A stretch of 64,000 nucleotides of DNA from NCBI RefSeq assembly GCF_029360705.1, contig NZ_JARKMX010000008.1, forward strand, positions 4,099,479 to 4,163,478, written 5' to 3'. The stretch is from Paraflavitalea pollutisoli. GTDB lineage: Bacteria > Bacteroidota > Bacteroidia > Chitinophagales > Chitinophagaceae. The notes beneath the pieces were generated by a model. It was not told where the DNA came from, made no database searches, and saw only the letters and a program-made list of their open reading frames with translations. The translations under genes were made by a program, and so were the position numbers. Shown piece by piece: positions 1 through 64,000 of the stretch (positions are counted from its first letter, which is position 1; every line of letters begins with the position of its first letter).

Positions 1-861
1 GGGATGGATACACCAATGCGTTACATCCTCTCTGGTAAGCTGGCATTGCTGTAAGGCGCGATCTGCCAGCTCGCCAAAATCGGCACCAATCAGGTCCGGA
101 ATATAGCTGCTCAGTGTCATCTGAAATCCGGTTGACGACAACTCCCAGCTCATGTCCTTTTTACCACCTGGTATCACTTCGGCATAAAAGCCTGTCAGCT
201 CCATACCCTGCTGAGCGGCCTCCGAATGTACGACCAGGGCTGCTGCACTGCCATCGGCAAACAACAAGCTCGACGCGATATTATCGACGGTAGCCGCCCG
301 TTGAAAATGCAGCGTACATAATTCGGTGGATACGATCAGCACTTTTGCCTGCCGGTCGGCTTTACAAATAACATCGGCAATCTTCAGGGCATGCAGCGCT
401 GCATAACAACCCATGAAATTGATGGAACTTCGCCAGCTATTGCGCGGCAGCCCCAGCATGTCTACCAACTGCAGATCCAGTCCCGGGGCGCTCATGCCCG
501 TACAACTCACGGTAATCAAATGGGTGATCTCAGCAGCCGGCATCTTGCCTTCGAGGCAATCCCGCACCGCCTCCACCGACAGCGGAGCCGCATATCGCTG
601 GTACCAGGCCATGCGTTGCTCGAGTGCAGGAAATGGTTCGAGGTTTTCCGTGGCGGGATAGAATTCCCAGCCCCCTGCCGTACGACTGTAATCTGGTATC
701 ACGGAATAACGTGTATCGATATCGCTTTGCCGGTACAGGAACCTGATCTTTCGCTTGCCTGCTTCCGTCAGGGCATACACATCCTGCATGAAATTCATGA
801 TGTCCTGCTGACGGTGTTGGTGAGCAGGTACTGCCTTGCCAATAGCGATAATTTTACTCAA
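1..861 (-). CDS. Type III polyketide synthase (chalcone/stilbene synthase family), partial at left edge
   Basis: Condenses an acyl-CoA starter with malonyl-CoA units on one active site. The first 287 codons are present. The nucleophile lies in FMGCYAAL (Cys about residue 152) and the catalytic His in WCIHP (His about 286), right at the window edge. TCTGMSAPGLD and the NIASSLLFADG stretch are also typical of the family. The C-terminal quarter lies outside the window. I chose a TTG start two bases after the stop of the upstream prenyltransferase gene, because no ATG exists in frame nearby and the protein then begins SKIIAIGKAVPAH, a normal family start. The tight spacing says both genes are one operon, so the product may be prenylated or membrane-bound. 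FabH-type KAS III is less likely given the Cys context. Confidence 0.85.
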   Translation of the reverse strand, partial: MSKIIAIGKAVPAHQHRQQDIMNFMQDVYALTEAGKRKIRFLYRQSDIDTRYSVIPDYSRTAGGWEFYPATENLEPFPALEQRMAWYQRYAAPLSVEAVRDCLEGKMPAAEITHLITVSCTGMSAPGLDLQLVDMLGLPRNSWRSSINFMGCYAALHALKIADVICKADRQAKVLIVSTELCTLHFQRAATVDNIASSLLFADGSAAALVVHSEAAQQGMELTGFYAEVIPGGKKDMSWELSSTGFQMTLSSYIPDLIGADFGELADRALQQCQLTREDVTHWCIHP

Positions 862-863
862 TC

Positions 864-1718
864 TTATTTCCAGATTAACAGGATGAGGAAAGCTATATTG
901 GTACAAACTGATGCCAATAGATTCATGCGCATGGTATGGGTAAAATCGGCTACGTTTTCATGCTTCCATACTTTCGCAGACCAGCTAAAGAAATATACGA
1001 GAATTGGAAGCATACAAGTTGCCAGCACGAAGAATTTAGTCCCTTCCTGCCGGCTGAAGAACAGGTAGCTCAATACGCCCATGGCCAATGTGTAAATGAT
1101 TGCCGTAAAGATGAAGGTACCGCGAATACCGAGCCTGGCACTAATGGTACGCACCCCATCCCGCCAATCGGCCTCGTGCTGGTAAATTTGTGTCAGCGGA
1201 TAAAAACCACCGATCAGCAGACTTGCTGCCACCATGCCAGCCACCGGCACGGCCACCGTTTTATCGACACTGCAACCGTGGTAAACCATAAAAAAAGTAA
1301 CCGCTCCCTGAAAAAGCACCACTGTCAAATAGCCAATAACCGGGTATTGCTTGAGCCGGATACCGCGGAAGCTATAGGCCCTTGAAGCGAGGATATAAGC
1401 CACTATACTGGCCGCAAAGACCATACTGATCAGCAGACTGAGCAATACCGCGAGCAGGTCCATGACCACACTCACCTGGAATAACTGACGGGTAGGCTGC
1501 AGCGGCTGCCGAACGCCTCCAATACTTCCTTCGTCGCGATCCATATACGAGTTGTAGCCATTGCTGGAAGGATATACCAGGCCATGCAGGATGACAAAGA
1601 TCAACAGGGCATGCCCTGCCGCCACCTCCGGCACCTGACCGAGCGCAAACAGGTATACCGGCAGCAGAAAAAAGGAGAAATGAAAGCGAAGTAGTTGTAT
1701 GGTAGATCGTTGCAACAA
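864..1718 (-). CDS. UbiA-family prenyltransferase
   Basis: Integral membrane prenyltransferase of about 284 residues that transfers an isoprenoid chain to an aromatic or related acceptor. The first Asp-rich motif is visible as NGYNSYMDRDEG (about residues 54-65) and the second as HEADWRDGVRTISARLG (about 182-198), separated by hydrophobic helices. The start is TTG (a second TTG follows directly), as no ATG lies near the N-terminus. It is first in a two-gene operon with a type III polyketide synthase, which begins two bases after its stop. That pairing suggests a polyketide acceptor rather than menaquinone or haem synthesis, but the acceptor cannot be told from sequence. Confidence is high for the family and low for the substrate. 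Confidence 0.85.
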   Translation of the reverse strand: MLQRSTIQLLRFHFSFFLLPVYLFALGQVPEVAAGHALLIFVILHGLVYPSSNGYNSYMDRDEGSIGGVRQPLQPTRQLFQVSVVMDLLAVLLSLLISMVFAASIVAYILASRAYSFRGIRLKQYPVIGYLTVVLFQGAVTFFMVYHGCSVDKTVAVPVAGMVAASLLIGGFYPLTQIYQHEADWRDGVRTISARLGIRGTFIFTAIIYTLAMGVLSYLFFSRQEGTKFFVLATCMLPILVYFFSWSAKVWKHENVADFTHTMRMNLLASVCTNIAFLILLIWK

Positions 1719-1873
1719 GCTATACGGATGGATGATCTTTAAATATACCGATTACCGCGCGATCCTGTTCTCCCCACTTTCCATCCGCCATTTAACGGAA
1801 AGTCCCCGAAGTAGGGCATAAAAACCGCCGGAATAGCAACCCTTATCTGGTCTTTACTGGTCGGCAAATTGTA

Positions 1874-1995
1874 AGATAAGCCGTAGATAACCCGTATATA
1901 AGCTGTAGATAAGCCGTAGATAAGCTGTCCTTATATAGAGACGGCTTATCTACAGGTTATTGCTGAGTTATTATCGGGTTATTATCAGCTTATCT
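1874..1995. repeat. Inverted array of 11-bp tandem repeats (5 units + 12-bp centre + 5 inverted units)
   Basis: Five head-to-tail copies of an 11-bp unit, consensus AGATAAGCCGT, run from 1874 to 1928. Units 1 and 4 match exactly and the others differ at one or two bases. A 12-bp AT-rich centre (1929-1940) follows, then five 11-bp units in inverted orientation from 1941 to 1995. Of these the first is an exact reverse complement and the outermost (1985-1995) nearly so, while the middle three are diverged. The arms are thus both 55 bp and could form a long hairpin. The innermost 14 bases pair with one mismatch (1916-1929 with 1940-1953). The 11-bp period is close to one helical turn. The unit length is not a multiple of three and stop codons abound, so it is not coding. 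Confidence 0.85.
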
Positions 1996-2193
1996 GGATA
2001 GCTGGCGACGTTTCTGGACTCCCGGGCAGTGTTATGGCCGGCTTGCGGATGCGCTAGCGGCAACGTTTCCAATTGCAACAGCATGATTTTCAAATTTCTA
2101 TTAAAGAGATGGACCCAATACCTCTGGAGTGGGGCTTCGCTCCCTGGCCCCCAGGTATCTCTGTTGCGCCACTGTAAACCAGCAACTTTACCC

Positions 2194-2201
2194 TAACTTT
2201 G
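2194..2201 (+). promoter_or_regulatory. Bacteroidota -7 box of ubiE
   Basis: TAACTTTG matches the Bacteroidota TAnnTTTG element. It ends seven bases before the ubiE ATG, so the transcript would have almost no leader. No TTG at the usual 19-20 bp spacing was found upstream. Confidence 0.5.
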
Positions 2202-2208
2202 CGGTCCC

Positions 2209-2961
2209 ATGTCCAAACATTCACACGATAGTATAGTACCCTTTGAGGGCTCGGAGCAAAGTAAGAAGGATCAGGTGGCCAGTATGTTCGACCAGATCGC
2301 ATTCCGTTACGATTTTATGAACAGGTTCCTGTCGGGCGGTATCGATGTCTATTGGCGCAAAAGAGCTATCAAAGAGCTCGTGGAGATAAAACCCCGACAG
2401 GTACTGGATGTGGCTACGGGAACGGCGGATCTGGCTATCACGACCTATAAATATCTTCAGCCCGACCGAATAATTGGCATAGATATTTCAGAAGGAATGC
2501 TCCAGTTGGGACGACAGAAGATTGAAAAGCTATTGTTAAATGATCATATAGCTTTGCAGAAAGGAGATAGTGAGGCAATAAATTTCCCAGATAACTCGTT
2601 TGATGCGATTACGGCAAGTTTCGGCGTTCGCAATTTCCAAAATCTGGAAAAAGGTCTCGGCGAAATGTACCGGGTGATGAAGCCCGGCGGTAAACTGGTG
2701 ATCCTCGAGTTTTCGAAGCCCCGTAAGATCTGGTTCAAAGGTGTGTACAACCTCTATATGAAGGTAGTAGCCCCCCAGGCCGGACGTTGGCTGACCAAGA
2801 ACAAAGACGCGTATTCATATTTAAATAAATCAGTTAAAGCATTTCCTGAAGGCGAAACATTTCTACACATTTTACAACAAGTTGGATTTTCGGACACCTC
2901 ACTAAAAAGGCTGAGTTTAGGAATATGTACTATTTATTGCGGCAGAAAACGCGTCAGTTGA
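2209..2961 (+). CDS. ubiE: Demethylmenaquinone / ubiquinone C-methyltransferase UbiE (MenG)
   Basis: SAM-dependent methyltransferase for the last step of menaquinone synthesis (2-demethylmenaquinone to menaquinone), acting at the inner face of the membrane. The 250-residue length is normal. The N-terminal MFDQIAFRYDFMNRFLSGG, the SAM-binding motif VLDVATGTADL (about residues 65-75), and the later ASFGVRNFQN and MKPGGKLVILEFSKP stretches are family signatures. In Bacteroidota the function is menaquinone rather than ubiquinone methylation. The last 37 bases overlap the start of porT in another frame, so the two are transcribed together; this ubiE-porT order is familiar from other Bacteroidota. 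The start ATG lies directly behind a TAnnTTTG promoter box. Confidence 0.95.
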   Translation: MSKHSHDSIVPFEGSEQSKKDQVASMFDQIAFRYDFMNRFLSGGIDVYWRKRAIKELVEIKPRQVLDVATGTADLAITTYKYLQPDRIIGIDISEGMLQLGRQKIEKLLLNDHIALQKGDSEAINFPDNSFDAITASFGVRNFQNLEKGLGEMYRVMKPGGKLVILEFSKPRKIWFKGVYNLYMKVVAPQAGRWLTKNKDAYSYLNKSVKAFPEGETFLHILQQVGFSDTSLKRLSLGICTIYCGRKRVS

Positions 2962-3671
2962 TAAGATTGGGTTATCTCGTTGGTTTAATGGCAGCCTGCT
3001 TACAAAGTAGCGCACAGGAATTCGAGTTAAACCTCCCCAACCATGATGACAAGAAATACTTTCTTGGCATCGCACTTATTTACAACTCTTCCCGGTTCAA
3101 TATTTCACACCACCCTTCCTTTCTAGGGCAGGATAGCATCCAAACCATAGAAGCCGGAGCGGCCGGTGGTTTCGGACTGGCCGGTATGCATACCTACCGG
3201 CTGTCGAAAAGATTTGAAGTACGGGCGATCTTCCCGCAACTGTTGTTCTCTTACAAAAATCTCATATACGACCTCCCTACACCCGATCCTACGAAAGAAG
3301 AGCAGAAGCAAATGACCAAAAGGGTTGAATCGATCCTGGTGGGTTTGCCGGTGCACCTCAAGTTCAGGTCCGACCGGATCGGTAATTTCCGGGTGTACAT
3401 GTTTGGGGGCGCTAAATTTGAATATGACCTCGCTTCCAACTCCACTGCGCGCAAAGCGGAAGGCCTGGTCAAACTGTCGAAATACGATTTTGGTGTAGAA
3501 GCAGGCATTGGTTTCAGCTTTTATTTCCCCGTATTTATACTTTCACCGGAGATCAAATTCAGTAACGGTCTCATGAATACGCATTCGAGGGATGCCAACC
3601 TGAAATTCTCGAGCACCATCGACAAACTGAATTCCCGGATGGTACTTTTCTCGTTAATTTTTGAAGGATAA
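2925..3671 (+). CDS. porT: PorT-family protein of the type IX secretion system
   Basis: Predicted outer-membrane beta-barrel of 248 residues needed for type IX secretion in relatives (PorT of Porphyromonas gingivalis, SprT of Flavobacterium). A basic N-terminus followed by a hydrophobic stretch and SSAQ gives a signal peptide cleaved near residue 31. The rest is rich in alternating hydrophobic/polar strands and aromatic girdle residues, with glycine-rich turns such as the AGAAGGFGLAG region. The start lies inside the 3' end of ubiE (37-base overlap), implying translational coupling. The length, barrel pattern and ubiE neighbour together support PorT. A generic outer-membrane barrel is the alternative. 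Confidence 0.8.
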   Translation: MYYLLRQKTRQLIRLGYLVGLMAACLQSSAQEFELNLPNHDDKKYFLGIALIYNSSRFNISHHPSFLGQDSIQTIEAGAAGGFGLAGMHTYRLSKRFEVRAIFPQLLFSYKNLIYDLPTPDPTKEEQKQMTKRVESILVGLPVHLKFRSDRIGNFRVYMFGGAKFEYDLASNSTARKAEGLVKLSKYDFGVEAGIGFSFYFPVFILSPEIKFSNGLMNTHSRDANLKFSSTIDKLNSRMVLFSLIFEG

Positions 3672-3702
3672 ACAAATTCCGTTCAGTACGCGTTATAGCT
3701 CT

Positions 3703-3722
3703 CAGCAATGAATTCATTGCTG
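3703..3722. repeat. Perfect 20-bp palindrome downstream of porT
   Basis: CAGCAATGAA is followed directly by its exact reverse complement, 31 bases after the porT stop codon. There is no loop and no T-run behind it, so it resembles a dyad operator or an RNA stem more than an intrinsic terminator. Confidence 0.6.
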
Positions 3723-3861
3723 CTTGACCAAGTGTTGCCGATACAGGTAGCATGGGTTTACTGTCTGTACCGATATCATGGGACAGTTGAATAAAACATG
3801 AGTGGGGATGTCACCAGACAATGCTGATTGCCACCAAACCAGCACCAATTGCCCTATTATG

Positions 3862-4286
3862 ATGAAAAAGACCTTTGTCGTAGCCGTACTGCTCACGGCC
3901 ATCATTGCCTGTCAACAAGCCGACCGCATTGCCCGCCGGTTTCTCAACCCCGACCGATTACCATCTCAGTTTTTTACCGTAGACATTACAAAAGCCACTA
4001 TCCTGGTGACTGCTAAACGCGCTGTGATCAAATTGCCGAAGGGAGCCACGACCCAGCAATTTACACTAACATTAACGGCTGTATCAAACAGGCACTGGAA
4101 AAACAACTGGCACAGTTAACGTTATCAGACCTCACCATGAGCGTAAAAGACACGAAATATGGAATTGCTTTGCGGGAAACTGTCAGGAAGATCAATAAAT
4201 ACGATCAATTCAAACCACGCAACTGCGATTGCGATTGTTTGCTGAAAGGGCCTCCTAGAACAGCGATTCCTGCAGCCGCCCACTAG
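3862..4286 (+). pseudogene. Frameshifted small lipoprotein gene
   Basis: The first part starts at ATG 3862 (a second ATG precedes it at 3859) and encodes a lipoprotein signal: MKKT, a hydrophobic core and the lipobox AIIAC, with the acylated Cys about residue 18. The frame runs to a stop at 4117-4119, but its last 30 or so residues look unlike a natural protein. From about 4025 to the stop at 4284-4286 another frame reads well (GCIKQALEKQLAQL, then a region with DTKYGIALRETVRKINKYD and a CDCDC cluster near the end). This is best explained by one inserted or lost base between about 4010 and 4060. Alternatively the first frame is an intact 86-residue lipoprotein and the second is chance. The function is unknown. 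Confidence 0.4.
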
Positions 4287-4364
4287 AAGGGCATTTGATT
4301 ATCAAAGGCTACCGTCTGCATTATTAGACCGGTATTAAAATAAGCACATATTATTAACAAAGCA

Positions 4365-4394
4365 TTGCTATGAACAAATTGTTATATATCTTTA
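4365..4394 (+). promoter_or_regulatory. Predicted promoter of a small RNA
   Basis: TTG at 4365-4367, exactly 19 bases, then TATCTTTA at 4387-4394, which matches TAnnTTTG at seven of eight positions. No reading frame follows before the terminator at 4443. Confidence 0.45.
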
Positions 4395-4399
4395 TATCA

Positions 4400-4469
4400 T
4401 CATAGGATAAGGTTTAATGGTTAATGTATTTTGATTAGTGCACCTCCCGGTAAGACGGGAGGTTTTTTT
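4400..4469 (+). ncRNA. Predicted small RNA of about 70 nt
   Basis: Inferred only from a near-consensus promoter (4365-4394) and a strong intrinsic terminator (ending about 4469), with no open reading frame between them. The next gene on the right is convergent, so the transcript has no downstream gene to serve. The 5' 40 nt are AU-rich and little structured by eye. No known RNA family was recognised. Confidence 0.35.
4443..4469 (+). terminator. Intrinsic terminator
   Basis: CCTCCCG (4443-4449) and CGGGAGG (4456-4462) form a 7-bp GC-rich stem with a six-base loop, followed by a run of T residues. It ends the predicted small RNA, or read-through from the decayed lipoprotein gene. Confidence 0.8.
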
Positions 4470-4621
4470 ATGCTCAACCACGCCCGCATCGGGTCAAATC
4501 TTTTGACGCCGTATCCTATTCGCTCCGGAAACTGTAACCAGCACTGCTCTACCTGCCGATAAACAACAATCCCCAGGTAAGCACCCGGGGATCGCATGAA
4601 ATTATAATTGGACATTCAATT

Positions 4622-6304
4622 CTAATAATCATATTCCCTTCTGAACATGTTCACCCGAACACCCAGTGAAAACAGCGACGTATTGCGGTCTGGTGTTACG
4701 GTGGAAGTAAGGCGCCTGATCAGTATGGAGCCATCAATAAAAAGGTTTTCTTTGACCTCGTACGACGCCAGTAGCTGCGCATTGATGCCTGTTGAGCGGG
4801 GGCCATTCGGCAGTGTATAACCGTAATCATATTTACGGGTCGTGTTGAGCATAAAAATGTTGGTGCCTACATTACTGTCTGCGGTATCTGTACCCTGCTT
4901 CCAGAAAATAAGACGGGCAGAGGTTGTGAGCCTGGGCAACGGCTGGTATCGGACGATACCGATGGCCTCAATAAAATTGGCCCCCAGCGGATGGGCCAGC
5001 GGTTGATTGTAGTGGGTATAATTGGCCACCGAGTCGAAGTGTGAATAAGAGAAGGGACGCACCATATTGATCTCTCCCTGCAGGTCGAGGTTCTTAGCGC
5101 CAAAGGCATCGATGTATTTACCGCCCACCTGCAACCCGAATTTATTGGCCCACCATCCGTTGCCACCAGTCACCTCACTCAACTTAAACTCGTCGAGCAT
5201 CAACTGGCCGTAGAATTGGAAGCGTTTTGCGACATTGGCCTTCAGGTCGAGGCCAATGATGGCATTGTCGCCACTACCAGCCTGCTGCTCGGAAGCACGC
5301 AGGAATATGATCGGGTTGAGGTATAGAAAATCAAAATGATTTTTCCTGCCGAACGTGACGGCTTCAAAGATGCCTACATTCAACCAGCGGGTCACCTGCA
5401 TACTAAGGTGGTGCATGGCGGTATACTTACGGTCGAGAATCTTATCGCCCGCACTGATGTATACCGTTTGTGGTACCAACTCCATGAACAGGTTCATGTA
5501 ATCCAGTTTCCAGATGCGTGTATTGATCTTCAGAAAAAGATAGCTATTGCCAAAATCGCTCAGGAACAAACTACGGTATCCATTGCCGATAAAGTTTTTG
5601 TCATAACCGAACTGAAATTCGAGGTATTTGGCGGCGGTGAAATTGATCGATCCCCGGGCATCGATGTAGTCATTGCCGGTACCTTTATATCGCTTGTAGA
5701 ATCCGACGCCGGGCACCGCATCATAGTCAAGTACCCGCTGTTGTACAAACAGCGGTCCCCGCTCCTGGTTGTCTGTAAAGTAGCCGGAAAAGCCCAGTTT
5801 TTTGGCAATCATTCCCCGAAAAGTAACGCCCTTTGTGTTCACAAAAGGCCTGTCGCCACCATCGCTTTCTGCACCAATCTGTCCCTGAAAAACCGGATTT
5901 ACGGCCAGGAAGAAATCTTTTGTATCGACCTGGATCAGGTTGGCAGGGGTTTCATAAAATGTGTTCCACAATGGATGCTTACTGGCAAAACCAGTGGTAT
6001 CTGTAGCCCATTCTGAATTGTTGAGCAGCAGACCACGGAGATTATACTGATCTATGGGAGACAGCAGGTTGGTGCCCGACCGCTGGATGGAGTCGGCATA
6101 CTCGGCGGCGGATACCGCAAGCCGGCGACTCAAGGGTTTGAGTGTCGACACATTCAGGCCTGTGTTGTTTTGCAGTTTTATTTCCAGCCTGTCGAGAAAA
6201 GGCTGGTGCTTGTTTCCCTGGGGCAGATAGGTAGACTGAGCCATTGAAAAAGCGGGAAACAGTAAAACGGAGAGCCGGAGAATGGATTTTGCGATAAATT
6301 GCAT
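4622..6304 (-). CDS. Outer-membrane beta-barrel protein, RemB / Wzi capsule-assembly-like
   Basis: Secreted barrel protein of about 560 residues. I chose the ATG at 6304 because the protein then opens with a regular signal peptide (MQFIAKSILRL, hydrophobic core, SMAQ); the frame extends 17 codons further upstream without one. After a helical N-terminal part of about 110 residues, the chain is made of repeated amphipathic strands rich in Tyr, Phe and Asn (for example KYLEFQFGYDKNFIGNGYRSL and YLFLKINTRIWKLDYM), the pattern of capsule-assembly Wzi and of gliding-associated RemB. The C-terminus ends in a strand with aromatic residues. It is transcribed alone, divergent from dihydroorotase across about 100 bp. 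The role is inferred from the fold type only. Confidence 0.6.
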   Translation of the reverse strand: MQFIAKSILRLSVLLFPAFSMAQSTYLPQGNKHQPFLDRLEIKLQNNTGLNVSTLKPLSRRLAVSAAEYADSIQRSGTNLLSPIDQYNLRGLLLNNSEWATDTTGFASKHPLWNTFYETPANLIQVDTKDFFLAVNPVFQGQIGAESDGGDRPFVNTKGVTFRGMIAKKLGFSGYFTDNQERGPLFVQQRVLDYDAVPGVGFYKRYKGTGNDYIDARGSINFTAAKYLEFQFGYDKNFIGNGYRSLFLSDFGNSYLFLKINTRIWKLDYMNLFMELVPQTVYISAGDKILDRKYTAMHHLSMQVTRWLNVGIFEAVTFGRKNHFDFLYLNPIIFLRASEQQAGSGDNAIIGLDLKANVAKRFQFYGQLMLDEFKLSEVTGGNGWWANKFGLQVGGKYIDAFGAKNLDLQGEINMVRPFSYSHFDSVANYTHYNQPLAHPLGANFIEAIGIVRYQPLPRLTTSARLIFWKQGTDTADSNVGTNIFMLNTTRKYDYGYTLPNGPRSTGINAQLLASYEVKENLFIDGSILIRRLTSTVTPDRNTSLFSLGVRVNMFRREYDY

Positions 6305-6403
6305 GTTCGATTGTTTATTAAAGGTGCGTTGCGGGGGCCGTATGGTTCGTGACACTCACGGCGCTATCAATTAGATAAAAACATACTATTCAGCGTTCAA
6401 GAT

Positions 6404-7786
6404 ATGCAAAATTACCTGATTAAGAATATTACCGTAGTCAACGAAGGCCAGTCGTCAGTCAATGATGTGTTGATCAAAGATGGCCGTATTGAAAAGATCG
6501 GCGCATCAATACAACCCACCGGCGCAGTTACCGAAATCAACGGAGAAGGAAAACATTTATTACCTGGCGCCATAGATGACCAGGTACATTTCCGCGAGCC
6601 CGGTCTTACCCACAAAGCAAACATCTATACGGAATCAAAAGCGGCCGTTGCTGGTGGGGTTACATCTTTTATGGAAATGCCCAATACCATGCCTCCGGTA
6701 TTTACCCAGGAATTGCTGGAGGACAAGTACAACATTGGTGCCAACACCTCGCTGGCCAACTACTCCTTCTTCATGGGTACCAGCAATGACAATATCGATG
6801 AGATCCTGAAGACCAACGACAAAAAGAACGATGTCTGTGGCGTGAAGGTATTCATGGGTTCTTCGACCGGCGGATTGCTCGTCGACAACTATCTTACCCT
6901 CGACAAGATCTTTGGTGGCAGTGAAGTGCTCATTGCTACGCATTGCGAAGATGAGAAGATCATCAAGGCTAATTTTGAGCGCATCAAAAAAGAGAAGAGT
7001 GTATTGGAAGCATCAGACCACCCCCTGATCCGCGACGAAAACGGTTGTTTCGAATCTTCGTTCACAGCTATACAGTTTGCCAAAAAGCACAATAGCCGCC
7101 TGCACATTCTGCACATCAGTACCGAGAAGGAACTGCAGCTGTTCACCAATATGATACCGCTGGCCGATAAACGCATTACGGCCGAGGTATGTGTACACCA
7201 CCTGCACTTCACGAGCAATGAGTATGCTACGCTGGGCAACCGCATCAAATGCAACCCGGCCATCAAGGCGCCGCATAACCGCGAAGCCCTGTGGGCTGCC
7301 CTGCTCGACGACCGGCTCGATGTCATTGCTACCGACCATGCGCCGCATACCCTGGCCGAAAAAGGCTATGTCCGTGCAGCAGACGGATCGCTGCAACTGG
7401 CTGAAGGTGGCAGCTACGAACATTCGCATGCCGGTCTTCCCCTGGTACAGCACTCGCTGCCGATGATGTTGCATTATGTACAACAGGGCGCCATCTCCAT
7501 CGAAAAAGTAGTGGAAAAGATGAGCCATGCCGTGGCTACCTGCTTCCAGATCGCTGACAGGGGCTTTATACGGGAAGGCTACCGCGCCGACCTCGTGATG
7601 GTCGACCTGCACCAATCAACGACCGTAAAAGCTGACAATATTCTGTATAAATGTGGCTGGAGCCCTCTCGAAGGCTTCACCTTCCCCGCAACAATTACAA
7701 ATACTTTTGTAAACGGGCATATGGTTTATGGAAATGGGGTATGGGATGAATCTCAAAAAGGCGAACGATTACGATTTGCCCGATAA
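6404..7786 (+). CDS. pyrC: Dihydroorotase
   Basis: Zinc amidohydrolase of pyrimidine synthesis that interconverts N-carbamoyl-aspartate and dihydroorotate in the cytoplasm. The 460-residue length and the class I-type pattern fit. GAIDDQVHFREPGLTHK (about residues 56-72) is the metal-binding start of the barrel, MEMPNTMP lies about residues 89-96, and IATDHAPHTLAEK carries the catalytic Asp. The first position of the usual HxH pair is Gln here (DQVH), a variant I recall from other Bacteroidota dihydroorotases, so it is probably functional. Allantoinase is an alternative in this superfamily. The next gene (MutS-like) starts 18 bases downstream and is probably co-transcribed. Confidence 0.85.
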   Translation: MQNYLIKNITVVNEGQSSVNDVLIKDGRIEKIGASIQPTGAVTEINGEGKHLLPGAIDDQVHFREPGLTHKANIYTESKAAVAGGVTSFMEMPNTMPPVFTQELLEDKYNIGANTSLANYSFFMGTSNDNIDEILKTNDKKNDVCGVKVFMGSSTGGLLVDNYLTLDKIFGGSEVLIATHCEDEKIIKANFERIKKEKSVLEASDHPLIRDENGCFESSFTAIQFAKKHNSRLHILHISTEKELQLFTNMIPLADKRITAEVCVHHLHFTSNEYATLGNRIKCNPAIKAPHNREALWAALLDDRLDVIATDHAPHTLAEKGYVRAADGSLQLAEGGSYEHSHAGLPLVQHSLPMMLHYVQQGAISIEKVVEKMSHAVATCFQIADRGFIREGYRADLVMVDLHQSTTVKADNILYKCGWSPLEGFTFPATITNTFVNGHMVYGNGVWDESQKGERLRFAR

Positions 7787-7804
7787 ACCCTAATTTGGTT
7801 TGCT

Positions 7805-9118
7805 ATGGAACTCGACAACACGACCTACAACGACTTGTCCATTTTTCAGCATGAGGAAGAATTCTCCATCTTTCACCGGTTGAATTTTACCCGTACGGTG
7901 GAAGGGCGTGAATGGCTGTTGAAGTTTTTCAAAAATCCCTTTAGCGAGCTACGTCAGATACAGGAAACGCAGCATATTATCCGCACCATCCACAGCAACC
8001 TGGAGCAATGGCCCATGACGATTACCAATGGTACGGTGATGGTCATCGAGCGCTTTTATGACAGCAATATTGATGCGATGCCGGGGGCCAATATGCTGAA
8101 TGCCCTCACCTATAAGATGTTTCACGCAGCCGACTTTTCGCTGGTACGCTATTCCCTCTCTCATTTTGCGGACTTTGCCCGGGGCATGCACCAGTTGATC
8201 GAGTTGTTTGACGACAGCAATACACCGGTATTGATCCGGTCTTACCTGCATCGTGCCAAAGACTTGCTGAATAAAAAAGAACTGGTAGAATTGCGGCAGC
8301 TGGCACCTGGCGCCAAGTTGAACCTGACCCAAACCATTTACTTCGGTGCCTATGTGCGGGATCATTTCAAATCGGCAGTATTTGAGCTGATCAATATCTA
8401 TGGTCGTTTCGACGCCTGGTATTCCATGGCTATTGCCATGCAGCAATTTGGGCTCAGCTTTCCTGAATTCGTGGTACAGGAGCAACCCCTGATCGATGCC
8501 CAACAACTATACCATATTCTGCTACCTGTACCCGTAGCCTACGACGTTCAGATGAGTAAGGAAAGCAATTTCGTATTCCTTACAGGAGCCAATATGGCAG
8601 GTAAGAGTACCTTCATCAAAGCAGTTGGCTCCTCCGTGTTCCTGGCGCACCTGGGTATGGGCGTACCTGCCAAGTCCATGCGACTTACCATCTTCGATGG
8701 TTTGCTCAGCAATATCAATGTGGTCGACAACATCGTGAAAGGCGAAAGCTATTTCTTCAATGAAGTGCAACGGATCCGCAATACCATCGTCAAGATCAAT
8801 GATGGCCGCAAATGGTTGGTATTGATCGACGAGCTCTTCAAAGGCACCAATGTACAGGATGCGATGAAGTGTTCGTATACGGTGATCCAGGGGTTGATCA
8901 AAATCAAGTCGGCGCTCTTTATCCTCTCCACCCACCTGTATGAGATCGGGGAAGACCTTCGCAAGTATCCCAATATATCTTTCCGTTATTTTGAAACGAC
9001 CGTCAACGGTGATCAACTCCACTTCAGCTACCAGTTGAAAGAAGGCGTCAGCAATGACCGGCTGGGCTACCTGATCTTAAAGCGGGAAAAGGTGGTGGAA
9101 CTACTGGAAAGGCTTTAG
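7805..9118 (+). CDS. MutS-related ATPase (short form, C-terminal domains)
   Basis: Protein of 437 residues with the MutS ATPase domain but no N-terminal mismatch-recognition domain. TGANMAGKST (about residues 260-269) is the Walker A loop in its MutS form, VLIDELFKGTN (about 339-349) the Walker B loop, and LSTHLYEIGEDL the switch/His segment. The first 240 residues are helical and resemble the MutS core/lever region. Such short MutS relatives are common in Bacteroidota and their role in repair or recombination is unsettled. It follows dihydroorotase by 18 bases, so an operon is likely. It is not the housekeeping mutS, which is about twice as long. Confidence 0.8.
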   Translation: MELDNTTYNDLSIFQHEEEFSIFHRLNFTRTVEGREWLLKFFKNPFSELRQIQETQHIIRTIHSNLEQWPMTITNGTVMVIERFYDSNIDAMPGANMLNALTYKMFHAADFSLVRYSLSHFADFARGMHQLIELFDDSNTPVLIRSYLHRAKDLLNKKELVELRQLAPGAKLNLTQTIYFGAYVRDHFKSAVFELINIYGRFDAWYSMAIAMQQFGLSFPEFVVQEQPLIDAQQLYHILLPVPVAYDVQMSKESNFVFLTGANMAGKSTFIKAVGSSVFLAHLGMGVPAKSMRLTIFDGLLSNINVVDNIVKGESYFFNEVQRIRNTIVKINDGRKWLVLIDELFKGTNVQDAMKCSYTVIQGLIKIKSALFILSTHLYEIGEDLRKYPNISFRYFETTVNGDQLHFSYQLKEGVSNDRLGYLILKREKVVELLERL

Positions 9119-9255
9119 CACCTTCCCGGTTTGCGGTCCAGAGAAGAAGCTGGTACGATAACCCTATCAGCCAGCGCCATCTCTTCCGCCGCCGTTCTTC
9201 ATTATCGCCATCCTGCCTTGTCGTTTTGCCCTATCTTCATTGGCAAATCTCCGGT

Positions 9256-10854
9256 ATGAAGCGAATCTCTTGGCTTTTTCTATTTGTTGTCGTGCTTAAT
9301 AATGTCCGTGCGCAGCAACCTGGCGCGCCGATCGATGTGTTGCAATATAGGTTTGCCCTGACTTTGAGTGACCAGTACAACAGCATCAGCGGAAAAGCCA
9401 CCATCGATGTGCAGGGATTGAAAAACGTTTCCTCCATCAGTTTTGACCTCACTGCCAAACGCGCCGATGGCAAAGGTATGACCGTACAACAGGTGAAAGC
9501 AGGTGGCCAGGCGGTAACTTTCCGCCAGTCGGAAGCATTGGTTCACATAGACTCGCCCCTCAAGACCGGCGAAAAGATCACTTACGAGATCAGCTACGAA
9601 GGAATTCCCACAGATGGTCTTATCATCGACAAGAATAAATACCAGAGCCGTGGATTCTTTGCCGACAACTGGCCCAACCGGGCACACAACTGGCTGCCTT
9701 GCATCGATCATCCAGCAGATAAAGCCCCGGTCGATTTCCTCGTCACCGCCCCTGTCCACTACCAGGTGGTCGCTAATGGTATCCAGGTGGAAGAAACCAT
9801 TTTGCCCAATAACCTCAAGCTGACCCATTACCGGGAAACGACTCCCCTGCCCATGAAGATCATGGTGATCGGCGTGGCCGATTTTGCCGTACAGTATGCC
9901 GGCGATGTTCAATGCATTCCTGTATACAGTTGGGTTTATCCGGAAGACAAAGAAAAGGGGTTCTACGACTACGCACAGGCTACTGAAATATTACCTTATT
10001 TTATTAAAAACGTGGGGCCTTACGGCTATAAGAAGCTGGCCAATGTTCAATCCAAGACCATGTTTGGTGGCCTCGAGAATGCAGGCGCTATCTTTTATTC
10101 AGAGAACTCTGTGACCGGCACCCGAAAATCTGAATCGTTGTTGACGCACGAGATCGCCCACCAATGGTTTGGTGATATGGCCACCGAGACCGAATGGGCA
10201 CATATCTGGCTGAGTGAAGGTTTTGCGACCTATATGACGATCCTATACTTCGAACATAAATACGGGAAAGACACTGCTGATCATATGCTGCGTGAGGACC
10301 GCATGCAAACGGTCAGTTATTTCAAACGCAGTCAGCAACCCGTTGTAGATACCAGTGCCAAAGATTATATGACACTCCTTAATCCCAACTCGTACCAGAA
10401 AGGTGGCTGGGTATTGCACATGCTTCGCCAGGAACTGGGTGACTCGATATTCTGGAAAGGCATCCGCGCCTACTACGCGCGCTTTGCGGGGAAGAATGCT
10501 TCTACCGATGATCTGCGGCAGAGTATGGAAACTGTATCGGGCAAAGACCTGCGTACGTTTTTCCAGCAATGGCTTTTTTCGCCCGGTCAGCCGTCATTGG
10601 ATATTACCTACCGGTACCAACAGGACCGTAAATCAATCGCGCTTACTGTAAAGCAACAACAGGCCAACCTGTTTGCCTTTCCGCTCGAGCTGTCTTTTTA
10701 CGGAGCCAACCATCGGTTATTATTCAACAAGACCATCCGGGTCACGAAAAAAGAAGAGACCTTTTCGATACCGGCTACAGGGCCTGTGGAACAGGTAGTA
10801 GCCGACCCGGCTGTTCGGCTGCTGTACGAAGGAACAGTGAAAGCTGCCCAATAA
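9256..10854 (+). CDS. M1-family zinc aminopeptidase, secreted
   Basis: Peptidase that removes N-terminal residues, probably in the periplasm. The ATG at 9256 gives a clean signal peptide (MKRISWLF, hydrophobic core, VRAQQ); a start ten codons earlier would spoil it. The M1 N-terminal beta-domain comes first, then the GGLENAGAI substrate-binding loop (about residues 272-280), then the zinc site HEIAHQWFG with the third ligand in WLSEGFATY 18 residues later. The C-terminal part ends with a short beta domain, so at 532 residues it lacks the long helical domain of PepN. It is transcribed alone, with comM following in the same direction about 80 bases on. Confidence 0.9.
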   Translation: MKRISWLFLFVVVLNNVRAQQPGAPIDVLQYRFALTLSDQYNSISGKATIDVQGLKNVSSISFDLTAKRADGKGMTVQQVKAGGQAVTFRQSEALVHIDSPLKTGEKITYEISYEGIPTDGLIIDKNKYQSRGFFADNWPNRAHNWLPCIDHPADKAPVDFLVTAPVHYQVVANGIQVEETILPNNLKLTHYRETTPLPMKIMVIGVADFAVQYAGDVQCIPVYSWVYPEDKEKGFYDYAQATEILPYFIKNVGPYGYKKLANVQSKTMFGGLENAGAIFYSENSVTGTRKSESLLTHEIAHQWFGDMATETEWAHIWLSEGFATYMTILYFEHKYGKDTADHMLREDRMQTVSYFKRSQQPVVDTSAKDYMTLLNPNSYQKGGWVLHMLRQELGDSIFWKGIRAYYARFAGKNASTDDLRQSMETVSGKDLRTFFQQWLFSPGQPSLDITYRYQQDRKSIALTVKQQQANLFAFPLELSFYGANHRLLFNKTIRVTKKEETFSIPATGPVEQVVADPAVRLLYEGTVKAAQ

Positions 10855-10872
10855 GGCCTCCACAACAAGCCG

Positions 10873-10899
10873 TTGTATTATATATTTTATTTATCTTTC
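10873..10899 (+). promoter_or_regulatory. Putative promoter of comM/yifB
   Basis: TTG at 10873-10875, 16 bases, then TATCTTTC at 10892-10899 (seven of eight positions of TAnnTTTG). The spacing is shorter than the usual 19-20. It lies 33 bases before the ATG. Confidence 0.35.
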
Positions 10900-10932
10900 T
10901 GCTCCAACCAGTAAGATAAATAGCCAGTATCC

Positions 10933-12474
10933 ATGCTTGTAAAAACATTTGGAAGCGCCGTTTATGGCGTAGAGGCCACCACGATTACGGTTGAAGTGAA
11001 TGAAATGAGTGGGGCTGATTATCATATTGTAGGTCTGCCCGATAGCGCCGTTAAAGAAAGTCTTCAACGGGTAGAAAGTGCGCTTAAAAGCAATAACTAT
11101 TTTATGCCCCGCCGTAAGCTGGTGGTCAATCTGGCGCCGGCGGACATACGCAAATCCGGATCGGCCTTCGATCTACCCATCGCCATCGGTACGCTGGCTG
11201 CCTCCGAACAGCTGACAGCCCCGGAAAAGATCAGGGACTATGTAATCATGGGAGAGCTCAGCCTGGACGGGACCGTGCAATCCATTCGCGGCGCCCTGCC
11301 GATCGCTATCACCACCAGGCGGGAAAAATTCAAAGGGCTCATTTTACCCAAGCAAAATGCGCGTGAAGCGGCCATCGTCAACAACCTGCCTGTTTACGGT
11401 GTGGAACACCTGCAGGAAGTTGTACAGTTTTTCGAGGATACTACTTCTCTCCAACCCGTATCGGTCAATACACGGGATGAGTTCTTTAACGCCAACGAGG
11501 CCTTCGAATCCGACTTTGCAGATGTCAAAGGGCAGGAAAATACGAAGCGTGCGATGGAGATTGCCGCGGCTGGTGGTCACAATGCGATCCTGATCGGTCC
11601 ACCGGGTGCCGGCAAAACGATGCTGGCTAAACGACTGCCAACCATTCTGCCACCATTGTCATTGGCTGAGGCATTGGAAACAACCAAGATCCATTCGGTG
11701 GCTGGCAGGCTTCCCGAGCATTCGATGTTGATTGCCCGGCGTCCTTTTCGTTCGCCGCACCATACGGTTAGTGATGTAGCCCTGGTAGGGGGAGGCAGTG
11801 TACCCCAGCCCGGCGAAATATCGTTGGCGCATAATGGTGTATTGTTCCTGGATGAGCTGCCAGAGTTCAAACGGTCGGTGCTGGAAGTAATGCGCCAGCC
11901 TATTGAAGAACGACGAGTCAGTATTTCAAGGGCCCGGATGGTGGTCGATTTTCCGGCCAGTTTTATCCTGATTGCTGCGATGAATCCATGCATCTGCGGA
12001 TTTTACAACCATCCTACCCGCGAATGCACCTGCCCGCCTGGCCATATACAGAAATACTTGAGTAAGATATCGGGGCCGCTGCTGGATCGTATCGATCTGC
12101 ACGTGGAGGTAACTCCGGTAGGATTTTCGGATTTAGAGGCACAACATAGTGGTGAACCTTCTTCCTTAATACGGGATCGTGTTATACGTGCCAGGGAGTG
12201 GCAAACTGAACGATTCAAGGACCATCCGGGTATATATTGCAACGCACAAATGGGTACAAGTCTGCTACGGCAAATATGTACATTGAACACAATTGGTCAA
12301 CAGTTATTGAGGACAGCCATGGAGAAGCTCGATCTTTCCGCCCGCGCTTATGATCGTATCTTAAAGGTAAGCAGAACGATTGCCGATTTATCTGCCTGCG
12401 AAGCCATTGGCCCGGAGCATGTTGCGGAGGCAATCCAGTACAGAAGCCTGGACCGGGATGGATGGGGTAAATAA
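10933..12474 (+). CDS. YifB/ComM-family Mg-chelatase-like AAA+ ATPase
   Basis: Cytoplasmic AAA+ protein of 513 residues. In competent bacteria ComM is a branch-migration helicase for DNA uptake by transformation. The N-terminal Lon-protease-like domain (about residues 20-150) lacks a protease active site. GPPGAGKTMLAKRLP (about 220-234) is Walker A, and NGVLFLDELPEF (about 300-311) is Walker B. AAMNPCICG with a following cysteine cluster (ECTCPPGH) is the family's zinc-like motif. The C-terminal helical domain is complete. No competence genes adjoin it. The gene is convergent with the polysaccharide priming transferase, with a hairpin between them. Confidence 0.85.
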   Translation: MLVKTFGSAVYGVEATTITVEVNEMSGADYHIVGLPDSAVKESLQRVESALKSNNYFMPRRKLVVNLAPADIRKSGSAFDLPIAIGTLAASEQLTAPEKIRDYVIMGELSLDGTVQSIRGALPIAITTRREKFKGLILPKQNAREAAIVNNLPVYGVEHLQEVVQFFEDTTSLQPVSVNTRDEFFNANEAFESDFADVKGQENTKRAMEIAAAGGHNAILIGPPGAGKTMLAKRLPTILPPLSLAEALETTKIHSVAGRLPEHSMLIARRPFRSPHHTVSDVALVGGGSVPQPGEISLAHNGVLFLDELPEFKRSVLEVMRQPIEERRVSISRARMVVDFPASFILIAAMNPCICGFYNHPTRECTCPPGHIQKYLSKISGPLLDRIDLHVEVTPVGFSDLEAQHSGEPSSLIRDRVIRAREWQTERFKDHPGIYCNAQMGTSLLRQICTLNTIGQQLLRTAMEKLDLSARAYDRILKVSRTIADLSACEAIGPEHVAEAIQYRSLDRDGWGK

Positions 12475-12499
12475 AAAGGCCTGCACAAGGCAGGCCCGA
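12475..12499 (-). terminator. Intrinsic terminator between convergent genes
   Basis: GGCCTGC (12478-12484) pairs with GCAGGCC (12490-12496) across a five-base loop. On the minus strand a T-run follows, so it ends the sugar transferase transcript. It begins directly after the comM/yifB stop and may also slow that transcript. Confidence 0.7.
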
Positions 12500-12520
12500 A
12501 CTTTAAACTATAAAGTGATA

Positions 12521-13288
12521 TTAGTTAAGACTTCTAAAGGAGGTTGCCCACTTTTTGGGGGTAGTTGCTTCTCCGGCTTTTACTTCGGCTGAATCAACAA
12601 ACTTGGCAAAGATCATTTTAAAGGTCTGTGCAGCAGTCTTTCGCACGATGCGCATATCCAGCCAGAAGTTGGCATTACGAATATAAAACGCATCGAACTG
12701 ATAACGATGAAACACATCTTCAAAGTTCTTGGTAGGGCCACGAAAACCTTTCACCTGCGCTAATCCAGTAATGCCGGGTTTCAGTGTATTTCGGAACTTA
12801 TAGTTGTGTACGACAGATGAAAAGGCATTACAATCTGAATGCATATGAGGGCGTGGGCCAACGATACTCATTTGGCCCATCAGCACATTGAAGAACTGGG
12901 GAAATTCATCCAGGTTGGATTTACGCAGGAAGTTACCGATGCGGGTAATACGGCGGTCGTTTTCGGTGGCTTGCTTTACATTGGCCTGATCATTCACTAC
13001 CATTGTCCTGAATTTCAAGCACTTAAAGCTCCTACCCCAACGACCAACGCGACGTTGTATAAAAAATACGGGTCCGGTAGAATCCAGCTTTATCAGGAGA
13101 GCTATCAGAGGAACCAGCCAACTTAGAAGGAATATAATTACCAGGGAGGAAAGTAAAATGTCAAATACGCGCTTGAAAAAGAAGTAGTTGCGCTTCTCGG
13201 TAAGATAGGTTCTTAAGGCGTTCGTCTCAACAGATACTCCAGTCTTTTTTTCAAAGGACTGGACTTTGGAGAAGGTCGTTATCATCAT
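12521..13288 (-). CDS. Polyprenyl-phosphate sugar-1-phosphate transferase (priming enzyme)
   Basis: Starts surface-glycan assembly by moving a sugar-1-phosphate from a nucleotide sugar to undecaprenyl phosphate in the inner membrane. [19 protein letters not shown] (about residues 39-57) is the re-entrant membrane helix. [17 protein letters not shown] and KFRTM follow, then the catalytic region [27 protein letters not shown] (about 137-163) and [12 protein letters not shown]. At 255 residues it is the short form with only the catalytic domain (WbaP/EpsL-like), without the extra membrane segments of WcaJ. It stands at the left border of the polysaccharide locus, facing away from it. The specific sugar is unknown. 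Confidence 0.85.
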
Positions 13289-13740
13289 GCGTTAATAGTG
13301 CTTTTCCATCCCAAACGGGAAGGCCATTCAATAATAATTTGGTTTCTACTTACGCCTTTCTACGTGCAAAGAAAGCAAATTTTGTTAACATTCAATTATA
13401 TAGCGTCCCAATATTTGTTAAAATTGATGTTCTAACGAATACCCACACCATATTAACCAAAGTCTTCAAGCATTGACATTTCAGGAATCCATAACGTTGC
13501 TTGGTTCGTTTTATTTTTGCCAGTCTAAGAATTATAGATAATTCAGCAATAATTCCTTGTTTGCACCGTGCTAACATAACTATCAATCCTTGTGTTTAAG
13601 AAACGTGCCAAATCCTATATTTGCCCGGTTTTCGCAAATAAAGAACAGATAATTCACTAAACTTTGGCAGGTTACAGATCAGGAAAAAATAAGCCAGGCC
13701 AGTTCTTTACTGCGATAACAAATACCATAAGGCAATAATC
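13289..13740. other. Divergent intergenic region at the polysaccharide locus border
   Basis: About 450 AT-rich bases lie between the priming transferase (leftward) and the rightward polysaccharide genes. A TAnnTTTG box occurs at 13616-13623. A 64-codon leftward frame at 13392-13586 has no features of a gene. I see no repeats or RNA gene. Confidence 0.5.
13616..13623 (+). promoter_or_regulatory. Putative -7 box upstream of the polysaccharide genes
   Basis: TATATTTG is an exact match to TAnnTTTG. The nearest TTG (13590-13592) is 23 bases upstream, a little far. A leader of about 110 bases would precede the methyltransferase ATG at 13741. Confidence 0.4.
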
Positions 13741-14532
13741 ATGAATTGGAAAGAAAAGTTAAAATCCGTCATCCGAAGAATAACCCAATCCAGTCCCTGG
13801 ACGGGTAATTACACCAGCTGGGAAGACGCTCTTCGGCATACCAGCGGGTATGATGCACCAGCTATTCTGGAGAAGGTCAAAGAAGCCACTTTACAAGTCA
13901 AAAGGGGTGACGCGGTGTACGAACGTGATTCAGTTCTTTTCGACAAAATCGAATATTCATGGCCGCTTTTGGCTAATCTGCTATTTGTGGCTAGCCGTAA
14001 CAAACAATCGCTGAAAGTTGTAGACTTTGGAGGCGCTCTGGGCAGCTCTTATTTCCAAAATCGCTCTTACCTGGCTCATCTAAAACACCTTGAATGGAAT
14101 GTTGTAGAACAGGAAAATTTCGTTTCTGCTGGCCGTGCTCACCTGCAGGACAGCACGCTGCGCTTTTTCTATTCGGTAGAAGAATACCTAACGTTGCACG
14201 GCACCCCCGATGTAATATTGTTATCCTGCACGCTGCCCTATATCGAAAGGCCCTATCAGCTTTTGGAGCAATTGCTATCGTATAATATTCCCTTCCTCCT
14301 GATCGATTCTACCTATTTCAATAACGTAGCCTCAGACCGGCTTTCTGTACAAAAGATCCCCCCAGCCATTTATAAAGCATCCTACCCTGCTTGGTTCCTG
14401 AACTACACCAGGATAAAGCAACTAGTTGAGAAAAATTATAGTGTTCATACCGAACACCAGAATGACCTGTTTATCGTTCTGGATGGCGTCAGAATACCTT
14501 ATCGTGGATTATTGGCTGAAAGGCGCCAATAA
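13741..14532 (+). CDS. Putative methyltransferase, TIGR04325-like family
   Basis: Protein of 263 residues resembling the small methyltransferase family found in surface-polysaccharide loci. GNYTSWEDAL near the N-terminus (about residues 23-32), YERDSVLFDKIEYSWPLLA (about 60-78), the SAM-site-like VVDFGGALGSSYFQ (about 92-105) and WNVVEQ mark it. It probably methylates a sugar or carries out a related transfer on the glycan. The acceptor is unknown. It is the first gene right of the locus border. A gap of 288 bases separates it from the Wzz-like gene, so it may be its own transcript. Confidence 0.7.
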   Translation: MNWKEKLKSVIRRITQSSPWTGNYTSWEDALRHTSGYDAPAILEKVKEATLQVKRGDAVYERDSVLFDKIEYSWPLLANLLFVASRNKQSLKVVDFGGALGSSYFQNRSYLAHLKHLEWNVVEQENFVSAGRAHLQDSTLRFFYSVEEYLTLHGTPDVILLSCTLPYIERPYQLLEQLLSYNIPFLLIDSTYFNNVASDRLSVQKIPPAIYKASYPAWFLNYTRIKQLVEKNYSVHTEHQNDLFIVLDGVRIPYRGLLAERRQ

Positions 14533-14757
14533 CTCAGCTTAAACAATGGTAATCAACAGGTTTAAAGAATGCAACTAACACCATGGTCGGGCATAAGAAG
14601 GTGAAAGATTAACGAATCATTATGTTTAATCAGTCCAAACAATATTTCAGAAAAATGGCGGTATCTCGCCGGACAAGGTTGGAAGATGTGATCCGCCAGT
14701 AGCTTCCGACTGGTTATGCCACGCGCCATGCGTTCAGTACCAATCGATTATTTTTCC

Positions 14758-14765
14758 TAATTTTG
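14758..14765 (+). promoter_or_regulatory. Putative -7 box upstream of the Wzz-like gene
   Basis: TAATTTTG matches TAnnTTTG exactly, 55 bases before the ATG at 14821. No TTG at the usual distance is present. This may be the main promoter of the long rightward polysaccharide operon. Confidence 0.4.
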
Positions 14766-14820
14766 CCGCCTTATTGTGGTTTCTTCAATAAGTTGCAAGC
14801 GTTCCCCTTAAAAAATCATT

Positions 14821-15717
14821 ATGCCTGATAATAACACTAACCCCGACGATCAAATTAGTTTTGCGACACTTCGGTTAAGCATCCGCTACCTGCTCATAGG
14901 ATTTTTCAGGTTTTGCAGCTTTATTCAGCTCGTTATCGATAAGGGGCGATTCATCATGCTGGCTGGATTTCTGGTCGGCGTAATTCCCGGCATATTGTAT
15001 TACTATCAAAGCCCCAAGTACTACAAAGGGTCAATGATCCTGACATCTACGAAACTCTATAAAAAGACTTTTGCAGACATTGTGGAGCAACTTAATAACG
15101 TATCCTCCAGCGGCATGTCCAGTTCCTTGTCCAGGGAACTCAATATTTCTCCCGACATCGCCAAAGAGATCCGGTATTTTGATACCAAAAACACCTTTGA
15201 CAAGCCGCTGAAAGAAGACACCTCTACTAAACTAAACCAGCCTTTCAAAATAGTAATTGGTCTCAACAACGCCGATTCCATCGCCCGGATGCAGGAAGCA
15301 TTATTGGCCTATTTGAATAACAGACCTCAGTTAAAACATATCAGGGAGCAGGAGTCGCTCATCTATACGGCCAAATTAAAACAACTTGACAGCGAACTGG
15401 CTAACATCGATTCACTAAAGCGTGAATTCAATAAATTTCTCGCTACCTCAAAAATCAACGCTACAGTGTACAGCAGTGCTATTAATCCTGCCGAGATTTA
15501 TGAGCAATCGATCAATCTATTACGCGAGCGGGAGTACACGCAAAGACTACTAACCATTGAAAACAACGCAGTATCCCTGTTAGACGGGTTCAAAGTGAGT
15601 GTATCTACCAGGCCCATTTCATTGATAAGACTCATTTTGATCACAGGCACCCTGGGTGTTATGCTAGGTTTTACCATATCCTTCTTGCTCGAAACCCGAA
15701 AAAAGGTTGTGCAATGA
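14821..15717 (+). CDS. Wzz-like polysaccharide co-polymerase (chain-length protein)
   Basis: Inner-membrane protein of 298 residues with the layout of chain-length regulators. A cytoplasmic N-terminus is followed by one membrane helix (about residues 43-60, FIMLAGFLVGVIPGILYYY), a large periplasmic part with coiled-coil character (YTAKLKQLDSELANIDSLKREFNKF about 180-204) and a second membrane helix close to the C-terminus (about 263-288). There is no cytoplasmic tyrosine-kinase domain as in Wzc/BY-kinases. It sets polymer length together with a Wzy-type polymerase. The flippase gene follows about 100 bases downstream. Confidence 0.7.
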   Translation: MPDNNTNPDDQISFATLRLSIRYLLIGFFRFCSFIQLVIDKGRFIMLAGFLVGVIPGILYYYQSPKYYKGSMILTSTKLYKKTFADIVEQLNNVSSSGMSSSLSRELNISPDIAKEIRYFDTKNTFDKPLKEDTSTKLNQPFKIVIGLNNADSIARMQEALLAYLNNRPQLKHIREQESLIYTAKLKQLDSELANIDSLKREFNKFLATSKINATVYSSAINPAEIYEQSINLLREREYTQRLLTIENNAVSLLDGFKVSVSTRPISLIRLILITGTLGVMLGFTISFLLETRKKVVQ

Positions 15718-15814
15718 ACATAAGCCAACAATTCATATCCTATTCTTTGAATAATGCTGAATCAGCTTGGGTTTTAAACTGTCATTCCCACGCCACATTC
15801 TAACTGTTCCTTTC

Positions 15815-17125
15815 ATGAAGAAGGTTTTAACTGATAAAATGTACAGGTGGCTGGACAAATACCGGAATAACAGTTTTCTGAAAAGGATTTCTACCTTATT
15901 GATCGTAGACATTCTCGTAAGAGCTTCCAACATTGTTTTACTACCCGTATACCTGCGACTGATGTCGCAGGAGGAGTATGGAGTATATAATTACTGTCTG
16001 TCCATCGTCACAGCTTTCTCCGTATTGCTGAACTTCGGGTTATATGTATCTCAAAGCAAGTACTACTCGGATGCCCATTCGGATGAACAACGAAAGGTTG
16101 TAATATTCAATATATTCTTTTCGGTCACGACCCTGATGGCAATTATCCTGCTGCCCATCTATCTGTTCAAGCTTGACTACAGGATCATTGGCCTTTTGTT
16201 TAAAAATGACGCCAACTACCCTTTGTACCGATGGTCCATCCTGCTTGCCTTGGTCGTATCGGCCTATACTGTGATCTTGTCCAATTTCTATGTAATAACG
16301 GAGAAGATTAGGTTATTCCGGAAGTACAATATTTTTAGGTTAATCGGGGTGCATCTGGTGGTGCTGCTGGCGTTGGCCTTTATCAAAGAAGATAAGATCG
16401 GTATCAGGTTGCTCTATACTTATATTGTTGAGTTGGCCATCATTCTGCTATTTTCCGGAAACTATATTAAGGAGATGATCCCCCGAATTGACTGGAAGAT
16501 CGTTCGAAGCTCCCTGAAATTAGGTATACCGGTTATGATCTCTGCCATATGGGCCATGTTCAGTAATAATGGCGAGAAATTTTTTCTGGAGAAACATGGC
16601 TCGGCACAGGACTTATCCTGCTACTATCTGGCATTTGCTATATCCAACCTGATCATTATGGTGACCCAATCAGTACAAAACGTTTGGATGCCACGTTTTC
16701 TCAAGGAAAAGGATATCAGAAAAAACATACGTGACACTAAACAACTTATTCTCAAGCTTTGCGCAGCCTTGGCCGGTCTATCCATATTATTACTATTTGG
16801 TCTCTATCTGGCGTTACAATGGAGGATCATATCCCCCGATTACTGGTTAACTATCTACATATTGCCCATTCTGTTGCTGGGGCAGATCATCAATGGTGCA
16901 CTGATCATATACGTAAACTATTTCATTTATCTTGAAAAAACACATTGGGGCTTACTGATAGGGATTGCAACTTCCGTTGTTGGCCTGCTATGTGGATATT
17001 TCCTGGTCGCGATCTGGAACGTATTTGGGGCAGCGCTTGTTTACCTCTGCGTTCAATTGGTTTATTCATTATTGTATTACCTGGTAGTTAACCGCAGCTT
17101 AAAAGCCAGATTACTGGCTGCTTAA
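15815..17125 (+). CDS. Wzx-type polysaccharide flippase
   Basis: Multi-span inner-membrane protein (about 436 residues) of the MOP/polysaccharide-transport family that flips lipid-linked repeat units to the periplasm. The N-terminal FLKRISTLLIVDILVRASNIVLLPVYLRLMSQEEYGVYNY is the typical first helix pair (LPVYLR and the following G-Y). About 12 hydrophobic segments follow. I chose ATG 15815; the frame could extend to a TTG 16 codons upstream, but the added residues are not membrane-like. It is in the same operon as the Wzz-like gene and is followed by the amide-ligase-like gene after 12 bases. Confidence 0.85.
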   Translation: MKKVLTDKMYRWLDKYRNNSFLKRISTLLIVDILVRASNIVLLPVYLRLMSQEEYGVYNYCLSIVTAFSVLLNFGLYVSQSKYYSDAHSDEQRKVVIFNIFFSVTTLMAIILLPIYLFKLDYRIIGLLFKNDANYPLYRWSILLALVVSAYTVILSNFYVITEKIRLFRKYNIFRLIGVHLVVLLALAFIKEDKIGIRLLYTYIVELAIILLFSGNYIKEMIPRIDWKIVRSSLKLGIPVMISAIWAMFSNNGEKFFLEKHGSAQDLSCYYLAFAISNLIIMVTQSVQNVWMPRFLKEKDIRKNIRDTKQLILKLCAALAGLSILLLFGLYLALQWRIISPDYWLTIYILPILLLGQIINGALIIYVNYFIYLEKTHWGLLIGIATSVVGLLCGYFLVAIWNVFGAALVYLCVQLVYSLLYYLVVNRSLKARLLAA

Positions 17126-17137
17126 ATAGCCTAATCA

Positions 17138-18523
17138 ATGAATAATACGACAACTCCCCCATATACTTTTTCAACGGACTGGCTGGCATCTGATCCGGTC
17201 TTCTACAATACGGTCAGCGGAAAAGCAAGCCATAACATACATGAGGTAATTGATTACAGCAATATAGACTTTCATCCGGAGGGTCTGAAAAACTACCTGC
17301 GGTTTGGCTATTCAGTCTTTGAACAAACCCCTGTAAAAAATGTCAAGTTCCTTCCGCACTCGGCACATCTTCAATCAACGGCGGGACAGCTGTCCGTTAT
17401 TCGGGATAAAGACGTTGCGGAACAATTCATAGCCGGCCCGGAGATCGACGAGAAACAGGTATTGGAGGCCTTACGGGCGTCGATTCAAGAATGGGAACAA
17501 TCTACAACGGGCAATATCGTAATCCCTACCAGCGGTGGATTTGATTCCCGGATACTGAACGAGATGATCCGGGACAAACAAAGGATTCATTCCTATACCT
17601 ACGGCATATCAGACAACCAGACAAGCTCCTATGAGGTTGTGTTTGCAAAAAAGATATCGGAGATCCTGGGCTCGAATTTTAAGCAGATCAAGATCGGCGA
17701 CTTTCATCACTACTTCGATGCCTGGGATTCTATGTTTGGCATATCCACCCACGCGCATGGTATGTACCAAATGGAATTCTACGACAAGATAAAAGCCGAC
17801 AACAATGCCGGCGCTCCATTGCTCAGTGGAATCATTGGCGACGCCTGGGCTGGCAGTGTCAAAATTTCTTCGATCGAAAGTCCCGGAGACCTGTTTCGCC
17901 TCGGCTACTCGCATGGTGTGCATGCCAATGCCGACGAATGCCTGCTGCAGGCAGGAGATGAACTGGCCGGTGTATTCTACGAACAAAACAGGACCAAGTT
18001 AAATGACCCGTTATTCAGGGTGGTAGAGGCCATGCGTTTGAAGATCATTTTGCTGAGCTATTTGATCAAAGTACCCAAACAATTAGGATTCAAGCCCTGG
18101 TCACCTTTCCTAGATCCTGGCCTGGCCCTCTCGATGCTTAAGATAACAGCTGCCAGAAGAAAGGATCGGGCCTGGCAGGTAGACTATTTCAAGAGTCGCT
18201 CTTTATATGTAGAATCACTGAACCTGAAACACAGCAAAAAGAACACGTTGGACAGACGGGCGATGTATTACGTGCCCATCCGTCCGTTGGATAGCAAAAT
18301 TTTAGGGGAATTGTTCTCCCGCAACTATATCGACTGGATCAATAAACATACAGCCCCCAGTAATAACCTAAGGGATATGCTGGATACCATGACCTATTAT
18401 CCAAAGGTTGGTGGCATACTGAAAAGAATGGGAGTAAAAGATGAAAGGCTCTCGGCTTATAATGCTTATCTGACGCTAAAACCAATAGAAACTCTTCTCA
18501 TTAAACGAAACTCGGCCATATAA
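17138..18523 (+). CDS. Asparagine-synthase-like amide ligase lacking the glutaminase domain
   Basis: Protein of 461 residues with an ATP-pyrophosphatase domain of the asparagine synthase type. SGGFDSRILNEM (about residues 132-143) is the PP-loop, SYTYGISDNQTSSYEVVFAKKI (about 151-172) follows, and LLSGIIGDAWAG (about 228-239) is the second conserved loop. The N-terminal 110 residues do not show a Cys2 nucleophile, so it would use free ammonia or another amine rather than glutamine. It lies between the flippase and a CapA-like gene (two bases apart), suggesting amidation of a glycan component or a linked amino acid. The substrate is inference. Confidence 0.75.
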   Translation: MNNTTTPPYTFSTDWLASDPVFYNTVSGKASHNIHEVIDYSNIDFHPEGLKNYLRFGYSVFEQTPVKNVKFLPHSAHLQSTAGQLSVIRDKDVAEQFIAGPEIDEKQVLEALRASIQEWEQSTTGNIVIPTSGGFDSRILNEMIRDKQRIHSYTYGISDNQTSSYEVVFAKKISEILGSNFKQIKIGDFHHYFDAWDSMFGISTHAHGMYQMEFYDKIKADNNAGAPLLSGIIGDAWAGSVKISSIESPGDLFRLGYSHGVHANADECLLQAGDELAGVFYEQNRTKLNDPLFRVVEAMRLKIILLSYLIKVPKQLGFKPWSPFLDPGLALSMLKITAARRKDRAWQVDYFKSRSLYVESLNLKHSKKNTLDRRAMYYVPIRPLDSKILGELFSRNYIDWINKHTAPSNNLRDMLDTMTYYPKVGGILKRMGVKDERLSAYNAYLTLKPIETLLIKRNSAI

Positions 18524-18525
18524 CT

Positions 18526-19650
18526 ATGCAATGGAAAGCCTTATTTGTGGGAGATTGTGTGTTTGAGGCATTGCCGCAAGGGCAATTCTTATCGGCTAAC
18601 TTTTCGGCCATATTAAAAGATCACGCGATCCGCTCTTGCAATTTTGAGGCTCCTGTCAAAGGCTATGGTCAGCCGATCGCCAAAGCCGGTCCACATCTGG
18701 CTCAGCATGCCGGAGCCCCTAGCCTGCTGGAGGAAGCCGGATTCAATGTGATCAACCTGGCCAATAACCATATTTTTGACTACGGTGAACCAGGACTGCG
18801 TCATTCTTTGGAAGCTTTCCGTACAGCTGTTTGTACAGGCGCAGGCAAGACCCCGCAGGAAGCTTATGCACTAAAAAGGATGCAGGTTGGGACGGTAACT
18901 GTCGGCCTGTTATCTTTCTGCGAGGCGGAATTTGGTGCATTGACATTATATCACACGGAGGGAGCTGGCTACGCCTGGGTAAATCACCCCAGCGTTAATG
19001 AGTTGGTCAAAAATGCTAAACAGGAAGTCGATGTTCTACTGGTTCAATGTCATGCCGGTGTAGAACAAATTGATCTGCCGCTGCCTGAATGGAGAGCCCG
19101 CTACCGGGAATTGGTCCAGCTCGGAGCTGATGCCGTTATTGGGTGCCACCCGCATGTACCTCAGGGCTGGGAAACTTATTTGGGCAAGCCCATTTTTTAT
19201 AGCCTTGGCAATTTTTATTTCGACTCCAACAGCGATCACCCACTTTGGAACAAGGGGATTGCCGTATCCCTATTGTTTGATAAAGACAGGCTCGTTTCCT
19301 TCGACGTAATCAGGCTGTCACGGTCGGGCAATATGATCGACCTTCATGATGAGCCAACATTTATTGCCCATTTGAGCCACCTCAATGACCTGCTCAATGA
19401 ACCAGGATATAACAAAGCTATTCAGCAGATTGCCCTGGAACTGTGGAATAAATACTATCGCGATTATTACAGCGTGGCGTTACACGGCATTGACAGCAAG
19501 GTTAGCCTTCCCCAGTCGATCAAAACATTCGTTAAAAGAGTGTTCTTCCGTCGAAAAACAAATATTCACTTTGCTTTATTACTACACAATATCCGGATCG
19601 AAAGTCACCGGTGGATAGTAGAAAGAGCTTTAGCACAATTGATCAAATAA
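18526..19650 (+). CDS. CapA-family (PGA_cap) metallophosphoesterase-like protein
   Basis: Protein of 374 residues of the family first known from poly-gamma-glutamate capsule synthesis. LFVGDCVFE at the N-terminus, CNFEAPVKG (about residues 38-46), NVINLANNHIFDYG (about 74-87), VLLVQCHAGVE (about 169-179), VIGCHPHVPQGWE (about 203-215) and FYSLGNFYFDS (about 222-232) form the metal-site pattern of this fold. No signal peptide or membrane helix is seen, which differs from classical CapA. It starts two bases after the amide ligase, so the two act together in all likelihood. No capB/capC ligase is present, so polyglutamate synthesis itself is not implied. Confidence 0.8.
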   Translation: MQWKALFVGDCVFEALPQGQFLSANFSAILKDHAIRSCNFEAPVKGYGQPIAKAGPHLAQHAGAPSLLEEAGFNVINLANNHIFDYGEPGLRHSLEAFRTAVCTGAGKTPQEAYALKRMQVGTVTVGLLSFCEAEFGALTLYHTEGAGYAWVNHPSVNELVKNAKQEVDVLLVQCHAGVEQIDLPLPEWRARYRELVQLGADAVIGCHPHVPQGWETYLGKPIFYSLGNFYFDSNSDHPLWNKGIAVSLLFDKDRLVSFDVIRLSRSGNMIDLHDEPTFIAHLSHLNDLLNEPGYNKAIQQIALELWNKYYRDYYSVALHGIDSKVSLPQSIKTFVKRVFFRRKTNIHFALLLHNIRIESHRWIVERALAQLIK

Positions 19651-20537
19651 TGGAACTGGCCCCCATCATACTATTTGTCTATAACAGGCCCGAACATACA
19701 AGGCAGACGGTGGCATCATTGCAAAAAAATCATTTTGCATCAAACAGTGAGCTTTTTATTTATTCGGACGGTCCAAGAAGCAACGATCACCGGGCATCGG
19801 TAAGTCAGGTGAGAGACTATGTGGCTAAGATTACCGGATTCAAGCAGGTCAAAATCGTGCACAGGGAAAAGAATATGGGGCTTGCCCAAAATATAAAGGA
19901 CGGGGTTACCAGTATGTTAAAAACTTACAAAAACGTGATCGTGCTGGAAGACGATATGATCCTATCGCCTTACTTTCTGGAGTACATGAACCATTCGCTC
20001 CAAAAATACGAGCAGGTGGAGGAAGTTATTTCCATTCACGGCTACTGCGTACCCATTCAATATCCCCAGGCAACTTTCTTTCTAAGAGGGGCTGATTGCT
20101 GGGGTTGGGCCACCTGGCAAAGGGGATGGAAACTATTCAATGATGATGCATCTCTCCTACTTGAAAAGCTGACTCAACAAAAACTCCTGTACGCCTTCGA
20201 CCTGGATGGCACATATGATTACTCGGGAATGCTTCGGCATCAGATAGATGGCAGGGTAAACTCCTGGGCTATAAAATGGTATGCTTCCGCTTTTCTGGCC
20301 AATAAGCTTACCTTGTATCCCGCCCAATCGCTGGTTCAAAACATTGGCGGTGACGGCAGTGGCACCCACCTTCAAAATGCGGAGCACAACAATACGCCCT
20401 TAAACAATCATCGCATTCTATTGCAGGATATACCGATCGAAGAATCCTATTCCGCGAGGAAGCTTATTTGCCAGCACCATTCCAAGTACCAAAACCTGAA
20501 AGGAAAGCTGAAAAGAATACTGAAATGGGGCTACTGA
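19650..20537 (+). CDS. Glycosyltransferase, GT-A fold (GT2-like)
   Basis: Cytoplasmic glycosyltransferase of 295 residues. The ATG at 19650 overlaps the stop of the preceding gene by one base (TAATG), the arrangement of coupled genes; an upstream ATG in frame lies inside that gene. PIILFVYNRPEHTRQTVASL is the donor-binding start of a GT-A domain. VIVLEDDMILSPYFLEYM (about residues 96-113) carries the metal-binding EDD. A tryptophan-rich GADCWGWATWQRGW (about 145-158) is typical of this subfamily. The donor and linkage are unknown. Confidence 0.8.
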   Translation: MELAPIILFVYNRPEHTRQTVASLQKNHFASNSELFIYSDGPRSNDHRASVSQVRDYVAKITGFKQVKIVHREKNMGLAQNIKDGVTSMLKTYKNVIVLEDDMILSPYFLEYMNHSLQKYEQVEEVISIHGYCVPIQYPQATFFLRGADCWGWATWQRGWKLFNDDASLLLEKLTQQKLLYAFDLDGTYDYSGMLRHQIDGRVNSWAIKWYASAFLANKLTLYPAQSLVQNIGGDGSGTHLQNAEHNNTPLNNHRILLQDIPIEESYSARKLICQHHSKYQNLKGKLKRILKWGY

Positions 20538-20576
20538 TCAATGGAAAACACTATTAAATATTATAAGAACTGACAC

Positions 20577-21521
20577 ATGAATATCATCCGTAAAATATTA
20601 CAATCGGCTCATTTCGCCCAAACACCGCCTGTGTTGGTGGACATTGGTGCGTCTGGAGAGATCAATCCTAAATGGAAAACGATTGCCCCGTATAGCGTCT
20701 GTATCGCCTTTGATGCCGATGACAGAGAATTTAATATCACGGAAGAAGAGAATAAGACTTACCGAAAGCTGCTGACCGTTAACAGGATCGTTACTGTCAA
20801 CGAAAACAATACCAGTGCAGATTTTTACCTCACTGCATTCCCCTACTCTTCGTCATTGCTGGAACCGGATATGGAAAAACTCGCACCGTGGGTTTTCAAA
20901 GACCTGTTCATTGTCAGCAAAAAGACTCAGCTCCCCGCCATTACGCTAACGAAAGCACTCGAGCAGGCCGGAATCCAATATATTGACTGGTTTAAAACGG
21001 ATACACAGGGAACCGATCTGCGTATATTCAAGCATCTTCCCGAACGTCTTCAAGCCGGTATCCTGGTTGCGGATCTCGAACCAGGCATAATGGACGCTTA
21101 CAAAGGCGAAGACAAGCTTCATGACGTAATGGCCGAAATGGATAAGCATGTATTCTGGCTGTCTTCAATGAAAGTGTTAGGCACGCAACGCCTGAATGCT
21201 TCGCTAGTTCCATCTATCGGGTCCTTTCTGAGCAAAAGAGTTATCAGAAAAAGTCCAGGCTGGGCAGAAGTAACGTATCTGCGTCAACCACAAGTCAAAA
21301 CAGAACGAAGTCTTCTTTTGCAGTTTGTTTTCGCCTTGCTTGAAAAGCAATATGGCTTTGCCCTGGAGATCGCAGCCTGCGGCACCCGTCAATACAACAC
21401 ACCAATTTTTAAGGAATGCGAACAAGCCGTGTGGCGTAAGATCCGGTCCGAAAAACTAAAAGCACCATTAGTTATACTTAAAAGGCAGGTTAATAAGCTA
21501 TTTGGCAACCTGATAGATTAA
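20577..21521 (+). CDS. FkbM-family methyltransferase
   Basis: SAM-dependent O-methyltransferase-like protein of 314 residues. VLVDIGASGEINPKW (about residues 19-33) is the SAM-binding loop of FkbM-like proteins. IAFDADD (about 43-49) is the acidic end of strand 2. DWFKTDTQGTDLRIFKHL (about 138-155) matches the conserved K-D-x-Q-G-x-D segment. It probably methylates a sugar hydroxyl of the repeat unit. It lies 39 bases after a glycosyltransferase and 45 before the next, inside the polysaccharide operon. Confidence 0.75.
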   Translation: MNIIRKILQSAHFAQTPPVLVDIGASGEINPKWKTIAPYSVCIAFDADDREFNITEEENKTYRKLLTVNRIVTVNENNTSADFYLTAFPYSSSLLEPDMEKLAPWVFKDLFIVSKKTQLPAITLTKALEQAGIQYIDWFKTDTQGTDLRIFKHLPERLQAGILVADLEPGIMDAYKGEDKLHDVMAEMDKHVFWLSSMKVLGTQRLNASLVPSIGSFLSKRVIRKSPGWAEVTYLRQPQVKTERSLLLQFVFALLEKQYGFALEIAACGTRQYNTPIFKECEQAVWRKIRSEKLKAPLVILKRQVNKLFGNLID

Positions 21522-21566
21522 TAACTGTGCAGAAAAATTCAATGCCCATTTTTAAAGAATCGATTC

Positions 21567-22610
21567 ATGATCAACTTCTGCACATTATTTGACTCCAATT
21601 ACCTCGCACGGGGACTTGCTTTGTACGAGTCGCTGAATAAGGTATGTTCTGCCTTTCACCTTTATGTGGTAGCCTTTGATGATCTTTCGTACAATTACCT
21701 GAAAAGCGCTGGTAAGCCAAACCTGACTCCCATTAGCTTGAACGACTTCGAAGATCCGGAATTACTCGCGGTAAAGCCAACCCGGTCGATTGCTGAATAC
21801 TGTTGGACCTGCACCCCCTCTATAATCCTGTACTGTATCCGGAATTTCAATCTTCATTCATGTACCTATGTGGATGCAGACATGATCTTCTACGAGGATC
21901 CGAAAATTCTATTCGATGAGTTAAAAGAAAAATCGGTGCTAATTACAGAGCATCGCTATTCCAGGGAATATGATCACGCTGCCACCCATGGCATTTACTG
22001 TGTTCAGTTTATGTACTTTAAAAATGATGTAAGGGGTACTTTAGCCCTTACCTGGTGGCGCGACAGATGCATTGAATGGTGTTATGCTTACCAGGAAGAC
22101 GGCAAATTTGGAGACCAAAAGTACCTGGATGACTGGACTACCCGGTTTGAAGGGGTACATGTACTACAACATCCCGGAGGCGGAGTAGCTCCCTGGAATC
22201 TTCAACAATACACTTTCCAGCAACACCATGGGCATGTCAAGATCACCCGGCTGAAGGATGGACAATCCTTTCCGCTCGTATTCTTTCATTTCCATGGACT
22301 GAAATTCTACACCAACAATACCGTTTCCTGCTCGGGTACGTTGTATGAAATAGAAGACACGATAAAGAGCCTCGTATACATTCCGTATATCAAGCTTTTG
22401 ATAGCAACGGAGGCAGCTATCAAAAAAGACCATCCGGCATTGAACGCTAATGGAAAACGCTCCCCCTCTTTATCCAAACCCAAGATTTATCTTGAGTTTA
22501 TGAAAGAACTACTCATCAATTTTAGACTCGGTAAACTATCGCCATTTAAACTACGGACTTATAATTTCAAAAAACACTACCATTATTACAATTTATCTAA
22601 TTTAGAATAG
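21567..22610 (+). CDS. Glycosyltransferase with a DxD motif (GT8-like)
   Basis: Protein of 347 residues beginning MINFCTLFDSNYLARGLALYESL, a start common among GT8-like and related nucleotide-sugar transferases. CTYVDADMIFYEDP (about residues 99-112) has the DxD metal and nucleotide-sugar site. The later LQHPGGGVAPWNLQQY (about 199-214) and FFHFHGLKFY (about 236-245) are conserved-looking. It is soluble, with no membrane helix. It is one base upstream of the FdtA-like gene, so it may transfer the amino sugar made by the next two enzymes; that is inference from order only. Confidence 0.7.
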   Translation: MINFCTLFDSNYLARGLALYESLNKVCSAFHLYVVAFDDLSYNYLKSAGKPNLTPISLNDFEDPELLAVKPTRSIAEYCWTCTPSIILYCIRNFNLHSCTYVDADMIFYEDPKILFDELKEKSVLITEHRYSREYDHAATHGIYCVQFMYFKNDVRGTLALTWWRDRCIEWCYAYQEDGKFGDQKYLDDWTTRFEGVHVLQHPGGGVAPWNLQQYTFQQHHGHVKITRLKDGQSFPLVFFHFHGLKFYTNNTVSCSGTLYEIEDTIKSLVYIPYIKLLIATEAAIKKDHPALNANGKRSPSLSKPKIYLEFMKELLINFRLGKLSPFKLRTYNFKKHYHYYNLSNLE

Positions 22611-22611
22611 T

Positions 22612-22983
22612 ATGGCCTACCTTATCGACCTAAAAACCTTTACTGATAAAAGGGGAAATCTGACAGTTATAGAAAAGGTGCTACCTTTTGAAACAAAAAG
22701 GATCTTTTACATTTACGGGGTAGACTCGTCTGTCCGTGGCGGTCATCGGCACAAAAAAACCATACAAGCAGCCATCTGCCTGACAGGTTCTTGTGAAATA
22801 TACAATAACGACGGCAACACAGAGCAGCAGTTTTTGCTGGACGCACCACATAAATGTCTGGTATTAGAACCCAGTGATTGGCATACCATGAGCAATTTTA
22901 CTGAAAATGCAATCCTGATGGTACTCGCATCTGAATACTACGAACAGGAAGATTACATCTTTAAACCTTACAGCAATGATTGA
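22612..22983 (+). CDS. FdtA/QdtA-like sugar 3,4-ketoisomerase
   Basis: Small cupin of 123 residues that isomerises dTDP-4-keto-6-deoxyglucose to the 3-keto sugar. [21 protein letters not shown] (about residues 29-49) contains the conserved RG-x-H-x-H active-site segment. [12 protein letters not shown] (about 84-95) closes the barrel. The last eight bases overlap the next gene, an aminotransferase, giving an FdtA-FdtB pair for dTDP-3-amino-3,6-dideoxyhexose (Fuc3N or Qui3N type). The epimer made cannot be told from the sequence. Confidence 0.85.
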
Positions 22984-24061
22984 ATACGAAAATCTTAGCA
23001 AGGCGAATGCTACTTTCTTTACCGAATATGAAGCTACTTTCAAGAATGTAATGGAAGGCGGATGGTATATTTTGGGAAATTCAGTTAAGCAATTCGAGCT
23101 TGAATTCGCCAACTACTGCGGTTCTCAATATTGCAGTGGGGTGGCCAATGGCCTGGACGCTCTCATCTTATCCCTTAAATCCTTTGATTTTGAACCAGGG
23201 GATGAAGTTATAGTCCCTTCAAATACCTATATAGCAACGATCTTATCTATTGTTCAAAATCAATTGACGCCAGTTCTGGTAGAGCCGGATATTAACACTT
23301 ACAATATTGATCCCGCAAAAATTGAAGAAAAGATCACCAGCAGAACGCGGGCGATTATGGTGGTACATTTATATGGTAAACTGTGTGCTATGGACAAGAT
23401 CATGGCGATTGCCACAAAACACAACCTAAAAGTAATTGAAGATTGTGCCCAGGCCCATGGCGCATCACTCAACAATAAGAAAGCGGGTAATTGGGGACAT
23501 TTTGGCGCTTTTAGTTTCTACCCCACTAAGAATTTGGGAGCAATTGGAGACGCGGGTGCAGTTACCACCAACGACGACTCCCTCTTCGCCAAAATAAATG
23601 TTTTCAGGAATTACGGCTCTCATGTAAAATACCATAACGAAGTAGTTGGATTTAATTCAAGGTTGGATGAAATTCAGGCAGCATTCCTAAGTGTTAAGCT
23701 AAAGCAACTCGATGAGATCACCGCACACAAACAGCAATTGGCCAGCCTTTACCATCAAGGGCTAAAACCGTCGTTTATCAAACCGGTTACCGAGCCTGGC
23801 TATGAAGATGTATACCATATTTATTGCATCAGGCACCCGCAAAGGGACCAATTGAAAGAATACCTCCTCAACAATGGCATTAAGACAGAGATTCACTATC
23901 CCGTTTCACCTAATAAGCAGAAGGCCATGAAAGGTATTTTGGATCATTGCGAAACGCCGATCTCAGAGGAAATTCACCGCACAACCTTGAGTTTACCTAT
24001 TTCATTTTATCATTCGCAGAACGATATTGAAAGAGTTATCGATGTATTGAATCGCTTTTAA
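22976..24061 (+). CDS. DegT/DnrJ/EryC1-family sugar aminotransferase (FdtB/QdtB-like)
   Basis: PLP-dependent aminotransferase of 361 residues that adds the 3-amino group to the keto sugar made by the preceding isomerase. [14 protein letters not shown] (about residues 79-92), [11 protein letters not shown] (about 152-162) and [17 protein letters not shown] (PLP lysine about residue 184) are the family hallmarks; [14 protein letters not shown] (about 223-236) is the dimer-contact loop. It overlaps the isomerase gene by eight bases. No acetyltransferase (FdtC/QdtC) follows, so the amine may stay free or be acylated by a protein outside this window. Confidence 0.9.
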
Positions 24062-24103
24062 CACATTCAGTAATTGACCTGGCGATCAGTTGAAAAATAA
24101 TGC

Positions 24104-25369
24104 ATGGTCGAAGCAAAACATATGAATGAGGTTCCTGGTATAAATAGGTACATGCCTATAGCTGTACTATACTTCTTCCTAAACAGCGTGCTACTGCCGC
24201 ACGGACTGCTTTATACCACCCTCTTAACACCAGTATTCCTCTATTGGCTATACCTGCAGAGAGGTTTGGCGAAAGTGGGAGTTTTTTTTGTTGTTAGCAT
24301 TCCTTATGCGATCATTCATTATTATAATGGAGTTGATTCGGCTTATTATCTGAAATCAACAACACTGCTTTTTTGCTCCTATGTTTTTTGTATAAGCTTT
24401 TATCATTTTTTACAAAAATGCAGTAGTCTTCGAGTGGTCCTGAAGGACATACTCCTGATTAACTTTTTACTTGTCATTATAGCCTTATTGACTTTTCCAG
24501 TTGGATTTTTAAAGGACATTTTTTGGCTAACCACTGAGATCACAACCGGCTTTTCGGGGGTCAAAAGGCTACAGCTTTTGACGTACGAGCCATCTTATTA
24601 CTCGACTCTGTTGATCCCTATTGCCCTTTATTACTACCTAAAAATGATGGCGCGAAGTCTTCCCCATCAAAAGACCTATTTAGTCCTGGTAACATTGCCA
24701 TTATTGCTATCACTTTCTTTTGGAGTCATTTCTGCAATATTGTTGGCACTCATAATCGTCACATTACCAAGCTTTAAACTTTTTTTCCCAAAGTTTGCCA
24801 ACCCTGTTGTCTTTATATTCCTCGCGGGCATATTGTTGTTATCTCTCATCATTGCCAGTCAACTATTTCCCGACAACCTCCTGTTTGCCCGTATCAACAA
24901 TGTATTGGCAGGTACAGACACTTCTTTTTTGGGGAGGACCTATGATTCATTCTACCTTGGTTGGGAAATCGCCAGTGAAAAAAGCCTGTGGTTTGGGTGT
25001 GGACCAGGACAGGCAAAATTAGTTGGCCTTGATAATTACCGGGAATTCTATAACCATACGCTTTTCACCAGTGCTGATGTCAAAATACCGAATAGTCTGG
25101 GAGACACCTTAGCTACTTACGGCCTCCTGGGCTTGCTCACACGGCTGGCTGCCGAAATTGTGCTTTTCTTTAAAACGAAAGTTTATTCCAATTACTATCG
25201 GCTAGCCCTTTTTGCATCCATCTTCATTTACCAGTTTACAGGAAGCTTTATCACAAATATTGCTGAATACGTAATTTGGATCATGGCGTTTTATCCCGGA
25301 CTATTTACAGAATTTGATAAAACAGTATTAAACAAACATTTAAGCGGGAAGCAAAATCCGGCATCATAA
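24104..25369 (+). CDS. Wzy-like O-antigen polymerase (membrane protein)
   Basis: Hydrophobic protein of 421 residues with about ten to twelve membrane segments and a long loop containing YEPSYYSTLLIPIALYYY (about residues 163-180), a segment type I associate with polymerases. A second conserved-looking stretch, FGCGPGQAKL (about 298-307), lies in the late periplasmic loop. Sequence is weakly conserved in this group, so the call rests on topology and locus. An ATG six codons downstream (24122) is an alternative start. It is followed after four bases by a glycosyltransferase. Confidence 0.6.
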   Translation: MVEAKHMNEVPGINRYMPIAVLYFFLNSVLLPHGLLYTTLLTPVFLYWLYLQRGLAKVGVFFVVSIPYAIIHYYNGVDSAYYLKSTTLLFCSYVFCISFYHFLQKCSSLRVVLKDILLINFLLVIIALLTFPVGFLKDIFWLTTEITTGFSGVKRLQLLTYEPSYYSTLLIPIALYYYLKMMARSLPHQKTYLVLVTLPLLLSLSFGVISAILLALIIVTLPSFKLFFPKFANPVVFIFLAGILLLSLIIASQLFPDNLLFARINNVLAGTDTSFLGRTYDSFYLGWEIASEKSLWFGCGPGQAKLVGLDNYREFYNHTLFTSADVKIPNSLGDTLATYGLLGLLTRLAAEIVLFFKTKVYSNYYRLALFASIFIYQFTGSFITNIAEYVIWIMAFYPGLFTEFDKTVLNKHLSGKQNPAS

Positions 25370-25373
25370 ATCC

Positions 25374-26459
25374 ATGAAGGTCTTATTTATTTCCCGCGCT
25401 ACTTTATATACAGACAAGGGTGGAGATACTATCCAGGTAATCAATACTGCCCACTACTTGCAGAACTTGGGAATAGACGTTACCATCCGACTTTGCAACG
25501 AAACAATAGACTACTCAGGCTTCGACCTGCTGCATTTCTTTAATATCATTCGGCCAGCAGATATTCTGATCCACATTCAACGGTCGGGAAAACCATTTGT
25601 AATCTCGACGATCTATGTTGATTATGCAGAATATGAAAAAACGGTACGTGGCGGAGTGGCAGGTTTCGTTTTCAGAACTTTCAGCCCCGACCTTATTGAG
25701 TACGCCAAAGTACTGGCTCGGGCATTAATCAATGGAGAAAAGATCATCAGCCCATCATATGTATTACTAGGACACAGCCGTTCCATTAAGAAGATCATCC
25801 GGAATGCAGCGATGCTGCTACCAAATTCCGAAAACGAGTACCTGCGCCTATTGGCTCATTACCATACTAAAGGAAATTACCGGGTGATCCCTAATGCGAT
25901 CAACCCGTCGCTTTTCAGCATTGGCAAAACAGAGCTACAACGAGATAATCAATTGATCCTATGCGTCGGTCGGATCGAAGGGCGAAAAAATCAACTCAAC
26001 CTGATCCGGGCAGTCAATAACACGGCCTACCGATTGATACTCATTGGCTCCCCTTCTCCTAATCAACGGCAATACTATGCGGCCTGTGAAGCAGAAGCCG
26101 GCCCCAACGTATCGTTCATCGACGTGCTACCCCAGGAAGAACTGGTACGTTACTACCAACTGGCCAAAGTACATGTTTTAGCCAGTTGGTTCGAAACCAC
26201 CGGCCTGAGCAGTCTGGAAGCAGCAGCCATGGGATGTAATATTGTGGTCACCGAGAAAGGGGATACCAGGGAGTATTTTGAGAATTATGCTTATTATTGC
26301 GATCCGTCTTCTCCTACCTCAATCCAGGCTGCCATCGATAATGCAGCCAGAGCTGCATTCGATCCCAGACTGCAGGAAAAGATCAATTCGCACCTAACCT
26401 GGGAGCAAACGGCACTAAAAACACTGGCCGCCTATCAAGAAATTATAAGACCAGTTTAA
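25374..26459 (+). CDS. Glycosyltransferase family 4 (GT-B fold)
   Basis: Retaining glycosyltransferase of 361 residues with two Rossmann-like domains. In the C-terminal half, LILCVGRIEGRKNQLNLIRAV (about residues 195-215) is the donor-domain start, HVLASWFETTGLSSLEAAAMG (about 264-284) carries the conserved E-x7-E motif, and the chain ends with a normal closing helix. The N-terminal half is less conserved, as usual. It starts four bases after the polymerase-like gene and ends one base before the next glycosyltransferase. Confidence 0.85.
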   Translation: MKVLFISRATLYTDKGGDTIQVINTAHYLQNLGIDVTIRLCNETIDYSGFDLLHFFNIIRPADILIHIQRSGKPFVISTIYVDYAEYEKTVRGGVAGFVFRTFSPDLIEYAKVLARALINGEKIISPSYVLLGHSRSIKKIIRNAAMLLPNSENEYLRLLAHYHTKGNYRVIPNAINPSLFSIGKTELQRDNQLILCVGRIEGRKNQLNLIRAVNNTAYRLILIGSPSPNQRQYYAACEAEAGPNVSFIDVLPQEELVRYYQLAKVHVLASWFETTGLSSLEAAAMGCNIVVTEKGDTREYFENYAYYCDPSSPTSIQAAIDNAARAAFDPRLQEKINSHLTWEQTALKTLAAYQEIIRPV

Positions 26460-26460
26460 T

Positions 26461-27561
26461 ATGAAAATCGCCATTATAGGTACAAGAGGTATTCCGAATA
26501 AGTACGGAGGCTTTGAACAATTTGCTGAATTTATTGCGCCAGCCCTTGTACAAAGAGGCCATGAAGTATTTGTCTACAACTCCTCACTACATCCCTTTCA
26601 GGAGTCTACCTATAAAGGAGTTCAACTGATCCGAAAAGCAGACCCCGAAAACAAGGTTGGCACCTTCGGACAGTTTATCTATGACCTGAACTGTATCCTA
26701 GACAGTCGCAAAAGAGAATTCGACATTATCCTGCAGCTCGGCTATACCAGCAGCAGCGTATGGTCATTTCTCTTCCCGAAGAAAGCTGTCATTATTACCA
26801 ATATGGACGGACTGGAATGGAAACGTAGCAAGTATCCCAGGCCTGTACAACAATTTCTGAAACGCGCAGAAAAATGGGCAGCACTCGGTAGTGATAAACT
26901 GATTGCAGATTCCAAAGGGATCCAGTCTTACTTGTTGGAAAAGTACCAAAAGCCTTCTGCCTTTATTGCGTACGGAGCTAGTTTGTTTACCAATCCCAAC
27001 AGCGCTCAACTGGCCCCCTTCGGCTTGACGCCCTACAATTACAATTTATTGATCGCTCGTATGGAACCAGAAAACAATATCGAAACGATATTGCAGGGGC
27101 ACCATCAGGCTGAAACCCGCCATCAACTGATCCTGATTGGCAACCATTCGAACAAATTTGGAACCTACCTGAAAAACAAATACGAAACAGAGCATATCCG
27201 GTTCATAGGCCCAGTATATGATTTGCAGGTACTGAACGACTTACGTCACTTTTCGCATTTGTACTTTCACGGGCATTCAGTAGGCGGAACCAATCCCTCA
27301 CTGTTGGAAGCCATGGCTTCCCAGTCGCTGATTGTGGCCAACGACAATATTTTCAATAAAACAGTACTGGAGCAGGATGCTTTTTATTTCTCCTCACCCG
27401 CCGATATAGCCATGCTCCTCGATCAAAAGATCAATAAAAGCGACTTTGGCTCGTTCCTACAACGAAACAATGAGAAAATAGTCAATGACTATTCCTGGGA
27501 ATATATTACCAATACACTGGAAAAATATTTAACTGATGCCCTATCTGAGCAAGGAAAATAG
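26461..27561 (+). CDS. Glycosyltransferase family 4 with DUF1972-type N-terminus
   Basis: Protein of 366 residues. MKIAIIGTRGIPNKYGGFEQFAE is the hallmark N-terminal segment of the DUF1972/GT4 subgroup, which includes rhamnosyl- and galactosyltransferases of surface glycans. IITNMDGLEWKRSKYPRPVQQFLKRAEKWAA (about residues 111-141) is also typical. In the donor domain HGHSVGGTNPSLLEAMASQSL (about 271-291) supplies the E-x7-E-like site. The last 26 bases overlap the next gene. Confidence 0.85.
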   Translation: MKIAIIGTRGIPNKYGGFEQFAEFIAPALVQRGHEVFVYNSSLHPFQESTYKGVQLIRKADPENKVGTFGQFIYDLNCILDSRKREFDIILQLGYTSSSVWSFLFPKKAVIITNMDGLEWKRSKYPRPVQQFLKRAEKWAALGSDKLIADSKGIQSYLLEKYQKPSAFIAYGASLFTNPNSAQLAPFGLTPYNYNLLIARMEPENNIETILQGHHQAETRHQLILIGNHSNKFGTYLKNKYETEHIRFIGPVYDLQVLNDLRHFSHLYFHGHSVGGTNPSLLEAMASQSLIVANDNIFNKTVLEQDAFYFSSPADIAMLLDQKINKSDFGSFLQRNNEKIVNDYSWEYITNTLEKYLTDALSEQGK

Positions 27562-28843
27562 CATCGCTCTCCTGACGAAATTGAAATTATTCCTGCTGTG
27601 GGGTATCGGGTTTACGATTGTCTTTTCGTTGCTCAACCTCAACAGTATTTTCCTGGTGAGCCTTACCGGCGCCTGGCTACTACAAACATTGCTGGAGGGA
27701 ACTCTTTATAAAAAATTGGATCGCCTGCGGAAAGACCGTCTGTTTGTTGCCTACATCTTGTATTTTCTCGTAGAGACTTCCGGACTACTACACGCAACAG
27801 ACCTCGGGGCGGGACTAAAAAATTTTGAAAGCAAACTGGCCTTTCTCGCTTTACCGGTTGTGTTCTGCACATCGGTTATCAGTAAAGACACCAGAAAGCA
27901 GGTGCTGACTGGCTTTACCATTGCAGTAACCGTTGCATCACTGTACTGCCTATTATTAAGTGTGAAATTCTACTTGCAGCAACATTCAACCGAATTGTTC
28001 TACTACCATGGATTGGTCAGCCATCTCGATCATCATGCAGTGTATTTTTCGGTCTTCATTTTTATCAGCTTCATATACCTGTTGCTGAATACAGATGTAC
28101 CGGACTGGCTGGCAAATCGAAAGTGGTTTCGGATTATCTGGATGTCATTTTACTTTGTGCTGTTGATCCTGCTGGCTTCCAAAATGCTCCTGATCATTTT
28201 GATCCCGGTTGTACTATATGTGACACTGAATCGGTTCTCCCATATCAGTAAACAAAAGCTGATCGTCGTTACAAGCATCCTGCTCGTACTAGGTTTGACA
28301 GCTATTTTCGCAACCAATAATCCTATCCGCAAACGCTTTGCTGATCTTCAATCTACTAAACTGACGTTTCTGCAACAGGAAAAATACTCCCCCGGGGAAT
28401 ATTTTAACGGAATCGAATTAAGGTTGTTACTCTGGCGCTTTACCTACGAGATACTTACAGAAAAAAAAGCCTGGCTATTCGGTTTGTCGCCCTCCGATGC
28501 TCAACCAGCACTGAAGCAAAAATATCTCGCGGTCAATATGTATGCAGGAGATGGTAAAAGTAACCAGGGATACCTGGTATTCAACTGTCACAATCAGTAT
28601 TTGCAAACAACCCTACAATCGGGGCTATTAGGATTGGCTGCCTTGTTGTTCTGGTGTTTTGCACTCGTTGCCCAGGCGGTAAGAAAGAAAGACCTTTTGC
28701 TAAACGCACTGGTTACGGTACTATTGATCTTCTTTTTCAGCGAGTCTGTCTTTGAAAGACAATACGGCATCATACTGTGCACATTTTTCCCACTGTTTCT
28801 GCTTTATAGCCAGCGTAGTTTAAAAGAAAAAGCGTTGTCTTAA
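27536..28843 (+). CDS. O-antigen ligase-like membrane protein (WaaL/Wzy_C)
   Basis: Multi-span membrane protein of 435 residues with the O-antigen ligase layout: about ten helices, a large periplasmic loop and then NCHNQYLQTTLQSGLLGLAALLFW (about residues 350-373), the conserved HNxYL-LxxxGxxGL segment with its His. It may join finished glycan to the lipid anchor, or be a second polymerase, since the locus also has a Wzy-like gene. It overlaps the upstream glycosyltransferase by 26 bases. Its stop codon abuts, with no gap, the stop of a convergent glycosyltransferase gene. Confidence 0.75.
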   Translation: MPYLSKENSIALLTKLKLFLLWGIGFTIVFSLLNLNSIFLVSLTGAWLLQTLLEGTLYKKLDRLRKDRLFVAYILYFLVETSGLLHATDLGAGLKNFESKLAFLALPVVFCTSVISKDTRKQVLTGFTIAVTVASLYCLLLSVKFYLQQHSTELFYYHGLVSHLDHHAVYFSVFIFISFIYLLLNTDVPDWLANRKWFRIIWMSFYFVLLILLASKMLLIILIPVVLYVTLNRFSHISKQKLIVVTSILLVLGLTAIFATNNPIRKRFADLQSTKLTFLQQEKYSPGEYFNGIELRLLLWRFTYEILTEKKAWLFGLSPSDAQPALKQKYLAVNMYAGDGKSNQGYLVFNCHNQYLQTTLQSGLLGLAALLFWCFALVAQAVRKKDLLLNALVTVLLIFFFSESVFERQYGIILCTFFPLFLLYSQRSLKEKALS

Positions 28844-29644
28844 TTACACATATACTTTTTTGATTCTGGAGAACCTGGACCTATAGGCTTTTACAATAGC
28901 ACCCAGACCTATCCGCTCTACAAACTTTGGTAAGGCGATGGCTATAACATGTTTATAGAAATATAGATAATTACGCCATTTTCTGGCAGGTAGGTAGTTA
29001 TTTTTAATGGCCAATGTCTCACGGCACCCCAACATCCAACGTTTATCACTGAAACCCTCCCAACGCATGTTGGAAATTACCTGATCAACGTAGCCGAAAC
29101 GACAACCATTGACCTTTAACCGTAGCATTAGATCATAGTCCATGGCGCATCGAAAGGATAGGTCAAATGTGCCAAATTGCTGGTAGCACGTCGACTTGAC
29201 AAAAACCGTCGGATGATTCACCGACATTTCCTTCTCCAGAAATAGTAGATTTCCCTTGATCATGAAATCCTTTTTCCCTTCCTTCCACAACTGTAGGTTG
29301 CCGAAAACGACATCGTAACTGCTGCCCTGTTCAACGATATTTTTAACAGCATCCGGCTCGTACCAGTCATCGGCATTGATAATCCCAATGATATTTCCGG
29401 TAGCTGCCCGGATGCCCTTATTGAAAGCGTCACTGATCCCTTTATCCGGTTCACTGATCACCACCGCAATCTTGTCTTCATATTTGCGTACGATTGACAG
29501 GGTATTGTCTTTAGAGCCGCCATCCACAATGATGTACTCAATATGCTGATACGTTTGTCCTAAAACACTTTTAATAGTATGCTCTATGTATTTTTCGCCA
29601 TTGTACACAATGGTTACGATCGAAACCAGTGGAAGTTGATCCAT
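28844..29644 (-). CDS. Glycosyltransferase family 2
   Basis: Inverting GT-A glycosyltransferase of 266 residues. VSIVTIVYNGEKYIEHTIKSVLGQTY (about residues 7-32), EYIIVDGGSKDNT (about 36-48), GISDAFNKGIRAATGNIIGIINADDWY (the DD metal site about residue 92) and VNHPTVFVK (about 140-148) follow the WcaA-like family order. The C-terminal region has no membrane helix. It is the only gene of this stretch on the minus strand, directly convergent with the ligase-like gene, so it is transcribed separately from the operon. Confidence 0.9.
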   Translation of the reverse strand: MDQLPLVSIVTIVYNGEKYIEHTIKSVLGQTYQHIEYIIVDGGSKDNTLSIVRKYEDKIAVVISEPDKGISDAFNKGIRAATGNIIGIINADDWYEPDAVKNIVEQGSSYDVVFGNLQLWKEGKKDFMIKGNLLFLEKEMSVNHPTVFVKSTCYQQFGTFDLSFRCAMDYDLMLRLKVNGCRFGYVDQVISNMRWEGFSDKRWMLGCRETLAIKNNYLPARKWRNYLYFYKHVIAIALPKFVERIGLGAIVKAYRSRFSRIKKVYV

Positions 29645-29769
29645 GCTGCAAATTTAATACATATTGCCATTACAGCCCCTTGCATGATTTCCAATTGTCG
29701 TATAGCCGTGACATATATTTGTCCAATGCTTCATTTTCTCCTATTTTGCCTATCCTAGCAGGACACACT

Positions 29770-30747
29770 ATGAAAAGAGTTCTAAAAAGCGGCGTACTAC
29801 AGCGGATCAGTGATGTAGTACTCAGTCCCGTCACCTTAATCAGCGCCATTTGGTTTAAATTTGTCAGTAGCACTTCCCCAAAAAAAATGCCGCTGAGCGA
29901 AAGCATTTTCATGAAAGTGGGCGTGCTACCGATCAAAGATCATTATTATCAGCCGCTCATCAACCCTAACAAACACCTTAGCAAACCGTTGAACGATGAC
30001 AGGCCGCTGCCCGGCATCGAATGGAATGTAAGAGAACAGTTGAACATACTACAATCTTTTGACTACAATACAGAATTGGCTGCCATCCCCCGGAATCAAA
30101 AAGATGTCGTAGGCCACGAGTATTATTACAACAATCATTCATTTTGCCCCGGTGACGGTGAATTTCTCTACAATATGATCCGTCACTTCAAGCCTCGCAG
30201 GATCATTGAAATAGGATGTGGGTACTCCACTATGATGGCTGTACGGGCCGAAAAAAAGAATGCTGCGGACAACGTGGATCATGCCTGCCAACACACCTGT
30301 ATAGAGCCCTATGAAATGCCATGGCTGGAGCAGCTGGATGTTCAGGTAATTCGCAAGAAAGTAGAAGACGTTGATAAAGAAATATTTACTCACCTGGAAG
30401 CTAACGATATCCTGTTTATTGATTCATCCCATATGATCAGGCCACAAGGGGACGTGCTGTTCGAGTTCCTGGAAGTATTACCAATTCTGAAAAAAGGAGT
30501 GATCGTTCACGTACATGACATATTCAGCCCCCGGGACTATCCCAAAGAATGGATCATTGACAATCACTGCATGTGGAATGAGCAATACCTGCTGGAAGCC
30601 TTTTTAATGTTCAATACGCAGTTTCGAATCATTGGCGCGTTGAATTTTCTGAAGCACCATCACCGCCAAGCTTTCGACGCAAAATGCCCGAATTCCGGCG
30701 CCATTGGCGATGACGAACCCGGCTCCTTCTGGATGATCCGTCATTAA
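29770..30747 (+). CDS. Class I SAM-dependent methyltransferase
   Basis: Protein of about 325 residues. I chose ATG 29770 because the upstream extension (from 29629) overlaps the divergent glycosyltransferase and reads as non-coding. RRIIEIGCGYSTMMAVRA (about residues 145-162) is the SAM-binding loop, NDILFIDSSHM (about 213-223) the acidic strand, and VIVHVHDIFSPRDYP (about 248-262) a typical later motif of the methyltransferase-24 type. It may modify the glycan or another surface molecule. It closes the polysaccharide locus; an ABC exporter follows. Confidence 0.75.
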   Translation: MKRVLKSGVLQRISDVVLSPVTLISAIWFKFVSSTSPKKMPLSESIFMKVGVLPIKDHYYQPLINPNKHLSKPLNDDRPLPGIEWNVREQLNILQSFDYNTELAAIPRNQKDVVGHEYYYNNHSFCPGDGEFLYNMIRHFKPRRIIEIGCGYSTMMAVRAEKKNAADNVDHACQHTCIEPYEMPWLEQLDVQVIRKKVEDVDKEIFTHLEANDILFIDSSHMIRPQGDVLFEFLEVLPILKKGVIVHVHDIFSPRDYPKEWIIDNHCMWNEQYLLEAFLMFNTQFRIIGALNFLKHHHRQAFDAKCPNSGAIGDDEPGSFWMIRH

Positions 30748-30846
30748 CGGTTGCAGGTTAGTCTTGCTATTCTGCTATTTTGTTTGGAAATTGAACATTT
30801 TACCGGCAACTCGGTTAGTTCCCTGTATCCCCAAGCACAAATAGCT

Positions 30847-32634
30847 ATGAAAATATTAATAAATTATCTCAAGCCTTATAAGTGGCTGGTATTCCTTGTA
30901 TTACTCCTGGCCGCCATCAATATTGGCTTCTCCCTCATGGATCCTGTGATCTTCGGGCGGCTGGTCAATTTCGCTTTTTATTATCGCGACAACCCTACAA
31001 AATTCGACTGGCATAGCTTCCTGTTTACCTTCGATAAGGAACGCTGGGGGGTGGTGCCCCTGCTGCTGGCATCCATTTCGGTGGCCATGGTCAGCCGGAT
31101 CGCCAAGAATTTCCAGGATTACTTTATGACCGTCGTGGTCCAAAAGTTCGGCGCCAAAGTATTTACCGACGGATTGCGGCAAGCCATGCGTCTCCCCTAC
31201 CACGAGTTCGAAGACCAACGTAGCGGTGAAACCTTATCGGTACTCGGAAAGGTGCGGATTGACACCGAAAAGTTCATCGGCTACTTCGTAAACATTCTCT
31301 TTACCGTTGTCATAGGCGTTGTTGTCGTCTCAGTTTTCGCCTTTCGCATTCACTGGGCCCTGCCACTGGTTTATTTTGGTGGTATTGCCATATTGATGTT
31401 CATTTCCAACCTGCTGAGCAAAAAGGTAAAGACCATCCAAAAAGTGATTGTAAAAGAAACCACTGCCCTCGCCGGTGCCACTACCGAATCACTCCGCAAT
31501 ATCGAACTGGTTAAGAGTCTTGGACTGACAGACCAGGAAATAAACCGCCTGAATACCAATACCTACAAAATACTGGGATTGGAAGTCAAGAAAGTGAAGC
31601 GGGTCCGTAGCATCGCTTTTATTCAGGGTACTTTTGTAAATACCCTTCGTCAAGTGATCCTGTTCCTGATGATGTGGCTGATCTTTGAAAAAGAAATGGA
31701 TGCCGGACAATTGGTGACCATGCAGATCTTCTCCTTCTTCATCTTTGGCCCGTTGCAGGAAATTGGCAGCATTATCCTGGCCTATCGGGAAGCCGAAGTA
31801 TCTCTCCATAATTTCGAAACCCTGATGAAAAAAGAACCCGAAGTGGAGCCTTTTGAACCAAAACATCTTGGTAACATTGAAACACTCGAATTTCAGTTTG
31901 TAGGATTTAAACACCTCACAGCACAGCAAAAGGCCATCGACAATATACATTTCTCGGTCAAGACCGGTGAAACCATTGCCTTCGTAGGGCCTTCCGGCTC
32001 CGGCAAATCTACCCTTATGAAATTACTGGTGGGCCTGTACCGGCCACAAGAGGGAAAGATCCTGTACAATGGCATCGATGAAACGGCAATCCGGTTCGAC
32101 GATCTGCGAAGTCAGATAGGATTTGTGACCCAGGAAACACAGCTTTTTGCGGGCACGATCAAAGAAAACCTGTTGTTTGTAAAACCCGGTGCCACCGAAG
32201 CGGAGTTACTGGACGCCCTGCAAAAAGCAGCCTGCCTGCAATTGCTTTCCCGAGCGGAAAAAGGCATCAATACAATGATCGGCGAAGGCGGACTTAAACT
32301 TTCCGGTGGTGAAAAGCAACGGTTATCCATTGCACGGGCACTACTACGGAAACCACATCTGCTGATATTTGATGAAGCAACCTCCTCACTCGATTCACTC
32401 ACCGAAGAGGAGATCACCAATACCATTAAGCAGGTTTCGTCGCAACGCAACCAGATCACCGTACTGATCGCTCACCGCCTTTCCACCATCATGCATGCCG
32501 ACCGCATTTATGTACTGGAGAAAGGAGACATCGTCGAGACCGGTTCACACGATCAATTACTCGAAGAAAAGGGGCTCTATTATGCCATGTGGCGTCAGCA
32601 GATCGGTGAAAGAAAGAAAACGATGGCAGTCTGA
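30847..32634 (+). CDS. ABC exporter, membrane and ATPase domains fused (MsbA-like)
   Basis: Half-transporter of about 595 residues that works as a homodimer in the inner membrane. Six helices occupy about residues 15-320. The ATPase domain has Walker A GPSGSGKST (about 381-389), the signature LSGGEKQRLSIARALL (about 484-499), and Walker B LLIFDEATSSLDS (about 506-518). The ATG at 30847 is preferred; an upstream extension of 32 codons would add a non-typical N-terminus. It resembles lipid or peptide exporters. Its position next to the glycan locus suggests an envelope substrate, but that is not proven. Confidence 0.85.
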   Translation: MKILINYLKPYKWLVFLVLLLAAINIGFSLMDPVIFGRLVNFAFYYRDNPTKFDWHSFLFTFDKERWGVVPLLLASISVAMVSRIAKNFQDYFMTVVVQKFGAKVFTDGLRQAMRLPYHEFEDQRSGETLSVLGKVRIDTEKFIGYFVNILFTVVIGVVVVSVFAFRIHWALPLVYFGGIAILMFISNLLSKKVKTIQKVIVKETTALAGATTESLRNIELVKSLGLTDQEINRLNTNTYKILGLEVKKVKRVRSIAFIQGTFVNTLRQVILFLMMWLIFEKEMDAGQLVTMQIFSFFIFGPLQEIGSIILAYREAEVSLHNFETLMKKEPEVEPFEPKHLGNIETLEFQFVGFKHLTAQQKAIDNIHFSVKTGETIAFVGPSGSGKSTLMKLLVGLYRPQEGKILYNGIDETAIRFDDLRSQIGFVTQETQLFAGTIKENLLFVKPGATEAELLDALQKAACLQLLSRAEKGINTMIGEGGLKLSGGEKQRLSIARALLRKPHLLIFDEATSSLDSLTEEEITNTIKQVSSQRNQITVLIAHRLSTIMHADRIYVLEKGDIVETGSHDQLLEEKGLYYAMWRQQIGERKKTMAV

Positions 32635-32656
32635 TCTTGTAAAGATCGCACCAGTA

Positions 32657-32690
32657 TAAGGCCCCTGCCTCCACGGAAGCAGGGGCCTTA
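32657..32690 (+). terminator. Strong hairpin after the ABC exporter
   Basis: A perfect 12-bp stem: TAAGGCCCCTGC (32657-32668) pairs with GCAGGGGCCTTA (32679-32690) over a ten-base loop. Only a short T stretch follows, so it may terminate or simply protect the 3' end of the exporter mRNA. Confidence 0.6.
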
Positions 32691-32694
32691 CATT

Positions 32695-32724
32695 TTGACC
32701 CTTGTAATTGGCAGCTTATCTTTG
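32695..32724 (+). promoter_or_regulatory. Promoter of the DUF983 gene
   Basis: TTG (32695-32697, within TTTTG), 19 bases, then TATCTTTG (32717-32724), a full match to the Bacteroidota consensus. The ATG begins only six bases after the -7 box, so transcription would start at or next to the start codon. Confidence 0.65.
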
Positions 32725-32729
32725 CGCCC

Positions 32730-33149
32730 ATGCCAGCCACATCCAAACCAAACTACTTCTGGAGCATACTTACGATGACATGCCCCCGGTGCAGAAAGGG
32801 ACCAATGTTTAGCAACAAAAACCCCTGGAACTTTAAAAAGTTGTTTGACATGCCAGTAAGCTGTCCGCAATGTGGGCAACGATACGAGCTGGAACCAGGC
32901 TTTTGGTATGGAACCGGCTATGTCAGTTACGCGTTATCAGTGGCGCTCTCGGTCACCACCTTCGTCGCCTGGTTTGTATTGATTGGTATGTCTACCTCCG
33001 ACAACCGTTTCTTCTTCTGGTTGGGAACCAACATTTTTCTGCTTATCGCCCTTCAGCCCTGGCTGATGCGCCTTAGCCGGGTAATCTACCTGTACTTTTT
33101 TGTAAAATACGATCCTAACCATAAAGACAAACCAGCTGTCGGGGAGTAA
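32730..33149 (+). CDS. DUF983 family membrane protein
   Basis: Small inner-membrane protein of 139 residues. The N-terminal half has two zinc-ribbon-like pairs, CPRCRKG (about residues 18-24) and CPQCGQRYE (about 45-53), followed by EPGFWYGTGYVSY. Two hydrophobic helices come next (about 66-87 and 95-118). This is the normal layout of the family, whose function is not known to me. It has its own full-consensus promoter and probably a leaderless transcript. The neighbouring DUF2721 gene is convergent. Confidence 0.85.
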   Translation: MPATSKPNYFWSILTMTCPRCRKGPMFSNKNPWNFKKLFDMPVSCPQCGQRYELEPGFWYGTGYVSYALSVALSVTTFVAWFVLIGMSTSDNRFFFWLGTNIFLLIALQPWLMRLSRVIYLYFFVKYDPNHKDKPAVGE

Positions 33150-33207
33150 GATTGAGTTGAAACGGGTGAATGAGCTCAACCGGATTGTACCATTTGCATC
33201 AATAACT

Positions 33208-33669
33208 TTATTGATCTTCATCCCGGCTGTCACGTACACCAAGGATATTGGTAAAAAAGTTGACCCGCGTCTCTTTTTCCATGTCTTTCAGTTGCAGCTC
33301 AAGCGCTTTGGTACTCAGGGAGATTTCCAGCAGTGAAATGATGAGCGATGCCATAAAGAATCCAATGCTGATGGCAAATATGAGGTAGCTGGCGGTTTCC
33401 CAGTTCCTGAATATACAGTACATGCAAACCACGCAAAACAGGAAGCTTAGTACCCCCATGGCTTGCATGGACCTGATCAACCTGATCCGCGTGCGCAGGT
33501 TACGGATCTGCTCCACGATATGCTTCTGGTTGGGATCTTTCTGGTACTTATCATGCAGGTTCCGGATCAGGCTGGCCAACGCAAGAAAACGGTTGGTATA
33601 GGCCAGCATCAGCAGTGAGATCGCCGGAAACAGTAACGCAGGGGTCGTAATAGAAAGCTCCATGAACAT
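33208..33669 (-). CDS. DUF2721 family membrane protein
   Basis: Protein of 153 residues, function unknown. The N-terminal ITTPALLFPAISLLMLAYTNRFLALASLIR (about residues 7-36) is the family signature. A charged coiled segment (about 37-62) and two more membrane helices (about 70-110) follow, then a C-terminal amphipathic helix rich in Glu and Lys. A second ATG two codons downstream (33663) could be the true start. The gene stands alone between two rightward genes. Confidence 0.8.
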   Translation of the reverse strand: MFMELSITTPALLFPAISLLMLAYTNRFLALASLIRNLHDKYQKDPNQKHIVEQIRNLRTRIRLIRSMQAMGVLSFLFCVVCMYCIFRNWETASYLIFAISIGFFMASLIISLLEISLSTKALELQLKDMEKETRVNFFTNILGVRDSRDEDQ

Positions 33670-33810
33670 AATTTGATACTAAAATACAATCTTGCCATCA
33701 AAAACACCAGCCTCGCCGGCACTACCAACCCAGGCAATAATAATTTCATTGCCTGCGTTGTCTGAAGATTACTATAACAAACGGTAAATTACATAAGAAT
33801 CAGTTTTGCC

Positions 33811-35199
33811 TTGAACCGGATCGTTGTACTTATCATTGCTGTTGGTGGCTTTTTGATAGACTGGCTGGCATGCTATCCGGGATTTCTCTATATCGATAGC
33901 ATAGACCAGTTCACACAAGCCCTCCACAACCAGTATACCGACTGGCACCCTCCCATCATGGCGGCCGGCTGGCGACTCCTCAATTACATCTACGAAGGCC
34001 CTCAAGGGATGCTCGCTTTTCAACTACTGCTGCTCTGGACCTCCTTTTACATGATAGCCACCACCTGGTGCCACCGATGGCCCCTCTTTGTGGTACTGCT
34101 CCTATTATTTGCAGGTGCTCCCTATGTACAGAATTTTGCCGGACTGATCGTCAAGGATGCGCAAATGGCCCTATGCTGGCTGCTGGCTGTCGTAATCATG
34201 TTGCGCACGATCTACTACAACCGGAAGATGCGCCCCTGGGAAGCGATACTCACCTTCTTGCTGATCACCTATGGTACAATGGTGCGCATCAATGCCTTGC
34301 CCGGCGCCCTGGCCCTCTACTACCTATGGGTAGAAGATGTTTATTCGGGCAACCTGTACAAACGGGTAGGCCTGCTTTGCCTGGTACTGACCGGCCTGCT
34401 GCTGACAAACCTTACCTTAACCAAACTGGTACTAAAGCCAGCCAAGGCTTACCCCGAATATAAGCTGATTGCTCATGACCTGGCCGGTATACAAGTCAAA
34501 ACAGGTCGGTCTTACTGGCCTTCATTTATAACCAATTTCCCAGGTTTCGACTCAAGTTATATCCGGCAGAAATTTACAACGGCCACCTTCGACAATATAT
34601 GGTGGAATGGAGACAAACGGCAAATCCTTCCTCCCCTGGACGAATCAAGCCGAAAAATACTGGTCGCCGATTGGAAGCTGGCATTGCGCGAGAACCCAGG
34701 CACCTACCTCAGCAACCGGTTTGATGGGTTTCTATATTACCTGCAACTTAAAGTCAGACCCGACACCACCTTCTTTTATTACTACCCCTACATTTACACC
34801 AACCCATATGGGTTTAGCCTGAAAAAAGGTCCCGTTTTTCAATTCATGACCAGCTATATACAGGCCAATGAACACATGCCTTACATGAAGCCCTGGTTCT
34901 GGTTACTGCTGCCGGTTATGCAATTACTGCTCACCTTGACGTTGCCGCGGGGTACCTTCAAAAAAGCCGGCATCAGTCTATCGGTATCTTCCCTGCTTTA
35001 CCTGCTGCCCCAATTCTTCATCTTTCAAGCCGATACCGAATTCAGGTATTTCTATTGGTGTTGCCTGTCCACTACCCTGCATACCATCCTCCTGTTTACC
35101 TGGTACTACCTCAAAAGCAAAAAGGATCCCCATTTACTGGAAGAGGATCCCGCCAAAGAAAAAACCCTCCGGATAACCGAAGGGTCCACAATCATATAA
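33811..35199 (+). CDS. Multi-span membrane protein, DUF6020 / glycosyltransferase-39-like
   Basis: Membrane protein of 462 residues with about ten helices. The N-terminal CYPGFLYIDSIDQFTQALHNQYTDWHPPIMA (about residues 21-51) has the acidic and DWHPP residues seen in the first periplasmic loop of lipid-sugar-dependent glycosyltransferases (GT-C fold). A large periplasmic part follows around residues 220-330. It may move a sugar from a lipid carrier onto a surface molecule. The start is TTG, as no ATG lies near. The 3' end encodes part of a terminator hairpin for the convergent TonB receptor gene. Confidence 0.55.
   Translation: MNRIVVLIIAVGGFLIDWLACYPGFLYIDSIDQFTQALHNQYTDWHPPIMAAGWRLLNYIYEGPQGMLAFQLLLLWTSFYMIATTWCHRWPLFVVLLLLFAGAPYVQNFAGLIVKDAQMALCWLLAVVIMLRTIYYNRKMRPWEAILTFLLITYGTMVRINALPGALALYYLWVEDVYSGNLYKRVGLLCLVLTGLLLTNLTLTKLVLKPAKAYPEYKLIAHDLAGIQVKTGRSYWPSFITNFPGFDSSYIRQKFTTATFDNIWWNGDKRQILPPLDESSRKILVADWKLALRENPGTYLSNRFDGFLYYLQLKVRPDTTFFYYYPYIYTNPYGFSLKKGPVFQFMTSYIQANEHMPYMKPWFWLLLPVMQLLLTLTLPRGTFKKAGISLSVSSLLYLLPQFFIFQADTEFRYFYWCCLSTTLHTILLFTWYYLKSKKDPHLLEEDPAKEKTLRITEGSTII
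35159..35185 (-). terminator. Intrinsic terminator of the TonB receptor gene, inside a convergent coding end
   Basis: On the minus strand a nine-base stem (35164-35172 with 35177-35185, one mismatch) with a four-base loop is followed by six T residues. The same bases encode the last residues of the rightward membrane protein. Confidence 0.75.
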
Positions 35200-35258
35200 A
35201 AAATGGGTTAGTAAGCCCTATTATAACGTAGTAATTGTTTAATTATTATGTATACGGT

Positions 35259-37709
35259 CTACCGGCTGGTAGTGAACGACAGGGGCACATTGACTTTCAC
35301 ACTGAAGTTACGCCCCATATTGAATACACCTGCCCTGCCGGTAACGTTGTTGACGGCCGTGTACTTCAACCGGCTGAGGTGGTTCTGGTAAGCCACATCA
35401 GTCAGGTTATTGGCACCGAGGTACAAACTAAACAGGGTTTTGCCTTTACTGACCACATCACCGCCCAAACCAGCATTCAACAGGGTATAAGCACCGGTTG
35501 CGGTTTCCGTATTATAGCCAGTGAAAGGATCATTTTGCGCAAAAGTATTGTCCAGCTCCGCCTTGACAAACACATGCCTGAAGACCTTGCCCTTTGACGC
35601 AAATTCGGCTTTCACGTCGTTGATCAACCGGGCTGCGGGGATGAAAGGCAGGTTTTTGCTGCCATCCTGGTCCTCGCTAAGCGTACCCTGTACATAAGAA
35701 AAAGTATTTTCAATGTGCAGCCAGTCCAGCGGATGCGGGTGAATATCAAGGTTTACTTCCGCGCCATACAAGCGGGCATTGTGCTGATCAAACCGGAAGG
35801 CAAAAAGCTCATTTGTCCCATCCAGCAGGATGGAATCACCGCCGGCTGCCGACTGCAGCTTCCGGTAGTAAATGAAATTCGTCACCGAATTGTAGAACAG
35901 GTTGGCTGCCAGGCTTACATGCTCCGTATTCAACTCAACACCACCATCCACCTGGAAACTGGTTTCCGACTTCAGGTCACGCTCTCCATATTCATATCGG
36001 TTGGTGCCTTCATGAGCACCATTGCTGGCCAGCTCCGGCAGGCTCGGCGCCCGGAATCCACGTGCTATGTTGAGTTTCAATGTCAACGATTTACTAGCCT
36101 CGTAGCTGATGCCCGCACTACCCGATACATTCGAAAAGTTTTTTGTAAAAGGTTCAAACTTCAGGACGCCATCTTCTTCCATTGATTTGGCATCGACGGA
36201 CCGGTTGTCGAAGCGGACACCACCGCTGATCGTCAGGCGATCGATACGTTTCTGGGTGTAGACGAAAGCGCCAACATCAAAAAGTGAATACTCCGGGATG
36301 AGCGCTTCAGTTCCCTTATTCAGGTTGCGCTGCTGCATACCATTGACACCCACACTCGTTTTCCAGTTGTTTTTCTCCGCAAAATGATACTGTACATTAT
36401 AGTTGACGGTTTGCAGATCGAAGTACAACTCCTTCTCGTCCGGTTCCAGCACATTGCCAAACTCCTGCCGCTGATTGCGCTGAAAACCCAGCAATACCGT
36501 GAGCCTGTCATGCCCTACGTTGAAGCTATTGTCTGTAGCGATCTTAAAATGCTGTATCCGCTGGTGGGGTACAAAAGGGTCGGTAGCCGTAAAATCCTTG
36601 CCAGCAGCAATCGCCTCTTCTGCTGCTCCATTCACGTTAACGGGTTTCAGGAATTGACCGGTCACCTCATCACGATCCCCCTCTACCAGCCCCACATGCT
36701 GGTCGAAATTGGTGACATACAAATGGCTGTACCCCCAATGTTTGTTCAGGCCTATATATCCACCGAAATTCTTTTCATTGAACTTGGAATTGAACACATA
36801 GCCATCATACTTATTCTTGTAATCGGCGGCAGCTTTGAAGGAGCCGTAGGCGCCCCACACAAATCCGTTTTGATTACCGCCAAGATCGGCATGAAAGCCA
36901 CGCTGACGGTTATTGGTCTGGTAGGTACCAAACAAATTCCCTTTGATCGTGCCTTCGGGCGCCGGATGCAGGGAAATTATATTCACAACACCCGCCAGCG
37001 CGTCACTACCGTACATCAGCGAGGCAGGTCCTTTCAGTATCTCGGCCTTCGTTACATTGTATTCGTCGATCTCGATGCCATGCTCATCTCCCCACTGCTG
37101 GCCTTCCTGCCTGATGCCATCATTGACCACTACTACCCGATTATATCCCAATCCCCGGATGGAGGGCTTGGAAATAGCAGGCCCGGTGGATACCTGGCTT
37201 ACGCCCGGCGTTTTACTCAGCGCATCGATCAGGTTGGTAGATACACCGCGTAACAACTCTTCTTTCTTAATAATGTTGACCGGTACCGGCGTGCGCCTGA
37301 CCGAGGTGGCAGAAGATACTCCCGTAACCGTGACCGCTTCATTTTCGGCATAAGAACGGGAAAGCGTGAAATCCTTATCCGTATTACTGGTGAGGGTGAT
37401 GGTCTCAACGATGGAGGCGTAGCCTGCAAAACTGATCTCCACCAGGTGTTTGCCGGCGGGTACATTCTGCAAGCGAAACATGCCTTGTTGGTTGGTGGTA
37501 CCGCCAATTTTCAGGTCGGGTAACTGAATCGAAGCACCCGCCAACACCTCACCCGACCGGGCATCGGTTACCTTACCGGAAAAACTAACATTGAGGTCGA
37601 CATATACAGGTGATACAGCCGTAGGGGTAGTATTTAAGGAAGAAGATTGTGCATTAATATGGAGACAGGACAATGTCGCTAATACAATACCAATAGATAG
37701 TTGTTTCAT
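35259..37709 (-). CDS. TonB-dependent outer-membrane receptor
   Basis: Receptor of 816 residues for active uptake across the outer membrane. After a signal peptide (MKQLSIGIVLATLSCLHINAQ) comes a carboxypeptidase-regulatory-like domain (GKVTDARSGEVLAGASIQLPDL to about residue 115), then the plug domain (VPVNIIKKEELLRG and the GLGYNRVVVVNDGIRQEGQQWG stretch, about 140-205, with GPASLMYGSDALAGVVNI about 221-238) and a 22-strand barrel ending in NFSVKVNVPLSF. It is a single-protein type without a SusD partner, so metal chelates or small molecules fit better than glycans. It lies 96 bases downstream of a small protein gene that probably belongs with it. Confidence 0.9.
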   Translation of the reverse strand: MKQLSIGIVLATLSCLHINAQSSSLNTTPTAVSPVYVDLNVSFSGKVTDARSGEVLAGASIQLPDLKIGGTTNQQGMFRLQNVPAGKHLVEISFAGYASIVETITLTSNTDKDFTLSRSYAENEAVTVTGVSSATSVRRTPVPVNIIKKEELLRGVSTNLIDALSKTPGVSQVSTGPAISKPSIRGLGYNRVVVVNDGIRQEGQQWGDEHGIEIDEYNVTKAEILKGPASLMYGSDALAGVVNIISLHPAPEGTIKGNLFGTYQTNNRQRGFHADLGGNQNGFVWGAYGSFKAAADYKNKYDGYVFNSKFNEKNFGGYIGLNKHWGYSHLYVTNFDQHVGLVEGDRDEVTGQFLKPVNVNGAAEEAIAAGKDFTATDPFVPHQRIQHFKIATDNSFNVGHDRLTVLLGFQRNQRQEFGNVLEPDEKELYFDLQTVNYNVQYHFAEKNNWKTSVGVNGMQQRNLNKGTEALIPEYSLFDVGAFVYTQKRIDRLTISGGVRFDNRSVDAKSMEEDGVLKFEPFTKNFSNVSGSAGISYEASKSLTLKLNIARGFRAPSLPELASNGAHEGTNRYEYGERDLKSETSFQVDGGVELNTEHVSLAANLFYNSVTNFIYYRKLQSAAGGDSILLDGTNELFAFRFDQHNARLYGAEVNLDIHPHPLDWLHIENTFSYVQGTLSEDQDGSKNLPFIPAARLINDVKAEFASKGKVFRHVFVKAELDNTFAQNDPFTGYNTETATGAYTLLNAGLGGDVVSKGKTLFSLYLGANNLTDVAYQNHLSRLKYTAVNNVTGRAGVFNMGRNFSVKVNVPLSFTTSR

Positions 37710-37805
37710 ACATTCATTTATCGATCAATAGAAATCATACATACCGGCCCCAATAAACAGGCCGCCACTCCTGGCGTTCAAAACAACCCAAGGAGGAAAT
37801 TTATA

Positions 37806-38147
37806 TCAAGCGATAAAGGGAGGTCCACGCAGCAACGAGGCGCTGACTACCGGTGTAAACACCGACGAAACTATACTGCCACCAACAATTGTATAAATGG
37901 GGAAAAAGGAAAGGTCAATCGAGTGATGGCTCTCCGTAAAAGGCGACTCGGCCACCAGGTTTTGAATAGCACAATTGAAACCAGCTTTGCTCACCTGGTC
38001 TACCGGCGACTTGGCCACAGCCGCAGTACCATCGGTATGTGATACCAGCCAGTCGTGCAGCGCTTTCCGTGGCAGGATACTGAATGCAAAAAGCACCAGT
38101 AACAAACCTGCCAGTAAACGTTTTAATATGGAATATTGCGGCCTCAA
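37806..38147 (-). CDS. Small membrane-anchored protein preceding a TonB receptor
   Basis: Protein of 113 residues beginning at a TTG. An N-terminal hydrophobic helix (about residues 9-24, KRLLAGLLLVLFAFSILP) is followed by a His-containing LHDWLVSH, a single Cys (FNCAIQN about 57-63), ESPFTESHHSID and a C-terminal SLLRGPPFIA. The RGPP-type ending and the position upstream of a TonB receptor recall small Bacteroidota proteins that accompany metal-type receptors. I know no proven function. It shares an operon with the receptor by position. Confidence 0.65.
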   Translation of the reverse strand: MRPQYSILKRLLAGLLLVLFAFSILPRKALHDWLVSHTDGTAAVAKSPVDQVSKAGFNCAIQNLVAESPFTESHHSIDLSFFPIYTIVGGSIVSSVFTPVVSASLLRGPPFIA

Positions 38148-38276
38148 CCTAATTGCGACTGTGTTGCAAAATAAAGCAATAACTGTTATACAGTGGTCAA
38201 CTATTTACTATACGATCGTTATCAGGAAGTTAAGGCCAGGGAAAAACCAATCAGGCAGCCGCGGGGGAAGCGGGAT

Positions 38277-40112
38277 TTACTTTTTAAGGACTACAGTGAA
38301 TAACGAACCTTTACCCGGCTCACTTTCACAGAAGATTTTACCATTGATCTCCTGCACGATGCGCTTCACAATAGATAGACCCAATCCTGTTGAAGTTTCT
38401 CCATCTGTAGGCATAGAGGAGATCTTGCTGTACTTGGAGAATAAATAGGGTAATTCATCTTTCTCGATACCAACCCCTTCATCCCGCACTTTGATATTGA
38501 TGGCATCCTGGTCTTCGCTCACACTGACCCATACGTTCTTGCCCTTGGGAGTATATTTGATCGCGTTGGAAAGCAGGTTCTCACAAATGCGGGCCACGAG
38601 TTGTTTATCACTCAGCAGGTACAATTCCTTGCCGGGTCCTTCTGCATGCAGTTGGATATTCTTCTTAGCAGCCATGGGCCGGAAATTGTCTATCACCTCT
38701 TCGGTAAAGATCGTGAGGTCGAAGTTTTCCAGCAGCATTCGGTGCCCGCCGATATCCTTTCGTTCTACATCGAGAATGCGGCGGATCATCGCTTCCCCAT
38801 TGTTACTGGCCTGCATCATCTTACTGATCGCACGTTGCTGGTCTTCACTCAGCTGACCTGGTTCCGACTGCAGCACATGCCCCCATACCTGTATGGTGGT
38901 AAATGGCGTGCTCAAATCGTGTGATACGATACTGATGAGGGAGTTCTTTTCGTAGTTGAGTTCCGCCAGCTTTTCATTCTGCTGTACGATCAATTCATTG
39001 GTACTTTTCAGCTTTCGGTTGGCATTGCGCTTAGTAATAAAAGCGATCGCGATCAGTATACCGATTACGGCGAGACCTATCGCCAGGATGGTGGCAATTC
39101 GTGTACGAAGAGATTCTTTCTCCACTTGCTCCTGCAACAATTGGTTGGCAACCTCTCGCTCTTTGGCATGGTAGCGCTCCTGCAATTCGGCGATCGTCTT
39201 GTACGTATCTCCATTGAGCAGGGCTGTATCAAGCGTATACCATCGTTTCAAATGCTTATAAGCTGTTCGGTAATCGCCCTGGTATTCTTTTAATTTAGCC
39301 AGTATACCATAGGTATCAGCTTCTTTGCTTTTCGACTCGAGATCCTTGGCCAGCTTCATGGCCGCGTCAACATATTTTGTCGCCGAATCGAAACGCCGCA
39401 GTTCACTATATACGTCTGCCAGGTTCAGCAGGTCCACCCACAGGTCTCCCGGATTCTCCCCCCCCTGGTGCTGGGCAAGATTGCGCCGGAAATAGACAAG
39501 CGCCTGGTCGAAGTTTTTTTCGAGTGTATATAGGTTGCCGAGGTTATTGTAGGTACTCGACAGGTCGACTTCCTGGCCAAAAGGTTTACCAAAACGAATG
39601 GCGTCGTTGAGCAAAATACGGGCGCTATCGAATTGCTTGAGTTGCGTATAAATGACAGCCAGGTTATTGTAGGTATTAACGAGATCATAGATGTCGCCGT
39701 TTCCCTTGGAAATTCGTGCAGCCTGCAGATAAAACGATTTGGCTTTGGAAGGTTCCTTGATGGTCGCATAGGCAATGGCGAGGTCGCTTAGGGCTGCTTT
39801 TTCATAAGCAACATCTGACAGTTTTCTAGCCGCATCCAATGATTCCAGGTAAAACTCGATCGCGGAGGTGTAATTGCTGTTTAGTTCTTCAAAGATGCCC
39901 TTGAGCCGGAGAGACAGCACATCTCCTTTTATAAATTTCATCCGATCAGACTCCCGTTTGATCAGGTTGGCGTAGTAGAGCATGGAGTCCGCCTTGTCTT
40001 CTGAGAAATCAAGGCATCGGTCATACAGTGCTTTCAGGTAGGTAGTATCGACCTGTGCATCAGCCTGGTGGAGGAAGCAGTAAAAGGTAAGGGTCAGTAT
40101 CCAATATTTCAC
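38277..40112 (-). CDS. Sensor histidine kinase with periplasmic TPR repeats
   Basis: Membrane kinase of 611 residues. A signal peptide (about 1-19) leads a periplasmic region with about six tetratricopeptide repeats (about 60-300, for example DLVNTYNNLAVIYTQLKQFDSA and DLSSTYNNLGNLYTLEKNFDQA). A coiled coil and one membrane helix (about 341-360) follow. The phosphoacceptor His is in ISIVSHDLSTPF (about residue 398). The ATPase domain has ENLLSNAIKYTPKG, VRDEGVGI and STGLGLSIVKRI. This is the classical HisKA type. The gene follows its response regulator after 51 bases. The signal sensed is unknown. Confidence 0.9.
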   Translation of the reverse strand: MKYWILTLTFYCFLHQADAQVDTTYLKALYDRCLDFSEDKADSMLYYANLIKRESDRMKFIKGDVLSLRLKGIFEELNSNYTSAIEFYLESLDAARKLSDVAYEKAALSDLAIAYATIKEPSKAKSFYLQAARISKGNGDIYDLVNTYNNLAVIYTQLKQFDSARILLNDAIRFGKPFGQEVDLSSTYNNLGNLYTLEKNFDQALVYFRRNLAQHQGGENPGDLWVDLLNLADVYSELRRFDSATKYVDAAMKLAKDLESKSKEADTYGILAKLKEYQGDYRTAYKHLKRWYTLDTALLNGDTYKTIAELQERYHAKEREVANQLLQEQVEKESLRTRIATILAIGLAVIGILIAIAFITKRNANRKLKSTNELIVQQNEKLAELNYEKNSLISIVSHDLSTPFTTIQVWGHVLQSEPGQLSEDQQRAISKMMQASNNGEAMIRRILDVERKDIGGHRMLLENFDLTIFTEEVIDNFRPMAAKKNIQLHAEGPGKELYLLSDKQLVARICENLLSNAIKYTPKGKNVWVSVSEDQDAINIKVRDEGVGIEKDELPYLFSKYSKISSMPTDGETSTGLGLSIVKRIVQEINGKIFCESEPGKGSLFTVVLKK

Positions 40113-40163
40113 TGATTATCAGATTACCTCGGTAAGATAAGCAATTCCTGTATTAGGAAATAT

Positions 40164-40808
40164 CTAATCTATGAGCTTATTCTTCAATGCAAATTTCACA
40201 AGACCGACCGTATTGTTGACCCCCAGTTTAGCGATCAGGTTCTTCCGGTGCGTTTCTACTGTACTGACGCTGAGAAAAAGCTTTTCGGCAATTTCGGAGT
40301 TGCTGTACTCCTTACAGATCAGCGTGAGTATCTCGATCTCCCGACGCGAGAGGATCTCATCCACTTTTTTGTCTTCAATCGTGATGGTATGCCTGAAATC
40401 CTGTTCCGTATCAAGAATATTGATCTCCTTACTGAAGTATTTCTGACCATCGGCGATAGAACGCAAGGCAGTTTTCAATTCGTCGATACTCGAATTTTTC
40501 AATAGATACCCCTGAACGTCGTATTTCACGAGTTTATGAATATACCGTGTTCCCCGCATAATGGTCAGGTACAGGATTTTCAACTGTGGCTTGAGGGCGC
40601 GAAGCTTTTTCAACAGATCTTCTTCCTCGATATCGGGAAGGTGAACGTCGAGCAATAAAACATCGATATCCAGGTCTGGTAACTGCCGCAACAAGCTCTC
40701 GCCTGTCATTGCCGATCCTACCACCTGGATTCCGTCCTGTTTATTCAGTAATAAAGTAAGCCCTTCCAGGTACAATTCATGATCGTCGGTAATGAACAAT
40801 TTCAGCAT
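40164..40808 (-). CDS. NarL/FixJ-type response regulator
   Basis: DNA-binding regulator of about 214 residues. The ATG at 40808 gives a regular receiver start (MLKLFITDDHELYLEGL); the frame extends 29 codons upstream without family features. The phosphoacceptor Asp lies in VLLLDVHLPDIE (about residues 51-62) and the receiver ends with YLLKNSSIDEL. The C-terminal LuxR-type helix-turn-helix reads LSRREIEILTLICKEYSNSEIAEKLFLSVSTVETHRKNLIAKLGVNNTVGLVKFA (about 152-206). It is first in an operon with the TPR histidine kinase, which probably phosphorylates it. Targets are unknown. Confidence 0.9.
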   Translation of the reverse strand: MLKLFITDDHELYLEGLTLLLNKQDGIQVVGSAMTGESLLRQLPDLDIDVLLLDVHLPDIEEEDLLKKLRALKPQLKILYLTIMRGTRYIHKLVKYDVQGYLLKNSSIDELKTALRSIADGQKYFSKEINILDTEQDFRHTITIEDKKVDEILSRREIEILTLICKEYSNSEIAEKLFLSVSTVETHRKNLIAKLGVNNTVGLVKFALKNKLID

Positions 40809-41030
40809 AGTAGGTGTCGAATCTGTTTGCTTTTGAGTAAAGCTATCGAAATGTGTGAATTCCGATTCAACCAGCAATTTAAAACTATTTGCCATATGAA
40901 CATCAAAAAGCCACGTATAGGGATGATTTTTACCTGGAGACGACTTAAAATCTATCTTATAAACAATTACTTATATACATAGCAGTAAGGAGCCGCGATT
41001 TGCACCACAACTACCTCCGGCATATAGGGT

Positions 41031-42623
41031 CTACCGTGTCTTGAGCATCGACCGAACCTGTTGAATAGCACCATTCTGCAACCGCGCATAATAGACCCCG
41101 GCCGGCAGCCCATAGCTATCAAAACTAACATTATAAACGCCGGGGGCATATACCTTATCAGTCAATTTTTTTACAACGCGTCCCAAACTGTCCATCACCT
41201 GTACCAGGGTGTGACCGCCCCTGGTACGGAAGGTGATCCGGGTAGTATCGACAAACGGGTTGGGATAATTGGTGATGAGCTCATCCCCTGCCCCTCGAAT
41301 GATATCGTCCAGGCCTGTTGTCGTACAAGCCGCATTGACGGCGAGTGGTATCTGCTGAAAATTACGCAACATGATCGTTTCGAGATCGGTGGCGTTTACG
41401 CAGAACCATTGTTGCAGAATTGATGCGTAGATGCTTCTGAAATCATATTGGAAAGGAATGTTGTCGTTGACCGACGCGTTCGCTGGTATGCTTGGATTGT
41501 TACCTACAATACCCGGCTTCACATTTTTACCGAACACAAACATAGGCGCCGCCGAGCCGTGGTCCGTCCCCATACTGCCATTGGATTTGATCCGCCGGCC
41601 AAATTCAGAGAAGGTCAACCCGATCACTCGGTCTGCTACACCTAGTCCTTCCAGGTCATCCACAAATGCTTTGATCGCATTGGAAACGCCCGCCAGCAAC
41701 CGGTGGTGTACCCCCACAGTGGTATCGAGGCTGCTTACCTGCTCCGAATGGGTATCGAAGCCACCTGTACTCACCATATAAATACGGGTCTTCAGTCCAC
41801 CCTTTACCAGGCGGGCAACAATCTTCAATTGCTGCGCCAGGTAATTATCTCCGGGATAACTGCCCTGTGCAGTAACCTTGGCAGCTGCCGCACGGATCAC
41901 CGCGGAATATTGCTCGGTTTGACCGGCAATCAAACGGATATACTTCAACTCTTTTCCCCAGGGCGTATCGGGTACTACATCCTCCACGCCATTGAGAAAA
42001 TCGTAAAAATGATTGGGGTCGAAAATATTCATAGCCATGTTCATCACGGGTCCCTGTACGGCCAGTGAAGGAACGGCACCTATCTGGATGGCTAGCGGAT
42101 CAGGCACCTGCGCATTGGGATAACCATTGGGATAGTTGGGAAACTGTGTACCCAGATAACGGCCAGCCCAACCCGTGCTTAGAATCTCTTCCGGATCCGA
42201 TGCACTCATCCAGATATCCGTAGCCCGGAAATGAGAAAAATTAGGTGCCGGAATTCCCACCGATTGCACAATGGCCAATTTCCCTTCATTGTACAAGATC
42301 TGCAATCCAGCCATGGCCGGATGCAAGGCTGTTTTATTGACGCCCAGCAGCGGCAATACTTTATTTTGCGGGATGGCGATATTCTTACGGGCATTATAAT
42401 AGTTGCTGTAAAACTCGATCGGGATCACCATGTTGAGCCCATCATTGCCACCATTCAATTGCACCAGCACCAATACCTTATCGGTATCCGTAGGTGGCGC
42501 ACTTAGCAGGGCCTGCACCAGCGGCGAGGCACCCGTGAAAGCCTTTACGGAGAACCCATTGATCAGGGCGGGTAGGGTTACCGCGGCGGGAAGGGTTTGC
42601 TTGACAAAATCTCTGCGTTTCAT
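41031..42623 (-). CDS. DUF1501 protein with C-terminal type IX sorting domain
   Basis: Exported protein of 530 residues. The N-terminus MKRRDFVKQTLPAAVTLPALI is a twin-arginine-like signal. The DUF1501 body has VLVQLNGGNDGLNMVIPI (about residues 49-66), GIPAPNFSHFRATDIWMS, TGGFDTHSEQ and TFSEFGRRIKSNGSMGTDHGSAAPMFVFG (about 336-364), the order seen in this sulfatase-like family. The last 80 residues (from NYPNPFVDTTRITF to VRSMLKTR) form a type A sorting domain for the type IX system. The gene starts 18 bases after the DUF1800 gene, its regular partner. The substrate is not known. Confidence 0.85.
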   Translation of the reverse strand: MKRRDFVKQTLPAAVTLPALINGFSVKAFTGASPLVQALLSAPPTDTDKVLVLVQLNGGNDGLNMVIPIEFYSNYYNARKNIAIPQNKVLPLLGVNKTALHPAMAGLQILYNEGKLAIVQSVGIPAPNFSHFRATDIWMSASDPEEILSTGWAGRYLGTQFPNYPNGYPNAQVPDPLAIQIGAVPSLAVQGPVMNMAMNIFDPNHFYDFLNGVEDVVPDTPWGKELKYIRLIAGQTEQYSAVIRAAAAKVTAQGSYPGDNYLAQQLKIVARLVKGGLKTRIYMVSTGGFDTHSEQVSSLDTTVGVHHRLLAGVSNAIKAFVDDLEGLGVADRVIGLTFSEFGRRIKSNGSMGTDHGSAAPMFVFGKNVKPGIVGNNPSIPANASVNDNIPFQYDFRSIYASILQQWFCVNATDLETIMLRNFQQIPLAVNAACTTTGLDDIIRGAGDELITNYPNPFVDTTRITFRTRGGHTLVQVMDSLGRVVKKLTDKVYAPGVYNVSFDSYGLPAGVYYARLQNGAIQQVRSMLKTR

Positions 42624-42641
42624 AGTTATGGGGTTGGTTGC

Positions 42642-44309
42642 TCAGGATAATTGGTATTCGGCCAGGTTCATCAGGTATTTGTACAGCGAGGTCAGTCGCA
42701 TCAACACCACCTGGTAGGCTGCGTCATCGCCTGGATTGTTGATATGCTTGGTCCAAGCGGTCGTCCAGTAATAATCCTGGTCCTGGTTGGTCAGCAGGAT
42801 TTGCTTTTTCAACGTTTGCTTTGACACCTCCGATAAGGGAACGCGGTACAGTATATCCAACGAATCATTGATAAGTATATTGGGATCCGAGGGGTTGGAC
42901 AACGTTTTGGCGAAGGCTACCGGATTTACCTGGATCGACACATCGTCTCGCATATAACCAACAACGATCAACAGGTCGGTAAACATGTTTCGCTTGGGCA
43001 GCGTATCGGAGTTGATCCACATTTCATGAAACTGCGGCAACTGGTAATAAGCCGGCCAGCCCGATACACCCGGAGGGTCACCGATATTCATGCCCATGTT
43101 GCCCGACTGATCCATAATGAACGACCACATATTGTATGTATCGGCCGCATCAGCGGGAAACTGTACATTGAATTCCCGGCACAAACCTACCGTATGATCG
43201 ATCGGACTTTTAATCAGACAACCCTGGTTCAGCACATCGAAGAAATGCTCACTTTTGAACAACGTGGCCAATACCGGTTTGATGTCCCAGTTGCTGCTGA
43301 CGAACAGCTGTGCCAAAGGTTTGATGACGTTGGTTTCCGTAACCGGATCGATGATATAATAGCAAAACCATCGGTACAATTTGCGGACGATAAACTCCGA
43401 TACCTCCCGCTGCTTATTGAAGATCATGTTGAGCAGCTCATCGAGCTCCACATCACCAGCTGTGGCATCGCTACGACCTGCGATGGTAGTCCCGTAAAAA
43501 GTAGAAAATGATTTACTCGTGGTATCATGGCGTTCGGGGTCAAACTGCACGGTCTCTGTTTCCAGGTCGATCGTCCACCCCGTAAGTACCCGCGCCGCAG
43601 CCAGTACATCCGGTTCCGTATAGTTAGGATTGTTTTCTTTACCCAGCGTAAACAGCTCCTGTAACTCCCGGCCATAGTTTTCGTCGGGAGCCTCCTTCCG
43701 GTTAAGGTAGCCATTGAGGTAACGCAGCATCGCGAGGTCGAGGGTAACCGCTCTTACCAGCTGTTTGAAATTTCCCAGCGCTTGAGCATGCAGCAGTTGA
43801 TAGTGACGGTAGGCCGAAATCCCATTCCGATACATGCTGGCTTCTGTCGCAAAATGATGATGCCAGAAAAGCACCAGCTTCTCGGTGATCGAACGGTTCT
43901 GGTTGATCATTTGTCCAATCCACCAGGACTTCCACGCGATCACCCTTTTCTCATTCGCTTCTTCGTCTTTGGTCGGTACATCGACCCAGGTCGATCCCGA
44001 AGCTATCCCCTGCTCAGGGTCTCCGGCGGCAATGCCGGTATTATCATAAGTTTTAACAGGAGGAGCTGGCGCCGGAGAGATGGTCAGTAACGTATCGATG
44101 GCCTGGCCGGGTGATAAAGTAAGGAAGAAATCAATATCGGCCTTTTTAGCACCAAACATCGTGCGTTTCAACAGGTGTGCCACTTCGGCCCTGGTCCAGG
44201 GCCCCGCATACGGTGCGATGCCTGTGGTAATGCCACGCAACCCGGCGGGCGCGCGCTCAACAGCAGCAGCAACTGGCTTTCTATTGAGCAGAAAGGATCG
44301 TCTATCCAT
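42642..44309 (-). CDS. DUF1800 family protein
   Basis: Protein of about 555 residues. I chose ATG 44309 (MDRRSFLLNRKP) over the longer frame, whose added 20 residues lack family character. AEVAHLLKRTMFGAKKADIDFFLTLSPGQAIDTLL near the N-terminus, LVLFWHHHFATEASMYR (about residues 144-160), NYGRELQELFTLGKEN (about 209-224) and ARVLTGWTIDLE (about 236-247) are family signatures. DUF1800 and DUF1501 genes are usually paired, and are here 18 bases apart. Their joint role is unknown. The short RR-containing start lacks a clear hydrophobic core, so export is uncertain. Confidence 0.85.
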   Translation of the reverse strand: MDRRSFLLNRKPVAAAVERAPAGLRGITTGIAPYAGPWTRAEVAHLLKRTMFGAKKADIDFFLTLSPGQAIDTLLTISPAPAPPVKTYDNTGIAAGDPEQGIASGSTWVDVPTKDEEANEKRVIAWKSWWIGQMINQNRSITEKLVLFWHHHFATEASMYRNGISAYRHYQLLHAQALGNFKQLVRAVTLDLAMLRYLNGYLNRKEAPDENYGRELQELFTLGKENNPNYTEPDVLAAARVLTGWTIDLETETVQFDPERHDTTSKSFSTFYGTTIAGRSDATAGDVELDELLNMIFNKQREVSEFIVRKLYRWFCYYIIDPVTETNVIKPLAQLFVSSNWDIKPVLATLFKSEHFFDVLNQGCLIKSPIDHTVGLCREFNVQFPADAADTYNMWSFIMDQSGNMGMNIGDPPGVSGWPAYYQLPQFHEMWINSDTLPKRNMFTDLLIVVGYMRDDVSIQVNPVAFAKTLSNPSDPNILINDSLDILYRVPLSEVSKQTLKKQILLTNQDQDYYWTTAWTKHINNPGDDAAYQVVLMRLTSLYKYLMNLAEYQLS

Positions 44310-44542
44310 AGTTTGATTTTGGGGTGTTTGCATTACCAGCATAAGCAGACCGGCAATACGAAACGGCAATTGTAAGGCATATGATCAAAAATGTTGCCAT
44401 TTGACCACAATCTGTAGGTTCGGGTATATTTCCGCGTTGATAGCCACGCGATCCCATCAACGGGAAAAGCCTGCCGGACCAGCAGTTTAATGCTTCGTCC
44501 AACAGGCTTTCAAAACCGTCCACTATGATTGCGAACCGGCTA

Positions 44543-45721
44543 TTAATTAATATTTTCAATAATACCGGCAATTCCCTGACCGCCGCCTACGCAGGCAGTC
44601 ACAATGCCGTATTTTTTATTCAGTCGTTTCATATCGTGAGTCAGCTGGATCGTGAGCTTGGTACCGGTACAACCGAGCGGGTGGCCCAGGGCAATAGCTC
44701 CGCCGTTGATGTTCACGATATCAGGGTTCAATTCCAGTTTACGGATCACAGCCAGGGCTTGTGAAGCAAAAGCTTCATTCAGCTCTACCAGGTCGATCTG
44801 ACCAAGGCTCATATTCGCCTGTTTCAACACCTTGGGCACTGCTTCTACCGGGCCAATACCCATGATACGGGGATGGACACCAGCCGATGCAGCATTTACT
44901 AGCCGGGCAATTGGTTTCAATCCCAGCTCATTCACCAAACGCTCGCTCATCACGATCACAAAAGCCGCTCCATCGGAGGTCTGAGAAGAGTTGCCCGCTG
45001 TAACAGAACCATTGGCGGCAAATACCGGTTTCAGTTTTCCCAACGCATCGATGCTGGTATCTTTACGTGGGCCTTCATCCGTGTCAACAATATAACTTTT
45101 TGTTTTCTTCTTGCCCTTCTCATCCACATATACCTGCTCTACATTGATCGGCAATATGCCACTTTTGAAATGCCCCTGCTCGATGGCATTGATCGCTTTC
45201 TGGTGTGACTGATAAGAGAAGGCATCCTGATCTTCCCGGTTTACGTTGTATTCTTTTGCGACAGCTTCGGCAGTAAGACCCATGCTGAGGTAATAATCAG
45301 GATCATCTTTCGCAATAGAATAGGCCGGAACGGTTTTCCAGCCTGCTGTAGGTACCAGGCTCATACTTTCCGTTCCCCCGGCTACAATACATTCAGCCTG
45401 CCCCGTCCGTATTTTGGCCGTGGCAATGGCAATGGTTTCGAGACCCGACGCACAATAGCGATTCACCGTCATACCGGGCACCTCAAAACCAAGTGCACGA
45501 GCCGCTATGATACGGCCCACCTGTAATCCCTGTTCAGCTTCCGGTACTGCATTACCCACAATCACGTCATCGACGCGTTTGGGATCGAGTTGCGGCACAG
45601 AGGCCAGCAGCCCTTTAATGACATCGATCGCCAGGTCATCCGGTCTGTAAAACCGGAAAACACCACGCTTCGACTTGCCGACAGCGGTACGAAAACCTGC
45701 AACGATATACGCTTCCTGCAT
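44543..45721 (-). CDS. Acetyl-CoA C-acyltransferase (thiolase)
   Basis: Cytoplasmic thiolase of 392 residues that cleaves 3-ketoacyl-CoA in beta-oxidation, or condenses two acyl-CoA units. The ATG at 45721 ([20 protein letters not shown]) is the regular start. The nucleophile is in [13 protein letters not shown] (Cys about residue 89), the second active-site loop is [18 protein letters not shown] (about 343-360), and the last is [16 protein letters not shown] near the C-terminus. FadA-type is more likely than a biosynthetic acetoacetyl-CoA thiolase. No other fatty-acid oxidation gene adjoins it, and it is divergent from pyrD. Confidence 0.9.
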
Positions 45722-46038
45722 ATAAAGAATTTTAGTGTTTGAAATGATCACCACAAAGCGCCCGCTACCTGATTTTTATCGACACTACAATACCTTAACC
45801 CGCAAGTAGTTGTTTATGCAACTTTGTATACCAAAGATAACAAGAAGCAGCAAGTTTTCAAAACAGCTACCTCACTCACTGTTACCAATTCATTTTCAAC
45901 GACATATCCGCCTAAACAGCACCAACAACCAATCGGTAGATAAGGAATAGTCATTAACCAGTCCAGAGGAGACACTACCAAAATTTTACACGTTTGCCGC
46001 GACAATGGACCGATAAAGAAATATCTTCGCAGCCGTCT

Positions 46039-47121
46039 ATGTATACGTTTATCCGATCAGTACTGTTTTTATTTCCTACCGAAGGTGTACACTATTTTTC
46101 TATGAATGCCCTGAAACTGGCCTGCAAGGTTGGTTTTCTAAAGCGCATCATTGCCCGTAACAACACCCCATCCAGCAAAAAACTCCAGCACCAGCTTTTT
46201 GGCCTGCCCTTTAAAAACCCTGTAGGCCTGGCCGCCGGGTTCGATAAAAATGCCCTCTACCTGAACGAACTGGAAGCCCTTGGCTTTGGATTTGTGGAGA
46301 TCGGTACGGTAACCCCCAAGCCACAAGCTGGCAACGACCAACCCCGTCTTTTCCGTCTTCCTAAAGACAAAGCCCTGATTAACCGCATGGGCTTCAACAA
46401 CGAAGGCGTACAAGTAGTGGCAAAGCGGCTGAAAGACTGGAAAGCAAAGCAACTGGCCCTTGCCTCCAAAGGCAGCCATACCCCCTATGAAGACCGGCTG
46501 ATCATTGGTGGTAATATTGGTAAGAATAAAGTGACCCCCAATGAAGATGCCTGGAAAGATTACGAGATCTGCTTTCGCGAGCTCTATAATTGGGTCGATT
46601 ACTTCGTCGTTAATGTAAGTTCACCCAATACCCCCGGACTGAGAGAACTGCAGGAAAAAGATGCCCTGCGGAAAATCCTGTCCCACCTCCAAACCATCAA
46701 TCAAACATTGACAGGCACCAACCAGGAACCCAAACCCCTGCTGTTGAAAATAGCCCCCGACCTCACCCAGTCGCAGATAGATGATGTGATCGACCTGGCG
46801 CTCGAGATCAAGCTCGACGGCCTGGTAGCGACCAATACCACCATCGACCGTACGGGACTACAATCGTCGGAAGCAGAACTGGCACAGATTGGCGCCGGCG
46901 GCCTGAGCGGCAAACCCCTTACCCGGCGATCCACCGAGATCGTACAGTACATTACGCAAAAGACAAATGGACAAATACCGGTCATTTCGTCCGGAGGCAT
47001 ATTTACAGGAGCCGACGCTCAAGAGAAACTGCAGGCAGGCGCTGCGCTGGTACAGGTTTGGACAGGATTTATCTACGAAGGACCGGCGATTGTAAAGAAC
47101 ATTTGTAAAGCGCTTTCCTGA
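46039..47121 (+). CDS. pyrD: Dihydroorotate dehydrogenase (quinone)
   Basis: Class 2 flavoprotein that oxidises dihydroorotate and passes electrons to menaquinone at the inner membrane. The ATG at 46039 gives the family's amphipathic membrane-binding N-terminus (MYTFIRSVLFLFPTEGVHYFSM). FKNPVGLAAGFDKNALYLNELEALGFGFVEIGTVTPKPQAGN (about residues 59-100), NRMGFNNEGV (about 115-124), VVNVSSPNTPGLRELQ (about 191-206) and the late ISSGGIF follow the class 2 order. It supplies the step after dihydroorotase, encoded at 6404 in this window, though the two are unlinked. Confidence 0.95.
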   Translation: MYTFIRSVLFLFPTEGVHYFSMNALKLACKVGFLKRIIARNNTPSSKKLQHQLFGLPFKNPVGLAAGFDKNALYLNELEALGFGFVEIGTVTPKPQAGNDQPRLFRLPKDKALINRMGFNNEGVQVVAKRLKDWKAKQLALASKGSHTPYEDRLIIGGNIGKNKVTPNEDAWKDYEICFRELYNWVDYFVVNVSSPNTPGLRELQEKDALRKILSHLQTINQTLTGTNQEPKPLLLKIAPDLTQSQIDDVIDLALEIKLDGLVATNTTIDRTGLQSSEAELAQIGAGGLSGKPLTRRSTEIVQYITQKTNGQIPVISSGGIFTGADAQEKLQAGAALVQVWTGFIYEGPAIVKNICKALS

Positions 47122-47186
47122 AACACAACAAATAAATTGACCCGCATTCTGTAATAAATAACTGCTTATACAACTTATATAGCCTA

Positions 47187-47999
47187 ATGGAACATCTTTT
47201 TACGACGGATAGTATTATCAGTTTCGTTGTACTGGTTATCCTCGAAATCGTTTTGGGTATCGACAACGTGATCTTTGTAAGTATCATCATGAACCGCCTG
47301 CACACCAAGCAGGAAATGAACAAAGCCAGACGCTTCTGGATGATCAGCGGTATCATTGTGCGTAGCCTGTTGCTGATGGCACTCGGTTGGTTGCTGACAC
47401 AAAAAGGCAAATACATTATTCCCGAAAGCTGGTTTGGTAAAGGATTTGACCTCGCAAGCCTCGTGATGCTGGCCGGTGGATTATTCCTGATCTACAAAAC
47501 AGTCATGGAGATCCACCACAAGCTGGAAGGTGAAGACCCCAATGCCAACACACTCAACAAAAAGCCACTTAGCCTGGGTAAGGCCCTGGGGCAGATCGTG
47601 GTGATCGATGCCGTGTTTTCTTTCGACAGTATCATTACGGCTGGTGGTACTGCCAAACATGTGGAGATCATGATTGCTGCGGTCATCATTGCCATGATCC
47701 TCATGTTCCTGTTTAGCCCGGTGATCGCCAACTTCGTACAGGAACATCCGACCATTAAAATGCTCGCCCTGTCCTTTCTCGTCATGATTGGTCTCAGCCT
47801 GGTCATTGAAGGATGGAATGCAGAAAAGGCCCATGACCTGCACCTGAAGAACTATATCTACTTTGGTATGGCATTCTCCTTTGGCGTAGAATTGCTCAAC
47901 ATGACAATGCGAAAGAGGCAGGCCAAAAAGGTAGTAAAATTAAACTCCCCTACCCTGCAACAAGCAGATACCAGGAGAGATGACGACATGGCCCACTAA
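47187..47999 (+). CDS. TerC-family integral membrane protein
   Basis: Protein of 270 residues with about seven membrane helices. VVLVILEIVLGIDNVIFVSIIMNRL (about residues 12-36) and IVVIDAVFSFDSIITAGGT (about 137-155) are the two acidic motifs that mark the family and are thought to bind metal ions. Members are linked with tellurite resistance and with manganese export that helps metallation of exported proteins. The C-terminal tail is charged. It is transcribed alone and ends at a terminator shared with the 3' end of the convergent gene. Confidence 0.9.
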   Translation: MEHLFTTDSIISFVVLVILEIVLGIDNVIFVSIIMNRLHTKQEMNKARRFWMISGIIVRSLLLMALGWLLTQKGKYIIPESWFGKGFDLASLVMLAGGLFLIYKTVMEIHHKLEGEDPNANTLNKKPLSLGKALGQIVVIDAVFSFDSIITAGGTAKHVEIMIAAVIIAMILMFLFSPVIANFVQEHPTIKMLALSFLVMIGLSLVIEGWNAEKAHDLHLKNYIYFGMAFSFGVELLNMTMRKRQAKKVVKLNSPTLQQADTRRDDDMAH

Positions 48000-48014
48000 G
48001 CCACCTGCATAAAC

Positions 48015-49820
48015 TCACTCATCGGCCCGCGCAAGAAATTGGCGGGCCGCTTTTTTTACGGCCTCGCTGCTATTACTGGTTGCCACCTCCCTGAATACCG
48101 TCAACAAGGCAGGTTCCCGGTACGACCATTCAAAGAGCACCTGCAAAGCCTCCAACCGCACCGGTTCATTGGCCTTCTCCACCAATCGTAGCAAAGCTCC
48201 CTTAAGTATGTCATTACCCGTTCGCAGAAACAAGGCATTGAAGATATTGGTCAATATGGCCGGATGCTGCTCCGCTGTCAAAGCTTCAGCGTAGGTCGCA
48301 TCCACCAAAGGTTGCTGCACAAATCGTAAGGCATAATAAGCATAAGCCCTGACCGTGGTATCCGCATCGGTCAGTAAAGGAAGGATAAAAGGAAGCGCTA
48401 CCGCCGTTCCGCAGTTTCCCATTACACTCAACAGCAACATATCATCGCCCCGCGCCCGAAGTACCTTACCCAGGTAATCAGTCAGCGAGTCGGACCGTTT
48501 GGGATCATCCGTGCGTATAGAACCAGCGATATTCCCCAGGGCAAGCATGGAAGCTGCCACAATCGACTCATTATTGGCAGTATCGAAGGCTAGCGTCTCC
48601 AGCTGTTGCTGCAGCATGCGTTGCGCGTTCCTGACCAATCCCGACGAGGGAATGATCTTTTTAAGCTTTTCTGCCGAATCCCTGTTTAACAGGATAAAAT
48701 CCCGCAGTACCTGCTGCGCATAAGGGGTAGAGGCAGTAACGATACCCGTACGTAGGGTTTTGAAGGTAATCGAATTCACCGGCGCAGCATAAAATACCGC
48801 ACTGAAAAGCGTCAGCGAATCTTTGCTGGCGATAAAGCAGATCTTAACAGCTTCTGCCAGTTGATCCTGTCTGTTCACATCCTGCAACAATTCATTTTCC
48901 TTCAACAAGCGCAGCAATCCGGACACGGACATTCGTTGGCTGCGGACCAACTGTTGCTCCCGCAACTTTTGCTCCAACAGTCCCGGGTAATACAACGGTC
49001 GTCGATAGCCGGAGATATGACGTGCCTCTGACTGGTGACCATCGCTACCAGCCGTCAATAAAACATACTGGTATTTATTTGTCAAAACCGTAATGGTCTT
49101 GTGGTTGACCTTTGCTTTACGAATAAACTGCCCTTCGATTGACCGCACCTGTTCCTTGTCAAAACAATAACGTGTGCCAACCTGGTACTCGATACGCCTG
49201 GCCAACACACCTGATTGACCCACCGGAGGTATCCAGTCCAGCGAATCCAGTTGCAGCGCCTTGGCACAAGCGCCAGTGTCCGCCTTGGTGAAAATTGCCC
49301 GGACCGCTCCGTCCGACAATGTCATCACAGGTGGTTCTTCACCACGGGTTGAAGCAGGAAGGCTCCATTGAAAAGGCTCCAGCAACTGAATCACCACATG
49401 TTCGGCAGCCTCAGTAATTGCTCCCGGCAACCAGACACTGTCGATCAACCCCTGTCGCGTACGGCTGAAATAAAACCCCTTCCCCAACAATGATTGAATG
49501 GATTGCTGCACAGATAGCGGCAACGGAAAACGGCATTGATCGATCGAAAGAAAACACGCATACATATACTGTTTGGTGAGTGATCGCCCGACGCACTCCG
49601 TCCTCATAGTACCCAGCAGGTTACCGGTAAGACTGGTGTCTTGACCGCGCGTGCCCAGCGAAGCAAAATCGGTAGACACATGGGTCGAAAACCGTACCCG
49701 GTAAGTACCCCAATCATGTAGTGATGAAATCACTTCCCCTTGCGTCACATTGTTTTGCCGGGCACTCGCCACCTGCTGCAGGAACAGGCACATCATTGCT
49801 ATCGTCAATATGTTTTTCAT
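48015..49820 (-). CDS. Secreted HEAT-repeat protein with vitellogenin-like (large lipid transfer) layout
   Basis: Exported protein of about 601 residues; ATG 49820 gives a clean signal peptide (MKNILTIAMMCLFLQQVASA). The first 250 residues are beta-rich (TYRVRFSTHVSTDF, then GKGFYFSRTRQGLIDSVWLP, EPFQWSLPAS, YQVGTRYCF and the ITVLTNKYQYVLL strand). The rest is helical, with HEAT-like repeats such as ALGNIAGSI, MGNCGTAVALPFILPLLTDADTTVRAYAYYALR and the following pairs to the C-terminus. A beta module with 'F-F-xx-G-x-I-xx-V' strands followed by a HEAT superhelix resembles the N-terminal unit of vitellogenin, apolipoprotein B and MTP. That homology is inference, and a plain HEAT scaffold is the alternative. 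It is last in a three-gene operon. Confidence 0.55.
   Translation of the reverse strand: MKNILTIAMMCLFLQQVASARQNNVTQGEVISSLHDWGTYRVRFSTHVSTDFASLGTRGQDTSLTGNLLGTMRTECVGRSLTKQYMYACFLSIDQCRFPLPLSVQQSIQSLLGKGFYFSRTRQGLIDSVWLPGAITEAAEHVVIQLLEPFQWSLPASTRGEEPPVMTLSDGAVRAIFTKADTGACAKALQLDSLDWIPPVGQSGVLARRIEYQVGTRYCFDKEQVRSIEGQFIRKAKVNHKTITVLTNKYQYVLLTAGSDGHQSEARHISGYRRPLYYPGLLEQKLREQQLVRSQRMSVSGLLRLLKENELLQDVNRQDQLAEAVKICFIASKDSLTLFSAVFYAAPVNSITFKTLRTGIVTASTPYAQQVLRDFILLNRDSAEKLKKIIPSSGLVRNAQRMLQQQLETLAFDTANNESIVAASMLALGNIAGSIRTDDPKRSDSLTDYLGKVLRARGDDMLLLSVMGNCGTAVALPFILPLLTDADTTVRAYAYYALRFVQQPLVDATYAEALTAEQHPAILTNIFNALFLRTGNDILKGALLRLVEKANEPVRLEALQVLFEWSYREPALLTVFREVATSNSSEAVKKAARQFLARADE
48023..48057 (+). 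terminator. Intrinsic terminator of the terC gene, inside a convergent coding end
   Basis: CGGCCCGC (48023-48030) pairs with GCGGGCCG (48042-48049), followed by C and seven T residues. The same bases encode the last dozen residues of the leftward HEAT-repeat protein. Confidence 0.8.
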
Positions 49821-49890
49821 ACATCGCCTTTTGTAAAAACACTGCCCGGCCATCGCACAAGAGGATGACCGGGTACAGTGTGCCTTTCCT

Positions 49891-51357
49891 TTACCAGTTC
49901 AAAACCTTTGTATTATCGTCCTCGAGCAAGGTGCCGCGCAATTTAAACGCCGCCGGCACTTTGAAGATGTTCAGTCTTTCTGTTTTGATACAGGGAGCAC
50001 CACAGCTCCAGTTGCCAAAGTCAGGATACTTCACAAAGAAGTTTACCTCTCCTTTCAGTGCCTCGAGTGTGCTTTCGATATAAGCCTTATTGACCAGCTT
50101 CCACTTGTCGTCTTCATAGTCCAGTCCGGCGTTGCCACCAAAACCCACACCACCGGTCAGCAGCGTAACAATACCTTCGATGCCCCCCTCCAGAACATCA
50201 TCCAGGCCATACTTGGCTGCTACACGCAAACGTGCGCTGTAAGTGGGTCCGATATAGGCGTCGACATTGCTGCGGGTCATATCTGCCTTGTACATACAGC
50301 CTACTGCACCGGCAGTCGACACGTCAGTATTAAAGCCTACAGAGGGAATCCAGTCCATAAAATTGACCGTACTCATGGCAGGCGAGTTGAGCAACTCGGC
50401 GATATCCAGTTCTTCGGTAAACTCTTCATCAAGCGAGTTCCCGTTTATGGCCGAAGTACGGTTGAAGAGAGAACGGCCCAGCAGGTTCACAACTACCTTC
50501 CGCGACAGGTTTTTGCTAGTCTTGGCAGGTGCCACGAATTCGCCATTCATAGTGGCCAGCGGAATGGTCAGGTTGATGGGCAGTCCGACAGATACCTTCA
50601 TGGATGCACCAAAAGTGACCGCCACTTTGTACTCTGATTCAGTGGTCGAAAAAACATCTGTATTGTTAGCGAAGACTACGTTGGCCGGCGGCGCAGCATA
50701 GGCGCGGACCGTCAGGGCAGCTGTAGCGAGTTTGAATTCGGCATCGTCATTGTTCAGCTCGGCTTTGATCTTATCCGCCAGCGGCTTCAGGTAACGATCC
50801 ACATCATAGACCTTCTCGATCGTTTCAGGTTTCTTGTTCAGTTGCTCCTTCAGCTTGTTGATCGCCGCGAGGTTTTTACCATTGAGCAACGACGCCCGCG
50901 ACGCAGCGATATTACCCTTGTGAAAGAAAACTTTCGAGTTGTTGCTTTGTAGATTGCTAAGCGGTTTCAGGTTGCGGTTCATTTCCGTATTGATCGAGTT
51001 GATCTTTACCTCTTCTACCACAACTGGTTTCCGTACCAGGTTGCTGGCGGAAGGCTGAAAATTGCGCAGGGTGTAGCCTTTCTCCGACATTTCTGCTTCG
51101 AGTTTATTGACGCGTTTCAGGTACTCGTCGACAGAAATAGACTTACCCGATACCGTTTTGACCATATCGGTGGGCTTCACCACCCGTCCGCTGGTGGCCG
51201 ATACTTCCGCAACGGTAAAAGGTTTGTTGACCAATGTTTTTTTAGGTGTTACAACAGCCACAGACCGTTGATTCACCAGCACATCTTTCTTCAATTGCGC
51301 CTGTACGTTCAGCACAAACCCGCAGGACATAGCCAGCCCTAATAAGACTTTTTGCAT
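49891..51357 (-). CDS. Secreted protein of unknown function
   Basis: Exported protein of 488 residues with a signal peptide (MQKVLLGLAMSCGFVLNVQAQ). The first half is charged and helical, with Lys/Asn-rich segments (EYLKRVNKLEAEMSEKG, AINKLKEQLNKKPETIEKVYDVDRYLKPLADKIKAEL). The second half is beta-rich and glycine-containing (YKVAVTFGASMKVSVGLPINL, SARLRVAAKYGLDDVLEGGIEG, LTGGVGFGGNAGLDY) and ends with LKGEVNFFVKYPDFGNWSCGAPCIKT, where two Cys could form a disulfide. I recognise no family. It is the middle gene of the operon, 41 bases after the barrel gene and 70 bases before the start of the HEAT-repeat gene. Confidence 0.7.
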   Translation of the reverse strand: MQKVLLGLAMSCGFVLNVQAQLKKDVLVNQRSVAVVTPKKTLVNKPFTVAEVSATSGRVVKPTDMVKTVSGKSISVDEYLKRVNKLEAEMSEKGYTLRNFQPSASNLVRKPVVVEEVKINSINTEMNRNLKPLSNLQSNNSKVFFHKGNIAASRASLLNGKNLAAINKLKEQLNKKPETIEKVYDVDRYLKPLADKIKAELNNDDAEFKLATAALTVRAYAAPPANVVFANNTDVFSTTESEYKVAVTFGASMKVSVGLPINLTIPLATMNGEFVAPAKTSKNLSRKVVVNLLGRSLFNRTSAINGNSLDEEFTEELDIAELLNSPAMSTVNFMDWIPSVGFNTDVSTAGAVGCMYKADMTRSNVDAYIGPTYSARLRVAAKYGLDDVLEGGIEGIVTLLTGGVGFGGNAGLDYEDDKWKLVNKAYIESTLEALKGEVNFFVKYPDFGNWSCGAPCIKTERLNIFKVPAAFKLRGTLLEDDNTKVLNW

Positions 51358-51398
51358 ACTGTAATGTTTAAAGGTGATAATGATATATAGGTAGGAGA

Positions 51399-52628
51399 TT
51401 ATCGCATCATACAGGAGATCGACACAACAGGGGTAAACGTTTGCATTTTCCAGCGCTTGTCAAACAGGCAGCGCATGCCATAGTTAAGGATCAGGTTACG
51501 GCTCACCCGCCAATCGCCGCCAAAATTGATCGTATAAGGATGTACCGTGGTCCACTGTACTGAAGATTCTACGATGGACAGCTTATTGCTCGCAGGAGTG
51601 AAATTTTCCTCCAGGGCCTGCAAGGCGGTTTTGATGCCCTTGCGTTCATAAAAGAATTCTGCAAAAAAGGAATACAGCGAGCCACCATACCGCAGGTTAA
51701 GTCCTACTGACCAAAGGGTATTATCGGCTACCGCCTGCTGAGTAGTTTCCTCCCCCGAATTATCATCGCGCAATAAAAAGTCAACCTGCTCTTCGTACAC
51801 ACTGTTGCGTACCAGCATAGAGGCCAGCATGCGCTTGCCAATACCCATACCACCATTCAGCCAGAAGCCCCAGGCAGTATTCCGGTTCAGGCGTAAGGTG
51901 GATAAAGAACCCGCACTATCGGTCGCATAGGTATTGACTTTTCCGACAGCCACATCCAGCCAGGAGGCATTCCAGTTTTCCAACACAAATATTTTGGCTC
52001 GCTCATTGACCTCCGCATTGCGGCGGGAACCAAGCGTGAACAGTTGTTCTTCGGTATCCTGGATGCTTTTACGAATCGCCGGTTTGTCGAGTATATTCTG
52101 TGTACTATCGAGCTGGTGCTCGAGATCCTTTAGTTGTTTCTCCAGGTCTTTTTTTTCCGCATCAAATTTCTCAGCAATCCCCGCGTAGAGTTCGGTAGCC
52201 AATAGCGGGTCGGCCTGTTTGATGAGATTGATCTTGATGGCCCCACCAATGCGTCGGTCATTTTCTTCGTTCTGCACGGTACCAATGGAAAGATCCAAAG
52301 ACGCCAACTTGCGCATAAAACCGGAAGCCTGTTGATATTTCTCAAGCTTTTTGCGGTTGTAAAACAATTCCCAGAATGGCTGAGACTGAATGGCCAGGTT
52401 GGGACTCAGCTTCCAGGATTTAAAAGACCAGTCCACTTTAAAATCTTTGATGTCCGAAGTGCGCGTCACCTGCGATGGAGTTACGCCCATGAGATCGAAA
52501 ACCGGTGAGGCGGGTATACTCAATTCCTTGGGCGTCACGCGTTGTTCAGCACCAGATTCCTGTGCCCGCACAACAACAGTCGATAACAGCAGTAAAGCGA
52601 TGGGGAGAAATTGGGGGATCGGCTTCAT
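51399..52628 (-). CDS. Outer-membrane beta-barrel protein with a coiled-coil insert
   Basis: Exported protein of 409 residues: signal peptide (MKPIPQFLPIALLLLSTVVVRAQ), then SPVFDLMGVTPSQVTRTSDIKDFKVDW, a start I know from Bacteroidota outer-membrane proteins of unknown function. Amphipathic strands run on both sides of a coiled-coil segment (about residues 149-200, AEKKDLEKQLKDLEHQLDSTQNIL and on). Late strands (LNLRYGGSLYSFFAEFFYER, LILNYGMRCLFDKRW) and the closing VVSISCMMR fit a barrel. It is the first gene of the three-gene operon and has a full-consensus promoter five bases before its ATG. Confidence 0.65.
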   Translation of the reverse strand: MKPIPQFLPIALLLLSTVVVRAQESGAEQRVTPKELSIPASPVFDLMGVTPSQVTRTSDIKDFKVDWSFKSWKLSPNLAIQSQPFWELFYNRKKLEKYQQASGFMRKLASLDLSIGTVQNEENDRRIGGAIKINLIKQADPLLATELYAGIAEKFDAEKKDLEKQLKDLEHQLDSTQNILDKPAIRKSIQDTEEQLFTLGSRRNAEVNERAKIFVLENWNASWLDVAVGKVNTYATDSAGSLSTLRLNRNTAWGFWLNGGMGIGKRMLASMLVRNSVYEEQVDFLLRDDNSGEETTQQAVADNTLWSVGLNLRYGGSLYSFFAEFFYERKGIKTALQALEENFTPASNKLSIVESSVQWTTVHPYTINFGGDWRVSRNLILNYGMRCLFDKRWKMQTFTPVVSISCMMR

Positions 52629-52632
52629 GAAC

Positions 52633-52663
52633 CAAAACTACCGCCGGCAACACCCGGATTCAA
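52633..52663 (-). promoter_or_regulatory. Promoter of the three-gene outer-membrane operon
   Basis: Read on the minus strand: TTG (52663-52661), 20 bases, then TAGTTTTG (52640-52633), a full TAnnTTTG match, ending four bases before the ATG. The transcript would be leaderless or nearly so. Confidence 0.65.
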
Positions 52664-52762
52664 TACCTGACCATAGTGAATTACGCCCACGAAAAATACC
52701 TGAATGCCGGTAGGGACCACCACTGGCAAATTGATATATTGTGCTACTAATTTCGAGTCTGC

Positions 52763-54784
52763 ATGATCAAAACAGCTGCTTCTATTCTTGGGTGTTTGGT
52801 ACTCCTTCTCTATACCAAAACAGCCGTGGCACAATCCGGAGATCCTTATAAGGACAGCCTGCTACGCGTCGTGGCCCGCAGCCAGCCCGACACCCACTCA
52901 CTGAAGGCAGCGACCCTCTTGTACAAGCTCTATTTTAATGAAGGGGATTTCAAGAACTCTTTACAATATTGCCGGCAGGCATTGCAGTTTACCGAACGGC
53001 TGGGCATTCCGGAAAAACAGGCACGTATCACGTACAGCATCGGCTTGAATTACACCAACCAGAATATGTATGACAGCGCCCGGTACTACCTCGATAAATG
53101 TGTCACATTGCCCGGATCGATGAAAGACACCATGTTGTTGGTACAATGCAACAACACCCTCTCTATCTTAAGCAACTACCAGTCGGACCATAGCACAGCC
53201 ATCAGCTACCTGATGAAATCGGTCGAGTTGCTCGAAGCCGTTAAGTCTCCGGATCTAAAAGGGGTTATGGCGCAAACCTATATGAACCTGACCAACAACC
53301 TCATCGCTGAGCAGCAGTTGGAAAAAGGCATTGCGTATGGAAAGCGAGCGCTCGAGTTTACGGGTTATCCGGATGAACAGCGGCACCGCATATTGGTGCA
53401 CCTTGACCTGATGGACGCCTATATCAAACAGAATCAGGCCCGCGACGCGGGCCGGCACCTGGATACTGCAGTCCAGCTCAACCAGGTATTGAACAATGTG
53501 GTGATGGCCAACCTGGTCAACAACAACAAAGGCATCTACTTCGAGTACATCAACGACCTGCCTTCAGCGCTCAAAGCGTATAAATTGGCTTATCACCTGG
53601 CAGATAGTATGCAGCAGGACCTGGTGCGCGGCAATCCCGCCAACAATATTGCCCGGCTCCACTTCAAACTGGGTAATTACAAAGAAGCGGAACAGTTTGC
53701 ACACGCTGCCATTGGCGTCGGCACCAGAACACACCAGATGAAAATACTCGCCGATGCCTACAGCCTGCTGACCAACCTGTACGAAACGACCGGCGACTAC
53801 CGGAAAGCACTTAAAATGGCCTTGCTCAATAAACGGTTTGCCGACAGTGCGACCAACAGCGCTACCCAAAAAGTGACCCTATCACTCGAAGCAAAATACC
53901 AGCACCAGAAGAAGGAGAAAGAGATTGCAGAACTGAAAGCAGACGCGGCCGAAAACGAATTGCTGATCCTTAAGCGTAACCGGATCTTATTGATAGGCAG
54001 CCTCTGCGCAGCCATCCTGCTGTTGATCATCGGGTGGCTGTACAAGATCAGCAAACACAAACAGACCATCACAGAAAAAGAAAAGAAATTACAGCTCGAA
54101 CACATCAATTTCCTCGAAAGGCAGCAACAGGTAGTCTCTTTGCAAAGTATGCTCAACGGACAGGAAACAGAACGCACCCGCATCGCCAAAGACCTGCACG
54201 ATGGACTTGGCGGATTGTTCTCTACCGTAAAAATGAACTTCAGCGTGCTGCAATACGAGAACCCTACACTGAAAGAAAATCCCCTGTTCCAGAAAAGTTA
54301 TGAGATGGTCGATACCGCGTCGGTCGAATTAAGGCGCATCGCCCACAACATGATGCCCGAAGTGCTGATGAAGCTGGGACTGATACAGGCCCTTCAGGAT
54401 ATGTGTGCCGCGATCAGCAGCGGGCGCCTCTTACTCGTCACCTTGCAGGCTTATGGTATGGATAAGCGCCTCAACGGCTCCAGCGAGATCATGTTGTACC
54501 GGATCATCCAGGAACTGATCGCCAATATCATCAAGCATGCCCAGGCTACGGAAGCATTGATACAATTTAATAAGAATGGTAACCGGCTCACCATTACTGT
54601 AGAAGACAATGGCCGTGGCTTCAACATGATGGACGTAGATACCACCAAACACAGTGGCATGGAGAGTGTCAGAAACCGCGTCAATTACCTGAACGGGCAG
54701 ATCAATATCGATTCCCGCCGGGGAATCGGCACCACCGTACTGATGGAGTTTCTGATCAATGACGATGAACTATCTTTACCCTGA
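52763..54784 (+). CDS. Sensor histidine kinase with TPR repeats (HisKA_3, NarX/LytS-like)
   Basis: Membrane kinase of 673 residues. The signal peptide ends near VAQSGD (residue 24). Tetratricopeptide repeats fill about 35-370 (for example DFKNSLQYCRQALQF, QQLEKGIAYGKRALEF, NYKEAEQFAHAAIGVG). One membrane helix (about 413-433) is followed by a coiled coil. The phosphoacceptor is in RIAKDLHDGLGG (His about residue 479), the HisKA_3 type. The ATPase part reads ELIANIIKHAQATEA and VEDNGRGFNM. The response regulator begins ten bases downstream. It is divergent from the secreted three-gene operon across 134 bases, so that operon is a possible target. Confidence 0.9.
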   Translation: MIKTAASILGCLVLLLYTKTAVAQSGDPYKDSLLRVVARSQPDTHSLKAATLLYKLYFNEGDFKNSLQYCRQALQFTERLGIPEKQARITYSIGLNYTNQNMYDSARYYLDKCVTLPGSMKDTMLLVQCNNTLSILSNYQSDHSTAISYLMKSVELLEAVKSPDLKGVMAQTYMNLTNNLIAEQQLEKGIAYGKRALEFTGYPDEQRHRILVHLDLMDAYIKQNQARDAGRHLDTAVQLNQVLNNVVMANLVNNNKGIYFEYINDLPSALKAYKLAYHLADSMQQDLVRGNPANNIARLHFKLGNYKEAEQFAHAAIGVGTRTHQMKILADAYSLLTNLYETTGDYRKALKMALLNKRFADSATNSATQKVTLSLEAKYQHQKKEKEIAELKADAAENELLILKRNRILLIGSLCAAILLLIIGWLYKISKHKQTITEKEKKLQLEHINFLERQQQVVSLQSMLNGQETERTRIAKDLHDGLGGLFSTVKMNFSVLQYENPTLKENPLFQKSYEMVDTASVELRRIAHNMMPEVLMKLGLIQALQDMCAAISSGRLLLVTLQAYGMDKRLNGSSEIMLYRIIQELIANIIKHAQATEALIQFNKNGNRLTITVEDNGRGFNMMDVDTTKHSGMESVRNRVNYLNGQINIDSRRGIGTTVLMEFLINDDELSLP

Positions 54785-54793
54785 CTTATTGCT

Positions 54794-55429
54794 ATGATCA
54801 CCATCCTCATCATCGACGACCACCCGCTCGTGACAGACGGCATCAAAACCATGCTGCAGCACGAAGCTCATTTACAGGTTTGCAAAACGGCCCGCACAGG
54901 GCGGGAAGCGCTGGTATTTCTCGAGCAACAGCCCGTAGATGTGATATTGCTCGATATCAGCCTGCCCGACATCGACGGACTGGCACTCTGCCAGCAGATC
55001 CGCCTCACCAATAAAACAAGCCGCATCATTGGTGTTACCTCGGCCAACGACGCAGGTATCATCACGCAACTACTTCACCGTGGTGGCAATGGCTACCTGC
55101 TGAAGAATATGGAGCGCGAAGAACTGATCCATGCGATCAACCGCGTACTGGATGGACATGTATACCTGAGCAAAGAGGCCAATGAGAAAGTATTACAACA
55201 ATACCGTAGCCTGGATTCGGCCCTGCACCAGATGCCGGTTTTGACGAGAAGGGAAAAAGAGATACTGGTATTGCTGAGCGATGGCATGACGGGACCGCAG
55301 ATCGCCGAAAAACTATTCCTGAGCACCTATACCATCGAAACGCACCGCAAGAACCTGTTACAAAAATTCAGCGTCAACAATACAGCCCTGCTATTAAAGG
55401 CGGCCCGCGACTACCGGATTTTAAACTGA
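54794..55429 (+). CDS. NarL/FixJ-type response regulator
   Basis: Regulator of 211 residues that pairs with the kinase encoded just upstream. The receiver begins MITILIIDDHPLVTDGIKTML, the phosphoacceptor Asp is in VIVLLD-type VILLDISLPDIDG (about residue 54), and the domain ends GYLLKNMEREEL. The LuxR-type helix-turn-helix is LTRREKEILVLLSDGMTGPQIAEKLFLSTYTIETHRKNLLQKFSVNN (about 149-195). The spacing (ten bases) and the HisKA_3 partner make this a standard NarL-type system. Its binding sites cannot be named from the sequence. Confidence 0.9.
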   Translation: MITILIIDDHPLVTDGIKTMLQHEAHLQVCKTARTGREALVFLEQQPVDVILLDISLPDIDGLALCQQIRLTNKTSRIIGVTSANDAGIITQLLHRGGNGYLLKNMEREELIHAINRVLDGHVYLSKEANEKVLQQYRSLDSALHQMPVLTRREKEILVLLSDGMTGPQIAEKLFLSTYTIETHRKNLLQKFSVNNTALLLKAARDYRILN

Positions 55430-55451
55430 GACGTCAGCAGGCATTGCACAC

Positions 55452-56168
55452 TCAGGCAATCTTCAGCAGGGTGGCTGCCACAACCCCGGCGGTCTCCGTA
55501 CGCAGGCGATTATGCCCCATCACCACCGGTGTAAACTCGTGCTGTAGCGCCAAATCGATCTCTGCGGGTGTAAAATCGCCTTCCGGACCAATCAGGATCA
55601 GTTGCGAACCTGCAGCACGCTGCGCTTCCTCCCGCAATTCTTTACGGTTGCTTTCCAGGCAATGCGCAATCAGCTTCTGCTCATGTTTCATCACTTCTTC
55701 CAGGCGAAACAATTGTTCGTAACCCACTGGCTGGTGCAGGATGGGTAGCCAGCTTTGCTGGCTTTGTAGCATGGCACTGATGAGGATACTGTTCATCCTG
55801 TCATGCCGGAAATGTTCGCGTTCGGTACGTTCGCAGATCAGGGGTATGATGGCTTGTACGCCGATCTCCGTTACCTTCTCCAGAAACCACTCGATGCGGC
55901 TGGCATTTTTAAGTAGGGAAATAGCTACTGTAATAGTTCGGGCTGCCGGCGCCGTATAGTGTGCATCAACGATGCGTACGCTGCATTTCTTTTTATGGTC
56001 ATCCACAATCTCGGCCGTCAGCAGATTGCCCAGCCCATCCGTTAGTTGTACCTGGTCTCCCACATGCTTGCGCAATACCTGGATGATGTGCTTCGACGCC
56101 TCTTCCGGTAAGGTCATGATCTGGTGGATGGCTGCCGCCGATTCGATGTAAAAGATGGGTAGGCTCAT
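55452..56168 (-). CDS. rsmE: 16S rRNA (uracil-1498-N3)-methyltransferase
   Basis: SPOUT-class enzyme of 238 residues that methylates U1498 of 16S rRNA. I chose ATG 56168; the frame extends 24 codons upstream, but those bases hold the dnaB terminator. The N-terminal PUA-like part reads EEASKHIIQVLRKHVGDQVQLTDGLG (about residues 19-44). The knot domain has ISLLKNASRIEWFLEKVTEIGV (about 83-104), IPLICERTERE, LILIGPEGDFTPAEIDLAL (about 185-203) and LGHN-type MGHNRLRTETAGVVA (about 213-227). All family motifs are present. Confidence 0.95.
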   Translation of the reverse strand: MSLPIFYIESAAAIHQIMTLPEEASKHIIQVLRKHVGDQVQLTDGLGNLLTAEIVDDHKKKCSVRIVDAHYTAPAARTITVAISLLKNASRIEWFLEKVTEIGVQAIIPLICERTEREHFRHDRMNSILISAMLQSQQSWLPILHQPVGYEQLFRLEEVMKHEQKLIAHCLESNRKELREEAQRAAGSQLILIGPEGDFTPAEIDLALQHEFTPVVMGHNRLRTETAGVVAATLLKIA

Positions 56169-56216
56169 ACTGCAAATTAGGGTAAGATGATGACACTGAG
56201 CAGCGCACAACCAGTC

Positions 56217-56252
56217 AAAAAAAAGCCCTCCCCGATGCATAATTGGGAGGGC
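56217..56252 (-). terminator. Intrinsic terminator of dnaB
   Basis: On the minus strand GCCCTCCC (56252-56245) pairs with GGGAGGGC (56232-56225), followed by eight T residues (complement of 56224-56217). It separates dnaB from rsmE. Confidence 0.85.
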
Positions 56253-56299
56253 CTGGAATAAACAACCTCAGAATTTTATAGTGTAGTTACTATTTCAGT

Positions 56300-57880
56300 T
56301 TAGAAAGGCGCATCGTCATCGTCGCCAAACGGCATGTCATTCATCTTACTGCCAGCCTGGATGAACAGCTTGGCGCCACCACCATCGGCAGCACCACCTT
56401 CAGGGGGTACTGGTTTCCAGTTGCCGGTTCCTCCTTGTGATACCAGGCCACCAAAATCATCCTCTTCAAACTCCTGGAACTTCTGGATATGCAGAAGGGC
56501 ACGCAGTTTGATCGTTTCCAGCGAACCGTTACGGTGTTTCGCGATACGGATATGCGTTTCACCTTTATTGCTTTCCCCCATTTCGTTTTGGGCGATATCG
56601 TAGTATTCGGGACGGTAGATAAACATTACCATGTCCGCATCCTGTTCGATCGCACCCGATTCACGGAGGTCACTCAACTGAGGCATCTTGTTACCGTCCT
56701 TACGGGTTTCCACCGCCCGGCTCAACTGCGACAGGGCGATGATTGGCACCATCAACTCCTTTGCCAGCGTTTTCAGGTTACGGGAGATGGTACTGATCTC
56801 CTGCTCACGGTTCTGGCCTTTACCACCACCACCACTCATCAGCTGCAGGTAGTCAATAATGATCAGTCCGATATTGTGTTTGTTCTTCAGACGTCTTGCC
56901 TTCGCACGCAACTCAAATACGTTGAGCGCCGCGGTATCGTCGATGTAGATGGGCGCCTGGGCCAGCTTCTGGATACCCTTGGCATACAGTTGCTTCATTT
57001 CATGCTCTTCCATCTTACCCCGTGATATCTTTTCCAGCATGATTTCACTTTCTGCCGAGAGGATACGTTGTACCAGCTGGGCAGAGCTCATTTCAAGGCT
57101 GAAAAAGGCCACCGGTGTAGGCTTCCGGGGATTTAAGGCAGCGTTCCGGACGAGGTTAAGGGCGAAGGCCGTTTTACCTACCGCAGGACGTGCCGCGAGG
57201 ATTACCAGATCCGAAGGCTGCCAGCCGTAGGTGACCTTATCCAGCGAGACGAACCCGCTTGGCACACCGGTAATATCCTCAGTACGGTTACGCATGTCTT
57301 CGATCCGCTGTACGGTTTTCACCAATACGCTGTCGATACTGTCGAAGTTCTTACGTAGGTGATTATTGGTGATCTCAAACAACTTGCTCTCAGCCACATC
57401 GAGCAGGTCAAAAACGTCTGTGCTATCCTCGTATGATTCGCTGATGATCTCGCCGCTGATGCGGATGAGCTCGCGTTGAATGAACTTTTGCAGGATGATA
57501 CGCGAGTGCGCATCGATATTGGCCGACGATACGACCGAGTTGGTCAGCCGGGTAACATAATAGGGACCACCGATCATTTCCAATTCCTCTTTCGAACGGA
57601 GTTCCTCCACCACGGTCAGGATATCGATCGGCTGGTTTTTCTGTTGCAGGCTCAGCATCGCCCGGTAGATGCGCTGGTTGGCATCCACATAAAAACATTC
57701 CGGTTTCAGGATCTCGATTACCGTATCAAACGCACTCTTTTCCAACATGATAGCACCCAGTACAGCCTCCTCGAGGTCCTTGGCCTGAGGAGGTACTTTT
57801 CCATACATCATCGTATTCAGGTCTACCGACGGCTTCCGACGAGCCTTACTGCGGTCTTTATTAAAATTCGTTAACTCCAT
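56300..57880 (-). CDS. dnaB: Replicative DNA helicase DnaB
   Basis: Hexameric helicase of 526 residues that unwinds DNA at the replication fork. The N-terminal helical domain has PPQAKDLEEAVLGAIMLEKSAFD (about residues 30-52). The RecA-like domain has AARPAVGKTAFALNLVRNAAL (Walker A about 232-239), FFSLEMSSAQLVQRIL, IIIDYLQLMSGGG (Walker B about 343-355) and ALSQLSRAVE. No intein interrupts it. The C-terminal tail is Gly-rich and ends with an acidic cluster (DDDDAPF), common in this phylum. It has its own terminator. Confidence 0.97.
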   Translation of the reverse strand: MELTNFNKDRSKARRKPSVDLNTMMYGKVPPQAKDLEEAVLGAIMLEKSAFDTVIEILKPECFYVDANQRIYRAMLSLQQKNQPIDILTVVEELRSKEELEMIGGPYYVTRLTNSVVSSANIDAHSRIILQKFIQRELIRISGEIISESYEDSTDVFDLLDVAESKLFEITNNHLRKNFDSIDSVLVKTVQRIEDMRNRTEDITGVPSGFVSLDKVTYGWQPSDLVILAARPAVGKTAFALNLVRNAALNPRKPTPVAFFSLEMSSAQLVQRILSAESEIMLEKISRGKMEEHEMKQLYAKGIQKLAQAPIYIDDTAALNVFELRAKARRLKNKHNIGLIIIDYLQLMSGGGGKGQNREQEISTISRNLKTLAKELMVPIIALSQLSRAVETRKDGNKMPQLSDLRESGAIEQDADMVMFIYRPEYYDIAQNEMGESNKGETHIRIAKHRNGSLETIKLRALLHIQKFQEFEEDDFGGLVSQGGTGNWKPVPPEGGAADGGGAKLFIQAGSKMNDMPFGDDDDAPF

Positions 57881-58485
57881 TAGATCAATTGGTCAGTAAG
57901 TAAATGAGAACCAGATAATACAATTGGCTGAACAACAGGTTCAGCAATAGGATGGATTTTCCAGGCCATGCAATCGGATCCCTCAGATCCAACCGATGAC
58001 AACCGGGTTGATGCTCCAGACTTGTGTTACGAAATTGTTAATCCAGCATTACCTGAATGTTACCGCAATAGTCAGGACGGCGAATATATAACCACCCACC
58101 GTCCCAAAAAAAAGAATCTGGAACCTATATTTAATAACCCGCAATTCACGGGCCGGTTCACACTCTTCCTGGGGTTACCCACATCAACGCCCGGCTTATA
58201 CCCAATTTACAAAAGTTTGGCACCCTATCCCAAACGAAATTAACACACCCTGTGCGAAGATAATAATGGCAAAAAATTTGGCCAGCTACCCGTTCGAATA
58301 AGATACAGCGGCATTAAGGGTTTACCCTTTCCAACTATTGGAAAACACTTAATCAGCCTCGTTTTTAACGCTTCGTTCGGCCGCAAACCGGCATAAAACC
58401 ATTAATTTTAGAGACAAAAATGAACAAAGCTTTACTGGTATTGTTTTATGAGCGATATTAGTAAGGTACAAACGTAGAATGCACA
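57881..58485. other. Long intergenic region without a confident gene
   Basis: About 600 bases upstream of dnaB. A 91-codon rightward frame (57968-58243) shows no signal peptide, domain or ribosome-binding context and looks accidental. I see no tRNA, repeat or terminator. The AT content is higher than in the flanking genes towards the right end. Confidence 0.45.
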
Positions 58486-58731
58486 ATGCGGGTATATCAA
58501 CTTAGGCACTATGAAGTGTTGCTGAACGATAAGCAAGGGGAGGAACTGGAATTACTGATACAGTATGAAAAACTGTGCAGTCAATTACTGACCACCAAGG
58601 CACTCTCCTATTCCAACACCGTTGAAATTGCCCGGTTCCGCCCCTTTCGCATGGAACGCCGCGCCAACCGCATTCACCGGCTCCTCATCGATAAATTACC
58701 CGCTTTCAATTTTCTGATCAGCAAAAACTAG
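58486..58731 (+). CDS. Small hypothetical protein
   Basis: Possible protein of 81 residues, basic and helical (RHYEVLLNDKQGEELELLIQYEKLC, then RFRPFRMERRANRIHRLLIDKL). No family was recognised. The amino-acid make-up and amphipathic pattern look natural, unlike other frames nearby. No clear promoter or ribosome-binding site is seen, so the call is tentative. Confidence 0.4.
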   Translation: MRVYQLRHYEVLLNDKQGEELELLIQYEKLCSQLLTTKALSYSNTVEIARFRPFRMERRANRIHRLLIDKLPAFNFLISKN

Positions 58732-59058
58732 CCCATTTCATTTACTTTTCCCGCTATCGTTTGCCATTCAGGCAAGGTATTACTTGTCTGTATATACTGT
58801 CACCACTCCACCATTACTGCCACTACGCTTAACCTCCAACCCAGCTTTAACTACCCGTTTCGGGCATCGGCCCTACCCGCTTTGTGGTATTGATTTTCAC
58901 GAATAATCTCCGCAGCTTTGCCCCTTCCCCCATTTTGGCACGCTTTCCCGTGAACGATCAACATCCTACCTGCCACCCGATAGCGAATCGTCACTGTTTG
59001 TCGGGAAAGTGAACAATAAAGGGGGAATTGCACTATTAAATAATCCTAATTGAAGTTT
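58732..59058. other. Intergenic region, nothing recognised
   Basis: About 330 bases between the small hypothetical gene and a lipoprotein gene. It has no convincing reading frame, repeat, RNA gene or full-consensus promoter. Confidence 0.4.
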
Positions 59059-59520
59059 ATGACACCATTCCTGACAGTACGAAAGCTCACCAGCGTCCTT
59101 TTGCTGAGCGTCCTGTTCTTCACTGCCTGCAAGGTAACCCTGCTGTCGGCCTACGATGAGGTTACCGACAAAACGCTCTCGGAAATGCAGCAAAGCACTA
59201 CTGCCTTTTTCGTAAAACATGAAAGCAATCCCCAATCACCCGACCTGGCCTACAACAAAAGCGAGCCATTTTATGAAGGGCTCAAAGTAAAATCACGCAC
59301 TATACGCATTCGCAACAATGCCATCGAGAAGAACAAGATCATGATCGACATGCTCGACCTGCTCGACAGGAATATCAACCTCATGGACTCGCTCCACAAA
59401 GGAAAACCCAACGGCTTACTCTCTACCAATGATGTCACCCTGCTGAAAAGCGCCTTTGAAACGCAGTATACCGCGATGTTTAAATTCATTATGGCATTGA
59501 AAGCCCGCGCAAAAGGGTAA
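59059..59520 (+). CDS. Putative lipoprotein of unknown function
   Basis: Protein of 153 residues. ATG 59059 gives a lipoprotein signal: MTPFLTVRKLTSVLLLSVLFFTAC, with the acylated Cys at residue 24. A TTG three codons earlier is possible. The mature part is helical and charged (EVTDKTLSEMQQSTTAFFVKHES, KNKIMIDMLDLLDRNINLMDSLHKG) and has no known motif. It starts a group of three small genes in the same direction (59579 and 59927 follow, gaps 58 and 18 bases). Confidence 0.7.
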   Translation: MTPFLTVRKLTSVLLLSVLFFTACKVTLLSAYDEVTDKTLSEMQQSTTAFFVKHESNPQSPDLAYNKSEPFYEGLKVKSRTIRIRNNAIEKNKIMIDMLDLLDRNINLMDSLHKGKPNGLLSTNDVTLLKSAFETQYTAMFKFIMALKARAKG

Positions 59521-59578
59521 TTGCACCATCCCACAAACGCCCTACGCTCTTTACTCACCATACTAAAATCAACACCAT

Positions 59579-59908
59579 ATGGCCATCAATGTAGCTTCGA
59601 TCGCAAAAGATATGCTCAACGCCGCCAAACCCATTCTCCAGAAATATTGGAAAGAGGTAAAACCCTACGCAGAGAAAGAAAGCAAGGCTTTTGCCCAGAA
59701 CCTCGCCATGATCGCAAAGTTGAAGCTGGAAAACAAGATCACGAAAGAAGAAGCACTGCTTCATATAGAAATCCAGAAAAACTCATTCCGCACCGTACTG
59801 CTCGCCGTACAAGGCCTTGGCCTGGTTGCCGTGGAAAATGCCCTGAATGCAGCGATTGGAGTTGTATCGGGAGCGGTCAACAAGGCCATCGGTTGGAATC
59901 TGCTGTAA
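59579..59908 (+). CDS. Small helical protein of unknown function
   Basis: Protein of 109 residues. The N-terminal two-thirds are Lys/Glu/Ala-rich amphipathic helix (KDMLNAAKPILQKYWKEVKPYAEKESKAFAQN). The last 35 residues are small and hydrophobic with glycines (AVQGLGLVAVENALNAAIGVVSGAVNKAIGW), which could enter or lie on a membrane. There is no signal peptide and no recognised family. It lies between a lipoprotein gene and a YcxB-like membrane protein gene, probably co-transcribed. Confidence 0.6.
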   Translation: MAINVASIAKDMLNAAKPILQKYWKEVKPYAEKESKAFAQNLAMIAKLKLENKITKEEALLHIEIQKNSFRTVLLAVQGLGLVAVENALNAAIGVVSGAVNKAIGWNLL

Positions 59909-59926
59909 AGGCCGTACATTAGGGCT

Positions 59927-60436
59927 ATGCCCCCAACCTTTACCATTGACCAGGACCTCACCCTGAAAGAGTACCTGTTGGCTGTACTATTTCTCATCCG
60001 GAAATCGAAGCGCGTGAAGCGATTTGCCCTGTACGCCATTATTGCCGTCATCCTCGTGCAGGTACTGGTGCAAACAGGCATGCCCAAGCCTTTTGACCTG
60101 ACCTGGGTGCTGATCGGGGTTTTTCCGGTTTTCGTCATGCTACTCTTTTATTTGGTCGCGTTGCTACTGTTGATGACCCTGTTGTACGTGGCCAAACCCG
60201 GCCTGTTCAGGCAGGCCACCTACGAGCTTACCCATTGGGGCGTTACCCGCCACAGCGACCGGAATGGATTTGCCAAACCCTGGCGCGAAGTTCAGCGGTA
60301 CAAAGAATCGGAGCATTTCTTCATCTTGTTCACCAATTCCTTCGAGTTTCAGATCATCCAGAAAAACCGGGTATCCATTCCCTTCGAAATCGATGACCTC
60401 CGCAATATGCTCGATGAACAGATCCGTCGCCCCTAG
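59927..60436 (+). CDS. YcxB-like membrane protein
   Basis: Protein of 169 residues with two membrane helices (about residues 35-55 and 65-90) after an N-terminal FTIDQDLTLKEYLLAVLFLIRKSK segment. The C-terminal beta domain reads ATYELTHWGVTRHSDRNGFAKPWREVQRYKESEHFFILFTNSFEFQIIQKNRV and then IPFEIDDLRNML, the pattern of the YcxB-like domain. The function is unknown. It is the third gene of the small group. Confidence 0.65.
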   Translation: MPPTFTIDQDLTLKEYLLAVLFLIRKSKRVKRFALYAIIAVILVQVLVQTGMPKPFDLTWVLIGVFPVFVMLLFYLVALLLLMTLLYVAKPGLFRQATYELTHWGVTRHSDRNGFAKPWREVQRYKESEHFFILFTNSFEFQIIQKNRVSIPFEIDDLRNMLDEQIRRP

Positions 60437-60495
60437 CCTGGCACTTAATACGCACTACATCCCAGGCGGCCTTCCCGACCTTCCCGGCTAATCCT

Positions 60496-60503
60496 TATCT
60501 TTG
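60496..60503 (+). promoter_or_regulatory. -7 box of pheT
   Basis: TATCTTTG is a full match to TAnnTTTG. A leader of about 80 bases precedes the pheT ATG. No TTG lies at the usual spacing. Confidence 0.5.
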
Positions 60504-60589
60504 CCGCTCGCCAACAACCGGGCAGGTGCTCGCTGTAGCAGCTGACCGGAGTGGCAAGTAATATCAACATCAAAAGATCAAACTAAGTA

Positions 60590-63019
60590 ATGACGATCTC
60601 GTATAACTGGTTACACGAATATTTACCGGTAACCATCGAACCGGAACGCCTGAGCAAGATTTTGACCGCTGTAGGACTGGAAGTAGAAAGCCTCGAAAAG
60701 TTCGAAAGCCTGAAAGGCGGCCTGCATGGACTGGTTATTGGAGAGGTGCTGACCTGTGAGAAACACCCCAACGCCGATAAATTATCCGTTACTACCGTAA
60801 ATATCGGCTCCGGAGATCCGTTGCAGATCGTTTGTGGAGCCCCCAATGTGGCAGCTGGTCAGAAGGTGATCGTGGCCCCCGTAGGAGCCACCATTTATCC
60901 CAAAGGCGGAGCCCCGCTGACTATGAAAGTGGCCAAGATCCGCAGCGTGGAAAGCTATGGCATGATCTGCGCCGAAGACGAGATCGGTCTCAGCGACAAC
61001 CACGCCGGCATCCTCGTGTTACCAGCAGAGCTGAAACCAGGAACACCGGCCGCCAACTACTTCAAGCCCTACAACGATTGGGTATTCGAGATCGGTCTTA
61101 CCCCCAACCGCATGGACGCCATGAGCCACCTCGGTGTAGCCCGCGACGTGACCGCGTACCTCGTTCACCACGATAAAAAAGACTACCGGGTCAAAACCCC
61201 CTTTGCCAATAACTTCAGGACCGATAATACCACCCTGCCATTTACGGTAGAGATCGATAATGTCAATGCCTGCCAGCGATATTCCGGTATCAGCCTCACC
61301 AATGTACAGGTAAAGGAAAGCCCGCAATGGCTGCAGGACAGACTGCGTTCCATTGGCCTCCGCACCATCAACAACATCGTCGATATCACCAATTTCATCC
61401 TGCATGAAACCGGGCAGCCACTGCACGCGTTCAATGCCGATGCCGTGAAAGGTCGTAAGATCGTAGTCAGGAACCTGCCCGAGGGTACCCCTTTCGTGAC
61501 ACTTGATGAGAAACCCCGGAAGCTCAGCGCAGAAGACCTGATCATCTGCAACGGAGAATACGAGCCCATGGCTATTGCCGGTGTTTTCGGTGGCCTGGAA
61601 AGTGGCGTAAAGGCAGAAACCCAAAATATCTTCCTCGAAAGCGCCTGGTTCAACCCGATCGATATCCGTAAAACATCCTTCCGCCATGGCCTCCGTACCG
61701 ATGCAGCTACCCGTTTTGAGAAGAATGTAGACATCAGCAATACCGTCAACGTATTGAAGCGTGCCGCCATGATGATCAAGGAACTGGCCGGTGGAGAGAT
61801 CGCTTCCGACTTGATCGATGTATACCCCGATCCGAGGGAGAAGGCATCCATTGTACTGAAATACCATTACCTCCGCAAACTCAGTGGAAAGAACTACCAC
61901 CCCGATACGGTACGTAAGATCCTGACCAGCCTCGGCTTTGAAGTGATCAAAGAAGGCATGGACAATATCTGGGTCAATGCTCCCTATAGCAAACCCGATG
62001 TAACCCTGCCGGCGGACGTGGTAGAAGAGATCATGCGTATAGATGGGCTCGACAATGTCGAAATCCCCAGCTCCATCATGATATCGCCCTCTATCGAAAC
62101 AGATAGTTATAAATACACCTACCGCGAAAAAGCGGCCAACTACCTCGTAGGGCTCGGCTTCAACGAGATCTTTACCAACTCGATCACCAATGCCGCCTAC
62201 TTCGATGAGGCTGAATTGGAAACAGCGGTAAAACTGCTCAATAACCTGAGTGCAGATCACAATATCATGCGTCCGTCGATGCTGGAAACCGGTTTGGAGG
62301 CCATTGCCCATAACCTCAACCGCAAAAACCCCGACCTCCAGTTCTTCGAATATGGCAAAACCTATCATAAGCTGGCGCCGGGTAACTACAACGAGCACGA
62401 ACATGTATGCCTCTACATCACTGGCCAGGTAAAAGAAGACTCCTGGAAAGGAAAGGGATATGCCGTTGATCTGTACTACATTAAAGGAATCGTGGCAAGA
62501 ATATTGCAGCTCACGGGAATCACCAAAACCAGCTGGCAGGCTGTTACCACACAAAAGCTGGCCGATGGTTTGGAAGTGAAGCTCAACAACGAAGTGATTG
62601 CCGTAATCGGCGCCGTAGCCCCCCATGAACTAAAGCGCTTTGACATCAAGCAACCAGTATTCTACGCAGATATCGACTGGGAATTGTTACTGAAAAAAGT
62701 GGCCAAAGGAATACTCAAAGTGACCGAGCTCCCCAAACAGTTGCCGGCACACCGCGACCTCGCTATGATCGTGCCCAAGGTCTTGCCTTATGCCGACGTG
62801 GAAGCCACTGTAAAGAAAACCCGCATCGAAAAACTGCAGAACATGCAGCTGTTCGACATCTTCGAAAGCGCCAAGCTGGGAGCAGATAAGAAGTCACTGG
62901 CCGTCAGTTTCACTTTCCTCGATGAGGAAAAGACCCTTACCGATAAGGAGATCGATGGCATGATGAATAAGATCATGACCGCCCTGGAAAAAGAACTCCA
63001 GGCCGAGATCAGAAAATAA
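60590..63019 (+). CDS. pheT: Phenylalanyl-tRNA synthetase beta subunit
   Basis: Beta chain (809 residues, normal length) of the alpha2-beta2 enzyme that charges tRNA-Phe. MTISYNWLHEYLPVTIEPERL is a regular start. The EMAP-II-like tRNA-binding domain spans about residues 40-150 (VVIGEVLTCEKHPNADKLSVTTVNIG type, IVCGAPNVAAGQKV, GMICAEDEIGL). The B3/B4 domain has NRMDAMSHLGVARDV and TLDEKPRKLS, the B5 domain follows, the class II-like core has GLGFNEIFTNSI, and the C-terminal anticodon-binding (FDX-ACB) domain ends the chain. pheS is not adjacent, as often in this phylum. Confidence 0.97.
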   Translation: MTISYNWLHEYLPVTIEPERLSKILTAVGLEVESLEKFESLKGGLHGLVIGEVLTCEKHPNADKLSVTTVNIGSGDPLQIVCGAPNVAAGQKVIVAPVGATIYPKGGAPLTMKVAKIRSVESYGMICAEDEIGLSDNHAGILVLPAELKPGTPAANYFKPYNDWVFEIGLTPNRMDAMSHLGVARDVTAYLVHHDKKDYRVKTPFANNFRTDNTTLPFTVEIDNVNACQRYSGISLTNVQVKESPQWLQDRLRSIGLRTINNIVDITNFILHETGQPLHAFNADAVKGRKIVVRNLPEGTPFVTLDEKPRKLSAEDLIICNGEYEPMAIAGVFGGLESGVKAETQNIFLESAWFNPIDIRKTSFRHGLRTDAATRFEKNVDISNTVNVLKRAAMMIKELAGGEIASDLIDVYPDPREKASIVLKYHYLRKLSGKNYHPDTVRKILTSLGFEVIKEGMDNIWVNAPYSKPDVTLPADVVEEIMRIDGLDNVEIPSSIMISPSIETDSYKYTYREKAANYLVGLGFNEIFTNSITNAAYFDEAELETAVKLLNNLSADHNIMRPSMLETGLEAIAHNLNRKNPDLQFFEYGKTYHKLAPGNYNEHEHVCLYITGQVKEDSWKGKGYAVDLYYIKGIVARILQLTGITKTSWQAVTTQKLADGLEVKLNNEVIAVIGAVAPHELKRFDIKQPVFYADIDWELLLKKVAKGILKVTELPKQLPAHRDLAMIVPKVLPYADVEATVKKTRIEKLQNMQLFDIFESAKLGADKKSLAVSFTFLDEEKTLTDKEIDGMMNKIMTALEKELQAEIRK

Positions 63020-63122
63020 CCGGCCTGCTCATTCAAACCCGGAATGACAGCCACCTCCCCTTCCCGCTATGCCCCACCAGGTATGGCGGGCAGGAGGGCA
63101 AAGGCATATAAAACCTATAGGC

Positions 63123-63410
63123 ATGTCAGACACACAGCTACCTTGGAAGCGAATACAGGATAAACTGCAACAGGTGTTGCAGCAATACCAGGTGCTGCAA
63201 AAAGACAATGACCGGCTGACTAAAGAGGTAAAAGAGTTGAAAACCAGGGATGCAGCACAGGCAAAAAAGATCGGAGAACTGGAAAATAAGATCGCAGCAC
63301 TAAAAACGGCTACAGGTCAGCTCGATGAAGCCGATAAGAAAGATCTGGACAAACGCCTGCACCAGTACATCCGGGAAATTGACCGGTGTATTGCCATGCT
63401 AAGCCAGTAA
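63123..63410 (+). CDS. Coiled-coil protein between pheT and zapA
   Basis: Protein of 95 residues (ATG 63123) that is almost one long coiled coil: QVLQQYQVLQKDNDRLTKEVKELKTRDAAQAKKIGELENKIAALK, with Leu/Ile at heptad positions, and a C-terminal helix (KRLHQYIREIDRCIAMLSQ). No domain name fits. In Bacteroidota a coiled-coil gene commonly lies between pheT and zapA, so a ZapB-like cell-division role is plausible but inferred from place only. Confidence 0.7.
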   Translation: MSDTQLPWKRIQDKLQQVLQQYQVLQKDNDRLTKEVKELKTRDAAQAKKIGELENKIAALKTATGQLDEADKKDLDKRLHQYIREIDRCIAMLSQ

Positions 63411-63418
63411 GGTTAAAT

Positions 63419-63673
63419 CTAAACACGTTTCACTAAACGCATCTTTTGTTCATCTTCGCCCTGGGAAAGCTCTAAAGTGTAGATTCCATATGGCAGATCG
63501 TTGAGGCCCTTCCAGGTAACCGTGTTATCACCTTTGGGCACACTGGCCTCCATGCGTTGGCATTCTTCGCCTTGTTCGTCGCGCAGGATGGCTCGCAAGC
63601 TGGATCGGATGGGAGCTACTAATTCGAGTGTCAGGACATCGATGAAGATGGACGACTTTACTTTTGCAAACAT
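63419..63673 (-). CDS. Free-standing T9SS sorting-domain-like protein
   Basis: Small protein of 84 residues (ATG 63673) with a beta-sandwich pattern: VLTLELVAPIRSSLRAILRDEQGEECQRME, then VPKGDNTVTWKGLNDLPYGIYTLELSQGED and MRLVKRV at the end. This follows the type A C-terminal sorting domain order (xxLxVxDxxGxxV, GxNxIxWxxLxxLPxGIY, KLVKxx). Yet no signal peptide or cargo domain is present, so it would stay in the cytoplasm as read. The frame could be extended 20 codons upstream without giving a signal sequence. It may be a degraded cargo gene or a repurposed domain. Confidence 0.55.
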   Translation of the reverse strand: MFAKVKSSIFIDVLTLELVAPIRSSLRAILRDEQGEECQRMEASVPKGDNTVTWKGLNDLPYGIYTLELSQGEDEQKMRLVKRV

Positions 63674-63769
63674 AGTTCGCTTGGTTTTGGTGGTGTAAAC
63701 ATAGAATACGGGTGTTCCAAATCCCTTCATCATCCAAAACGGTCCATTAAAGTCCAGAGTGTATCAAAA

Positions 63770-63790
63770 ACACAGATGTTAATTCTGTGT
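63770..63790. repeat. 7-bp inverted repeat upstream of zapA
   Basis: ACACAGA (63770-63776) and TCTGTGT (63784-63790) are perfect inverted copies around a seven-base spacer, in the region between the divergent sorting-like gene and zapA. They could be an operator or a small hairpin. Confidence 0.4.
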
Positions 63791-63828
63791 GGATAAATAT
63801 AGAATAGTCTTTTCAAATTTGCAAGCAA

Positions 63829-64000
63829 ATGGAAGAATTAATTCCTATAAATGTCGTAATAGGTGACCGCACCTATCGTATCCGAATCGCTCCGTCTGAT
63901 GAAGAAGTGGTCCGCAAGACTATAAAACTCATAAATGACAAAATTATTGAGTTCAAGACCCAGTTTGCCGGAAAAGACATGCAGGACTACGTCGCCATGG
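63829..64000 (+). CDS. zapA: ZapA cell-division protein, partial at right edge
   Basis: First 57 codons only. MEELIPINVVIGDRTYRIRI followed by SDEEVVRKTIKLINDKIIEFKTQFAGKDMQDYVAM matches the N-terminal beta-hairpin and first helix of ZapA, which bundles FtsZ filaments at the septum. It lies downstream of pheT and the coiled-coil gene, its usual Bacteroidota position. The rest lies beyond the window. Confidence 0.85.
   Translation, partial: MEELIPINVVIGDRTYRIRIAPSDEEVVRKTIKLINDKIIEFKTQFAGKDMQDYVAM

What the first reader, a model, noticed from the sequence alone, without database searches (positions are those of the whole stretch)
48015..52628. Three-gene secreted operon ending in a vitellogenin-like protein
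Seen: one promoter and three leftward genes with gaps of 41 and 70 bases. They encode an outer-membrane barrel with a coiled-coil insert, an unrecognised secreted protein of 488 residues (helical half plus beta-rich half) and a 601-residue secreted protein with a beta-rich N-terminus followed by HEAT-like helices. Inference: the last protein has the order of the lipid-binding N-terminal unit of animal large lipid transfer proteins (LLTPs: vitellogenin, apoB, MTP). The middle protein could supply further beta-sheets, and the barrel the exit or docking site. Together they could be a bacterial lipid carrier system at the outer membrane that I do not know as described.
Basis: partly seen in the sequence, partly recalled or inferred. 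Interest (0 to 1): 0.75.

Follow-up and report, generated by a model that had tools for sequence, protein, structure and literature searches.

The report
Bacterial split vitellogenin-like protein pair
Some bacteria of the phylum Bacteroidota carry two neighbouring genes whose predicted protein shapes resemble the two halves of the animal proteins that load fat into egg yolk and blood lipoproteins, a kind of lipid handler for which our searches found no report in bacteria.

Summary
The three genes are as described; a single promoter is not confirmed. The 601-residue protein models well (pLDDT 77) as a strand barrel with a central helix, then a long helical arc. Of 350,542 PDB chains, the seven best Foldseek matches are all animal large lipid transfer proteins (MTP 1.5e-14, lipovitellin, apoB, bee vitellogenin; weakest 1.9e-6); helical-repeat proteins start at 1.6e-4. 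The middle protein's model is poor (pLDDT 48), yet its three best matches are MTP. So the pair looks like an LLTP split over two genes. The conserved unit is the pair, not the trio: the middle gene lies directly upstream in 10 of 10 firmly assigned loci, two without the outer-membrane gene. That gene heads a wider Chitinophagaceae operon with exchangeable cargo: lipases, cytolysin-like proteins, or this pair. Sequence support is thin: 7 of 11 members, the window's included, miss Pfam's Vitellogenin_N cut-off, one stands out (46.7 bits), and other HEAT proteins also pass it. Shared ancestry is not shown; lipid binding is inferred. Best reading: a secreted two-subunit lipid-binding or lipid-transfer complex, in some relatives made beside a lipase.

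The parts
48015..49820 (-). LLTP-like subunit, 601 aa: signal-like stretch 1-21, strand barrel about 38-257 with central helix 137-152, helical arc 280-600
49891..51357 (-). Middle protein, 488 aa: low-confidence N-terminal half, C-terminal half of long amphipathic strands; possible partner that supplies the lipid-lining sheets
51399..52628 (-). Putative outer-membrane protein, 409 aa, with a coiled-coil-like stretch; conserved first gene of a Chitinophagaceae operon with variable cargo
52763..54784 (+). Divergent sensor kinase (named from its sequence, no family scan); a similar gene lies beside the operon in L006, L012, L013 and L014
54794..55429 (+). Response regulator (named from its sequence), follows the kinase gene; a similar gene in L006

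Best explanation
The last two genes encode the two parts of a lipid-binding protein that animals make as one chain. The 601-residue protein corresponds to the N-terminal module of a large lipid transfer protein (LLTP): a strand barrel around a central helix, then a helical horseshoe. The 488-residue protein brings long one-sided hydrophobic strands that complete a lipid cavity against the horseshoe. The pair is exported across the inner membrane and binds or moves lipid in the periplasm or at the cell surface; in some relatives a lipase gene of the same operon would feed it with lipolysis products, and the first gene's product would be the docking or exit point. Shown: gene order, pairing, predicted fold of the 601-residue protein. 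Weakly supported: fold of the middle protein. Inferred: complex formation, export, lipid binding, direction of transport, role of the first gene.
For: AlphaFold2 model of the 601-residue protein from 7 sequences, pLDDT 77.3, pTM 0.52. Foldseek against 350,542 PDB chains: ranks 1-7 are MTP (1.5e-14, 1.8e-14), lipovitellin (7.9e-12), apoB100 (1.2e-10, 2.2e-8, 1.9e-6) and bee vitellogenin (2.4e-10); rank 8 is another entry at 5.5e-5 with probability 0.54, helical-repeat proteins start at 1.6e-4. Middle-protein model: ranks 1-3 MTP (5.5e-4, 1.3e-3, 2.4e-3), rank 7 lipovitellin (0.04); its strand half has beta-amphipathicity z of 1.4 to 5.0 in 10 of 10 members, its N-terminal half -1.4 to 1.5. Vitellogenin_N: 46.7 bits, residues 116-533 against profile 76-541 of 590, in the G443 relative; 24.5, 29.7 and 24.7 bits in three family relatives, cut-off 24. 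Middle gene directly upstream in 10 of 10 firmly assigned loci and in the provisional L029; as ORFs are called, 9 of the 11 gaps are 32 bases or less (one an overlap), window 70, L019 197. Lipase_3 between the first gene and the pair in 4 of 8 such operons, an alpha/beta hydrolase under cut-off in one more.
Against: The window protein scores 20.8 bits, under the Vitellogenin_N cut-off; 7 of 11 members fail it. Of the 6 phylum genomes over the cut-off, 5 hits are HEAT proteins of other kinds, so that match alone proves little. The family profile itself rings on two such HEAT proteins (32.7 and 25.2 bits) and finds no LLTP among PDB sequences, only designed HEAT-like repeats and chance hits. TM-scores are low (0.40 for MTP, rmsd 13.8). 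The middle model is poor, no family reaches cut-off in any of the 7 members scanned, and Foldseek does not say which part of MTP it matches. The strand part of the 601-residue protein shows no clear beta-amphipathicity (z -0.6 to 2.0 in 11 members). Window, L019 and L029 have no lipase in the operon; I did not look for one elsewhere in the genome. Two distant relatives of the middle protein have no LLTP-like neighbour in the stretch fetched. Nothing tested lipid binding.
Confidence: 0.5

Rival explanations
1. The pair is a membrane-attacking weapon: it takes the place of the cytolysin-like protein in sister operons and disrupts or extracts lipid from the membranes of other cells.
For: In 25 named loci cytolysin-like genes lie in 7 and the pair in 6 (L029 provisional), never both, behind the same first gene, with a lipase in 4 of the 7 and 3 of the 6. 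Cytolysin-like proteins of Bacteroidota kill other bacteria, and one such operon has a downstream porin (PMC11169675, passages seen).
Against: That no locus has both has a chance probability of about 0.10 (own arithmetic). Profile comparison of the middle family with the cytolysin-like family finds nothing (probability 1.5%). In G443 and G520 the pair lies outside any such operon.
Confidence: 0.2
2. The 601-residue protein is a dedicated periplasmic chaperone for the strand-rich middle protein, as MTP assists apoB (recalled), and carries no lipid itself.
For: Pairing in 10 of 10 firm loci; long amphipathic strands in the partner that would need shielding.
Against: In animal LLTPs the same module takes part in the lipid cavity (recalled); no test here separates the two roles.
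Confidence: 0.17
3. An ordinary HEAT-repeat scaffold with an unrelated strand domain; the resemblance to LLTPs is convergent or an artefact of prediction.
For: HEAT_2 above cut-off; the family profile finds alphaRep-type repeats in PDB and rings on two other HEAT proteins; Vitellogenin_N rings on HEAT proteins of other kinds; no folded HEAT control.
Against: Helical repeats match at 1.6e-4 or worse, the best LLTPs at 1.5e-14 over 647 columns, and an apoB chain titled beta barrel at 1.9e-6; a separate model of the neighbour retrieves MTP first.
Confidence: 0.1

Closest known systems
Animal large lipid transfer proteins (MTP, vitellogenin/lipovitellin, apoB)
   Same: Predicted barrel with central helix followed by a helical horseshoe; best Foldseek matches for both genes
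   Different: Bacterial; split over two genes; no family match for the sheet part; window protein under the Vitellogenin_N cut-off; no lipid shown
Cholesterol-dependent cytolysin-like systems of Bacteroidota (PMC11169675, passages seen)
   Same: Sister operons with the same first gene carry PF01289 proteins
   Different: Neither gene of the pair matches PF01289 or the session's cytolysin-like profile
LolA/LolB lipoprotein carriers
   Same: Foldseek rank 17 of the 601-residue model is LolA3 of Porphyromonas gingivalis, E 4.2e-4; LolA has 11 strands and a central helix (PMC2954207, passages seen)
   Different: No helical horseshoe; partial match, TMq 0.15
Bacterial HEAT-repeat proteins (HEAT_2, PF13646)
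   Same: Helical part passes the HEAT_2 cut-off
   Different: The HEAT proteins found with PF01347 that I read (L087-L092) have other architectures and no middle-family match nearby

Membership tests
Large lipid transfer proteins | N-terminal strand barrel around a central helix | tested here: met
   Predicted only: strands 39-130, helix 137-152, strands 165-256; Foldseek ranks 1-7 all LLTPs. That a central helix is typical of the LLTP barrel is recalled.
Large lipid transfer proteins | Helical horseshoe directly after the barrel | tested here: met
   Predicted only: helices from residue 280 to 600, pLDDT mostly above 80
Large lipid transfer proteins | Match to Vitellogenin_N (PF01347) above its cut-off | tested here: inconclusive
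   Window protein 20.8 bits against 24; 4 of 11 members over it, best 46.7; HEAT proteins of other kinds also pass; none of 14 control genomes rings
Large lipid transfer proteins | Lipid-lining sheets in the same chain | tested here: not met
   The chain ends with the helical part. A neighbouring gene may supply them: MTP is the best match of its low-confidence model. Hence not filed as a member.
Large lipid transfer proteins | Bound lipid or lipid transfer | not testable with these tools
   needs protein
Cholesterol-dependent cytolysin-like proteins | PF01289 or profile match | tested here: not met
   No match for either protein
Plain HEAT scaffold | Helical repeats without a lipovitellin-type barrel | tested here: not met
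   Strand barrel predicted before the repeats; no HEAT control was folded

The most novel reading that the evidence does not exclude
The two genes are the unfused bacterial counterpart of animal MTP, vitellogenin and apoB and share ancestry with them: LLTPs would then go back to a bacterial two-subunit lipid carrier whose barrel resembles the LolA carriers, later fused into one chain.
Probability: 0.3. Interest if true: 0.92.

Novelty: new variant of a known kind. Interest (0 to 1): 0.77.

Why it matters
LLTPs are, as I recall, treated as an animal superfamily. Six searches of open full text listed no paper whose title or abstract start describes one in bacteria; subscription papers and preprints are not in that library. 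A split bacterial form would give lipoprotein assembly a small, genetically simple model, would bear on where the animal proteins come from, and would add a type of lipid carrier to the Gram-negative envelope beside Lol, Mla and Lpt. It also draws attention to an operon with exchangeable, membrane-active cargo in Chitinophagaceae.

Tried and rejected
Direct protein scan of genome contigs with the 601-residue protein: no relative; the first gene as bait gave 25 loci. Vitellogenin_N as a search key over the phylum: 10 of 395 genomes, 6 over the cut-off; of the ten, the window and G443 are members, six stretches that I read (L087-L092) hold HEAT-repeat proteins of other kinds, two (G440, G444) I did not read; rejected as sole evidence. 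Profile of the LLTP-like family against PDB sequences: no LLTP; phmmer of the G443 protein: nothing. Profile of the middle family against PDB sequences: best E 0.36, nothing. Middle family as a cytolysin relative: rejected. A weak middle hit in G087 (L105) is a protease-like protein by its sequence, taken as chance. Plasmid collection with one relative: no match. Family of G443: 1 of 120 genomes, itself; family of G520: 1 of 8, itself. Promoter scans uninformative. A literature search on Chitinophagaceae, cytolysin, lipase and predation listed nothing that I judged relevant among 20 shown of 36 (listing only).

Full report
OBSERVATION. The window lies in the genus of G001, whose contig C157 has the length of JAGIBF010000086.1, titled MAG: Niastella sp.. 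It holds three leftward ORFs as described: 409 aa at 51399-52628, 488 aa at 49891-51357, 601 aa at 48015-49820, gaps 41 and 70 bases. No promoter match supports the single-promoter claim. Pfam: HEAT_2 30 bits (cut-off 27.7) and Vitellogenin_N 20.8 bits (cut-off 24; residues 292-499 against profile 296-521) in the 601-residue protein; nothing above cut-off in the other two; NCBIfam nothing above cut-off.

RELATIVES. A single-sequence search found the gene in 2 of 59 genomes, the window's own included. A profile of three found it in 6 of 294 family genomes, own included. A profile of seven found matches in 6 of 395 genomes of the phylum: the window's, G443 (E 1.4e-41), G520 (3.4e-27) and three short matches at 9e-5 to 3e-4 that I did not follow. 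In all I count 11 LLTP-like genes in 10 genomes: window, two in G001, G066, G078, G163, G192, L019, G443, G520, and L029 (the genome G027, by matching coordinates). L029 is provisional: its profile score of 26.5 bits is no better than what two other HEAT proteins get from the later family profile (32.7 and 25.2 bits); it is placed here mainly because it directly follows a clear middle gene. L029 is also one of the rows of the alignments A5 and A7.

PAIRING. The middle gene lies directly upstream of the LLTP-like gene in 10 of 10 firm loci and in L029; one copy in G001 is cut by a contig end. Conversely, of 244 family genomes 9 matched the middle profile: 6 strongly, all with the LLTP-like gene next to it (one of them G027, provisional); G111 and G173 have distant, longer relatives (E 4e-9 and 6.5e-10 among the ORFs of the stretches) with no LLTP-like neighbour there; G087 is taken as chance. 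The first gene is found in 28 of 294 family genomes, 23 of them with E below 1e-40; in 7 of these 23 I found the pair (one provisional). No match to it was found among the ORFs of the 19-kb stretches around the pair in G443 and G520. So the pair is the conserved unit, and the first gene belongs to a wider operon.

THE WIDER OPERON. Among the 25 named loci found with the first gene, session profiles and Pfam show a class-3 lipase in 12, a cytolysin-like protein in 7 and the pair in 6 (L029 provisional); none has both of the latter (chance of that about 0.10, own arithmetic). A 238-residue protein in L032 that matches only weakly was not counted as a lipase. Six of the seven cytolysin-like proteins pass PF01289; L024 matched no Pfam family and was added by homology (44% identity to L032). 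Other loci carry a GDSL-lipase-like protein under cut-off (L036), a 404-residue protein without family above cut-off (L023, L039; L026 alike in length and start, not scanned), or are cut or unclear. Among the eight genomes with first gene and pair, four have a Lipase_3 gene between them (L012 67.5 bits, L013 71.9, L015 58.6, cut-off 22; L014 by session profile), G001 has an alpha/beta hydrolase under cut-off, and window, L019 and L029 have none there. I did not search the window's genome for a lipase elsewhere. Flanks recur: a dnaB-like ORF lies upstream in 9 of the 25 loci as listed and in the window; kinase, regulator, rsmE-, thiolase-, DHODH- and TerC-like neighbours recur too. All these flanking names are read from sequence, without family scans.

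FOLD. AlphaFold2 on the 601-residue protein with 7 sequences gives pLDDT 77.3, pTM 0.52: strands 39-130, helix 137-152, strands 165-256, helices 280-600; residues 16-35, 200-207 and 259-286 are poor. Foldseek against PDB returns only LLTPs at ranks 1-7 (E 1.5e-14 to 1.9e-6): MTP twice, lipovitellin, apoB three times, bee vitellogenin once. Rank 8 is another entry (5.5e-5, probability 0.54). Helical-repeat proteins begin at 1.6e-4, the first of them over 269-343 columns, against 647 for MTP. Rank 17 is LolA3. TM-scores are low (0.40 for MTP, rmsd 13.8), so the placement of the two domains is not established, and no plain HEAT protein could be folded as a control. The middle protein's model is poor (pLDDT 47.7, best of five), with strands of up to 27 residues in the second half. 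Its Foldseek ranks 1-3 are MTP (5.5e-4, 1.3e-3, 2.4e-3), rank 7 lipovitellin at 0.04; porins and other membrane barrels or pores make up much of the rest at 0.015 and worse. The tool does not say which part of MTP is matched, and a membrane barrel is not excluded for the middle protein. Its strand half has a beta-amphipathicity z of 1.4 to 5.0 in 10 of 10 members; the strand part of the LLTP-like protein -0.6 to 2.0 in 11; the first gene's product 0.6 to 1.7 in 6.

SEQUENCE EVIDENCE, BOTH WAYS. For: the G443 protein matches Vitellogenin_N with 46.7 bits over residues 116-533 against profile 76-541, and three family relatives pass the cut-off (24.5, 29.7, 24.7 bits). None of 14 control genomes rings. 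Against: 7 of 11 members fail the cut-off (window 20.8 bits, L002 10.8; L006, L015, L019, L029 and L077 list no match). Of six phylum genomes over the cut-off, five hits are HEAT proteins of other kinds, such as an aminopeptidase-like one. The family profile retrieves no LLTP from PDB sequences. The claim rests on predicted fold more than on sequence; ancestry is open.

FUNCTION. Export is inferred from signal-like N-termini; the G443 protein has a lipobox-like cysteine after its hydrophobic stretch (read from the sequence). A lipid role is inferred from the fold and from the lipase neighbours. The alternative that the pair attacks membranes rests on its sharing the position of cytolysin-like genes, whose Bacteroidota relatives kill bacteria (PMC11169675, passages seen). 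A chaperone role of one protein for the other is a further possibility.

LITERATURE. Searches (open PMC papers) listed none whose title or abstract start describes a bacterial LLTP; I saw listings and abstract starts, and passages of PMC11169675, PMC8727950 (barrel and helical subdomains of vitellogenin) and PMC2954207.

Noticed in passing
L016-L040: An operon of Chitinophagaceae and one Pedobacter with a conserved first gene and exchangeable secreted cargo: lipases, cytolysin-like proteins, the LLTP-like pair and others, often at a similar chromosomal site.
   Followed up: partly
model of window 48015-49820: LolA3 of Porphyromonas gingivalis is Foldseek rank 17 (E 4.2e-4): the LLTP barrel and bacterial lipoprotein carriers may share a fold.
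   Followed up: partly
L103:7957-9846, L104:8694-10700: Longer distant relatives of the middle protein without an LLTP-like neighbour in the stretch fetched.
   Followed up: partly
L023:11218-12432, L039:11237-12448: Secreted-looking proteins of 403-404 residues with no Pfam family above cut-off, directly behind the first gene.
   Followed up: no
L005 and L006 (G001): Two diverged copies of the pair near two contig ends of one genome, possibly a tandem duplication; not joined.
   Followed up: no
L087-L092: Pfam Vitellogenin_N rings on bacterial HEAT proteins of other kinds up to about 28 bits, so annotation by this model alone is unsafe.
   Followed up: yes
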